A DNA stretch of 49,287 bases from Acidobacteria bacterium 13_1_40CM_65_14 (GTDB taxonomy: Bacteria; Acidobacteriota; Vicinamibacteria; Vicinamibacterales; CAVVIG01), in NCBI GenBank assembly GCA_001917905.1, contig MNEX01000101.1:1-49287 (forward strand). Direction: 5' to 3'. The notes beneath the pieces were generated by a model that had not been told where the DNA came from, searched no databases, and worked only from the letters and a program-made list of their open reading frames with translations. Of the stretch, positions 1 to 49,287 are shown piece after piece. The translations under genes were made by a program, and so were the position numbers. The stretch's first letter is position 1. Each line of letters starts with the position of its first letter.

Positions 1-35
1 GTACACGAGGTGTCACGCCTAACGCTGGCGCATCC

Positions 36-518
36 GTGCAGTCTCAAATACGCGAAATCGAAAGGAGCCTGTATGTTGGAGAGCCGATCAAGCTGCAGGA
101 TGTAGCCGCACAGGGATTGACCCGACCAAGGTTCGTGATGATGATCAGCGTTTTGCTCGCCGTTGCTGCACTCCTCCTCGCATCGGTTGGCATCGGCGGC
201 GTCCTTTACTTCCTAACGACGCAACGGACCCACGAACTCGGCATACGGATGGCGCTCGGCAGTGATCGTACGCAACTCCGCCGAATGCTCATTATTCAGC
301 AGCTCACACCTGTCGCCGCAGGCATCGCAATTGGAACCGGAGCCGCTTATGTGTTCGCGCCATTGATGGCTGCGCAGCTGCATTCTGTCGCACCGCGAGA
401 TCTCGGTGGGTTCGCCGCGGCGGTCGGGGCCGTATTTCTCGCAGCAATCGTAGCGTGCTATCTCGCAGCGCGTCAGGCAACGAAAATCGAGGTTGTTCAA
501 GCGCTCCGGCGAGGATAA
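36..518 (+). pseudogene. C-terminal part of a MacB/FtsX-like ABC transporter permease (acidobacterial ADOP type), truncated at window start or degraded
   Basis: Translation ...LAVAALLLASVGIGGVLYFLTTQRTHELGIRMALGS...AARQATKIEVVQALRRG matches the C-terminal FtsX/MacB permease pattern (TH/RELGIRMALG, final LR.G). Confidence 0.7.
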
Positions 519-852
519 AGATTCAGCGACTCAACAACTGGGTGCGCAGGATCCCGATGCGGGTCGGCGGACGCCGGCCTTGATCGACATCGAGGCGCGC
601 GCCTCGCGCAAATCCTCGATCTTTTTGGGGAGGATCGTTGGCGCAATGTTTATGCGGGTGAACTCGAGGTGCGCCCACCACTGCCCCGGATTAGAGGTGA
701 TCAGCGGTCGGCACACCCTGGGCCACGACTCGGGACGAATCGCGACTGGCGCTCCATTGCGGAAGCCCGTCTGCGGCTGGCCGTCTTCGACGGCGCCGAA
801 GCTTGGTGTTGACAGCCGACACCAGCCGGGATTAGTGTCGTCATTCGACACT

Positions 853-1086
853 ATGGCTCGACACACTGTCCCCGACCTTCTGCCGGGCACGCTCGACCTG
901 CTCATCCTGCGGACGCTGCAGACCGACTCGCTGCACGGCTGGGCGATCTCCGAGCGCATCCAGCAAATCTCCCAGGACGTCCTCCAGGTCAACCTGGTCA
1001 TCGTCACGTCCTGCGCGCTGGCCGTGTCCGTTCCCGCGCTGCGCGCTGCTTGCATCGATCCGATCGCGACGCTCAGAAAGGACTGA
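853..1086 (+). pseudogene. PadR-family regulator N-terminus fused in-frame to the C-terminal tail of an ADOP-type permease (deletion remnant)
   Basis: MARHTVPDLLPGTLDLLILRTLQTDSLHGWAISERIQQISQDVLQVN is PadR-like; it is followed directly by LVIVTSCALAVSVPALRAACIDPIATLRKD, typical of permease C-termini. Confidence 0.7.
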
Positions 1087-1399
1087 GCCGAGCCCACGGT
1101 GCGAGTAGTGAGCAGTACACGCCCACGCCTCGCAAATCCTCGATCTTCTTGAAAGGCTCGTTCTTCTGTCGAAGTCGCGAAGGCGTCCGGCATGCGGACG
1201 AGCCATGCTCGCGTCTTGAGGCTCGGCCGGAGACTTCCGTGCGCGCGAAACCAGTGAACGACCTACGTGCCCAAGAACGTGAGCCTTGGGGGAAGGTCTC
1301 AGCTCGGTGGGGTCTCCGTCCGTCCACCATCCGTCCATCGCAGGACGGACGAGACGGCCAGCGACTTCGCGATGTCGATCTTTTTCTAAGGAATTTTGG

Positions 1400-1473
1400 A
1401 GCCGGCGATCGGACTTGAACCGATGACCTGCTGATTACGAATCAGCTGCTCTACCAACTGAGCTACGCCGGCC
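1400..1473 (-). tRNA. tRNA-Thr (anticodon CGT)
   Basis: Reverse complement GCCGGCGTAGCTCAGTTGGTAGAGCAGCTGATTCGTAATCAGCAGGTCATCGGTTCAAGTCCGATCGCCGGC folds as a cloverleaf; anticodon loop TTCGTAA. Confidence 0.95.
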
Positions 1474-1530
1474 TCGGACGGGATCCAATCTTAGCACGGG
1501 ATTTTGCATCGGCCTCCGGTGGAGGCATGC

Positions 1531-1872
1531 ATGGATCCCCAAGTGATCATCATCGGCGCGCAGGACACGCTCACGGTCCGACGCGTCTTCGGCGATCCCA
1601 TCCAGACCGACGGCATCACGATGATTCCGGTCGCCAGCGTCGCGGGCGGTGGCGGCGGCGGCCGTGGAGAAAGCGGAGAGCGGGGCGCCGGTTTCGGCGT
1701 CAAGGCGCGGCCGGCCGGCGTCTACGTCATCCGTGACGGCGAGGCGCGATGGCGTCCGGCCGTGGACGTGAACCGCATCATTCTCGGCGGACAACTCGTC
1801 GCCATCACCGCGCTCATCACGCTGCGGCCGATCCTCATGCGCTGGCTCAGTGGGCGGACTGCCGCTGGATGA
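1531..1872 (+). CDS. GerW/YtfJ-family protein
   Basis: VFGDPIQTDGITMIPVASVAGGGGGG...GFGVKARPAGVYVI motif set of the YtfJ/GerW family; start at ATG 1531 preferred. Confidence 0.75.
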   Translation: MDPQVIIIGAQDTLTVRRVFGDPIQTDGITMIPVASVAGGGGGGRGESGERGAGFGVKARPAGVYVIRDGEARWRPAVDVNRIILGGQLVAITALITLRPILMRWLSGRTAAG

Positions 1873-1899
1873 GCTCGCGCGGAGTATGCTGACCGGGAC

Positions 1900-2316
1900 G
1901 TGGTGGCCACTCACAGACGCGACGTCGCCACGAAAGGGCAGGGCGACGCGCACGACATCACCGATCTCGTGTCATCCGCCGTCGCGGAGTCCGCGTGCGC
2001 GGCCGGCCTCGTCACGATCTTCGTCGTCGGATCGACCGCCGCGGTGACGACCATCGAGTTCGAGCCGGGCGCGGTCGCGGACTTGAATCGCCTCTTCGAA
2101 GAGATCGCGCCTCGCCACGATGAGTATCGTCATCATCTCCGATGGGGCGACGACAACGGATCGAGTCACGTCCGCGCGGCGCTGCTCGGACCATCGCTCA
2201 CCGTGCCGTTCGCGGACCATAAGCTGCTCCTCGGCACGTGGCAGCAGATCATGCTGCTCGAGCTCGACACGCGTCCGCGCAAGCGCGAGATCGTGGTGCA
2301 GGTTGTCGGAGAGTAA
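1900..2316 (+). CDS. YjbQ family protein (UPF0047, secondary thiamine-phosphate synthase type)
   Basis: DITDLVSSAVAESACAAGLVTIFVVGSTAAVTTIEFEPG...HHLRWGDDNGSSHVRAALLGPSLTVPF...LGTWQQIMLLELDTRPRKREIVVQVVGE is characteristic. Confidence 0.85.
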   Translation: MVATHRRDVATKGQGDAHDITDLVSSAVAESACAAGLVTIFVVGSTAAVTTIEFEPGAVADLNRLFEEIAPRHDEYRHHLRWGDDNGSSHVRAALLGPSLTVPFADHKLLLGTWQQIMLLELDTRPRKREIVVQVVGE

Positions 2317-2318
2317 GC

Positions 2319-2403
2319 GACGTTCTGTTCTGGATACGCGCGAGCACCACAGTGCGAGCGCGTCTGCGAGCGGGGGTGGGGCCCCGCGACATGTTAAGTA
2401 AAG
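2319..2403 (+). repeat. Interspersed ~80 bp element (VLFWIRA/GGGGGTGGGGCCCC family), copy A
   Basis: GACGTTCTGTTCTGGATACGCGCGAG...GCGAGCGCGTCTGCGAGCGGGGGTGGGGCCCCGCGA..TTAAGTAAAG; near copies at 15402, 15473 and 27013. Confidence 0.85.
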
Positions 2404-2627
2404 TCGAATGTTACGCCGGATACAAGGGCGAGCAGACGCCGCGCGCCATCGTGCTGGGCGACCGGCGGGTGACGGTCGTAGACATGCTCGATCAATGGCT
2501 TGCGCCGGATCACCGCTACTTCAAAATCCGGGGCGACGACGGCGACGTCTACATCGTCCGACAGGACGTCGCATCGGGCGAGTGGACGTTGACGATGTTC
2601 GAGCGGCAGCGAACGACCAACGACTAA
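2391..2627 (+). CDS. Conserved small protein of unknown function
   Basis: Compact ORF VECYAGYKGEQTPRAIVLGDRRVTVVDMLDQWLAPDHRYFKIRGDDGDVYIVRQD; begins at the edge of repeat copy A. Confidence 0.6.
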   Translation: MLSKVECYAGYKGEQTPRAIVLGDRRVTVVDMLDQWLAPDHRYFKIRGDDGDVYIVRQDVASGEWTLTMFERQRTTND

Positions 2628-2651
2628 CAACCGACGACTAAACACCGACGA

Positions 2652-3080
2652 CTATCGCAGCTCGGTCCACACCTCGCGGCGCACGAGATCGCGGAGCGTC
2701 GACGCGCGCTCGCTGTTCGCCTTGCGTCGGGCTTCGTCGGGCACGACGCGCGCGGTCGCCGCGTCGAGTCCCGCGCTCAGATTCTCAGCCGCGGACGCGT
2801 CCTTCAAACGAAACACGCGCAGGTGCGTCCAGTCGGTGGTGATGCCTGATGCGGGCATGACCGTTCGCACTTCCTCGAACACGCCGGCGCGGCGCGCGTC
2901 CTCGTCGATCGGTTCGGCCACCGTCTTGATGTAGTCGTTGTAGGCGTCGAGCATCCCGGGCTTCGCGCGCCAGTAGTATGCAACGAACACGGCGCCACGA
3001 GCGGGGGCCGGCTGCTGTCGGTCGATTCCCATCGTGCACAACGACGCGAACATCAGCGCGATCAGCGTGACGCGTTTCAT
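2652..3080 (-). CDS. Secreted hypothetical protein
   Basis: Signal-like N-terminus MKRVTLIALMFASLCTMG; ORF abuts the downstream cytochrome gene. Confidence 0.6.
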   Translation of the reverse strand: MKRVTLIALMFASLCTMGIDRQQPAPARGAVFVAYYWRAKPGMLDAYNDYIKTVAEPIDEDARRAGVFEEVRTVMPASGITTDWTHLRVFRLKDASAAENLSAGLDAATARVVPDEARRKANSERASTLRDLVRREVWTELR

Positions 3081-3655
3081 TGATGTTGCGACCGCTTCTT
3101 TGGCGAAGCTCCGACATCAGGCCGCGGATCCGATGTGAATCCGTCTCGGTTCGGCATCTTGATCTGCGGAAGGGTCGTCTCGTTCAGCACGTCGTGTTCG
3201 CCGACGATGCCGTTCAGGAAGAGCACGTAGGCCGTCGTCGCATACACCTCGTCGGGCATCATCGTGCTGGGATGATCGAATGGCATCGCACGATTGATGT
3301 AATCCCAGAGCGTCGTCGCGTAGGGCCAGTAGCTGCCGACGGTCTTCTGCGGCCGCGACGTCGTCAGCGATCCCTGACCGCCGGCCAGTACATCCTGCGG
3401 ACCCTCTTGGCCGGTTGGCCCGTGACATGTCTCGCAGCGGCGTGTGTAGACCTCTTTGCCCGCGGCTGCGGTGCCGCTGCCGTGAATCAGCCCTTTGCCG
3501 TCCGGCGTCACCTCGATGTCGATCGCTTTCAGCTCCTCGGGTTTCGGCGCATGGCCGACGCCGAAGGTCGGCGATTGCGCGAACACCACGGCAGGGCTGC
3601 CAACGACGGCGGCCGCGCACATCAGCGCAGCGATCACATTACGCGCGGTTGCCAT
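3077..3655 (-). CDS. soxD: c-type cytochrome, SoxD-like (sulfite/sulfane dehydrogenase cytochrome subunit)
   Basis: Signal peptide, CETCH haem motif, IDIEVTPDGKGLIHGSGTAAAGKEVYTRRCETCHG...GSYWPYATTLWDYINRAMPF; adjacent to a soxC-like gene. Confidence 0.75.
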   Translation of the reverse strand: MATARNVIAALMCAAAVVGSPAVVFAQSPTFGVGHAPKPEELKAIDIEVTPDGKGLIHGSGTAAAGKEVYTRRCETCHGPTGQEGPQDVLAGGQGSLTTSRPQKTVGSYWPYATTLWDYINRAMPFDHPSTMMPDEVYATTAYVLFLNGIVGEHDVLNETTLPQIKMPNRDGFTSDPRPDVGASPKKRSQHQ

Positions 3656-4762
3656 TGGTGATCTTCCCGTCGGCCGCCACCTTCCACACCTGGATGCCGT
3701 TGTTGTGATACTGCGAGTTGACGCCGCGGACCTTTATGAGATCCGCGAGCGGCGGTTGCGTGTAGCCGGTGTCGTCAGTGCAGCGCGACGCGATCATCGC
3801 CTCACGGCCGTCCCACGTCCATGGCCACTGGAAGCGCGTGTGCGCGCGCGGCAGCACAGGCGTCTGCAACTCCGCCGGCACCCACGTCGCACCTCCGTCG
3901 ACGGTGATCTCGACGCGCGCGATCGTGCCGCGGCCCGACCACGCGATCCCGGTAATCTCGTAGCGTCCCGCTCCCGCCAACGTATCGCCGCCCGATGGCC
4001 TCGTGATGACCGACTTCGGCTCCATATCGAACGTGAACTGGCGTGCGGTGCCGTCCGGCATCAGGTCGGTGTACTTCGACGTCTCCTCGCGTGTCATCGC
4101 CGGTTCGGCTCGCCGTTCTGCGCATACGCGACGAGCGCGTCGTCCATCGCCTTCGTGATCGGGATGCTGCGCGCGAGCTTGCACGCATCGGCGCCTTCCG
4201 CGAGGATCCACGTCGCCTGCGGCTGCACGCCACATTCGCGCAACAACGTCGACACCGGTACGCCGGTCCACTCGCTGCAGCTCGTGAGCCCGTGAATCCG
4301 CTGCACATCGGATTCCGTGGAGCCGCCGCGCCACTCGCCGCCGCTGTTGCCGGAACATTCCAGGAAGTGGATCCGCGACACTGACGGCAAACGCTTCAGC
4401 TCGTCGACGGTAAACACCAGCGGTCGATCGACCAGACCGTGAACCGTCAGCGTGTGCGTCGCCGGATCGGTTTCCGGCACGCCCGCGTGATGCCGTTCAA
4501 AGTGAAGCGATGACGGCGTGATGATGCCGTACGTGTCGTGAAGCGGCGTGCCGCTCGACGCTTCCTCCAGCGGCACCTTGGTGTTCGTGTTGACGTGCCG
4601 TGCCGCCTTTTCAAAGCGCGACCGCGAGCCGTACGGGCTGACGGCCGCGCCGAGCGCATGCGGCTCGGCCGCCGGCGGTGCGGTCTTCGACCGGCACGCG
4701 ACGAGCGCCGCGCTCCACGCGGCGCCGAGACGGAGAAACCAGCGGCGCGAACGGGTTGTCAT
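3639..4762 (-). pseudogene. soxC: SoxC-like molybdopterin sulfite dehydrogenase, split in two frames with an apparent internal deletion
   Basis: N-part MTTRSRRWFLRLGAAW...FLECSGNSGGEWRGG...AYAQNGEPNRR* (stop at 4094); C-part in another frame MTREETSKYTDLMPDGTARQFTFDMEPKSVITRPSGG...; the usual ~30 aa joining segment is absent. Confidence 0.75.
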
Positions 4763-4808
4763 GATGAGGTCGGCCGCTATTCTACATCTGGCATTGGCGC
4801 AATCTGGG

Positions 4809-4859
4809 AACCGCAGAGCTCGCCGAGAACGCTGAGCAATCTCTGCGTACTCCGCGGTG
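4809..4859. repeat. Hairpin with short-tandem-repeat arms (CCGCAGAG..CGCCGAGAACGCTGAG / CTCTGCGTACTCCGCGG)
   Basis: Direct reading of inverted degenerate units. Confidence 0.75.
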
Positions 4860-4954
4860 GCGCCCCCGAGATCGTCAGACACGGCGGTCGCGGTTGCCTC
4901 GGCCGACACGCTGCGCTACGATGGGTGGTTTAAATCTCCCTAGGAAAGCCGACT

Positions 4955-7916
<2,962 letters not shown>

Positions 7917-7933
<17 letters not shown>

Positions 7934-9251
7934 CACGAGGAACGCAAAGACCGCGAAGACCGCAAAGCCAAGGACTGTCTTTGCGCTCTTTGCGGCCTTT
8001 GCGTTCTTTGTTCCGGGCGGTCCCGTCACTCCCGCTCTCGGCGCGCAAGTACCCTTCGAACAGGCCCTCCGCGATTTGACGAGTGCCGACGCCGGCGCAC
8101 GCGTTCGCGCGGCGCAGATGCTCAAAGAAGCGGCGTATCCGGACGCGGCGCTGCCGCTCGCGCCGCTCGTCACCGATCCCGAAGACGACGTTCAGCTCGA
8201 AGCGATCGCCGCGGAGCTGAACATTTTTCTCGCCGAGAAGATCGTCGTCCGCAAGCGCGTCGGGTTCATCGTCGAAGTGCGAAACCAGATCGTCGCCGCA
8301 GCGGCGTTTGCCTCGGGCCCGCTCGCCATCGGTCCGCGACCGGTCCCGGCGGAGGTGCTCTCGGCGCTACGCGCCGGCGCGCGCGACGAGAATCCGCGCG
8401 TCGCGCTCGAGGCGCTCTACGCCTTCGGCGTGCTCGCGGTGCAGCCCGGCGGCGCCGCGCGCCGCGACATGCTGCGCGCTGCGGGTCCCGTGCTCACGGC
8501 GTTGACCGGCGCGGCGGATCCGGCGCTCCGATATGCGGCGGTACGCGTCATCGGACGGGTGTTCGAAAAGCGATTGCAGGACGAGCCTGTCGATCAGACG
8601 GTCGGCGACGCGATCATCACGCTCCTCAACGAGAAGGATCGCACCCTGAAGGTCGCCGCGATGCAGGCGCTCGGTGCGATGCGGTACGAGCGCTCAGTCC
8701 AGGCGCTCATCGAGCTGTTTCAGTACTACGGCAAAGGCGATGAGGCGGCGGCCGCGCTCGACGCGCTGGCGCGGATCGGCCACGCGTCGGCGGTGCCGTT
8801 GTTCACCGCGCAGTTGCAGACGAGGAACGCGCCGTTGCGCGGCATCGCCGTCGAAGGGCTTGCGCGTCTCGGCGATCGCACGAAGCTCGCCGACGTCCAG
8901 ACGGCGATGGGCGGCGAGCGCAACGACAGCGTGCTGCTGGCCGGCGCCTTTGCGTCGGCCATGCTGGCGAACACGCCGATCGATGCGATCACCGAAGCGC
9001 TGGCGCGGCCCAAGCTGCGCGATCGGGCCAAGCAGTACCTCGTCGAGATGGCAGCCGGACGTCCGGCGATCTTGACGCGGCAGGCACAGGATCCCGACGC
9101 GCGCATCCGAGCCGACGTCGCCGACGTGCTCGGCCTGGCCGGCGATCCGGCGGCGCTGCCGCTCGCCGAGTCGCTGCAAAAGGACAACGATCCGCAGGTC
9201 GCGCGTGCGGCCGAACGTGCCGTGGCTCGCCTCAAACAGGCCGCTTCGTAG
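7917..9251 (+). CDS. Secreted HEAT-repeat protein
   Basis: Repeated alpha-helical HEAT-like units (AAMQALGAMRYERSVQALIELF, AALDALARIGHASAVPLF, ADVADVLGLAGDPAALPLAESL); N-terminal signal-like stretch. Confidence 0.8.
7938..8012. repeat. GCAAAG-unit hairpin overlapping the start of the HEAT-repeat ORF
   Basis: AACGCAAAGACCGCGAAGACCGCAAAG ... CTTTGCGCTCTTTGCGGCCTTTGCGTT. Confidence 0.85.
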
Positions 9252-9258
9252 GCTGAAT

Positions 9259-9350
9259 CAACACCAAGGACACCATGGACACAAAGGTCAAACGCCGTAC
9301 GGCTGATCCTTTGTGTTCTTTGTGCCCGTTGTGTTCGCTGTGCCTGTGAA
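9259..9350. repeat. ACACAAAGG-unit hairpin
   Basis: ACCAAGGACACCATGGACACAAAGG ... CCTTTGTGTTCTTTGTGCCCGTTGTGTTCGCTGTG. Confidence 0.8.
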
Positions 9351-9963
9351 GTTATCCCGCGCTTTCTACGATCGTCCGACCCTCGACGTCGCACGCGATC
9401 TCCTCGGCAAGGTCCTCGTCCACAATCGCCGCGGCGTCGTCACGAGCGGCGCGATCGTCGAAGTCGAGGCGTACGTCGGCGAGTCCGATCCCGCGTGCCA
9501 CGCCGCGCCCGGTCCGACGCGGCGCAACGAACCGCTCTACGGCGTCCCCGGTCATGCCTACGTCTACCTGAACTACGGCATCCACGCGCTGGTGAACGTC
9601 GTCACCGAAGCGCACGGCTCGCCGGCGGCCGTGCTGATCCGCGCGCTCGATCCGCTCGATGGCGTCGACGTGATGCGCCGCCGCCGCGCGCGTGCGATGA
9701 AAGGACGTCGATCGCGTCGCGAGGCGTCGGTGCTGCCGCAGCAGGCGCTCTGCCGCGGCCCCGGCAATCTGACGATGGCGATGGGGATTACGCTGGCGGA
9801 GAACCGGCTCGATCTCCTCGGGGATCGACTCTACGTGGAAGATCGCGGTCTTCGCGTCGGCGACATCGCGTGGGGATCGCGCATCGGCATCAGAGTCGGC
9901 ACCGAGCATCCGTGGCGTGCGTGGGTCAAAGGACACGCTGCCGTCTCGGGGCTGAAGGCTTGA
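9346..9963 (+). CDS. mpg: DNA-3-methyladenine glycosylase (AAG/MPG family)
   Basis: VKLSRAFYDRPTLDVARDLLGKVL...IVEVEAYVGESDPACHA...YVYLNYGIHALVNVVTE; GTG start at 9346. Confidence 0.93.
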   Translation: MKLSRAFYDRPTLDVARDLLGKVLVHNRRGVVTSGAIVEVEAYVGESDPACHAAPGPTRRNEPLYGVPGHAYVYLNYGIHALVNVVTEAHGSPAAVLIRALDPLDGVDVMRRRRARAMKGRRSRREASVLPQQALCRGPGNLTMAMGITLAENRLDLLGDRLYVEDRGLRVGDIAWGSRIGIRVGTEHPWRAWVKGHAAVSGLKA

Positions 9964-9977
9964 TAGCCCACGGGCTG

Positions 9978-10676
9978 TTAGCCCTTGTTCGTTCGAAGCC
10001 CGCTCGGTCCCACCATGTTCAGCACGTCGTGACACCCGTGGAACCTCGCCCACCAGAGCGCGTGCCAGCCGGCGATGGTGTCGGGCATGTCCATCTTCGG
10101 ATCGTGCGTTTTGAGCACGCGCACCGTTTCGGTCCGGCAGCCGCCGAGCAGCGGCCGATCGATGTCCGACAGCGCACCGCCTGACACCGCCTGCGACAGC
10201 GCCGTCGCGCCTCCGTAGCCGCGCGCCTGCGGGTCGGCGCCGTACTCGAGAAGCAGCTTGACGAACGACGGATCGATCTCGACGGCGGCCATCATCAGAG
10301 GCGTCGTGGAGTCGAGGCGCGCGTTGGGATCGGCGCCGCGCTCGAGCAGCAGGCGCACGGCGCCGACGCGCTGCGTGTGAATGGCGTGGAGAAGGGGCGT
10401 CCACCCGTTGCGCGTATCGCGCGCGTTGGGATCGGCGCCGGCGTCGAGGAGCGCCGTCATCGCCTCGACGGCGCCGTTTCGCGCGGCCCACATGAGCGGC
10501 GTCAGTCCGTCAGCATCGCGCTCGTCCGGTTGGTGTCCCTCGGCGAGCAGCTGGCGCACGGTGTCAACGGCGTTGCGGGCGGCGACGAGCGCCAGCGGCA
10601 CCATGGGCGCGTCGGCGCAGCCGGGCGCGGCGAGCAGCGCGTACCCCATTCCGACAAGCAGCATGAACCGGTGCAT
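9978..10676 (-). CDS. Ankyrin-repeat protein with signal/lipoprotein-like N-terminus
   Basis: MHRFMLLVGMGYALLAAPGCADAP then ankyrin units DADGLTPLMWAARNGAVEAMTALLDAGADPN... Confidence 0.88.
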   Translation of the reverse strand: MHRFMLLVGMGYALLAAPGCADAPMVPLALVAARNAVDTVRQLLAEGHQPDERDADGLTPLMWAARNGAVEAMTALLDAGADPNARDTRNGWTPLLHAIHTQRVGAVRLLLERGADPNARLDSTTPLMMAAVEIDPSFVKLLLEYGADPQARGYGGATALSQAVSGGALSDIDRPLLGGCRTETVRVLKTHDPKMDMPDTIAGWHALWWARFHGCHDVLNMVGPSGLRTNKG

Positions 10677-10766
10677 GACGACCCTCCAGTGGCCCATCAT
10701 ACAAATAGTCCTTTTCAATGTAAAGGACTCTGAGCGAGCCGGGCGCACCTGCCAGGCTGAGTCGCG

Positions 10767-13400
<2,634 letters not shown>

Positions 13401-13473
13401 GACCTCAGTCTAGCGAGAAAAAGCGCCAACGGCCCGCGCGAGGCGCGAAGCCGCGGTATCCTCAATCCCACAC

Positions 13474-13641
13474 ATGGAGATCATCATCGTTCTCGCGTTG
13501 GCGGCGATCATCTTTGGGCCGCGGACGCTGTGGCGCATGCGCCGCCGCCGTCAAGGCCGGTCTGAGAAGGCATCGTCGGCTGCGTCCAAGCTCGGCACGG
13601 GCGGCCGGCGAGCAGTAAACCTTGACGTGGGGCACCCTTGA
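13474..13641 (+). CDS. Small TatA-like membrane protein (55 aa)
   Basis: Own reading: MEIIIVLALAAIIFGPRTLWRMRRRRQGRSEKASSAASKLGTGGRRAVNLDVGHP*; hydrophobic helix + FGP hinge + basic segment, as in TatA/B. Confidence 0.45.
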   Translation: MEIIIVLALAAIIFGPRTLWRMRRRRQGRSEKASSAASKLGTGGRRAVNLDVGHP

Positions 13642-13660
13642 GCGGTAAAAAGGGGGCCTT

Positions 13661-13768
13661 GTGATTGGTCAGTCGACCTGCATGTGTAGCTGCTGTTGTT
13701 GTTGCGGGCTCCCCACGAGCCCCTGCGCCAATGGTCCAGCCGCTTGCATGTCAATGATCACCACCTGA
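13661..13768 (+). CDS. Cys-rich leader peptide (putative attenuator uORF)
   Basis: GTG at 13661 preceded by AAAAAGGGGG: MIGQSTCMCSCCCCCGLPTSPCANGPAACMSMITT*; alternative ATG at 13682. A terminator hairpin follows. Confidence 0.7.
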   Translation: MIGQSTCMCSCCCCCGLPTSPCANGPAACMSMITT

Positions 13769-13796
13769 TCTAAACCAGCAGTCGACGGAGACCCAA

Positions 13797-13835
13797 GGCC
13801 CGGGAGGCTCATCAGCTTCCCGGGCCTTTTTGTTT
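13797..13835 (+). terminator. Intrinsic terminator / attenuator hairpin upstream of siroheme synthase
   Basis: GGCCCGGGAGGCT-CATC-AGCTTCCCGGGCC followed by TTTTTGTTTG. Confidence 0.88.
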
Positions 13836-13871
13836 GTACCTGTTTCTGGAGCGCGAGGCTTTAGCCGAGCG

Positions 13872-14591
13872 ATGAGCGAGTTGTTGCCGCTGTTCCTGAA
13901 CCTGACCGGACGAGACGTTCTCCTCGTCGGCGGCGGTCGTGTCGCCGAAGCGAAGCTGTGTCAATTGCTCGCGGCCGGCGCGCGCGTCCGGCTCGTCGCG
14001 CCGGTGATCGCGTCGACGATTCGGGATGTAGCGCGGGGCTTTCAGCCCCGCGATCGCGGCCCTGAAAGGGCCGCGCCACAAGTCGACATCCTCGAGCGCG
14101 GCTTCGAGGCGGCGGATCTCGACGGCGCGTGGCTCGTGGTCGCGGCCGCGACGCCGGAGGTGAATCGGGCGGTCGCCGATGCCGCAGAGACACGACGCGT
14201 GTTCGTGAACGCGGTCGACGATCCCGCGAACGCGACCGCGTTCTTGAGCGGCGTGGTCCGGCGCGACGGCGTGACGCTGGCGATCTCGACGAGCGGAGAC
14301 GCGCCAGCGCTCACGGCGCTGCTCCGAGAGAGTCTCGACGCCGTCCTGCCGCGCGACCTCGCCGTGTGGGTGAACACCGCGCGCGATCAGCGGATCGCGT
14401 GGCGTCGCGAGGCTGTACCGATGGAGGCGCGCAAGCCGCTGCTGTTACGCGCGCTCAACCACCTCTATAAAGCAACAGCGGAGAACGCTGAGCACGCGGA
14501 AGAGCCTCTCTCTGCGCTTTCCGCGCGCCCGGCGAGTGATCGTGATCCGAGCGTGCCTTGGCTGAGTGGACCGGAGGATTCGTGGTTATGA
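13872..14591 (+). CDS. Precorrin-2 dehydrogenase/sirohydrochlorin ferrochelatase (siroheme synthase N-domain)
   Basis: LPLFLNLTGRDVLLVGGGRVAEAKLCQLLAAGARVRLVAP...NAVDDPANATAFLSGVVRRDGVTLAISTSGDAPAL. Confidence 0.93.
   Translation: MSELLPLFLNLTGRDVLLVGGGRVAEAKLCQLLAAGARVRLVAPVIASTIRDVARGFQPRDRGPERAAPQVDILERGFEAADLDGAWLVVAAATPEVNRAVADAAETRRVFVNAVDDPANATAFLSGVVRRDGVTLAISTSGDAPALTALLRESLDAVLPRDLAVWVNTARDQRIAWRREAVPMEARKPLLLRALNHLYKATAENAEHAEEPLSALSARPASDRDPSVPWLSGPEDSWL
14027..14080. repeat. 54-bp double-palindrome element inserted in-frame in the siroheme synthase gene
   Basis: TGTAGCGCGGGGCTTTCAGCCCCGCGATCGCGGCCCTGAAAGGGCCGCGCCACA; ends TGTAGCGC / GCGCCACA; encodes VARGFQPRDRGPERAAPQ within otherwise conserved sequence. 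Confidence 0.85.
14474..14530. repeat. Tandem-armed hairpin in the C-terminal coding end of the siroheme synthase gene
   Basis: AGCGGAGAACGCTGAGCACGCGGAAGAG..CTCTCTCTGCGCTTTCCGCG, same unit type as 4809-4859. Confidence 0.7.
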
Positions 14592-15475
14592 CAGGACATG
14601 TCTCACTCGTCGGCGCCGGACCCGGCGACCCCGGTCTGCTGACGCGTAAAGCGATCGCGCGGTTGCGTGCGGCCGACCTCGTGCTGTACGACGCGCTCGT
14701 CGACGAGGGCGTGCTGCGCTACGCGCGGCGCGCGCAGAAATTCTTCGTCGGCAAACGCGGCGCCCGCGGCCCGCGCGAGGAGAGCGAGTCTTCGAGCGCC
14801 GCAGCGCGAGCGAGCGGGGGTGGGGCCCCGCGAGCAGTGAAGGAAGCCCACGCGATGACGCAAGAGGCGATTCACGCGCTGATGATTCGAGCCGCGCGCA
14901 AGGGACGCCGCGTCGTGCGGCTGAAGGGCGGTGATCCGTTTGTGTTCGGGCGCGGAGGCGAGGAAGCGCTCGCCCTGCGGCACGCCGGCGTGCCGTACGA
15001 CGTCGTGCCCGGCGTGACCAGCGCCGTCGCGGCTCCGGCGTCCGCTGGCATTCCGGTCACCCACCGCGGTCTCTCGTCCGCGTTCCTCGTCGTCTCCGCG
15101 CACGAAATGCAAGCGTTCGCGACGGCCATCGGTCAACTCCAACCGAACGGCATCACCGTGGTCGTGCTGATGGGGCTCGGCCGCTCAGCGGACATCGCCA
15201 GCCTGCTCATCGATCGCGGCTGGTCGCGCGGCACACCGTCGGCGGTCATCGTCGACGGCACGCGGCCCGAACAGCAGGTGTGGCGCGGCACGCTCGACGA
15301 TCTCGCCGCGGATCGCGTAGACATCGAATCGAACGGCGCTGGAACGATCGTCATCGGAAATGTCGTGGCGCTGGGTCTCGAGGAGGCGTCTGGCGCGGTG
15401 CCACGTTTTGTTCAGGATACGCGCGAGCGCTACGGCGCGAGCGCGTCAGCGAGCGTGGCTGCGGCTCGGCAGTGA
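14588..15475 (+). CDS. cobA: Uroporphyrinogen-III C-methyltransferase
   Basis: VSLVGAGPGDPGLLTRKAIARLRAADLVLYDALV...RVVRLKGGDPFVFGRGGEEALAL...VTSAVAAPASAGIPVTHRG. Confidence 0.95.
   Translation: MTGHVSLVGAGPGDPGLLTRKAIARLRAADLVLYDALVDEGVLRYARRAQKFFVGKRGARGPREESESSSAAARASGGGAPRAVKEAHAMTQEAIHALMIRAARKGRRVVRLKGGDPFVFGRGGEEALALRHAGVPYDVVPGVTSAVAAPASAGIPVTHRGLSSAFLVVSAHEMQAFATAIGQLQPNGITVVVLMGLGRSADIASLLIDRGWSRGTPSAVIVDGTRPEQQVWRGTLDDLAADRVDIESNGAGTIVIGNVVALGLEEASGAVPRFVQDTRERYGASASASVAAARQ
14761..14846 (+). repeat. Interspersed element, copy D, in-frame inside cobA
   Basis: ...GCGAGCGAGCGGGGGTGGGGCCCCGCGAGCAGTGAAG; encodes ARGPREESESSSAAARASGGGAPRAVKE between FFVGKRG and AHAMTQEAIHALM. Confidence 0.8.
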
Positions 15476-15553
15476 CGCTCTGTTCTGGATACGCGCGAGC
15501 GCAGCGGCGCGAGCGCGTCAGCGAGTGGGGGTGGGGCCCCACGAGGATAAGAC
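15402..15553 (+). repeat. Interspersed element, two adjacent copies (B1 15402-15475, B2 15473-15553)
   Basis: CGTTTTGTTCAGGATACGCGCGAGCGCTACGGCGCGAGCGCGTCAGCGAG... and GCTCTGTTCTGGATACGCGCGAGCGCAGCGGCGCGAGCGCGTCAGCGAGTGGGGGTGGGGCCCC. Confidence 0.9.
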
Positions 15554-15554
15554 A

Positions 15555-17390
15555 ATGTCAGTTGCAGACGATCCCAAAACGTTCGGCCGGACCCGGCTCT
15601 CGTTCGCCAGCGTCGCCGACATCGACGAGTTCGTCACGACGCTCGATCGGTTCGAGCGCGGCGAGCTGACGCCGGATCAGTGGCGCGCGTTCCGTCTCGT
15701 GCGCGGGACGTACGGCCAGCGCCAGACCGACGATGCTCAGATGCTGCGCGTGAAAATCCCGCAGGGCATCCTGACGGCGGAGCAGCTGGAAGCGCTCGCC
15801 GAGGTCGGCGAGCGCTATTCGCGCGGCTTCGGCCACATCACCACCCGCCAGAACGTGCAGTTCCACTTCGTCAAGCTGCACGACGTGGAGCACGCGATGC
15901 ACCGGCTCGCCGACGCAGGTCTGACGACCCGCGAAGCGTGCGGCAACTCGGTTCGCAACATCACGGCCTGTCACTATGCCGGCGTCGCATCGGATGAACG
16001 GTTCGACGTCACGCCGTACGCCGAGGCGCTCACGCGGTATCTCCTGCGGCATCCGCTCAGCTCGACGCTGCCGCGCAAGTTCAAGATCGCGTTCGAAGGC
16101 TGCGCCACGGATCACGTCTACACCGGCATCAACGACCTCGGGTTCCGTGCGGTGCTGGGCGCCGACGGCGCGCGCGGCTTCCGCGTGACGGCTGGCGGCG
16201 GGACCGCGATCATGGTGAAGTCGGCCGGCCTGCTGCACGAGTTCCTGCCTGCGTCGGAAATCCTGCGCGCCGCCGAAGCGGTGCTCCGCGTCTTCCATCG
16301 CCTCGGCGACTACCAGCACAAGCAGCGCAACCGGATGAAGTTCCTGATCAAGACGCTCGGTTGGACGCGCTGGCGTGAGGAGTACGACCGCGAGCTGACG
16401 GCGTGCCGCCTGCGCGGCCAGGTGCCGACGCTCGACGTCGATCCGCCCGCGAGCGAATCGAGACCGGATTGGGTCAAGGATTCGTCGCCGTCGGTCGGCC
16501 ACATCGCGTCGCGCGTGTCTGCCGGTCGGGTGACTGGTCCGGGACTGACGCCGACCGTCGTGCCGATCTTCCACGCGGGCGACGAGGCGTACGCGCGGTG
16601 GCGATCGACCAACGCCCGGCCGCAGAAGCAGTTCGGCTACATCGTGGTGGTCGCCACTGTTCCGCTCGGCGATCTCACGAGCGAGCAGATGCGCGTCGTC
16701 GGCGAGCTGTCGCGCGCGTACGGCGACGGCACGGTCCGCGTCACGATCGATCAGAATCTCGTGTTCCGGTGGGTGAATGCGTGCGACGCGCGGCAATTCT
16801 ATCGACGCCTCGCGGCCGCCGGACTCGGACTCGCCGAGGCGGGCAGTATCGCCGACGTCGCGAGCTGCCCGGGCGCGGAATCCTGCCGGCTCGCGGTCAC
16901 GCAATCGCGCGGTCTCGGCCGGCTGCTCGAGGATCATCTGCGCGCGCGGCCCGATCTCATCGCGGCCGCCGATGGCGCGCGCATCAAGATCAGCGGTTGC
17001 CCGAACGGCTGCGGTCAGCATCACATTGCGACGATCGGCTTCCAGGGCAGCGTGCGCCGCCTCGGATCGCGTGCCGTGCCGCAGTACTTCGTCATGGTCG
17101 GCGGCGGCGCCACCGACACGGGCGCCACGTTCGGCCGGCTCGCGGCGAAGATTCCGGTTCGGCGGATTCCGGAGGCGCTCGAGCGCCTCATCGATCTCTA
17201 CGACCGCGATCGCAGCGACGGCGAATCGGCGACGGCGTTCTTCGCGCGCGTCGATCTCGAGGTGGTCAAGGCGCGGCTCGCCGACCTCGAGCGGCTCCAG
17301 CCGGGCGACGCGGTGCCGGCCGATTTCATCGATCTGGCCGAAGCGAATGACTTCGCGCCCGAAATCATGGAAGGGGAATGCTCCGCCTGA
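15555..17390 (+). CDS. Nitrite/sulfite reductase (siroheme/4Fe-4S)
   Basis: HITTRQNVQFHFVKL, NSVRNITACHYAG, VASCPGAESCRLAVTQSRGL, KISGCPNGCGQHHIATIGFQGS. Confidence 0.95.
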   Translation: MSVADDPKTFGRTRLSFASVADIDEFVTTLDRFERGELTPDQWRAFRLVRGTYGQRQTDDAQMLRVKIPQGILTAEQLEALAEVGERYSRGFGHITTRQNVQFHFVKLHDVEHAMHRLADAGLTTREACGNSVRNITACHYAGVASDERFDVTPYAEALTRYLLRHPLSSTLPRKFKIAFEGCATDHVYTGINDLGFRAVLGADGARGFRVTAGGGTAIMVKSAGLLHEFLPASEILRAAEAVLRVFHRLGDYQHKQRNRMKFLIKTLGWTRWREEYDRELTACRLRGQVPTLDVDPPASESRPDWVKDSSPSVGHIASRVSAGRVTGPGLTPTVVPIFHAGDEAYARWRSTNARPQKQFGYIVVVATVPLGDLTSEQMRVVGELSRAYGDGTVRVTIDQNLVFRWVNACDARQFYRRLAAAGLGLAEAGSIADVASCPGAESCRLAVTQSRGLGRLLEDHLRARPDLIAAADGARIKISGCPNGCGQHHIATIGFQGSVRRLGSRAVPQYFVMVGGGATDTGATFGRLAAKIPVRRIPEALERLIDLYDRDRSDGESATAFFARVDLEVVKARLADLERLQPGDAVPADFIDLAEANDFAPEIMEGECSA

Positions 17391-17392
17391 GA

Positions 17393-17460
17393 ATCGGGTA
17401 ATCGGGTAATCGGGTAATCGAGGAATTGAATTACCCGATTACCAGATTATCCAACTATCA
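17393..17460. repeat. GGGTAATC-unit hairpin
   Basis: AATCGGGTAATCGGGTAATCGGGTAATCG...AATTACCCGATTACC. Confidence 0.8.
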
Positions 17461-17537
17461 AATCCATGTATCTCCATTTATCGATTTGACTTGGAGCGTG
17501 CGCGTCCGATATAGTCCGCGGGACAACTGAATACGCA

Positions 17538-17695
17538 CTTCATCCAGAGTGGCTGAGGGACAGGCCCTGTGACGCCACGGCAACCACGCGACCGCCAGGT
17601 CGCGGTTTAGGTGCCAATTCCAACCTTCAGCGCCGGCTCAATGCCGGCGTTCAAGCGCCGGCTCAATGCCGGCCTTCGAAGAAGGACAGATGAGG
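17538..17695 (+). ncRNA. SAM-I (S-box) riboswitch
   Basis: CTTCATCCAGAGTGGCTGAGGGACAGGCCCTGTGACGCCACGGCAACC...TTTAGGTGCCAATTCCAACC...GATGAGG; P1 CTTCATC/GATGAGG; upstream of homoserine dehydrogenase. Confidence 0.92.
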
Positions 17696-17703
17696 GAAAC
17701 CTA

Positions 17704-18741
17704 GTGAGCCCTACACGCTGTCGTATCGCAATCCTTGGTTTTGGTACCGTCGGTTCCGCCGTCGCCCGTCGTCTGACCGGCCCTCACGTGCCTCTCGGCC
17801 TCGAGCTCACCCACATCTTCGACCGCCGTGCGCACGAAAAATCTGAGGCATTAGCAGCCTCGCGCATCACGTGGACGACGAGCATCGACGAGGTGCTCGC
17901 CAGCGACGCCGACGTCGTCGTCGAAACCGTTGGCGGCGTCGAGCCGGCGGCCGACTGGATCCGCGCGGCGCTCGCGGCCGGTAAGTCGGTCGTCACGGCG
18001 AACAAGCAGGTGGTCGCGCGTCGGGGCGCGGCGCTGCTCACGCTCGCCGAGCGTCAGGGCCGGCAGCTGCGGTTTGAAGCCGCGGTCGGCGGCGCGATGC
18101 CGATCGTTCGCGCTGTCGGCGAAGGACTCGCCGGCGATCGCATCACGCGGATCGTGGCCATCCTGAACGGGACGACGAACGCGGTCCTCTCGCGGATGGA
18201 AGCGACCGGTTGCTCGCTGGACGATGCGGTGGTCGACGCGCGCGCACGCGGGTGGGCGGAAGCGGATCCGCGCGTCGATCTCGACGGCGTCGATGCCGCC
18301 GCGAAGCTGTCGATTCTCTGCGCCCTGGCGTTCGGCCTGCGAGTGGATCCCGACGCGATTCCGACGCGGACGGCGGCGTCAGTCACGCCGGCGGATTTCG
18401 ATCACGCGCGCCGGGCCGGCGGCACCATCCGCCAGATCGCGCACGCCGAATACGATCGCACAGCCTCGACGCTCACCGTGTGGGTGGCGCCGACCGTTGT
18501 TGCACGCGGCTCGATCTTTTCGCGCACCGCGGGTCCGCAGAACGCGGCGATCATCTCGGGCGCACATTGCGGTGAGATCACCATCGCGGGCGCGGGCGCC
18601 GGCGGCGACGCGACGGCCGTCGCGATCCTCAGCGATATCGTCGCCATCGCGCGCGACCGCGCGGCAATAGTGCCGGCGCCAGTGTTGACTTCACACTTCA
18701 GACTTCAAACTTCAGACTTCGTCTTAGCGGAGGCCGTGTGA
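17704..18741 (+). CDS. hom: Homoserine dehydrogenase
   Basis: RIAILGFGTVGSAVARRL...VTANKQVVARRGAAL...FEAAVGGAMPIVRAV...RITRIVAILNGTTNAVLSRM; GTG start at 17704. Confidence 0.95.
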   Translation: MSPTRCRIAILGFGTVGSAVARRLTGPHVPLGLELTHIFDRRAHEKSEALAASRITWTTSIDEVLASDADVVVETVGGVEPAADWIRAALAAGKSVVTANKQVVARRGAALLTLAERQGRQLRFEAAVGGAMPIVRAVGEGLAGDRITRIVAILNGTTNAVLSRMEATGCSLDDAVVDARARGWAEADPRVDLDGVDAAAKLSILCALAFGLRVDPDAIPTRTAASVTPADFDHARRAGGTIRQIAHAEYDRTASTLTVWVAPTVVARGSIFSRTAGPQNAAIISGAHCGEITIAGAGAGGDATAVAILSDIVAIARDRAAIVPAPVLTSHFRLQTSDFVLAEAV

Positions 18742-19994
18742 GCGCGCTCCTTGGATTGCAGTGTCATCTGTGCAAGACCATGTTTCCGGCCGAGGCGTTG
18801 TACGTCTGCGACAAGTGTCTCGGGCCGCTCGAGCCCGTGTACGACTACCGCGCGATTCGTCTCACGCGCGAGGAGATCGAGCGGCGTCCGAAGAACCTTT
18901 GGCGCTATCGCGAACTGTTGCCGATCGTCGGTCGGCCGCGCACCGGCTTCAACTCTGGATTCACGCCGCTCGTGCGCTGCGATCGGCTCGCCGTGCACCT
19001 CGGCGTGAGCGAGCTGTATATAAAGGATGACTCGGTGAATCATCCGACGCTGTCCTACAAGGACCGCGTCGTCTCGGTCGCGGCGACGCGGGCGATTGAG
19101 CTCGGCTTCCAGGTGCTCGCGTGCGCGTCGACCGGCAACCTCGCCAACAGCGTCGCTGCCCACGCCGCGCGCCTGGGCGTCGACTGCTGCGTGTTCATTC
19201 CAGACAACCTCGAGGCCGGCAAGCTGCTCGGGTCTGCGATCTTCAATCCGACGATTCTCGCGATCGCCGGCAATTACGACGATGTGAACCGGTTGTGCAC
19301 GCAGGTGGCGGACCGCTACGGCTGGGGGTTCGTCAACATCAACCTGCGGTCGTATTACGCGGAAGGCGCGAAGACGTACGGATTCGAAATCGCCGAGCAG
19401 CTCGGGTGGAAGTATCCGCGCCATCTCGTCGCACCCGTGGCGGGCGGCACGCTGCTCCCGCGCATCGTTCGCGGATTGCGCGAGCTGCGCGAAATCGGTC
19501 TCGTCGACGGCGATCTGCCACGCGTGTATGCCGCGCAGGCCGCGGGCTGCGCGCCGGTCGTTCGAGCGTTGGAAGCGGGACTCGACTATCCGGAGCCGGT
19601 GAGGCCGGACACGATTGCGAAGTCGATCGCGATTGGCAATCCTGCTGACGGCTATCAGGTGGTGCAGACCGTCAAGTCGACCGGCGGCAGTGGCGCTGCC
19701 GTGTCCGACGCGCAGATCATCGAGGCCATTCAACTGCTCGCGCAGACCGAAGGCATCTTCACCGAGCCCGCGGGCGGCACGACGCTCGCCGCGACCATCG
19801 ATCTCGTCAAGCGCGGCGTGATCCCGCGCGACGAATCGATCGTCGTGTGCGTGACGGGAAACGGATACAAGACAAGTGAAGTCGTGGCCGGCAAGCTCGT
19901 CGAGCCGGTGCGCCTGACGCGCGCGTTCAAGGATTTCGAATCGTGGTGGGCAGGGCGCTCGGCTGAAGCCTTCGCGCTACGACAGACGGTGTAG
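18738..19994 (+). CDS. thrC: Threonine synthase
   Basis: Zn-ribbon-like N-terminus, KDDSVNHPTLSYKDRVVSVAATRAIELG (PLP Lys), ASTGNLANSVAAHAARLG. Confidence 0.93.
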   Translation: MSALLGLQCHLCKTMFPAEALYVCDKCLGPLEPVYDYRAIRLTREEIERRPKNLWRYRELLPIVGRPRTGFNSGFTPLVRCDRLAVHLGVSELYIKDDSVNHPTLSYKDRVVSVAATRAIELGFQVLACASTGNLANSVAAHAARLGVDCCVFIPDNLEAGKLLGSAIFNPTILAIAGNYDDVNRLCTQVADRYGWGFVNINLRSYYAEGAKTYGFEIAEQLGWKYPRHLVAPVAGGTLLPRIVRGLRELREIGLVDGDLPRVYAAQAAGCAPVVRALEAGLDYPEPVRPDTIAKSIAIGNPADGYQVVQTVKSTGGSGAAVSDAQIIEAIQLLAQTEGIFTEPAGGTTLAATIDLVKRGVIPRDESIVVCVTGNGYKTSEVVAGKLVEPVRLTRAFKDFESWWAGRSAEAFALRQTV

Positions 19995-20010
19995 CGCGAA
20001 GCCTTAGAGC
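19960..20010. repeat. Palindromic element straddling the thrC stop codon
   Basis: Perfect 11-bp arms CTTCGCGCTAC (19970-19980) / GTAGCGCGAAG (19991-20001); the arm supplies the TAG stop at 19992. Confidence 0.75.
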
Positions 20011-20027
20011 TCGTGAAGGAATCACGT

Positions 20028-20108
20028 TGAACGCAAAGATCGCAAAGCGCGCAAAGCATCTTTTCGAAAGATTCTTCTTTGCGGTCTTAGCGGCCTTTGC
20101 GTTGACGT
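20028..20108. repeat. GCAAAG-unit hairpin
   Basis: AACGCAAAGATCGCAAAGCGCGCAAAG...CTTTGCGGTCTTAGCGGCCTTTGCGTT. Confidence 0.85.
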
Positions 20109-20137
20109 GATTTCTCCAGATCCTCTTTCGGCGAGCG

Positions 20138-21349
20138 TCAGCGTCGCGCGGGAGAGCTCGTTGACACGATCGGCAGTTTGAATTCCATCCGGCGGCCTTC
20201 ACGCAAGGCGACGATGGTCGCCAGCGATCCGATCTTCGCGTCGAGCACCAGACGGTTGAAGTGCGACGGGTCGTTCACCGCTTGCCCGTTGAACGTGATG
20301 ACGACGTCGCCGGGCCGCAAGCCCGCGTCGTACACCTCGGAGTCGCGCGTCATCCGCGACACCAACGCGCCGCTCGTGTTCGGTGCGCCGACTTCTGCTG
20401 CCAGCTCCGGTGTCAGCTTCTCGATTCCGACGTAGCCGATCGATCCGCGGCGCACCTCGCCGAACTTCATCAGATCGTCGACGACTTTCTTCGCCAGGTT
20501 GCTCGGCACTGCGAAGCCGATGCCCTGGTAGCCGCCGCTCTCACTGTAGATGCCGGTGTTGATGCCGACCAGCTCGCCGCGGCTGTTGATCAGCGCGCCG
20601 CCCGAGTTGCCCGGATTGATTGCGGCGTCGGTCTGGATGAAGTCTTCGTACTGCGCGAAGCCGAGCTCCGCGCGGCCGGTCGCGCTGACAATCCCTGCTG
20701 TCACCGTCTGACTCAGTTGGAACGGGCTGCCGATGGCGAGCACCCACTCGCCGACCTTCAGCTGGCTCGAGTCGGACCAGGGAATCACAGGGAGACCGCT
20801 GACGTCGATCTTCAACAGCGCGATATCGGTGGACCGGTCGGTGCCGACGATCTTGCCGCGAATTTCCCGTTTGTCGGGTAGCGCAATCGTCACCTCGGTG
20901 CGGATCCCGCGCCCGTTGCTCTCGCCGATGACGTGGTTGTTCGTGACGACGTATCCGTCCGCTGAAACGATCACGCCGGACCCGAGGCTCAGCGACCGGC
21001 TGTCGCGCGGCGCGCCGAACACGTCGTCGTCGCCGAAGAAGTAGCGGAAGAACGGATCGGAGGCGTACGGGGATTGACGGCCGCGGACAATCTGCAGCGA
21101 CGAGATGTTCGCGACGCCCTTGACGGCCTGGCCGGCGACGCGTGTGAAATCGGGTCCGCCGCTTGCGGTGGTCGCGACCGCGCCCGGCACTCGCTGGGCG
21201 TCATTATTGCCAGGGCCAAAGGGCGGCGGCGCGGTGACACCGGTGGCCGCGCGTGAATCGGCGGCGGTTCGCATCCGCCCCGTGACGACCAGTCCGGCGA
21301 TGAAGCCGGCAATGACGAGGACGGTGGAAAGAACTAGGCGGCGATACAT
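20138..21349 (-). CDS. HtrA/Deg-like trypsin-type serine protease with PDZ domain
   Basis: YVVTNNHVIGES, TDIALLKID, TDAAINPGNSGGALINSRGELVGINT and C-terminal PDZ (GLRPGDVVITFNGQAV). Confidence 0.95.
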   Translation of the reverse strand: MYRRLVLSTVLVIAGFIAGLVVTGRMRTAADSRAATGVTAPPPFGPGNNDAQRVPGAVATTASGGPDFTRVAGQAVKGVANISSLQIVRGRQSPYASDPFFRYFFGDDDVFGAPRDSRSLSLGSGVIVSADGYVVTNNHVIGESNGRGIRTEVTIALPDKREIRGKIVGTDRSTDIALLKIDVSGLPVIPWSDSSQLKVGEWVLAIGSPFQLSQTVTAGIVSATGRAELGFAQYEDFIQTDAAINPGNSGGALINSRGELVGINTGIYSESGGYQGIGFAVPSNLAKKVVDDLMKFGEVRRGSIGYVGIEKLTPELAAEVGAPNTSGALVSRMTRDSEVYDAGLRPGDVVITFNGQAVNDPSHFNRLVLDAKIGSLATIVALREGRRMEFKLPIVSTSSPARR

Positions 21350-21450
21350 GAAATTGCAGATTTCAGAGTTCAGATTTCAGACTGATTGCAGATTCTACGA
21401 TTCCAATCCTCAATGCAATCTGAAATCTGCAATCTGAAATCTGAAATCTC
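21350..21450. repeat. TCAGATTTCAGA-unit hairpin
   Basis: TTGCAGATTTCAGAGTTCAGATTTCAGA...TCTGAAATCTGCAATCTGAAATCTGAAATC. Confidence 0.8.
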
Positions 21451-21871
21451 ATGACACGTTGATGCGGCGTGTGCCTCGCTCGTTCGACTTCGGAATCGTG
21501 ACGGTGAGGACGCCGTCCTTGAGATCGGCGGTGATGCCTTCGATGTCGATCGGCTCCGGCAGCGCGAAGGCGCGCTGGAAGCGGCCGTGTCCGCGTTCGA
21601 CGCGATGGAACTGCTCGCACGGAATGTCGCGTCCGGGTCCGGCGGGGCGTGCGCCGCGGATGATCACGCGGCTGTCTTCGGCGTGAATCTCGATTTGATC
21701 GCGCGCGAGACCCGGCAGTTCCGCGGTGAGCACGAACGCGGCCGGCGTTTCGTAGAGATCGACCGGCGGCGTCCAGCCGGGCGCGTCGGTGCCGACGAGT
21801 TGACCGATCTGCTCATGCAGCGCGAGCAGATCGCGAAGCGGATCCCATCTCGTGAACGCCACGGTTCGCAT
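21449..21871 (-). CDS. Hsp20/alpha-crystallin family small heat shock protein
   Basis: WTPPVDLYETPAAFVLTAELPGLARDQIEIHAEDSRVIIRGAR...FQRAFALPEPIDIEGITADLKDGVLTVTIPKS. Confidence 0.93.
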   Translation of the reverse strand: MRTVAFTRWDPLRDLLALHEQIGQLVGTDAPGWTPPVDLYETPAAFVLTAELPGLARDQIEIHAEDSRVIIRGARPAGPGRDIPCEQFHRVERGHGRFQRAFALPEPIDIEGITADLKDGVLTVTIPKSNERGTRRINVS

Positions 21872-21929
21872 CGTAGCACGATCGATTGGCGCCGGGCCAC
21901 ATGTGCTACGATTGCAAGGATATACGGTC

Positions 21930-22496
21930 ATGGCTTCTTCCATCCAAGCGACGCGACTTCGAAAAGGGATGCTGATCAAGTTCGGGAACGATTTGTTCCG
22001 CATCATGGATCTGCACCATCTCACGCCGGGCAACAAGCGCGCGCACATCCAGGCGCGCATGCGCAACATCCGGACGCAGGCGCTGGCGGATCACAAGTTC
22101 CGCGCGGAAGAAGACGTCGAGCGCGCCGTGCTGGACGAGCGCGAGATGCAGTACCTCTACAACGACGGCGACCATTACTACTTCATGGACACGTCGACGT
22201 ACGAGCAGATTCACATCTCGACCGAGGCGCTCGGCGACTCGAAGGATTACCTCATCGCCGACTCGATCATCCGCGTCGAGTTCTATGACGTCGAGCCGGT
22301 CGGCATCGAGCTGCCGCAGACGGTGGATCTCGTCGTGAAGGAAACCGTGCCCGGCATCAAGGGCGCCACGGCGAGCGCGCAGGTCAAGCCAGCGACGCTC
22401 GAGACCGGCCTCGTCATCCAGGTGCCGCCGTTCGTCAACGAAGGCGACAAGGTTCGGGTCAACACGGAAACCGGCGAGTACCAATCCAGGGTCTGA
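21930..22496 (+). CDS. efp: Elongation factor P
   Basis: [43 protein letters not shown]...[37 protein letters not shown]. Confidence 0.97.
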
Positions 22497-22497
22497 C

Positions 22498-23082
22498 GTG
22501 GACGTCGTGCGCAGCCAGCCACAACATGGCTGGATCGAAGTCATCACCGGCAGCATGTTCAGCGGCAAGAGCGAGGAGCTCATTCGCCGGCTGCGCCGCG
22601 CGCAGATTGCGAAGCAGCAGGTCCAGATCTTCAAGCCGCTCGTCGACAACCGCTACAGCGAAGATCACATCGTCTCGCACAGCGACATGCGTATGGCGTC
22701 GCAGTGCGTGAAGAGCTCCGACGAGCTCGTGAAGTGCGTCGACGACGACACCGAGGTCGTCGGGATTGACGAAGGGCAGTTCTTCGACGCGAACCTGCCG
22801 GCCGCGTGCAACACGCTCGCGGACCGCGGGAAACGTGTGATCGTCGCGGGTCTGGATCAGGACTACCTGGGCCGTCCGTTCGAGCCGATGCCGCAGCTCC
22901 TCGCGATTGCCGAATACATCACCAAGACGCTGGCCATCTGCGTCGTCTGCGGCGATCCGGCGAACCACACGCAGCGGCTGGTCGCCAGCAGCGACCGCGT
23001 GCTGGTCGGCGCCACCGGGATGTACGAAGCGCGCTGCCGTCACTGCTTCGACCCGACCCTCGCCGCCGTCGAAAAGGTGTAG
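22498..23082 (+). CDS. tdk: Thymidine kinase
   Basis: [36 protein letters not shown]...[11 protein letters not shown]...CVVCGDPA. Confidence 0.96.
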
Positions 23083-23091
23083 TGGAGCAAG

Positions 23092-23160
23092 CGTGCGCGG
23101 CGGGGGCCCCGCCACGGCACCCCAACGCGGCTGCCGCGTTGGGGACCCCGCGTTGTCGCG
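23092..23160 (-). repeat. Palindromic element (copy G, reverse orientation) related to 45696-45768
   Basis: CGGCGGGGGCCCCGCCACGGCACCCCAACGCGGC-T-GCCGCGTTGGGGACCCCGCG. Confidence 0.85.
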
Positions 23161-23233
23161 GCCCGAGAATCGCGGTCGAAGGCCTGTTGTGGGTTGTACC
23201 CAACCAGCTCGGACGGTCCGCTAGAATTATTTC

Positions 23234-23791
23234 GTGAACGCTCAGCCGATCCTTGCAGGGATCCTGCTGCTGCTCGGCGCCGGCTTCCTGATTGCGAATG
23301 CCCGGCTCATCCTCGAATACGTCCGGTTCCTTCGGCGAAAGCCGGGCGCGCTGCTGATCTGGCCGAGTCCCAAGCCGCCGTACTACGGGATGGCGCTCGC
23401 CATTGGCGTGACGATGGGTCTGCTCGTGTTCTACAAGCTCGTGTACCTGCGACAGCAGGCGTTCGGCGAAATCATGATGTTCGCCTACTACGCGTACCTG
23501 GTGCCGCTGAACCGCCGCATCGGCCGCGGGTTCTACGAGGACGGCATCTGGGCGGACAACGCGTTCATCCCGTACCACGAGATCGGCGGCATCAGCTGGC
23601 GCGAAGGCGAGCACGAGATCGCGCTCATCGTCATCTCACGGCTGCGCAATCTTGCACGGCGTCTCATCGTGCCGGGCGACAAATACGGCGCCGCGCGGCG
23701 GCTCCTGCGGGACAAGATCGGCGAGCACGCCATCCACTTCACGGGCACCGGACTGGATCTCGGCGCCCACGACGAGCGCGACGAAGCATGA
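23234..23791 (+). CDS. Membrane protein of unknown function
   Basis: N-terminal hydrophobic helices; GTG start. Confidence 0.6.
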   Translation: MNAQPILAGILLLLGAGFLIANARLILEYVRFLRRKPGALLIWPSPKPPYYGMALAIGVTMGLLVFYKLVYLRQQAFGEIMMFAYYAYLVPLNRRIGRGFYEDGIWADNAFIPYHEIGGISWREGEHEIALIVISRLRNLARRLIVPGDKYGAARRLLRDKIGEHAIHFTGTGLDLGAHDERDEA

Positions 23792-23792
23792 T

Positions 23793-23950
23793 GTGGTCGT
23801 TGGTCATTGGTCGTTAGTCATTGGTCGTTTGTCGTTGCCGCTCGTCAAGGGCGACATCGCATCGACCGATACAAGAGACTGGCGTGACTGACGCCTTAGA
23901 ACGAAACGACTAACGACCCAGGACGAACGACCAAAGACCAAAGACCATTT
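23793..23950. repeat. TTGGTCGTTAGTC-unit hairpin
   Basis: GTCGTTGGTCATTGGTCGTTAGTCATTGGTCGTTTGTCGTT...AACGACTAACGACCCAGGACGAACGACCAAAGACCAAAGACCA. Confidence 0.8.
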
Positions 23951-24799
23951 ATGGCAGCACGAGCGACCTGGAAGGGATTTCTGAAAATCAGCCTGGTGAA
24001 CATTCCGATCAAAGTGTTCCCGGCCACCGAGTCGAGCGGGACGATCTCGTTCAACCAGCTCCACGGCGAGTGCCAGACGCGCATCCAGCAGAAGCGCTGG
24101 TGCCCGAGCTGCAACCGCGAGGTGCCGAACTCGGAGATCGTCAAGGGGTACGAGTTCGAGAAGGGACGCTACGTCATCATGTCGGACGAGGATTTCGACA
24201 AGGTGCGTCCCGAATCGACGCGCGTGATCGATCTGGTCCAGTTCGCCGACGACTCGTCGATCGATCCGATGTACGTCGACCGTACCTACTACCTCGCGCC
24301 CGACGGCGCCATGGCGGCCGACGCGTTCGCCGTGATGCGCGACGGCATGAAAGGGAAAGTCGGCGTGGGCAAGCTCGCGCTCTACGGGCGTGAGTACCTC
24401 GTCGCCGTCAAGCCGCACGACCGGGGTATCGTGATGTACACGCTGCACCACGCCGCGGAAATCCGGAGCATCGACGCGGTGGAAGAGTTGAGCGCCGTCC
24501 CGGCGAAGGTGAAGCCCGAGGAGATCAAGCTGGCGAAGCAGGTCATCGAGACGTTCGAGGGGCCGCTGAACCTTGCCGACTACAAGGACGAGTATCGCGA
24601 GGGACTGCAGCGCATCATCGACGCCAAGATCGCCGGCGAAGAAATCGTCGCCACGGCTGCCGAAGCGCCGCCGCGCGTCGTCAACCTGATGGAAGCGCTG
24701 AAGAAGAGTCTCGATTCGGTGAGCGCGACGAAGAAGAAACCGGCGAAGGTCGTTGCCGCGAAACCCGGCGCGACGGTGGCGAAGCGGAAACGGGCCTAG
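23951..24799 (+). CDS. ku: Ku protein (bacterial NHEJ)
   Basis: ARATWKGFLKISLVNIPIKVFPATESSGTISFNQLHGECQTRIQQKRWCPSC...ALYGREYLVAVKPHDRGIVMYTLHHAAEIR. Confidence 0.96.
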   Translation: MAARATWKGFLKISLVNIPIKVFPATESSGTISFNQLHGECQTRIQQKRWCPSCNREVPNSEIVKGYEFEKGRYVIMSDEDFDKVRPESTRVIDLVQFADDSSIDPMYVDRTYYLAPDGAMAADAFAVMRDGMKGKVGVGKLALYGREYLVAVKPHDRGIVMYTLHHAAEIRSIDAVEELSAVPAKVKPEEIKLAKQVIETFEGPLNLADYKDEYREGLQRIIDAKIAGEEIVATAAEAPPRVVNLMEALKKSLDSVSATKKKPAKVVAAKPGATVAKRKRA

Positions 24800-24828
24800 C
24801 GGAATGAGGAATTAGCTCATTCCTGATT

Positions 24829-25701
24829 TCAGTGGCCGCTCAGCCATCCGATGAGGCCGTCTCCCGACGCCATGGGATCGCCCAGCCAGTCGGGCGGGAT
24901 CAACCATACGAACGCGAGAATCGCGATGACCCACAGATCGTAGGGCAGCGTCGCCCGTTCATCGGTCCAGAAGAAGGCACGATTGAAGAAACCGGCCACG
25001 CCCTTTCTGGTCGGCATCGGCAGATGGTTCAGCGCGAGATACGTGTAGTAAATCCGGTTCGCCACCGCCAGGACCGACAGCACCAGAATCACCCACAGCA
25101 CGCCGGCCATCCGATTGGTGGACGCGCCAATCATGAACAGCACGATGCGCTCGGGGCGCTCCATGAAGCCGACCTTGCACTTGTGGACGAGCGACTCGGC
25201 GCGCGCGCGCGCGTAGCTGGTCATGATCGAGAAGATCAGCGTCAGGGCCGCGATCATCACGTAGTCGCCGCGCCCCAGCTTCGAGTAGAGAAAGATCAGC
25301 CCCGTGATGAGCGCAAGATCCGAAAAGCGATCGAGCGTCGAATCCCAGAACGCGCCGAACTCCGACACGGTATTGGTCAGGTGCGCGACCTTGCCGTCGA
25401 TGAAGTCGAAGATGTTGGCGACGAGCATGATGACGAACGCCAGCATGAACTTCCCGAAACCGAGCGCCCACGCCGCCCCGACGTTGATGATGACCCCGAT
25501 GAGCGTGAGCGTGTTCGGGTGGATGTGCAGCTTGACGCACGCGTTGATGATCGCGCGCAGGGGAAACATGCAGATCTTCCCGATGAGCCCGGTGAAGGTG
25601 GTGCGCGGACGCGGTGCCCGGCCGTTCACGGTCGTCACCGACGTGCCGCTGACTGCGGGGCTTATAATGGAAGGTTCAGACACAGAACGAAAACGCGACA
25701 T
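24829..25701 (-). CDS. CDP-alcohol phosphatidyltransferase family protein
   Basis: NIFDFIDGKVAHLTNTVSEFGAFWDSTLDRFSD approximates the DGx2ARx8Gx3Dx3D class motif; multiple TM segments. Confidence 0.85.
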   Translation of the reverse strand: MSRFRSVSEPSIISPAVSGTSVTTVNGRAPRPRTTFTGLIGKICMFPLRAIINACVKLHIHPNTLTLIGVIINVGAAWALGFGKFMLAFVIMLVANIFDFIDGKVAHLTNTVSEFGAFWDSTLDRFSDLALITGLIFLYSKLGRGDYVMIAALTLIFSIMTSYARARAESLVHKCKVGFMERPERIVLFMIGASTNRMAGVLWVILVLSVLAVANRIYYTYLALNHLPMPTRKGVAGFFNRAFFWTDERATLPYDLWVIAILAFVWLIPPDWLGDPMASGDGLIGWLSGH

Positions 25702-25709
25702 AGTAGCGT

Positions 25710-27647
25710 ATGGCCATCCACGAACTCAAGGAACAGATCGCCCGGTTGCCTGAGCAGCCCGGAGTCTATCTGTACTTCAACGCGGACGGCGACACGATTT
25801 ATGTGGGCAAGGCGCGCGCGCTGCGTGACCGCGTGCGCAACTATCTGGGCGGGTACGGCTCGGACGTGAAGCGCGACGCGCTGCTCGACGAAATCGCGCG
25901 GCTCGAGGTCATCGTCACCGACTCGGTGGTCGAGGCGCTCGCGCTCGAAAACAACCTGATCAAGCAGCGGAGCCCGAAGTTCAACATCCTGCTGCGCGAT
26001 GACAAGAACTACCCGTACCTGCAGCTGACGACGAATGAAGCGTTTCCGCGGGTGCTCGTCGCCCGGCGCGTCGAGCGAGACGGCAGCTTCTATGCCGGAC
26101 CGTTTCTGCCCGCGCACTTCGCGCGCAAGACGATGAGCCTGACGCACCGGCTGTTCGGTATCCGCTCGTGCAACGAGGTGATTACCGGGAAGCGCGGCCG
26201 CCCCTGCCTGGAGTACGACATCAAGCGGTGCATCGCGCCGTGCGTCGACACGATCTGCACGGCCGACGAGTATTCGGGCGCGGTGGGTATGACGCAACTG
26301 TTTCTGGAAGGGAAGAACGACGAGCTCGTCAAGACGCTGCGTACGCGGATGCTCGACGCGGCGGCGGGCGAGCGGTTCGAGGAGGCCGCGCAGCTGCGCG
26401 ACGCGATGCGGACCGTGCAGACGCTGCACGATCGCCAGCAGAAGATGGCGACGACGGAGCTCGGCCACCGCGACGTGTTCGGGCTGAAGCTCGGGCCCGC
26501 CGGCGTCGCGCTGCAGGTCTTCCAGGTCCGCAGCGGACGCGTCGTCGAGCGCGTGGAGCTCGGAACCGAAGACGCGATTGTCGGATCGCGCGAGGGCGAA
26601 GTGCTCGCGGCCGCGATTCAGCAGTTCTACGAGCTGCGCGGCGCGCCCCCGGAAATTCATGTGACCGTGGAGCCGGACGAGCGCGAGGCGCTCGAAGCGT
26701 GGCTGACCGATCGCGCCGGGCGCCGCGTCAAGATTGTCGTGCCGCAGCGCGGCGAGAAGCGCGGCTTCGTCGATCTCGCGAACCGAAACGCCGCCCTCGC
26801 GTATTCGACGCGCTTCAATCAGGCCAGGGCGGCGCAGTACGACGCGCTCGAAACCTTGCAGCACGTCCTCGCGCTGCCGACGCTGCCGCGGCGCATCGAG
26901 TGCTTCGACATCTCGACGATCCAGGGCAGCGAAACCGTCGCGTCGATGGTCGTCTGCGAAGACGGCCGCATGCGCCGCGCGGAATATCGGAAGTTTCGAA
27001 TCAGAGGCACGGGACGTTCTGTTCTGGATACGCGCGAGGGCCACGGCCCGAGCGCGTCAGCGGACGGGGGTGGGGCCCCGTCCGAAGTAAAGAATAGGGG
27101 GGCCCCGGCGCCAGTGGAAGAAGGTGGGGCCCCGCCCGCAGTAAGAAACGACGACTTCGCGGCGATGCACGAAGTCGTGCTGCGACGCTATCGCAAGCTG
27201 CTCGAGCACGGCGGTCCGTTTCCCGATCTCGTGCTGATCGACGGCGGCAAAGGGCAGTTGACGGCGGCGTACGCGGCGCTCGAAGAATTGGGTCTCGCGA
27301 ACCTCGTCGCGGTCGGCATCGCCAAGAAAGAGGAGCTGCTCTACACGCGCGACCGCGAGGATCCGATTGCGCTCGCGGCGACCGATCCGGCGCTGCTGCT
27401 CGTGCAGCGGATCCGCGACGAAGCGCATCGCTTCGCCGTCACGTTCCACCGCCGTGCACGCGCGATGCGCGACCTGCGATCCGAGCTCGATCACGTGCCC
27501 GGCGTCGGGCCGCGGCGGCGCAAGACATTGCTGACGACGTTCGGGAGCCTCGCCGGCGTGAGGCGCGCGACGCGTGAAGAGCTGGCGGCTGTTGTCGGCG
27601 CGAAAACGGCCGACGCCGTTCTTGCGTTTTTCGCGAGTCGGCCGTAA
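25710..27647 (+). CDS. uvrC: Excinuclease ABC subunit C
   Basis: GIY-YIG N-domain (LPEQPGVYLYFNADGDTIYVGKARALRDRVRNYL), UVR motif, RNase H-like C-domain (RRIECFDISTIQGSETVASMVV, LVLIDGGKGQLTAAY), HhH end. Confidence 0.97.
   Translation: MAIHELKEQIARLPEQPGVYLYFNADGDTIYVGKARALRDRVRNYLGGYGSDVKRDALLDEIARLEVIVTDSVVEALALENNLIKQRSPKFNILLRDDKNYPYLQLTTNEAFPRVLVARRVERDGSFYAGPFLPAHFARKTMSLTHRLFGIRSCNEVITGKRGRPCLEYDIKRCIAPCVDTICTADEYSGAVGMTQLFLEGKNDELVKTLRTRMLDAAAGERFEEAAQLRDAMRTVQTLHDRQQKMATTELGHRDVFGLKLGPAGVALQVFQVRSGRVVERVELGTEDAIVGSREGEVLAAAIQQFYELRGAPPEIHVTVEPDEREALEAWLTDRAGRRVKIVVPQRGEKRGFVDLANRNAALAYSTRFNQARAAQYDALETLQHVLALPTLPRRIECFDISTIQGSETVASMVVCEDGRMRRAEYRKFRIRGTGRSVLDTREGHGPSASADGGGAPSEVKNRGAPAPVEEGGAPPAVRNDDFAAMHEVVLRRYRKLLEHGGPFPDLVLIDGGKGQLTAAYAALEELGLANLVAVGIAKKEELLYTRDREDPIALAATDPALLLVQRIRDEAHRFAVTFHRRARAMRDLRSELDHVPGVGPRRRKTLLTTFGSLAGVRRATREELAAVVGAKTADAVLAFFASRP
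27010..27147 (+). repeat. Interspersed element, copy C plus two further GGGGCCCC cores, in-frame inside uvrC
   Basis: GACGTTCTGTTCTGGATACGCGCGAGGGCCACGGCCCGAGCGCGTCAGCGGACGGGGGTGGGGCCCCGTCCGAAGTAAAG then GGGGGGCCCC and GGTGGGGCCCC. Confidence 0.9.
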
Positions 27648-27657
27648 CCTGTCGACA

Positions 27658-27732
27658 TCGAACGCAAAGCGCGCAAAGGACGCAAAGAAACAACCTCTTC
27701 TTTGCGGTCTTGGCGGCCTTTGCGTTCAACGT
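27658..27732. repeat. GCAAAG-unit hairpin
   Basis: AACGCAAAGCGCGCAAAGGACGCAAAG...CTTTGCGGTCTTGGCGGCCTTTGCGTTC. Confidence 0.85.
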
Positions 27733-27741
27733 GATCCCCTC

Positions 27742-28386
27742 TTGGACATCAACATCGGTCAAATCTTCATTGCCTTCATCGTCTTGCTGTTTTCGCTGAC
27801 CATTCACGAGATGGCGCACGCGTGGACGGCGGATCGGCTCGGCGATCCCACGGCGCGTCTGCTCGGCCGCGTCTCGCTGAATCCGCTCGTGCACGCGGAT
27901 CCGATCGGCACGATCCTGTTTCCCCTCGTAGCCATGACGACGGGCTTTCGATTCCTCATCGGTTGGGCGAAACCGGTGCCGGTCAACGTCCGCCAGCTCC
28001 GGCATCCACGCCGCGATTACGTGCTCGTCGCGGCCGCCGGCCCGGCCAGTAATCTTCTTCTCGCCGTCGCCGCGGCGGTCCTTCTGCGCATCGTCCCCGT
28101 GTCGCCGTACACGCTGGGAGAACCGAACGTCACGGCGCCGATGGCGACGCTGTTCGCGACCGCGATGCAGACCAACGTGCTGCTCGCCGTCTTCAACATG
28201 ATTCCGATTCCGCCGCTCGACGGCGGAAACGTCCTCGGTGGGCTGCTGCCGCGGCCGCTCGCGTCTCGCTACGACTCGCTGATTCGGCCGTACGGGTTCG
28301 TGCTCCTCTACGTGCTCATGTTCACCCGCGGTTTCGACTACCTCGTCATCCCGCCGTCGCGTCTGCTGCTTTCTTGGCTTCTGTGA
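27742..28386 (+). CDS. Site-2 protease (M50) family
   Basis: FSLTIHEMAHAWTADRLGDPTARLLGRVSLNPLVHADPIGT...NMIPIPPLDGGNVL. Confidence 0.93.
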   Translation: MDINIGQIFIAFIVLLFSLTIHEMAHAWTADRLGDPTARLLGRVSLNPLVHADPIGTILFPLVAMTTGFRFLIGWAKPVPVNVRQLRHPRRDYVLVAAAGPASNLLLAVAAAVLLRIVPVSPYTLGEPNVTAPMATLFATAMQTNVLLAVFNMIPIPPLDGGNVLGGLLPRPLASRYDSLIRPYGFVLLYVLMFTRGFDYLVIPPSRLLLSWLL

Positions 28387-29381
28387 CTCGTGCGCGCGTC
28401 GTGTCAGGCATGCGTCCGACGGGACGGCTGCATCTGGGCCATTTGGTCGGCGCGCTCGGCAACTGGGTGCCGCTGCAGGATCAGTACGACTGCTTCTACT
28501 TCGTCGCCGACTGGCATGCGCTGACGAGCGACTTCGCCGACACGAGTCAGCTGACGTCGTACACGTACGAGAACGTGGCCGACTGGATTGGCGCCGGACT
28601 GGATCCCGAGCGGAGCACGTTCTTCGTGCAGTCGCTCGTGCCCGAGCACGCCGAGTTGTATCTGCTGTTGTCGATGGTCGTGCCGGTCCCGTGGCTCGAG
28701 CGCGTGCCGACGTACAAGGAACAGCAGGAGAACCTGAAGGACAAGGACCTGTCGTCGATCGGGTTTCTCGGCTATCCGCTCCTGCAGACGGCCGACGTCA
28801 CGATGTACGATGCGCGCTTCGTGCCAGTCGGCGCCGATCAGGTGGCGCATCTCGAGCTCGGGCGTGAAGTCGTGCGCCGCTTCAACAATTTTTTCGGCGA
28901 TGTCCTCGTCGAACCGGAGCCGATGCTCACGAAGTTCGAACGGCTCCCCGGCCTCGACGGCGATAAGAAGATGAGCAAGAGCCTCGGTAACACCATTCAT
29001 CTGTCCGACACGGCCGGCGAGGTCAAGAAGAAGGTGATGCGGATGTACACGGATCCCAAGCGCGTGCGGGCTGACATCCCAGGCACGGTCGAAGGAAATC
29101 CGGTATTCACGTATCACGACGCGTTCAACCCGAACACAGAGGAAGTCGAGGATCTCAAGACGCGCTACCGCGCCGGCCAGGTGGGCGACGTCGAGGTGAA
29201 GACGAAACTCGCCACTGCGCTCAACGCGCGCCTCGATCCGATCCGCGAGCGTCGCGCCGCCATCCTGGCGAAGCCCGATCAGCTGAAGGAAATTCTGTTC
29301 GACGGATCCAAGCGGGCGCGCGCCGAGGCGCAGAAGACGATGGCGCGCGTGCGTGATGCGGTGAAGATTACGTACCGATAG
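28383..29381 (+). CDS. trpS: Tryptophanyl-tRNA synthetase
   Basis: VSGMRPTGRLHLGHLVGALGNWV, DKKMSKSLGNTI (KMSKS). Confidence 0.97.
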   Translation: MTRARVVSGMRPTGRLHLGHLVGALGNWVPLQDQYDCFYFVADWHALTSDFADTSQLTSYTYENVADWIGAGLDPERSTFFVQSLVPEHAELYLLLSMVVPVPWLERVPTYKEQQENLKDKDLSSIGFLGYPLLQTADVTMYDARFVPVGADQVAHLELGREVVRRFNNFFGDVLVEPEPMLTKFERLPGLDGDKKMSKSLGNTIHLSDTAGEVKKKVMRMYTDPKRVRADIPGTVEGNPVFTYHDAFNPNTEEVEDLKTRYRAGQVGDVEVKTKLATALNARLDPIRERRAAILAKPDQLKEILFDGSKRARAEAQKTMARVRDAVKITYR

Positions 29382-29397
29382 AACTGACGCAGATGCT

Positions 29398-29486
29398 TTC
29401 AACACAAAGGACACAAAGGACACAAAGGAAAAACAATTTGCGGTCTTTCATGCATATCCTTTGTGTCCTTCGTGTCCTTCGTGTTC
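29398..29486. repeat. ACACAAAGG-unit hairpin
   Basis: AACACAAAGGACACAAAGGACACAAAGG...CCTTTGTGTCCTTCGTGTCCTTCGTGTT. Confidence 0.85.
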
Positions 29487-29511
29487 ACGCAGCGGTCGTC
29501 GGGGCACAGTG

Positions 29512-30315
29512 ATGGATCAAGCCCACGACTTCGAATCCGCCCCTGACGCATTTCCGGTCAAGCTCGAAAACTTCGAGGGGCCGCTCGATTTGCTGCTTCA
29601 CCTCATCAAGAAGCACGAGGTGAACATCCACGACATCCCCATCGCCCTCATCACTGCGCAATACCTGGCGGCGATCGAGCTGATGCAGGAGCTGAATCTC
29701 GACATCGCGGGCGAGTTTCTCCTGATGGCGGCGACGCTCATTCACATCAAGTCGAAGATGCTGCTGCCGCGTCCCGAAACCGCGGCGGGCGTCGAAGGCG
29801 AAGCAGAAGATCCACGCGACGCGCTCGTTCGGCGTCTGCTGGAGCATCAAAAGTTCAAAGCCGCCGGCGCGCTGCTGCACGAGCGCGAGCAGGTGCGCGC
29901 GGCACAGTGGCTGCGGCCCGACGAGCGCATCGCCGACATCGCCGGCGACGGCTACGAGCCGGAGCTGGAGGTCGATCTCTTCAGCCTGCTGTCGGCGTTT
30001 CAGGCGGTCGTGGAGCGCGCGAAGCAGCGGCCGAAGATTCTGCTCCCAGCGGAGCAGATCTCGGTCGAGACACGGATCGACGATCTGCTTGCGCGTCTCT
30101 CGGAAACCGAAGCGTGCGGGTTTGAGGATCTGTTCGCCGACGTCCAGGATCGCGCCGGCCTCATCGTGACGTTCCTGGCGCTGCTCGAGATGATTCGGCT
30201 CCAACTCGTGCGCGTGTTCCAATCGGGCAGCTTCGGACCGATTCGCGTCTACAAGCGCGCGCGGCCGGCCGATGCGCCGCATCCGATAGGCGATCCGGAG
30301 ACACATCGTGGCTGA
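29512..30315 (+). CDS. scpA: Segregation and condensation protein A
   Basis: FPVKLENFEGPLDLLLHLIKKHEVNIHDIPIALITAQYL. Confidence 0.95.
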   Translation: MDQAHDFESAPDAFPVKLENFEGPLDLLLHLIKKHEVNIHDIPIALITAQYLAAIELMQELNLDIAGEFLLMAATLIHIKSKMLLPRPETAAGVEGEAEDPRDALVRRLLEHQKFKAAGALLHEREQVRAAQWLRPDERIADIAGDGYEPELEVDLFSLLSAFQAVVERAKQRPKILLPAEQISVETRIDDLLARLSETEACGFEDLFADVQDRAGLIVTFLALLEMIRLQLVRVFQSGSFGPIRVYKRARPADAPHPIGDPETHRG

Positions 30316-30961
30316 AGAACCGACTGTTCGAGACGCGCAGCGCGCCAGCGCGGAGCTGAAATCGATCTTGGAGGCCCTGATCTTCGCCTCGCCCGAGCCG
30401 CTGACGCCGAAGGCGATGTTCAAGCTGCTCGACACCGAGCCGAAGGAAGACGTGCAGGCGGCGCTGGCCGAGTTGAAACAGGACTACGATCGGCCCGGCG
30501 GCCTGCAGTTGGTCGAAGTCGCCGGTGGCTATCAGATCGTCACGCGCTCGGATCTGCATGACTGGGTTCGAAAGCTGTTCCACGAGCGCTCGACGCAGAG
30601 ACTCACGGTGCAGGCGCTCGAGACGCTCGCGGTCATCGCCTACAAACAACCGATCACGGCGCTCGAGGTCACCGAAATCCGCGGCGTCAACACGGCAGGC
30701 GTGCTGAACACCTTGCTCGAGCGCGGGCTGATCAAGATCGTCGGACGCAAGCAGGTGGTCGGCCGGCCGTTCCTCTACGCGACGACCCGGGAATTCCTGA
30801 TCCGGTTCGGGCTGAACGATCTCAACGATCTGCCAAAGGTCGAGGACATGGCGGAGGCGCTGGGCCTCGACGTGCCGATTCTCGTGGAGCAGCCGACGCG
30901 CGAAGAGGATCTGCCGCTCGCGGAGCCCGAGGTCGAGGAGCCCGGTGGGTCGATACACTGA
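30308..30961 (+). CDS. scpB: Segregation and condensation protein B
   Basis: LKSILEALIFASPEPLT...RLTVQALETLAVIAYKQPITALEVTEIRGVN...VVGRPFLYATTREFLIRFGL. Confidence 0.95.
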   Translation: MAEEPTVRDAQRASAELKSILEALIFASPEPLTPKAMFKLLDTEPKEDVQAALAELKQDYDRPGGLQLVEVAGGYQIVTRSDLHDWVRKLFHERSTQRLTVQALETLAVIAYKQPITALEVTEIRGVNTAGVLNTLLERGLIKIVGRKQVVGRPFLYATTREFLIRFGLNDLNDLPKVEDMAEALGLDVPILVEQPTREEDLPLAEPEVEEPGGSIH

Positions 30962-30963
30962 GC

Positions 30964-31032
30964 CAACACAAAGGACACAAAGGTCAGGACCGTAGACGTT
31001 TTCCTTTGTGTCCTTCGTGTCCTTTGTGATGA
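30964..31032. repeat. ACACAAAGG-unit hairpin between convergent scpB and pseudouridine synthase genes
   Basis: AACACAAAGGACACAAAGG...CCTTTGTGTCCTTCGTGTCCTTTGTG. Confidence 0.85.
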
Positions 31033-31757
31033 TTCAGCGCGGCTGACTTGCGCAGTCGGTCGACTTCATCGTCGGTCAGCTCTCGCCACTGACCGACCTT
31101 CAGCTTCGCATCCCTCAATGGGCCGATGGCGACGCGTTTCAGGTGCCTCACGGGGTGGCCGATGGCGTCGCACATGTTCCGCACTTGACGGTTGCGGCCC
31201 TCACGGATCGTGATCGCGATCGTTGCTTCACTCGCATCGCGTCCATGCGGGAGGAGCCTGACGTCGGCGGACTGCGTGCGCCGGCCGTCGACGACGATGC
31301 CCCGGCCGAGGCGATTGAGATCGTGGGCGTCTGGGACGCCGAGCACGCGCGCCTCGTAGACGCGCGCGACGCCGTGGCGCGGATGCGTCAGGCGCGCCGC
31401 GAGATCGCCGTCGTTGGTCAGCAGCAGCAAGCCTTCCGAGTCGAAGTCGAGTCGTCCGACCGGATAGACGTACTCCCGCACGCCGCGCAACAGGTCGATC
31501 ACCGTCGGACGCCGCTGGGGATCCGATCGCGTCGTCACGTACCCGCGTGGCTTGTTCAGGAGCAGATAGCGATGGCGCTCGACGACCTTGACGCGGCGTC
31601 CGTCGACGCGGATGTCGTCGTGTGCCGGGTCGGCCTTCGTGCCGAGCTCGCGCACGGTGACGCCGTTCACGGTCACGCGGCCGTCGAGCATCAGCTGTTC
31701 GCTCGCGCGGCGGGAGGCGATACCGGCCTGGGAGAGAATTTTCTGCAATCGCTCCAC
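30984..31757 (-). CDS. rluB: 23S rRNA pseudouridine synthase (RluB family)
   Basis: S4 domain MERLQKILSQAGIASRRASEQLML, YPVGRLDFDSEGLLLLTNDG, EGRNRQVRNMCDAIGHPV. Confidence 0.93.
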   Translation of the reverse strand: MERLQKILSQAGIASRRASEQLMLDGRVTVNGVTVRELGTKADPAHDDIRVDGRRVKVVERHRYLLLNKPRGYVTTRSDPQRRPTVIDLLRGVREYVYPVGRLDFDSEGLLLLTNDGDLAARLTHPRHGVARVYEARVLGVPDAHDLNRLGRGIVVDGRRTQSADVRLLPHGRDASEATIAITIREGRNRQVRNMCDAIGHPVRHLKRVAIGPLRDAKLKVGQWRELTDDEVDRLRKSAALNHHKGHEGHKGKRLRS

Positions 31758-31768
31758 TGCTTACAGCC

Positions 31769-31876
31769 TAGCCACGAAAGCACGAAAGCACGAAAACACG
31801 AAAAAGACGAAAGGCTCGGGTCTCATCTTCGGTGTTTCGTGGTTTTCGTGGTTTCGGGTTTCGTGGTTCGTCACTA
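31769..31876. repeat. CACGAAAG-unit hairpin
   Basis: CCACGAAAGCACGAAAGCACGAAAACACGAAAAAGACG...TTTCGTGGTTTTCGTGGTTTCGGGTTTCGTGG. Confidence 0.85.
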
Positions 31877-33067
31877 TCTCCAAAGCAAATCTCCCCAGAA
31901 TCCCGCGAGCTGCAACACGTCCCCGAGGTGCGGCGGGCGATCCGCTTCGGCGTGCGAGATGAGACCGCTCAGCAGCATCCGGACGCGCGCATGTCCGCGC
32001 AGATCCTCCGCGAGGTACTCGGACTCGATCGACGGGATCACGTTGTCGTCCATGCCGTGCAGCAGGAAGATTGGAACGGACGGCTTCGGCGACTTCGACA
32101 CCGACAGCGCCGGATCGCCGCCGTAGTAGCTGACGAATGGCAACAGTCGCGCGCCGAGATGCACGACGTCGCGATCGTTGACGTAGCGGAGCAGCGTCGC
32201 GGACGGCTCGGGCATCCGCTTCGCCGTGTCCCGAATCGCGGCGAACTCGCGCGCCGCCTGCTCCTTGTCCACGTTGCTGTCGAGCGCCGACGCGAGCAGA
32301 AAGCGGCGCACCGCGGTGCGGAGCGGCTCGACCTGCGCGCGCGGCACGACGCGCTCGGCGACGCCGAGCAGAATGACGGCGACGCCGTAGTCGTGCGGCG
32401 CTCTCACGTACGGCTGATCCGCCGGTCGTCCCAACTGTTGCGGCGGATAGGGCTCGCTGCCCGTGCAGAGATATCGCAGGACGCGCGGCAGATCGTCATG
32501 GCCGCCGAACGCGAACACCGACGTCACGCGATTCGCGATCGAGGGGCGCGTGGCAGCCACGATCGACAGGCCGCCGCTGAAGCTGATGCCCATCAGGGCG
32601 ACCTTCTGGTTCGGCGCCAGCCCCGACTCAGTCGCCAACCAGGCCGCCGATCGCTCGATCGTGTCGGTGATCGCCGGCGTGATCTCGAACCGCGACAGCT
32701 CTGGGATGTCGGGCGTGACGATGACGACGCCGCTGGCCGAGAGGGCGCGGGCGAGCCGCGCGAGCCGCGGCTCGCCCGTGCCGGAGGGATGCAGGCCCGA
32801 GGTGAGCAGCGCGGCTCGCCGGTGCGATCCGGCCGGTTCGTACACGCGCACACGCAACGGCCCGCGCGGCGTCGGAATCGAGACGTCGTGTTCCCGTTCC
32901 GCCTTCGTATCGAAATCCGCCACGCGCCGCGCCGTGCCCTGCATGTCGGCCGCGCGAATCACGAACGACAGACCATGGATGTAGGGAAGCGCGACGAACG
33001 AGCCGGCCACGATCGCGACGAGAAAAACGACGGCGAAGACGCCGCGGCGGCGCATCACAAGGCGCAT
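31874..33067 (-). CDS. Alpha/beta hydrolase family protein, membrane-anchored/secreted
   Basis: N-terminal TM, VALMGISFSGGLSIVAA nucleophile elbow, PIFLLHGMDDNVIPSIESEYLAEDL. Confidence 0.8.
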   Translation of the reverse strand: MRLVMRRRGVFAVVFLVAIVAGSFVALPYIHGLSFVIRAADMQGTARRVADFDTKAEREHDVSIPTPRGPLRVRVYEPAGSHRRAALLTSGLHPSGTGEPRLARLARALSASGVVIVTPDIPELSRFEITPAITDTIERSAAWLATESGLAPNQKVALMGISFSGGLSIVAATRPSIANRVTSVFAFGGHDDLPRVLRYLCTGSEPYPPQQLGRPADQPYVRAPHDYGVAVILLGVAERVVPRAQVEPLRTAVRRFLLASALDSNVDKEQAAREFAAIRDTAKRMPEPSATLLRYVNDRDVVHLGARLLPFVSYYGGDPALSVSKSPKPSVPIFLLHGMDDNVIPSIESEYLAEDLRGHARVRMLLSGLISHAEADRPPHLGDVLQLAGFWGDLLWR

Positions 33068-33085
33068 GGTACACTGCGACGCCGG

Positions 33086-33178
33086 GCTGGATGGGCAGGA
33101 TGGGCAGGAAAGGCAGGAGGATGAAACGCATCGTCGCCGGTCCCGCCCTTCCTGCCGTTCCTGCCTCTCCTGCCCTCA
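33086..33178. repeat. GGCAGGA-unit hairpin
   Basis: GGATGGGCAGGATGGGCAGGAAAGGCAGGAGG...CCTTCCTGCCGTTCCTGCCTCTCCTGCCC. Confidence 0.8.
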
Positions 33179-33834
33179 TGCGTAAGCTCGTAATCGCCAT
33201 CGACGGTCCGTCCGGCGCCGGAAAGGGGACCGTGGCCCGCGCGATCGCGGCGGAGCTCGGCTACCGTCACGTCGACAGCGGCGCCATGTACCGCGCCGTC
33301 GGCTGGAAAGCCATCCGCGACGGCGTGCCGCTCGACCATGACCAGGCGGTTGCGGCGCTCGCTTCGCGGTCGCCCATCCACGTAACCGATGAGGCCGTGA
33401 CGATCGACGGCTATGACGTGACGCGCGCGATTCGGACGCCAGAGATCGATCGCGCGGCGGCGGCGGTCGCCAGGCTGCCGAGCGTCCGCGCGGTGCTCGT
33501 CGATCGGCAGCGTGAATTCGGCGCGGACGGCGGGATTGTGATGGAAGGACGTGACATCGGCACCGTCGTCTTCCCCAATGCCGACGTGAAGGTCTATCTC
33601 GACGCGTCACCCGAAGAGCGCGCACGCCGGCGTGCCAGCGATCCCGCGCACACGGGTGGACCGTCGGCGGTGTCCGACGTCGTCACGCTGCTGACCGCGC
33701 GCGACGAGCTCGATCGCACGCGCAAAGCGTCGCCGCTCTATGCGGCGCCCGATGCGGTCGTCGTCGATACGACCGGGAAATCGGTCGATGAGGTCGTGCG
33801 CGATGTGCTGGAAGTCGTTCGCGCGAAGGTGTAG
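33178..33834 (+). CDS. cmk: Cytidylate kinase
   Basis: KLVIAIDGPSGAGKGTVARAIAAELGYRHVDSGAMYRAV...IVMEGRDIGTVVFPNADVKVYLDAS. Confidence 0.96.
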   Translation: MRKLVIAIDGPSGAGKGTVARAIAAELGYRHVDSGAMYRAVGWKAIRDGVPLDHDQAVAALASRSPIHVTDEAVTIDGYDVTRAIRTPEIDRAAAAVARLPSVRAVLVDRQREFGADGGIVMEGRDIGTVVFPNADVKVYLDASPEERARRRASDPAHTGGPSAVSDVVTLLTARDELDRTRKASPLYAAPDAVVVDTTGKSVDEVVRDVLEVVRAKV

Positions 33835-33933
33835 GGGCGGACCCGCGTGCCTGCCCTGAGCGCTCGTCCGTCGACAGGCTCGGGACGAGCGTCGAAGGGT
33901 CCGCCCCGGGCCGACACATGGGTCGGCCCCTAC
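33831..33933. repeat. 103-bp nested inverted-repeat element
   Basis: Ends GTAGGGGC / GCCCCTAC; inner GGGGCGGACCC / GGGTCCGCCCC; central CGCTCGTCCGTCGACAGGCTCGGGACGAGCG. Confidence 0.88.
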
Positions 33934-34484
33934 TTCCGATCTTTGTAGTCCTCCGAGGAAGCCGGGTCGAGCTCCCACCGGTGTTTGTCGCGCTCGATCA
34001 CCTTCTCGCTGGCTTTGAGCGGCTCGTTGTCGTCGTACTCCAGGCCGAGCGCCTTGCCGATGTCGTCGACGATGTCCTGATCGGGCGTCGGGTTGTCGCC
34101 GCCGGGCGCTTCTTCGCCGGTGAAGTACGCATCCTCGAGATCGACGTCGACGTCGCCGCCCGTGATCTCCGGCGACATGTTCCGGTGTTCGAGCTGGTGC
34201 TCAGCCATTTCAGCTCGTCCCGACCGCGCGGCCGAACTGTGCCGGTCCATGTTGAGCGACGAAGGCGGCGTCTGGACCGTTTCGTCGAGCGTGCGCCGAA
34301 CCCGGTCGAGGCGAGGTGTTTTCCGGGTCGCCGTCTTTTTGGCGGACCGCTTGGGCGCGGCTGCACGCTTTGTTCGAGCGCTCCTCGTCGGGCGTTTAGC
34401 CGAACGCTGTGCGGCCGCACGTTTCTTGCCTCTGGCAGCCGGTTTCGCTCGCCGTACTCGCTGTCCGGCTTTGCGTTTGGCCAT
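33930..34484 (-). CDS. DUF6335-like protein with Lys/Arg/Ala-rich N-terminal tail
   Basis: N-term MAKRKAGQRVRRAKPAARGKKRAAAQRSAKRPTRSARTKRAAAPKRSAKK; C-term SPEITGGDVDVDLEDAYFTGEEAPGGDNPTPDQDIVDDIGKALGLEY...KHRWELDPAS. Confidence 0.6.
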   Translation of the reverse strand: MAKRKAGQRVRRAKPAARGKKRAAAQRSAKRPTRSARTKRAAAPKRSAKKTATRKTPRLDRVRRTLDETVQTPPSSLNMDRHSSAARSGRAEMAEHQLEHRNMSPEITGGDVDVDLEDAYFTGEEAPGGDNPTPDQDIVDDIGKALGLEYDDNEPLKASEKVIERDKHRWELDPASSEDYKDRK

Positions 34485-34504
34485 CGTTGCCGTCCTTTCG
34501 AACC

Positions 34505-34548
34505 TTGACAGTTTGCCGATAAGTGTCGTACTCTCTGTTGCTTATCGG
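34505..34548 (+). promoter_or_regulatory. Candidate promoter plus dyad upstream of rpsA
   Basis: TTGACA (34505-34510); inverted repeat CCGATAAG-17-CTTATCGG (34516-34523/34541-34548). Confidence 0.45.
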
Positions 34549-34624
34549 AATTCAGGAATACCTTGCGGGGGCCGGCACCCGCTCACCAATACCGGTAATT
34601 GATCGACAGGAGGACGCGCAAGGC

Positions 34625-36427
34625 ATGGCGAACGTTGAAGACGAGAACCCCCCCGGTCCACATCCAGCCCGCGGAACGGGCGCGGCAACAGTGGACCGCG
34701 ACGCCCGCGGAGATCGCGGCGGACTCAAAGCCCGGCCGCGTGAAGACGACGAGCAGATTGATCCGGAAGAATACGCGAAACTGCTCGATTCCTACGATAG
34801 CAGCTTCCGGAACATCGCGGAAGGCGAGGTCGTCAAGGGCACGGTTCTCAAAGTCACCCCCTCAGAAGTGATCGTCGACGTCGGCTACAAGTCCGAAGGC
34901 ATCATCCAGGTCGACGAATTCCTCGACGAAAACGGCGAAGTCACTGTCCAGCCCGGCGACATCGTCGACGTGCTGCTCGAGCGCACGGAAGATCGCGAAG
35001 GCTACGTCGTCCTCTCGCGCGAAAAAGCCGAGAAGATGAAAATCTGGGACGAGGTCGAGAAGGCCTATGCGGAACGCAAGGTCGTCATTGGCCGCGTCAT
35101 CGAGCGGATCAAGGGCGGGCTCGCCGTCGACATCGGCGTGCGCGCGTTCCTGCCCGGATCGCAGATCGACGTGCGTCCCGTGAGAAACCTCGACGCGCTG
35201 CGCGGACAAGAGCTGCGCATGCGCGTCATCAAAGTGAACAAGAAGCGCGGCAACATCGTGCTGTCGCGCAAGGCGCTCCTCGAAGAGGAGAACGCCGAGA
35301 AGAAGAAGCACACGCTCGAGACGCTCGCCGAAGGCAAGGTGCTCAAGGGCGTCGTCAAGAACATCACCGACTACGGCGCGTTCATCGATCTGGGCGGTAT
35401 CGACGGCCTGCTGCACATCACCGACATGTCGTGGGGCCGCGTCGGCCACCCGTCCGAGCTCTTCAAGGTGAACGACGAGATCGACGTCATCGTGCTCAAG
35501 TACGATCCGGCGACCGAGCGCGTCTCGCTCGGCCACAAGCAGCTGATTACCGATCCCTGGGCGAACGTGATGGATCGGTATCCGGTCGGCGCGCGCATGT
35601 CGGGCAAAGTCGTCAGCCTCACCGACTACGGTGCGTTCGTGGAGCTCGAAGCGGGCGTCGAAGGGCTCATCCACGTCAGCGAGATGTCGTGGAGCAAGCG
35701 CGTCAAGCACCCCTCGAAGATCCTCAACGTCGGCGACAACGTCGACGCGATGGTGCTGGGCGTCGATCCGACGGCGCGGCGCATCTCGCTCGGCTTGAAG
35801 CAAGTCGAGAGCAATCCGTGGCACGACCTCGCCGACAAGTATCCGGTCGGATCGAAAATCAACGGCAAGGTGCGCAATCTCACCGAGTTCGGCGCGTTCG
35901 TCGAAGTGGAAGAGGAGATCGACGGCCTCATTCACATCTCCGACATGTCGTGGAGCAAGCGGATCAAGCATCCGTCCGAGGTGCTGAAGAAAGGCGATGT
36001 CGTCGAGGCGATGGTGTTGAACATCGACGCCGAGAATCAGCGCCTGTCGCTCGGTCTGAAGCAGCTCGCCACGGATATCTGGGACGACTTCTTCTCGCGG
36101 CACCACGTCGGCGACACGGTCGAAGGCAAGGTCGTCCGGATGACGAACTTCGGCGCGTTCGTGGAGCTCGACGAGGGGATCGAGGGCCTCATCCACGTGT
36201 CCGAGTTCGACGAGTCGCATCAGCAGGGCAAGTCGGCGGAGAAGATCGAGCTGAACGTCGGCGAAACGTACCCGATGAAGATCATCAAGCTCGCGCCGGC
36301 CGAACGGAAGATCGGACTCTCGATTCGCGCGCTCAAGTCGGATGAATTCCGCGCCGACTGGGAGGCGTATCAGGAGAGCGCGGGCGACGGCACCGCGACG
36401 CTCGGCGAGCACTTTCGGAACCGGTAA
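34625..36427 (+). CDS. rpsA: 30S ribosomal protein S1 (six S1 domains)
   Basis: Repeated S1 motifs (KGVVKNITDYGAFIDLGGIDGLLHITDMSW..., GKVVSLTDYGAFVELEAGVEGLIHVSEMSW..., etc.). Confidence 0.95.
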   Translation: MANVEDENPPGPHPARGTGAATVDRDARGDRGGLKARPREDDEQIDPEEYAKLLDSYDSSFRNIAEGEVVKGTVLKVTPSEVIVDVGYKSEGIIQVDEFLDENGEVTVQPGDIVDVLLERTEDREGYVVLSREKAEKMKIWDEVEKAYAERKVVIGRVIERIKGGLAVDIGVRAFLPGSQIDVRPVRNLDALRGQELRMRVIKVNKKRGNIVLSRKALLEEENAEKKKHTLETLAEGKVLKGVVKNITDYGAFIDLGGIDGLLHITDMSWGRVGHPSELFKVNDEIDVIVLKYDPATERVSLGHKQLITDPWANVMDRYPVGARMSGKVVSLTDYGAFVELEAGVEGLIHVSEMSWSKRVKHPSKILNVGDNVDAMVLGVDPTARRISLGLKQVESNPWHDLADKYPVGSKINGKVRNLTEFGAFVEVEEEIDGLIHISDMSWSKRIKHPSEVLKKGDVVEAMVLNIDAENQRLSLGLKQLATDIWDDFFSRHHVGDTVEGKVVRMTNFGAFVELDEGIEGLIHVSEFDESHQQGKSAEKIELNVGETYPMKIIKLAPAERKIGLSIRALKSDEFRADWEAYQESAGDGTATLGEHFRNR

Positions 36428-36457
36428 TCGGTAAGGGCTGACAGGGCTGGGGGCAGC

Positions 36458-36814
36458 ATGACGAACGGCAGCATGACGAAGGCGGAGCTGGTCGAGGAAG
36501 TATCGCGCGTCTCGGACCTGACGAAGAAACACTCCGAAGTCATCGTCGACACGGTGTTCAAGAGCATCATCGACGCGCTGCATCGCGGCGAGAAGATCGA
36601 GCTCCGCGGGTTCGGCAGCTTCCGGCTCCGAAAGCGCGAGCCGCGCAAGGGCCGCAACCCGAAGACCGGCGACAAGGTCGACGTGCCGCCGAAGAAGGTG
36701 CCGTACTTCAAGCCCGGCAAAGAGCTGAAAGAGCTGATCAACAAGGAACCGGCGCCGCCCGCCAACGCGCCGGCTGGAGAAACGAACGCGCCGCCGGACG
36801 CGATGGCGGTCTGA
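36458..36814 (+). CDS. HU/IHF family DNA-binding protein
   Basis: MTKAELVEEVSRVSDLTKKHSEVIVDTVFKSIIDALHRGEKIELRGFGSFRLRKREPRKGRNPKTGDKVDVPPKKVPYFKPGKEL. Confidence 0.95.
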   Translation: MTNGSMTKAELVEEVSRVSDLTKKHSEVIVDTVFKSIIDALHRGEKIELRGFGSFRLRKREPRKGRNPKTGDKVDVPPKKVPYFKPGKELKELINKEPAPPANAPAGETNAPPDAMAV

Positions 36815-36816
36815 GA

Positions 36817-36903
36817 AAGTCTGAAGCTTGAAGTCTGAAGTCTGAAGAAGTTGAGGTTTGGAACCAGGCACGTCAGACTTCAGACTTCGTACTTCAAACT
36901 TTC
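36817..36903. repeat. GAAGTCTGAA-unit hairpin
   Basis: AGTCTGAAGCTTGAAGTCTGAAGTCTGAAG...GTCAGACTTCAGACTTCGTACTTCAAACTTTC. Confidence 0.8.
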
Positions 36904-37407
36904 ATGGAGCGTCTCTGGTCGCCGTGGAGGCTCGCGTACGTGACGGGCGCGAGCGGTGCCAGCACCAGCAACGCCTGCATCTTCTGCAACACCGACGAAC
37001 CCGGCCGTGACGAACTGATTCTCGTTCGCGGCCGGGTTTCGTACGTCGTCCTCAATCTGTATCCCTACAACAACGGACACCTGATGGTCGTGCCCAACCG
37101 GCACGTCGCGACGCTTGAAGCGACCGACCCGGAAGAGCGCGACGAGCTGATGTGCTTCACGCGGCACGCCGAGATCGCGTTGACCGAGGCGTACACACCG
37201 CAGGGCCTCAACATCGGCATCAACCTCGGGCGACCGGCCGGCGCCGGCGTCGTCGATCATCTGCACGTCCACGTCGTGCCGCGCTGGAACGGCGACACCA
37301 ACTTCATGACGGTCGTCGGCGAGGTGCGCGTGCTGCCTGAGGATCTCGGGGCGACGAAGAAGCGTCTGCAGCCTATCTTCGAAAGGCTGGCTCGCGAGGA
37401 CCGGTAA
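36904..37407 (+). CDS. HIT family protein
   Basis: YNNGHLMVVPNRHVATLE and DHLHVHVVPRWNGD (HxHxHxx). Confidence 0.95.
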   Translation: MERLWSPWRLAYVTGASGASTSNACIFCNTDEPGRDELILVRGRVSYVVLNLYPYNNGHLMVVPNRHVATLEATDPEERDELMCFTRHAEIALTEAYTPQGLNIGINLGRPAGAGVVDHLHVHVVPRWNGDTNFMTVVGEVRVLPEDLGATKKRLQPIFERLAREDR

Positions 37408-37415
37408 CCGGTCGA

Positions 37416-37576
37416 ACCACGGAACACACGAAACACACGAAACCACGAAACCACGAAAGAACGAAAGCACGAAGGCACGAAAGCACGAAGGCACGAAAAA
37501 GACGAAAACGCTAACCCCGAACCGTACAAGAATTCGTTTCGTGGTTTCGTGGTTTCGTGTTTTTGTGGTTCGTGGA
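37416..37576. repeat. Long CACGAAA-unit hairpin (~160 bp)
   Basis: ACACGAAACACACGAAACCACGAAACCACGAAAGAACGAAAGCACGAAGGCACGAAAGCACG...TTTCGTGGTTTCGTGGTTTCGTGTTTTTGTGGTTCGTGG. Confidence 0.88.
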
Positions 37577-37582
37577 TAAGCT

Positions 37583-38731
37583 GTGACGATGGTTCTAGAG
37601 CTCACCTCCGAGCAACGCGCCTTCAAGGAAACCGCCCAACGGTTCGCCCACGAGATCGTCGCGCAGCGCGCCGCCGGCATCGACAAATCGGGCGAGTTCC
37701 CGGCCGACGTGCTGCACGCAGCGGCGACGGAGGGGTTGTGCGGCGTCACGATCCCGAAAGCGTGGGGCGGGCTCGGGCGCGATTACGTCAGCTACGCGCT
37801 GGCGATTGAAGCGATCGCCAAGGCGAGCGCGACGGTCGCCGTGTCGCTGTCGGTGACCAACTCACTGGTCGCCGAAGTCATCGCGCACGCCGGACGCGCG
37901 CCGCACAAGGAGCGCTGGCTGCGCCGGCTCGCGAGGGGTGAAGCGATTGGCGCGTTCGCCTTGTCAGAGCCGGACGCCGGCACCGACGCCGCGAATCAGA
38001 AGACGGCCGCGACCAGGTCAGGCGACGGCTACCGCATCCGCGGACAAAAAGTGTGGGTGGCGAACGCCGAGGAAGCTGCCGTCGCGATCGTCTTCGCGTG
38101 CACGCGTCCGGGACTGCGCGGGCAGGGCGTGACGGCGTTCCTCGTGCCGATGGACACGCCCGGTATCACGCGGACGGCGCGGGCCGATTCGCTCGGCGTT
38201 CGCGGACTCGGCTGCATGGATCTCGATCTCGACATCACCGTCGCCGACGATCACGTCCTTGGCGACGTCGATCAGGGATTCCGGCTGGCGATGTGGGCGC
38301 TGCAGGGCGGCCGCGTGGCGATTGCCGCGCAGGCGCTCGGCATCGGCGAGGCCGCGCTCGACGAGGCGCTCGCGTACGCCAAGCAACGCGAGCAGTTCGG
38401 TCAGCCGATTGCGAACTACCAGGCCATTCAGTGGATGCTCGCCGACATGGCGACCGAGCTCGAGGCCGCGCGGATGCTGACGCTCAAGGCCGCGGCCGCG
38501 AAAGATCGTCAGGAGAAGAGCAGCGTCGAAGCGTCGATGGCGAAGCTCGCCGCGTCCGAGGCGGCCCACAAGGCGGCCGACAAGGCGATGCAGGTGCTCG
38601 CCTCGGCCGGCTACCGCCGGGGGTCGGTCGTCGAGCGCCTGTTCCGCGATGTGCGCGCCACGGAAATTTATCAGGGCACCTCCGAAGCGCAGCGTATGAT
38701 TATCGCCGCCAACATTCTCGCTCACGTCTGA
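37583..38731 (+). CDS. Acyl-CoA dehydrogenase
   Basis: GAFALSEPDAGTDAANQKTAA...GYRIRGQKVWVANA...REQFGQPIANYQAIQWMLADMATELEAAR...EIYQGTSEAQRMIIA. Confidence 0.95.
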   Translation: MTMVLELTSEQRAFKETAQRFAHEIVAQRAAGIDKSGEFPADVLHAAATEGLCGVTIPKAWGGLGRDYVSYALAIEAIAKASATVAVSLSVTNSLVAEVIAHAGRAPHKERWLRRLARGEAIGAFALSEPDAGTDAANQKTAATRSGDGYRIRGQKVWVANAEEAAVAIVFACTRPGLRGQGVTAFLVPMDTPGITRTARADSLGVRGLGCMDLDLDITVADDHVLGDVDQGFRLAMWALQGGRVAIAAQALGIGEAALDEALAYAKQREQFGQPIANYQAIQWMLADMATELEAARMLTLKAAAAKDRQEKSSVEASMAKLAASEAAHKAADKAMQVLASAGYRRGSVVERLFRDVRATEIYQGTSEAQRMIIAANILAHV

Positions 38732-38780
38732 AGCCTGACGGCTGGCGCCTGCGGCCACGCCGAGCCGAGGACATGGGAAT

Positions 38781-38842
38781 CCGAGGCGAGGCGTCAGCGT
38801 CAGTTCGCGGCGGGGGTGGGGCCCCGCCGCCAGTGAAAGAAA
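38781..38842 (+). repeat. Interspersed element, copy E (right half)
   Basis: GGCGAGGCGTCAGCGTCAGTTCGCGGCGGGGGTGGGGCCCCGCCGCCAGTGAAAG immediately upstream of the glycosylasparaginase gene. Confidence 0.75.
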
Positions 38843-38851
38843 GAGAGCGCC

Positions 38852-39973
38852 GTGACGAAAAAGCTGAACCGTCGTGACTTCGTTCGAACCACTACCGCGG
38901 CCGGCATCGCGGCAGCGGCCGCATCCAAACCCCTGTTCGGTCAGGCGCCGACGGTCATGACGCCGAAGAGCGTCAAGCCGTGCGTCGTCGCTTCGTCGAA
39001 CGGCAACCGATCGAAGGACGCCGACGGCGTCACGTGCGTTGCCAAGGCGTTCAAGATGATGACCGAGGGCGCCGACGTGCTCGATGCGCTCGTCGCCGGC
39101 GTCTCGATCGTCGAGCTCGATCCGAATCAGACCGGCGTCGGCTGGAGCGGTCTGCCGAACGCCGATGGCGTCGTGCAGCTCGATGCGTCGTGCATGCACG
39201 GGCCGAAGAAGCGCGCCGGCGCGGTCGCCGGCATCGAGGGTGTGCGCGCACCTGCGCGGGTTGCGCAGCTCGTCGCCGAAGAAACCGACCATCATCTGCT
39301 CGTCGGCAAAGGCGCGCAGGACTTCGCGCGCGGCATGGGGATCAAGATCGAGGAAGGCCTCATCAACGAGACGGCGCGCAAGCAGTGGCTCGAGTGGAAG
39401 CGGCGCACCGATCCGCTGCACTACCTCGATCCCAAGACCCGTGCGCAGGCGTGGTACGACGCGGGTATGCAGATGGTCCGCGAGGGATTGATCGACGGCG
39501 AGCACTACTGGGGAACGATCAACTGCGACGCCGTCAACGCCAAGGGCGAGATCTGCGGCGTGACGACGACCAGCGGCCTGGCGTGGAAGATCCCGGGCCG
39601 CGCGGGCGACTCGCCGATTCTCGGCGCGGGCCTCTACGTCGACGGCGACGTCGGCGCCGCCGGTTCGACCGGCCGCGGCGAGGCGAACCTGTACAACCTC
39701 AGCTCGTTCGTGATCGTCGAGGAGATGCGCCGCGGCGCGCATCCGAAAGATGCCGCGATGACCGCGCTGAAGCGGGTCGCGAAGAACACGATCGAGAAAC
39801 GTCTTTTGAACTCGAAAGGTCAGCCCAACTTCGGATTGAGCTTCTACTGCCTGAACGCGAAGGGCGAGTACGCGGGCGTCGCCATGTACGAGTCGACGTA
39901 CGCGGTGTGCACGGAGAACGGTCCGCAGACGCTGCAGACCGACGCGCTGTACGCCGGTCGTCCGACCGATTAG
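38852..39973 (+). CDS. N4-(beta-N-acetylglucosaminyl)-L-asparaginase family Ntn-hydrolase, Tat-type signal
   Basis: LNRRDFVRTTTAAGIAAAAASKPLFGQ; ELDPNQTGVGWSGLPNADGVVQLDASCM; WGTINCDAVNAKGEICGVTTTSGLAWKIPGRAGDSPILGAGLYVDGDVGAAGSTGRGE. Confidence 0.92.
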   Translation: MTKKLNRRDFVRTTTAAGIAAAAASKPLFGQAPTVMTPKSVKPCVVASSNGNRSKDADGVTCVAKAFKMMTEGADVLDALVAGVSIVELDPNQTGVGWSGLPNADGVVQLDASCMHGPKKRAGAVAGIEGVRAPARVAQLVAEETDHHLLVGKGAQDFARGMGIKIEEGLINETARKQWLEWKRRTDPLHYLDPKTRAQAWYDAGMQMVREGLIDGEHYWGTINCDAVNAKGEICGVTTTSGLAWKIPGRAGDSPILGAGLYVDGDVGAAGSTGRGEANLYNLSSFVIVEEMRRGAHPKDAAMTALKRVAKNTIEKRLLNSKGQPNFGLSFYCLNAKGEYAGVAMYESTYAVCTENGPQTLQTDALYAGRPTD

Positions 39974-40024
39974 GTCCGGCTGAAGCCGGACGCCACATCG
40001 TTGTGCAGACCGACGCGCTGTACG
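39933..40024. repeat. 21-bp direct repeat flanking a palindrome at the asparaginase 3' end
   Basis: TGCAGACCGACGCGCTGTACG at 39933-39953 and 40004-40024; GTCCGGCTGAAGCCGGAC between them. Confidence 0.9.
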
Positions 40025-40040
40025 AGGGCAGCGCCACGGA

Positions 40041-40607
40041 CTAGCGCGGATCGTCGGGCGATCCGGGAGCGATTCCCTTCGTCTTGAAGGCGCCCGTCGC
40101 GAACTCGGCGGACTGGCCTTTCGGAATCGACAGCGACTTCCAGTTCGGCGACGCGAGGTGGCGCGCGACGTACACGATCTGGCCGACGTGATACGCCGTG
40201 TGCGTCGCCGATCGGCTCAGCGCCTCCGGCACGAGAAACGCTTCGCCGCGGATCGACACGCGGCGATCGAGGTCCTCCGGCGTGAGGGCCTCGATTGATC
40301 CGAGCGCGATCGCCCAGCCTTCATTCCACCATCGCAGGATCTCCTCGCGCGTGACCTGCTCCGGCATCTCGAACTCGTCGTCGCGATGGCGATCGGGCTT
40401 TTCGCCGTCGGTCGTCAGGAAATCCCTGAACCGCGACCGCAGATTTCCCGCGACATGCTTGACGATGACCGCGATGCTGTTCGAGTCGGGGTCGATCTGT
40501 TTGTGCAGGTCTGCATCGGTCGGCACCTGCGCGATCGCCTTATCGGCAAGCGCCTTGTAATTCCTGTAAGTGCGGACGACGTCGCGCAGGTAGGCGTGGC
40601 TATCCAA
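40041..40607 (-). CDS. DinB/DUF1572 family protein
   Basis: NSIAVIVKHVAGNLRSRFRDFLTTDGEKPDRHRDDEFE...ATHTAYHVGQIVYVARHL (His metal site pattern). Confidence 0.85.
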   Translation of the reverse strand: MDSHAYLRDVVRTYRNYKALADKAIAQVPTDADLHKQIDPDSNSIAVIVKHVAGNLRSRFRDFLTTDGEKPDRHRDDEFEMPEQVTREEILRWWNEGWAIALGSIEALTPEDLDRRVSIRGEAFLVPEALSRSATHTAYHVGQIVYVARHLASPNWKSLSIPKGQSAEFATGAFKTKGIAPGSPDDPR

Positions 40608-41766
40608 GGATTTGCTTCGCGATGGTCTGGAGCTGCAGGTTGGACGTGCCTTCGTAGATCTGCCCGATCTTCGCGTCGCGGTACAGCTTCTCGACCGGAT
40701 AGTCTTTCACGAACCCGTAGCCGCCAAACAGGTTCACCGCAAGCGACGTCACGCGCTCGGCGACCTCTGACGAGAAAATCTTGCACATCGCGGCTTCGGT
40801 CAGGAACGGCTGGCCGGCGTCGCGCAAACGTCCGGCGTTGTAGACCATCAGCCGCGCGGCTTCGAGCTCCGTCGCGGCGCGTGCGATCTGATGCTGCACC
40901 GCCTGGAACTCCGCAATCGGCTTGCCGAACTGCTTCCGGTCTTTCGTGTATTTGATGGCGTGATCGAGCGCGCCCTGCGCGAGCCCGATCATCTGCGCAC
41001 CGATGCCGATGCGCCCCTCGTTCAGCGTTTCGATCGCGACCTTGTAGCCCTTGCCGATGTCGCCGAGGACGTTGAAGCGCGGCACGCGGCATCCTTCGAA
41101 GAGCAACTCGCACGTGCTGCTCGCGCGGATGCCGAGCTTGTCTTCCTTCCTGCCGACGGTGAATCCGTCGAACCCGCGCTCGACCAGGAATGCCGTAATC
41201 CCGCGATAGCCCGCGTCGGGATTGACGTTGGCGAAGACGATGAACAGGGCGGCTTCGTTGCCGTTGGTGATCCAGAGCTTGCGGCCGGTGATGGCGTATC
41301 CGTCGCCGCTTTCCACCGCGCGCGTCGTCATCGCGAACGCATCGCTGCCAGAGCCGGCTTCGGATAATGCGTACGCGCCGATGGTGTTCGCGGCGAGCTT
41401 CGGCAGATAGCGCCGCTTGATGTCGTCGCTGCCCCAGCGGAGGATCGCGTTGATGACCAGCGTGTTCTGCACGTCCACGAGGACGCCGATCGACGGATCG
41501 ACGCGAGACAGCGCCTCCACCGCCAGCGCCGCGTGGAAGAAGCTCGCGCCGCCGCCGCCGAAGCTCTCCGGAATTTCAATCCCCATCACGCCGAGGTCGA
41601 ACAGCTTGTCGATGAGCGCGCGCGGGATCTTCGCGTGCTCGTCCATCTCGCGCACGAGCGGACGGATTTCGCGATCGGCGAACTCGTACACGCTGTCGCG
41701 GAACAACCGCTCGTCTTCCGCCAGCGTCGTCAGCGGTGGGGTGGTCGATTCCGTCTTCGTCGTCAC
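40600..41766 (-). CDS. Acyl-CoA dehydrogenase
   Basis: GAYALSEAGSGSDAFAMTTRA...YAITGRKLWITNG...KDRKQFGKPIAEFQAVQHQIARAATELEAARLMVYNA...QIYEGTSNLQLQTIAKQILG. Confidence 0.96.
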   Translation of the reverse strand: MTTKTESTTPPLTTLAEDERLFRDSVYEFADREIRPLVREMDEHAKIPRALIDKLFDLGVMGIEIPESFGGGGASFFHAALAVEALSRVDPSIGVLVDVQNTLVINAILRWGSDDIKRRYLPKLAANTIGAYALSEAGSGSDAFAMTTRAVESGDGYAITGRKLWITNGNEAALFIVFANVNPDAGYRGITAFLVERGFDGFTVGRKEDKLGIRASSTCELLFEGCRVPRFNVLGDIGKGYKVAIETLNEGRIGIGAQMIGLAQGALDHAIKYTKDRKQFGKPIAEFQAVQHQIARAATELEAARLMVYNAGRLRDAGQPFLTEAAMCKIFSSEVAERVTSLAVNLFGGYGFVKDYPVEKLYRDAKIGQIYEGTSNLQLQTIAKQILG

Positions 41767-41820
41767 GTCGATGCTCCGGAGCTGATGTTATCATCAGCGT
41801 GCCAGCCCGTAAGGATTGCC

Positions 41821-43329
41821 GTGCGCGTCTTGCTCGCCTCGGGACTCGTCGCAATCGTGGCGATTGCCGCCGCGCAAACACCTCAACAGCCGACGTTCCG
41901 GAGCGCGACGAATCTGGTCCAGGTCGACGTGATCGTCACCGATGCCGACGGTGAGCCCGTCGACGATCTGACGGCCGCCGATTTCGAAATCCTGGACGAG
42001 GGCCGCCCAGCGCCGATCACGGCGTTCAAGTTCGTGAACGCGGCCAACAGCGAGCCGCGCGAGCGCTATCCGGTTCGCACCGCGGACGATGAAGAGCGCG
42101 AGGCCGCGAACGAGGACACGCGTCTGGTCGCGATCCTGCTCGACGACTACCACGTCGGACGGTTCGAGCCGCGCCGGTTCGTCGAGCCGCTGATTGCCTT
42201 TGTCCGCGCGCTGCCGGCGACCGACCTCGTCGGTGTTTATTACCCCCTCGATTCGCCGCGCGACGTCCACCTGACGTACGACCGCCAGACGACGATCGCG
42301 GCCATCCGCAAATTCGAGGGGCGCTTGCACGAGTACTTTCCGAAGCATCCGGTGGAAGAAGAGCATTTGCGGCATCAACGCGACATCGAGCGGCTGCGAA
42401 CGCAAGTCGTGCTGACCGGCGCGGTCGGTCTGGCGTCGCGTCTTGGCGCGTTGAAAGTCGGACGAAAAACGCTCGTCTGGGTCAGTAACGGGTTCACGAC
42501 GGCCGGCTACTTCGACGCGAGGGAACTTTACGCCGACTTGCAGGAGGTGTACGAGGCCGCCAATCGCAACAACGTCTCGATCTATCCGGTCGATCCGCGC
42601 GGACTGATGATGAACACGCCGGGGTTCCAAATCGACACGCTGCGGATCCTGGCCGACGAAACCGGGGGCCGCGCACTCGTGAATCGCAACGATCTCAAGG
42701 CGGCGTTGTCGGAAGTCGGTCGCGACTCAACGGCGTACTACCTGCTGGGTTTCGTCTCCACGCGTCCGTCCGACGGCAAGTTCCACAAGATCAAGGTGCG
42801 AACGACTCGACCGAAGATCAGCGTGAACGCGCGCGCCGGCTACTGGGCGCTGAGCGAAACCGAGATCGCTTCGTCGCGCGCCGCACCGATCACCGTGCCG
42901 CCTGCGGTCATCGACGCGTTCAAGCGGATGGCGGACGCTCTGCGCCCCAATGACGACGAACCGATCGCAGCGCCGTTGCACGCCCCAAAAGTAGCGCCGC
43001 CGGCGATTCGTCTGATTGGACCACCGACGTTTGCGATCGTCCGGCCGCGGTCGATCGTCGAGCCCACGAGCCGGCCGGAGTTCACGCGATCGCAGCGGAT
43101 TGCCGTGCGCGCGGCGCTCGAGGGCGATCCGGCGCCAACGGTCACGGCGCAACTGCTCAGCCGCATTGGTCAGAAACTCGCCGACCTGCCGGTGACAATC
43201 TCGAGTGGCCAATGCGAAGTGGCGCTCACAGTGGCGAGCGTCGGACCGGGCGATTACGTCATTCTGTTGTCCGCGCGCCGTGGCGACCAGACGGTCGATC
43301 AGTACGCGGCACTTCGCGTGCTCCGGTAA
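41821..43329 (+). CDS. VWFA-related acidobacterial-type protein (paralog 1)
   Basis: FRSATNLVQVDVIVTDADGEPVDDLTAADFEILDEGRPAPITAFKFV...AILLDDYHV...STAYYLLGFVSTRPSDGKFHKIKVRTTRPKISVNARAGYWA. Confidence 0.88.
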   Translation: MRVLLASGLVAIVAIAAAQTPQQPTFRSATNLVQVDVIVTDADGEPVDDLTAADFEILDEGRPAPITAFKFVNAANSEPRERYPVRTADDEEREAANEDTRLVAILLDDYHVGRFEPRRFVEPLIAFVRALPATDLVGVYYPLDSPRDVHLTYDRQTTIAAIRKFEGRLHEYFPKHPVEEEHLRHQRDIERLRTQVVLTGAVGLASRLGALKVGRKTLVWVSNGFTTAGYFDARELYADLQEVYEAANRNNVSIYPVDPRGLMMNTPGFQIDTLRILADETGGRALVNRNDLKAALSEVGRDSTAYYLLGFVSTRPSDGKFHKIKVRTTRPKISVNARAGYWALSETEIASSRAAPITVPPAVIDAFKRMADALRPNDDEPIAAPLHAPKVAPPAIRLIGPPTFAIVRPRSIVEPTSRPEFTRSQRIAVRAALEGDPAPTVTAQLLSRIGQKLADLPVTISSGQCEVALTVASVGPGDYVILLSARRGDQTVDQYAALRVLR

Positions 43330-43355
43330 CCTCCAACCCGTCTAAGATTAGAGAT

Positions 43356-45632
43356 ATGGCTCGCTCCTTCCGAACGATGACAGCGGCGATCGCGCTCCTT
43401 GCGTGGCTGGGTGTGAGCGGCGACGCACAATCCGCCTCCGCCCGCGACATGATCGCGCGCGGGCTACGGCGAGACCACGCCGAAGCGCGCCAGAATCCTG
43501 CGCGCGGAGGCGGGCAGCCGCAGCAACAGCCGCCCGGTCAACAACCGCCGCCGGCCGATCCGCCCGCTTCCGCCCGCGAGCCTAATACGAGCGGGCTTCA
43601 GCGAGGCCGCGCCGAAGCGCCTCAGGATCCGGCGCGCGAAGGCGGGCAGCAGCCGGTGTTCCGCACGGGCATCAGCTTCGTCCGCGTCGACGTCATCATC
43701 ACCGACAAAAACGGTAATCAGATCGCCGACCTCCAGGCGGCCGACTTCGACGTCACCGAGGACGGCAAGGCGCAGAAGATCGAAACGTTCAAGCTCGTGA
43801 AGCTGGACGGCGGCCGGATGGACGCCATCAAGGAACCGCCCAGGCAGATTCGCACCGACTACGACGAAGAATCGGAAGCGGCGCGCGACGACGTCCGCCT
43901 GTTCGCGATTTTTCTGGACGACTACCACGTCCGGCGCGGCGCCAGCATGGCGGTGCGCAATCCGATCTCGAAGTTCATCGACACGCAGCTGGGACCGTCG
44001 GACATGATTGGCGTGATGTACCCGCTCGAATCGACCGCCTCGGTCCGCATGACGCGCAATCACGACGCGGTGATGCGCGCCATCCAGCAGTTCCAGGGAC
44101 GCAAGTACGACTACACGCCGCGGAACCAGTTCGAAGAGCGTTACGCGTACTACCCGACGGAAATCGTCGAGAAGGTCCGCAATCAGGTGTCGCTCTCGGC
44201 GATCAAATCGCTCATCGTGCACATGGGCTCGCTGAAGGAAGGACGCAAAGGGCTCATCCTGGTCAGCGAGGGGTTCACGAACATGCTGCCGCCGCAGATG
44301 CGCAACAGGGACGCGACGATGCCGGGCTCGGGCAATCCGAACGCCTTCAACCCGATGGCCGGCGTGAACGATCCCAACGAGGATCGCGCGGCGTTTTTCG
44401 CGAGCGTGGATCTCGAGAGCGACCTGCGCGAGGTGTACGACACGGCGAACCGCAACAACGTCGCGATCTACGCCGTCGATCCGCGCGGTCTGCCGGGATT
44501 CGAGTTCGACATCAACGAGGGCGTGAACATCCAGACCGACGCGACCTATCTGCGCTCGACGATGGACACGCTGAGAACGTTGGCCGACAACACCGACGGC
44601 CGCGCGATCGTGAACCGCAACGATCTCGACGTCGGCATGAAGCAGATCACGAGGGACAGCAGCGCCTACTATCTGATCGGCTACAACTCGTCGCAGGCGC
44701 CGTCGGACGGCAAGTTCCACGAAATCAAAGTCCGCGTGAAGCGATCCGGCGTCCAGGTGCGCGCGCGCAAAGGCTACTGGGCGCTCACGGCCGAACAGAC
44801 CACGCGCGCCCTTCAACCGCCGAAGTCGGCCGTGCCGAAGGCGGTCGACGAAGCGTTGGCGTCGGTCAACCGGCCGTCGCGCGCCGCGGTCGTGCGCACG
44901 TGGATCGGGACCTCGCGCGGCGAGAACGGCAAGACGCGCGTGACGTTCGTGTGGGAACCGATTCCGAAAACGCCCGGCGAATCGGCGGCGAGCCGCGCCG
45001 GCGATCCCGTCCGCGTGTCGCTGATGGCGGTGGCGCCCGACGGATCGCCGATGTTCCGCGGCCGCGTGCCGGACGTGGCCGTCGCGTCGACCTCCTCGAA
45101 TGGCGCGGCGGCTGCCGGCCAGAGCGCATCACCGATCCGCGGTTCCTCGCGCGTCGCGTTCGACGTCACTCCGGGCAAGATGCAGCTGCGCGTGTCGGTG
45201 GAAGGCGCGAGCGCGCAGGTACTCGACACCGAGATGCGCGAGATCACGGTGCCGGATCTCACGTCGACGGCGACGCTCCTCGGCACGCCCGCGATCTTCC
45301 GCGCGCGGACGATTCCTGAATTCAACCGCCTCAAAGCCGACCCGGACGCGGTACCGCTGGCGGCGCGCGAGTTCGGCCGGACGGATCGTCTGTTCGTACG
45401 CGTGCCCACGTACGGTCCCGGCGGAACGACGCCGGCGTTGAGCGTGCACATTCTCAATCGTGCCGGCCAGGCCATGACCGAGCTGACGGCGGCGCCGTTC
45501 ACGACGCCGAACCAGCAGCAGATCGAGCTGCCCCTCGCCAGCCTCCCGCCGGGCGAGTACATCCTCGAAATCAAAGCCGCCGGCGAAGGTGGCGACGCCA
45601 AGGAACTCGTCGGCTTCCGCGTGACGGGATGA
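43356..45632 (+). CDS. VWFA-related acidobacterial-type protein (paralog 2)
   Basis: FRTGISFVRVDVIITDKNGNQIADLQAADFDVTEDGKAQKIETFKLV...FAIFLDDYHVRRG...SSAYYLIGYNSSQAPSDGKFHEIKVRVKRSGVQVRARKGYWAL. Confidence 0.9.
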   Translation: MARSFRTMTAAIALLAWLGVSGDAQSASARDMIARGLRRDHAEARQNPARGGGQPQQQPPGQQPPPADPPASAREPNTSGLQRGRAEAPQDPAREGGQQPVFRTGISFVRVDVIITDKNGNQIADLQAADFDVTEDGKAQKIETFKLVKLDGGRMDAIKEPPRQIRTDYDEESEAARDDVRLFAIFLDDYHVRRGASMAVRNPISKFIDTQLGPSDMIGVMYPLESTASVRMTRNHDAVMRAIQQFQGRKYDYTPRNQFEERYAYYPTEIVEKVRNQVSLSAIKSLIVHMGSLKEGRKGLILVSEGFTNMLPPQMRNRDATMPGSGNPNAFNPMAGVNDPNEDRAAFFASVDLESDLREVYDTANRNNVAIYAVDPRGLPGFEFDINEGVNIQTDATYLRSTMDTLRTLADNTDGRAIVNRNDLDVGMKQITRDSSAYYLIGYNSSQAPSDGKFHEIKVRVKRSGVQVRARKGYWALTAEQTTRALQPPKSAVPKAVDEALASVNRPSRAAVVRTWIGTSRGENGKTRVTFVWEPIPKTPGESAASRAGDPVRVSLMAVAPDGSPMFRGRVPDVAVASTSSNGAAAAGQSASPIRGSSRVAFDVTPGKMQLRVSVEGASAQVLDTEMREITVPDLTSTATLLGTPAIFRARTIPEFNRLKADPDAVPLAAREFGRTDRLFVRVPTYGPGGTTPALSVHILNRAGQAMTELTAAPFTTPNQQQIELPLASLPPGEYILEIKAAGEGGDAKELVGFRVTG
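43440..43649 (+). repeat. In-frame duplicated palindromic segment in VWFA paralog 2 (43440-43517 and 43572-43649)
   Basis: SARDMIARGLRRDHAEARQNPARGGGQP versus SAREPNTSGLQRGRAEAPQDPAREGGQQP, offset 132 nt. Confidence 0.85.
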
Positions 45633-47557
45633 GCGCCTGCGGCCATGCCAGCGGGCGCAAGCGCGATGCGCGCCGCGCACGCGAGGCATCCAAGGGCGCG
45701 GTCCCCAGCGCGGCAGCCGCGCTGGGGTGGCCGTGCGGGGGTGGGGCTGGGGCCCCGCGAGAGATCAGAAAAAGTCTTCTGCGGTACGGCACGGCCGTCG
45801 CGATCGTCGCCGTCGCCGCCGTTGGCCTGCGCCACGAGCGCGGCGTGACAGCTGTCGCGCAGGCCGTCGCGCTCGCACAACCCTCCATCGCCGATCCTCC
45901 GACGCACGTCGTCCGCATCGACGCGATCGCAGTCGATGGCCGCGGCCGTCTCGTCGAGGATCTGAAGCCGGCCGATTTCGAGCTGCGCGAAGATGAGGCG
46001 CTGCGGCCGATCGAGAGCGCGCCATTCATGCGCGCGACCGGCGCGCGGCGGTTCGCCATTTTTCTCGACGAGTACCACGTCAGCCCGGGCGCTGCGGCCG
46101 ACCGGGTCCGCGCGGCGCTGACCCGCTTCGTCGATGAGGCGCTCGGTCCGCAGGATCTCCTGGTCGTGATGAAGCCGCTCGACTCGCTGTTCGCGATTCG
46201 CCTCACCGACGACCGCGAGTCGGCGCGGCGCGCCATCGCGAGCTTCGAGGGGCGCAAGGGTGACTACGAGCCGCGCAATGCCTACGAGCGGAATTACATC
46301 GCCGGCACGCCCCCGCGCATCGACGCCGCGCGCGCGCAGGTCGCGCTGTCGGCGATGAACGCGCTGGCCATTCAGCTCGGCACGGGCGCCGAGGGACGCA
46401 AGACGCTCGTGGTCGTCGCCGAGGGGATCGTGCGATCGGAACGCCGGCGCGGACAGGACCTGCCGACGCTCGACGGCGCCATCCGGTCCGCCAACCGTGC
46501 GACCGTCTCGATCTATCCGCTCGATCCCCGCGAGTCCTCGAACGATGCCACTGAAACGGCGCGGATGCTCGCCGCCGACACCGACGGACAGACGATCGCC
46601 GGTGATCTGGACGCGGGCCTGCGCCGCGTCGTTGCCGACGCGAGCGCGTACTACCTGCTGACATATCGTGCGGCGCACGCCGAGGACGGCAAGTTCCACG
46701 ACGTCCAGGTCCGCGCGAAGCGCGCCGGCGTGACGTTGCGGGCGCGCAAAGGCTACTGGGCGCCGTCGCCAGACGATGCGCTGCGAGCGGCGGTGCTGGC
46801 GCGGCTGAACGAGCCGAGAAAGCCGGCGCCGCTCGAACCGATGCGGCACGTCAGCCCGCTCATCCGTCCATGGTTCGGCCTCGCGAGGGGCGACGGCGGC
46901 AACACGCGCGTCACGATCGTCTGGGAGCCGGCCGCGCGCGTGCCCGGCGACCGCAGTCGCCGCTCGGCATCGCGCGTGCAGCTGACAGCGCTCGCCGCAG
47001 ACGGCCGCGTGCTGTTCGAGGGCCCGCTCCAGCCGACGGGACCGGGCGCGATGGACGAGCAGGGAACCACGCCCTCGCGCGCCGTGTTCGATGCCGCGCC
47101 GGGCCGGCTGCGATTGCGGATGTCGATTCAGGACATCACCGCGCAAGTGCTCGATTCCGACGTCCGCGATCTCGCCGTGCCCGACTTTCGCAAGCCGGTG
47201 GCCATCGGCACGCCCGAGATTCTGCGCGCGCGCAACGCACGCGAGTTCCGGCGGATCGACGCCGACGCCGCGGTTCCCGTCGCCTCGCGCGAGTTCAGCC
47301 GCGCCGAGCGGCTCCTGATCCGGTTTCCCGCGTACGGTCCGGCCGACGCGGTGCCGGCGCTCTCCGCGAAGTTGCTCAACCGGATGGGTCAGACGATGCG
47401 GGAGCTCTCCGTGGCGCCGGCGCCAACGCCGAGCGGCGCGAACGAAATCGATCTGCCGCTCGCCGGGCTCGCCAACGGTGAGTATCTGATCGAGCTCACC
47501 GCCAAGAGCCCGGCGGGCGAAGCGAAAGATCGCATCAACTTCCGCGTGACTTCTTAG
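45629..47557 (+). CDS. VWFA-related acidobacterial-type protein (paralog 3)
   Basis: THVVRIDAIAVDGRGRLVEDLKPADFELREDEALRPIESAPFM...FAIFLDEYHVSPG...SAYYLLTYRAAHAEDGKFHDVQVRAKRAGVTLRARKGYWA. True start uncertain (N-terminus overlaps a repeat). Confidence 0.85.
   Translation: MSACGHASGRKRDARRAREASKGAVPSAAAALGWPCGGGAGAPREIRKSLLRYGTAVAIVAVAAVGLRHERGVTAVAQAVALAQPSIADPPTHVVRIDAIAVDGRGRLVEDLKPADFELREDEALRPIESAPFMRATGARRFAIFLDEYHVSPGAAADRVRAALTRFVDEALGPQDLLVVMKPLDSLFAIRLTDDRESARRAIASFEGRKGDYEPRNAYERNYIAGTPPRIDAARAQVALSAMNALAIQLGTGAEGRKTLVVVAEGIVRSERRRGQDLPTLDGAIRSANRATVSIYPLDPRESSNDATETARMLAADTDGQTIAGDLDAGLRRVVADASAYYLLTYRAAHAEDGKFHDVQVRAKRAGVTLRARKGYWAPSPDDALRAAVLARLNEPRKPAPLEPMRHVSPLIRPWFGLARGDGGNTRVTIVWEPAARVPGDRSRRSASRVQLTALAADGRVLFEGPLQPTGPGAMDEQGTTPSRAVFDAAPGRLRLRMSIQDITAQVLDSDVRDLAVPDFRKPVAIGTPEILRARNAREFRRIDADAAVPVASREFSRAERLLIRFPAYGPADAVPALSAKLLNRMGQTMRELSVAPAPTPSGANEIDLPLAGLANGEYLIELTAKSPAGEAKDRINFRVTS
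45696..45768 (+). repeat. Palindromic element copy F, forward orientation, related to 23092-23160
   Basis: GCGGTCCCCAGCGCGGC-A-GCCGCGCTGGGGTGGCCGTGCGGGGGTGGGGCTGGGGCCCCGCGA. Confidence 0.85.
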
Positions 47558-47615
47558 CACTTGCGCCGGGGCCCCCGGCGCGAACTGACGCTGATGCCTC
47601 GGTAGCGGCGGTTCT

Positions 47616-47948
47616 TCAGGCCCGCCCATCGTGTTTGTCGAGGTACTTGCCGAGGTCACGCAGCGTACGTGTCCAGAACTTCTCGTAGTGCCGCATCCAG
47701 TCGCGGATTTCTTTGAGCGGCTCGGGATTGAGGGGGTAGTAGCGTTGACGGCCTTCCCGCCGCTCGCTGACGAGTCCCGCGCGGCGCAGGACGCGCAGCT
47801 GCTGCGAGACGGCCGGCAGCGTCATGTCGTGCGGCGCTGCGAGCGCCGCGACCGGCTGCTCGCCGCGGCGAAGATCGTCGAGGATGGCGCGTCGCGCCGG
47901 ATGCGCGATCGCGAGAAAGACGTCCGAGTGCGCGTGCAGTGGGGTCAC
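47616..47948 (-). CDS. ArsR-family transcriptional regulator
   Basis: DVFLAIAHPARRAILDDLRRGEQPVAALAAPHDMTLPAVSQQLRVLRRAGLVSERREGRQRYYPLNPEPLKEI wHTH. Confidence 0.93.
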   Translation of the reverse strand: MTPLHAHSDVFLAIAHPARRAILDDLRRGEQPVAALAAPHDMTLPAVSQQLRVLRRAGLVSERREGRQRYYPLNPEPLKEIRDWMRHYEKFWTRTLRDLGKYLDKHDGRA

Positions 47949-47957
47949 GCGCGATAG

Positions 47958-47973
47958 TTAAGCGTACGCTTAA
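47958..47973. promoter_or_regulatory. Perfect 16-bp palindrome upstream of arsR-family gene (putative operator)
   Basis: TTAAGCGTACGCTTAA, 10 bp upstream of the GTG start on the minus strand. Confidence 0.65.
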
Positions 47974-47987
47974 GTGTGTGTCGAGCC

Positions 47988-48182
47988 CTATTTCGCGCGA
48001 CCCTTGAATCCCTGCGCGAGCAACTGCACCTTGAACGCCGCGCCGCGGCCGACGACGTACAGCGTTTTCTTGTCGGGGCCGGCGAACGCGAGGTTCTGCG
48101 GCGCGCGCGACAGCGGAATGGTTCCGAGCAGCTGACCCTGCGGATTGAAGACCTGCACGCCGATCGACGTGGCGGCAGCTTC
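47988..48182 (-). pseudogene. C-terminal remnant of an SMP-30/gluconolactonase-like protein
   Basis: Own reading: CYEAAATSIGVQVFNPQGQLLGTIPLSRAPQNLAFAGPDKKTLYVVGRGAAFKVQLLAQGFKGRAK*; no upstream gene body, abuts the gdh 3' end. Confidence 0.65.
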
Positions 48183-48205
48183 ATAACACTCCTGACGGCC
48201 ACGAG

Positions 48206-49287
48206 CTACGCGTACATGCCACGCATCCGGGTGACAGTGGCGACGCGGCTGATGGCGACGATGTAGGCGGCGGTCCGCATGTCCACTTTGAATTTGAGCG
48301 AGGTCTGCAGGACGGCGTTGAAGGCTTCACACATCTTCGATTCGAGCCGCTCGTTCACCTCCTTCTCGGTCCAGAAGTAGCCGTAGCGATCCTGCACCCA
48401 CTCGAAGTACGACGTGGTGACGCCAGAGCTGTTGGCCAGGATGTCGGGCACGATGAAAATGCCGCGCTCGTAGAGAAACCGGTTCGCGTCCGGGGTCGTC
48501 GGACCATTCGCGCCCTCGACGACGATCTTCGCCTTGATGACCGGCGCGTTCTCCATCGTGATCTGGTTTTCGAGCGCGGCCGGAATGAGGATGTCCACCT
48601 CGAGCTTGAAGAGATCCGCCGGGTTCAGCGGCTCGGCGCCGGGGAAGCCGGCAACGGTCTTGTGCTGCTGGACATACGCCATCAGCTTCGGAATGTCGAG
48701 GCCCTTGGCGTTGTAGACGCCGCCTTTCCAATCGGTCACCGCGACGACCTTCGCGCCGCTTTCGGCAAGCAGCTCCGCCGAAATCGACCCGACGTTGCCG
48801 AAGCCTTGCACGGCGACCGTCGCGCCTTTGATGTTCAAGCCGACGTGCTTCGCTGATTCGCGTGTGACGATCATCACGCCGCGTCCGGTCGCTTCGCGCC
48901 GGCCGAGCGAGCCGCCGAGCTCGACCGGTTTGCCCGTGACCACCGACGTCGTCGTGTGGCCGACGTGCATGGAGTAGGTGTCCATCACCCACGCCATGAT
49001 TTGTTCGTTGGTGTTCACGTCGGGCGCGGGGACGTCCTTCTCGGGCCCGATCGCGTCGACGATTTCCGCGACGTAGCGGCGCGTGAGCGCTTCGAGCTCG
49101 CGCTTCGACATCTTCGTCGGATCGCAGATGACGCCGCCCTTGCCGCCGCCGAACGGGATGTGTGCGACGGCGCACTTCCACGTCATCCAAGCCGCGAGCG
49201 CCGTGACTTCATCGAGGGTGACGCCGGGGTGATAGCGGATGCCGCCCTTCGCAGGACCAAGCGTGATGTTGTATTGCACGCGATACC
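48206..49287 (-). CDS. gdhA: Glu/Leu/Phe/Val dehydrogenase (glutamate dehydrogenase), 5' end outside window
   Basis: VQYNITLGPAKGGIRYHPGVTLDEVTALAAWMTWKCAVAHIPFGGGKGG...VAVQGFGNVGSISAELLAESGAKVVAVTD...ILANSSGVTTSYFEWVQD. Confidence 0.97.
   Translation of the reverse strand, partial: YRVQYNITLGPAKGGIRYHPGVTLDEVTALAAWMTWKCAVAHIPFGGGKGGVICDPTKMSKRELEALTRRYVAEIVDAIGPEKDVPAPDVNTNEQIMAWVMDTYSMHVGHTTTSVVTGKPVELGGSLGRREATGRGVMIVTRESAKHVGLNIKGATVAVQGFGNVGSISAELLAESGAKVVAVTDWKGGVYNAKGLDIPKLMAYVQQHKTVAGFPGAEPLNPADLFKLEVDILIPAALENQITMENAPVIKAKIVVEGANGPTTPDANRFLYERGIFIVPDILANSSGVTTSYFEWVQDRYGYFWTEKEVNERLESKMCEAFNAVLQTSLKFKVDMRTAAYIVAISRVATVTRMRGMYA

Follow-up and report, generated by a model that had tools for sequence, protein, structure and literature searches.

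The window, the 49,287 nt stretch of DNA analysed here, lies on a contig from a host genome of 6.33 Mb that is 87% complete. An operon of three genes is found on its forward strand. The first encodes a siroheme synthase N-terminal domain protein (CysG-N, precorrin-2 dehydrogenase; 13872..14591), which scores over the cut-off for TIGR01470 and also matches PF13241. It is followed by a uroporphyrinogen-III C-methyltransferase (SUMT; 14558..15475; TIGR01469 over cut-off) and a nitrite/sulfite reductase (NIR/SIR) hemoprotein (15495..17390; PF01077, PF03460). A preliminary description of this DNA had named these genes siroheme synthase, cobA and sulfite reductase, and the family matches agree, with the substrate of the reductase taken from context. 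Among solved structures, the hemoprotein is nearest to NirA-type nitrite reductases and to M. tuberculosis NirA (1zj8). Its sequence leaves sulfite versus nitrite unsettled, and we infer from the context that it is a sulfite reductase. Two repeats lie near the start of the operon, namely a GC-rich inverted-repeat insert within the siroheme synthase reading frame (14023-14085) and a short repeat, GCGCGAGGCTTTAGCCGAGCGA, 5′ of the siroheme synthase start (13847-13875), with further copies elsewhere in the genome and in relatives. A SAM (S-box) riboswitch above the Rfam gathering score follows the reductase gene (17537-17647, forward strand), and genes for homoserine dehydrogenase and threonine synthase lie 3′ of it. 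The methionine/threonine branch adjoining the reductase gene has, in this riboswitch, an RNA sensor different from the leader described below. The only other Rfam match elsewhere in the window was a tRNA, and the Rfam covariance models gave no significant family, T-box or other, at 13400-14100.

A short ORF precedes the operon on the same strand. It runs from a GTG at 13661 to a TGA at 13766-13768 (13661..13768, 35 codons) and its translation is MIGQSTCMCSCCCCCGLPTSPCANGPAACMSMITT. Residues 7-15 include 7 Cys, encoded by TGC ATG TGT AGC TGC TGT TGT TGT TGC (13679..13705). The preliminary description had reported this ORF with its 7 Cys in 9 residues, which direct reading of the sequence bears out, and the Cys run is kept in relatives. 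The ORF is preceded by a sigma-70-type promoter (13622..13651, forward strand) with a −35 box TTGACG (13622-13627), an 18 nt spacer and a −10 box TAAAAA (13646-13651). The arrangement is common to most leaders of the order, in which a TTGAC box is found 16-19 nt from a TAnnnn hexamer. A convincing promoter was not seen in three leaders (L053, L094, L095). In the window, 9 nt separate the −10 box from the GTG. Among the leaders with a scorable promoter, the first in-frame ATG/GTG/TTG falls mostly 6-14 nt 3′ of the −10 box, and most often 8-10 nt. Transcription starts about 7 nt 3′ of a −10 hexamer, so the predicted 5′ UTR is 0-8 nt long and a Shine-Dalgarno sequence has no room. Judged by this spacing, the leader uORF is probably leaderless or nearly so, as in mycobacteria. 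The purine stretch AAAAAGGGGG had been put forward as ribosome-binding context. It overlaps the conserved −10 box and is not conserved as GGAGG, and a Shine-Dalgarno start was rejected. Acidobacteria are documented to have leaderless genes, which make up 13.3% on average (PMC3160421).

An intrinsic terminator (13795..13837, forward strand) stands between the ORF and the operon. It consists of a 15 bp hairpin (13795-13828; −29.9 kcal/mol) and a U-tract, TTTTTGTTT, and compensatory changes in the hairpin are present in the family alignment. The earlier claim of a terminator with a T-run after the ORF is correct in substance; the stem is 15 bp, not 13, and the gap from the uORF stop is 26 nt, not 28. 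The median gap over the leaders is 27 nt. Folding and a permutation test (see below) define three further RNA regions on this strand. Region 1 (13693..13711) comprises the 3′ Cys codons and GGGCTC, and pairs with region 2. Region 2 (GAGCCCCTGCGCCAATGGTC; 13717..13736) has two alternative partners, region 1 and region 3. Region 3 (GACCCAAGGCCCGGGAGGCTC; 13790..13810) is both the antiterminator partner of region 2 and the 5′ arm of the terminator. The Cys codons sit in region 1 of a classical 1:2 / 2:3 / 3:4 switch. In the window the 2:3 antiterminator has 16 bp (−25.5 kcal/mol) and takes most of the paired bases of the terminator 5′ arm, and an antiterminator region spanning this arm is present in every leader of a siroheme/sulfite reductase (sir) operon. 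The last Cys of the cluster lies 33-69 nt 5′ of the stop in the leaders counted. Thus, the ORF always spans region 2, which an unstalled ribosome would cross.

A run of TGY triplets is common in the genome of the window and alone would mean little. Four TGY triplets followed by TGA gave 25 matches in that genome, versus 33 for a reversed-pattern control, and whole-genome pattern searches of this kind are mostly noise in coding DNA, good for leads only. A scan of both strands of the window for the conjunction of a Cys-rich ORF, a stop and a terminator resulted in a single match, and other TGY-rich strand-bases of the same genome (152 kb) gave none. The same scan of 311 kb from relatives gave two matches, both of them leaders of the Cys-run type. 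A chance ORF was ruled out by the conservation together with these scan controls. Neither a second Cys-run leader nor a CysD match was found in the window's own genome (87% complete).

When 60 relatives were searched at the DNA level, the leader turned up in the window's family. We also scanned, with regard to strand, the 5′ regions of siroheme synthase homologues across the order (60 loci including the window). A Cys uORF with a terminator precedes the siroheme/sulfite reductase operon at 32 of these 60 loci: 19/25 in the window's family (f1), 3/13 in f2, 1/1 in f6, 2/7 in f8, 3/3 in f10, 3/4 in f15 and 1/1 in f14, where the single leader (L095) is doubtful. The preliminary description would have counted loss of the Cys run in orthologous leaders against its reading. 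The leader peptides diverge (e.g., MGHSTCMCSCCCCGL, VSTGFCSCCCCCCAAA, VFKMCGCACACCRGT, VLTGRRGCCPCCCAAS), yet the run is kept. Its pattern varies (CACCC, CCCCC, CCACSCC) and the flanking residues are not conserved across families. In L039 the frame changes after the Cys run and the switch is intact. The scan detected no leader at about half of the order's sir operons, for which a different operon order, a promoter elsewhere or real loss are possible explanations. No leader was found 5′ of siroheme synthase in 14 Acidobacteriota sampled outside the order.

The control strands gave a single match, L094 (G035:C145), which is antisense to a siroheme synthase leader. Its leader, VSLIWSVASGCPCCRTCQYGPARAALAT, is divergent, has a promoter and a terminator, and lies 5′ of a gene reading MSHSALDTPTTRGTSLIDQIGNTPLVRLRRF..., which by its sequence (translated by eye) appears to be a cysteine synthase. 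The match is probably a true leader, and G035 may carry two cysteine attenuators back to back. Most of the named relatives that share the operon are Acidobacteria MAGs; several bear the label “gp6” (subdivision 6), and one relative is labelled Chloroflexi. In the Chloroflexi-labelled MAG (L033, VBJP01000004.1) the operon is 73% identical, its leader has 4 Cys and the terminator is similar; either a mis-binned contig or a transfer would account for it.

The module is not restricted to siroheme and sulfite reductase genes. Its presence in relatives 5′ of sulfur-assimilation genes had been suggested as a check on the attenuator reading, and it was found at cysD, cysteine synthase and sulfate-binding protein genes. 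A Cys uORF with a terminator precedes the cysD operon at 11 of the 17 loci above the family cut-off, versus 0 on the control strand. In two of these 11, G004 and G020, the leader is followed by a gene resembling a TauE-type sulfur-compound transporter and then by cysD. Cysteine synthase lies 3′ of a leader in G003 and G028, and divergently in G035. In G005 the genes after a leader encode a porin-like protein and a sulfate-binding protein (TIGR00971 over cut-off), and in G015 a leader lies directly 5′ of SUMT and the reductase. Cys-run leaders with terminators were also observed 5′ of a TlpA/redoxin-like gene in G008, G022 and G026 (L184, L187 and L023). The next gene encodes a peroxiredoxin in G008 and G022, of the 1-Cys type in L184 and L187. 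The names transporter, porin, TlpA and peroxiredoxin come from sequence recognition. A further leader, L186 (G005:C175:17500-20100; MFAAAVRACCCAGSSSGSISLRTREAVAL), has a promoter and a terminator and precedes a gene with no assigned function. A strict scan of 30 cysK loci gave no leaders; the same scan missed the visible leader of G003 and is therefore not exhaustive. We rejected a general control of cysK in the window's family, where G003 alone shows such a leader; G028 and the divergent G035 come from other families.

The preliminary description had called for RNA folding in search of an anti-terminator, and a pairing that competes with the terminator is present and specific to each leader. 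For 49 leaders, we computed the pairing of every region 2 with the region 3 core of its own leader and with permuted cores. The mean energy of the 2:3 pairing was −25.6 kcal/mol for a leader's own core versus −21.7 kcal/mol for permuted cores (sd 0.43; 0/5000 permutations). For the 1:2 pairing the values were −23.3 and −21.1 (sd 0.46; 0/3000; 49 leaders). The complementarity of the antiterminator is leader-specific, and as permutation keeps some relatedness, co-evolution is supported but unproven. Within the alignment of the window's family there was no signal of antiterminator covariation, because region 3 is nearly invariant there. MFE folding of the stalled state discriminated poorly, with 40/49 real leaders versus 63% of shuffles passing a 60% threshold. 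In the window, the occupancy of the antiterminator before region 4 has been transcribed drops from 0.73 to 0.20 when region 1 is freed. Region 1 by itself is not enough to abolish the 2:3 pairing in most leaders, so movement of the ribosome through region 2 would have to do so. Codon choice in the Cys clusters is distinctive as well. The clusters of the 49 leaders hold 149 TGT and 95 TGC, compared to 6 and 36 in ten ORFs of the window (Fisher p 1.6e−8, an optimistic value as the leaders are related and not independent). TGT is thus in excess in the leaders although genes in these GC-rich genomes prefer TGC (6:36 in the window). The synonymous choice of the regulatory codon affects the sensitivity of an attenuator (PMC1183508).

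The ORF, promoter, terminator, pairings, conservation and regulon computed here lead us to regard the module as a cysteine-responsive, ribosome-mediated transcription attenuator, with a probability of roughly 0.86; leaderless initiation, stalling at the Cys codons, the cysteine response and the resulting read-through are what we infer. The cysteine attenuator of the preliminary description is supported in this form by the conservation, the other cysteine-pathway loci and the antiterminator. Transcription would start just 5′ of the GTG of the (nearly) leaderless uORF. With ample Cys-tRNA, the ribosome would pass the Cys codons and region 2 and reach the stop about 26 nt 5′ of the terminator. 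The 2:3 pairing would be removed or pre-empted, the 3:4 terminator would form and transcription would end. When Cys-tRNA is scarce, a ribosome stalled in the Cys run would mask region 1. Region 2 could then pair with region 3, no terminator would form, and RNA polymerase would enter the siroheme/sulfite reductase operon. The distances in the leaders fit ribosome control. As the median stop lies 27 nt 5′ of the terminator, a ribosome at the stop should disrupt the 2:3 pairing and not mask the terminator.

The leaders could instead act in a cysteine-responsive manner at translation or at Rho-dependent termination, as proposed for mycobacterial leaders, with the hairpin incidental. The uORF in Acidobacteriota looks leaderless as it does in mycobacteria, where Cys-run leaders are without terminators (PMC1262725) and have been classed as translation attenuation (PMC13236596). 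An incidental hairpin is improbable, however, as every leader counted has a strong T-tailed hairpin at a near-constant distance from the uORF stop and region 2 matches the terminator 5′ arm of its own leader. The terminator often ends only a few nt 5′ of the gene, so the ribosome-binding site of that gene may be affected as well.

The remaining alternatives give the peptide itself a function. Copper-responsive uORFs exist, e.g., CruR (PMC9426467), and some of the leaders precede TlpA/peroxiredoxin genes, both of which would suit a Cys-rich nascent peptide acting as the sensor (a metal- or thiol-responsive arrest peptide) in place of tRNA-Cys charging. The spacing and number of Cys vary among the leaders, their flanking residues are not conserved across families, and the frame change in L039 leaves the switch intact. 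The strong TGT bias points to decoding, and the genes downstream are mainly cysteine-pathway genes. We consider a nascent-peptide sensor quite unlikely, somewhat more so than an incidental hairpin. The least probable reading, and a very unlikely one, is that the ORF encodes a small Cys-rich protein with a function of its own, whose transcript is merely ended by the terminator. Such a gene would have its own promoter and terminator, as this ORF does. Across families it is the mutually exclusive RNA pairing that is conserved and not the peptide outside the Cys run, and synteny with cysteine-pathway operons likewise speaks against it.

Cysteine leaders are known from other bacteria. Canestrari (2020) reportedly showed that leaderless polycysteine sORFs are cysteine-responsive attenuators in mycobacteria. 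A 2005 study had predicted cysteine leader peptides that have no terminator in actinobacteria (PMC1262725), mycobacterial cysteine leaders were noted by ribosome profiling (PMC4633059), and the study of the polycysteine attenuators, described as translation attenuation in PMC13236596, is also cited in PMC9094748. The Acidobacteriota leaders share with these a run of Cys codons in a predicted leaderless uORF 5′ of sulfur/cysteine genes, and a regulon of several operons. They come from a different phylum and differ in having a conserved intrinsic terminator and antiterminator, where the mycobacterial leaders are without a terminator. The position of the Cys run also differs. It is near the stop in mycobacteria, whereas here it lies 33-69 nt 5′ of the stop and the ORF extends across region 2.

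Transcription attenuation by cysteine codons is not new in principle, as a case upstream of cysS was already predicted in Rhodobacterales (PMC8632094). In that case, the uORFC-8-2 motif, a leader with a terminator is predicted to carry two tandem Cys codons (positions 14-15) 5′ of the tRNA synthetase gene cysS. As in the leaders described here, its Cys codons lie within the first stem, an intrinsic terminator follows, and ribosome-mediated transcription attenuation on tRNA-Cys charging has been proposed. The present leaders differ in having mostly 4-7 Cys, a (near-)leaderless start and a position before biosynthetic and sulfate-assimilation operons in Acidobacteriota. The module also resembles the trp/his/leu attenuators, with regulatory codons in region 1, the 1:2, 2:3 and 3:4 helices, and a terminator 5′ of a biosynthetic operon. 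As in the trp/his type, the downstream genes make the regulatory amino acid (siroheme/SUMT/NIR-SIR, cysD, cysteine synthase, sulfate-binding protein). Here, unlike in the trp/his/leu attenuators, the amino acid is cysteine and the uORF is predicted to be without a Shine-Dalgarno sequence. In addition, the stop lies 3′ of region 2, so that the antiterminator would be cleared by the very ribosome that translates the uORF. The novelty, judged against the open-licence papers searched, is a conserved biosynthetic regulon in Acidobacteriota that joins a (probably) leaderless uORF to the classical three-helix switch.

The module extends cysteine-codon attenuation from mycobacteria, where it is translational, and from cysS in Rhodobacterales to a biosynthetic regulon with intrinsic terminators. 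The findings suggest that classical attenuation may be driven by leaderless translation, which could do so because a ribosome can load once the 5′ end of the transcript emerges. For Vicinamibacteria-type Acidobacteriota we see an even chance that the whole cysteine/sulfate-assimilation regulon (sulfate uptake, cysDN, siroheme/sulfite reductase, cysteine synthase and some thiol-redox genes) is under cis-acting leaderless cysteine-codon transcription attenuators, which would replace a dedicated sulfur regulator protein. The Acidobacteriota module offers an explicit and testable mechanism together with its regulon.
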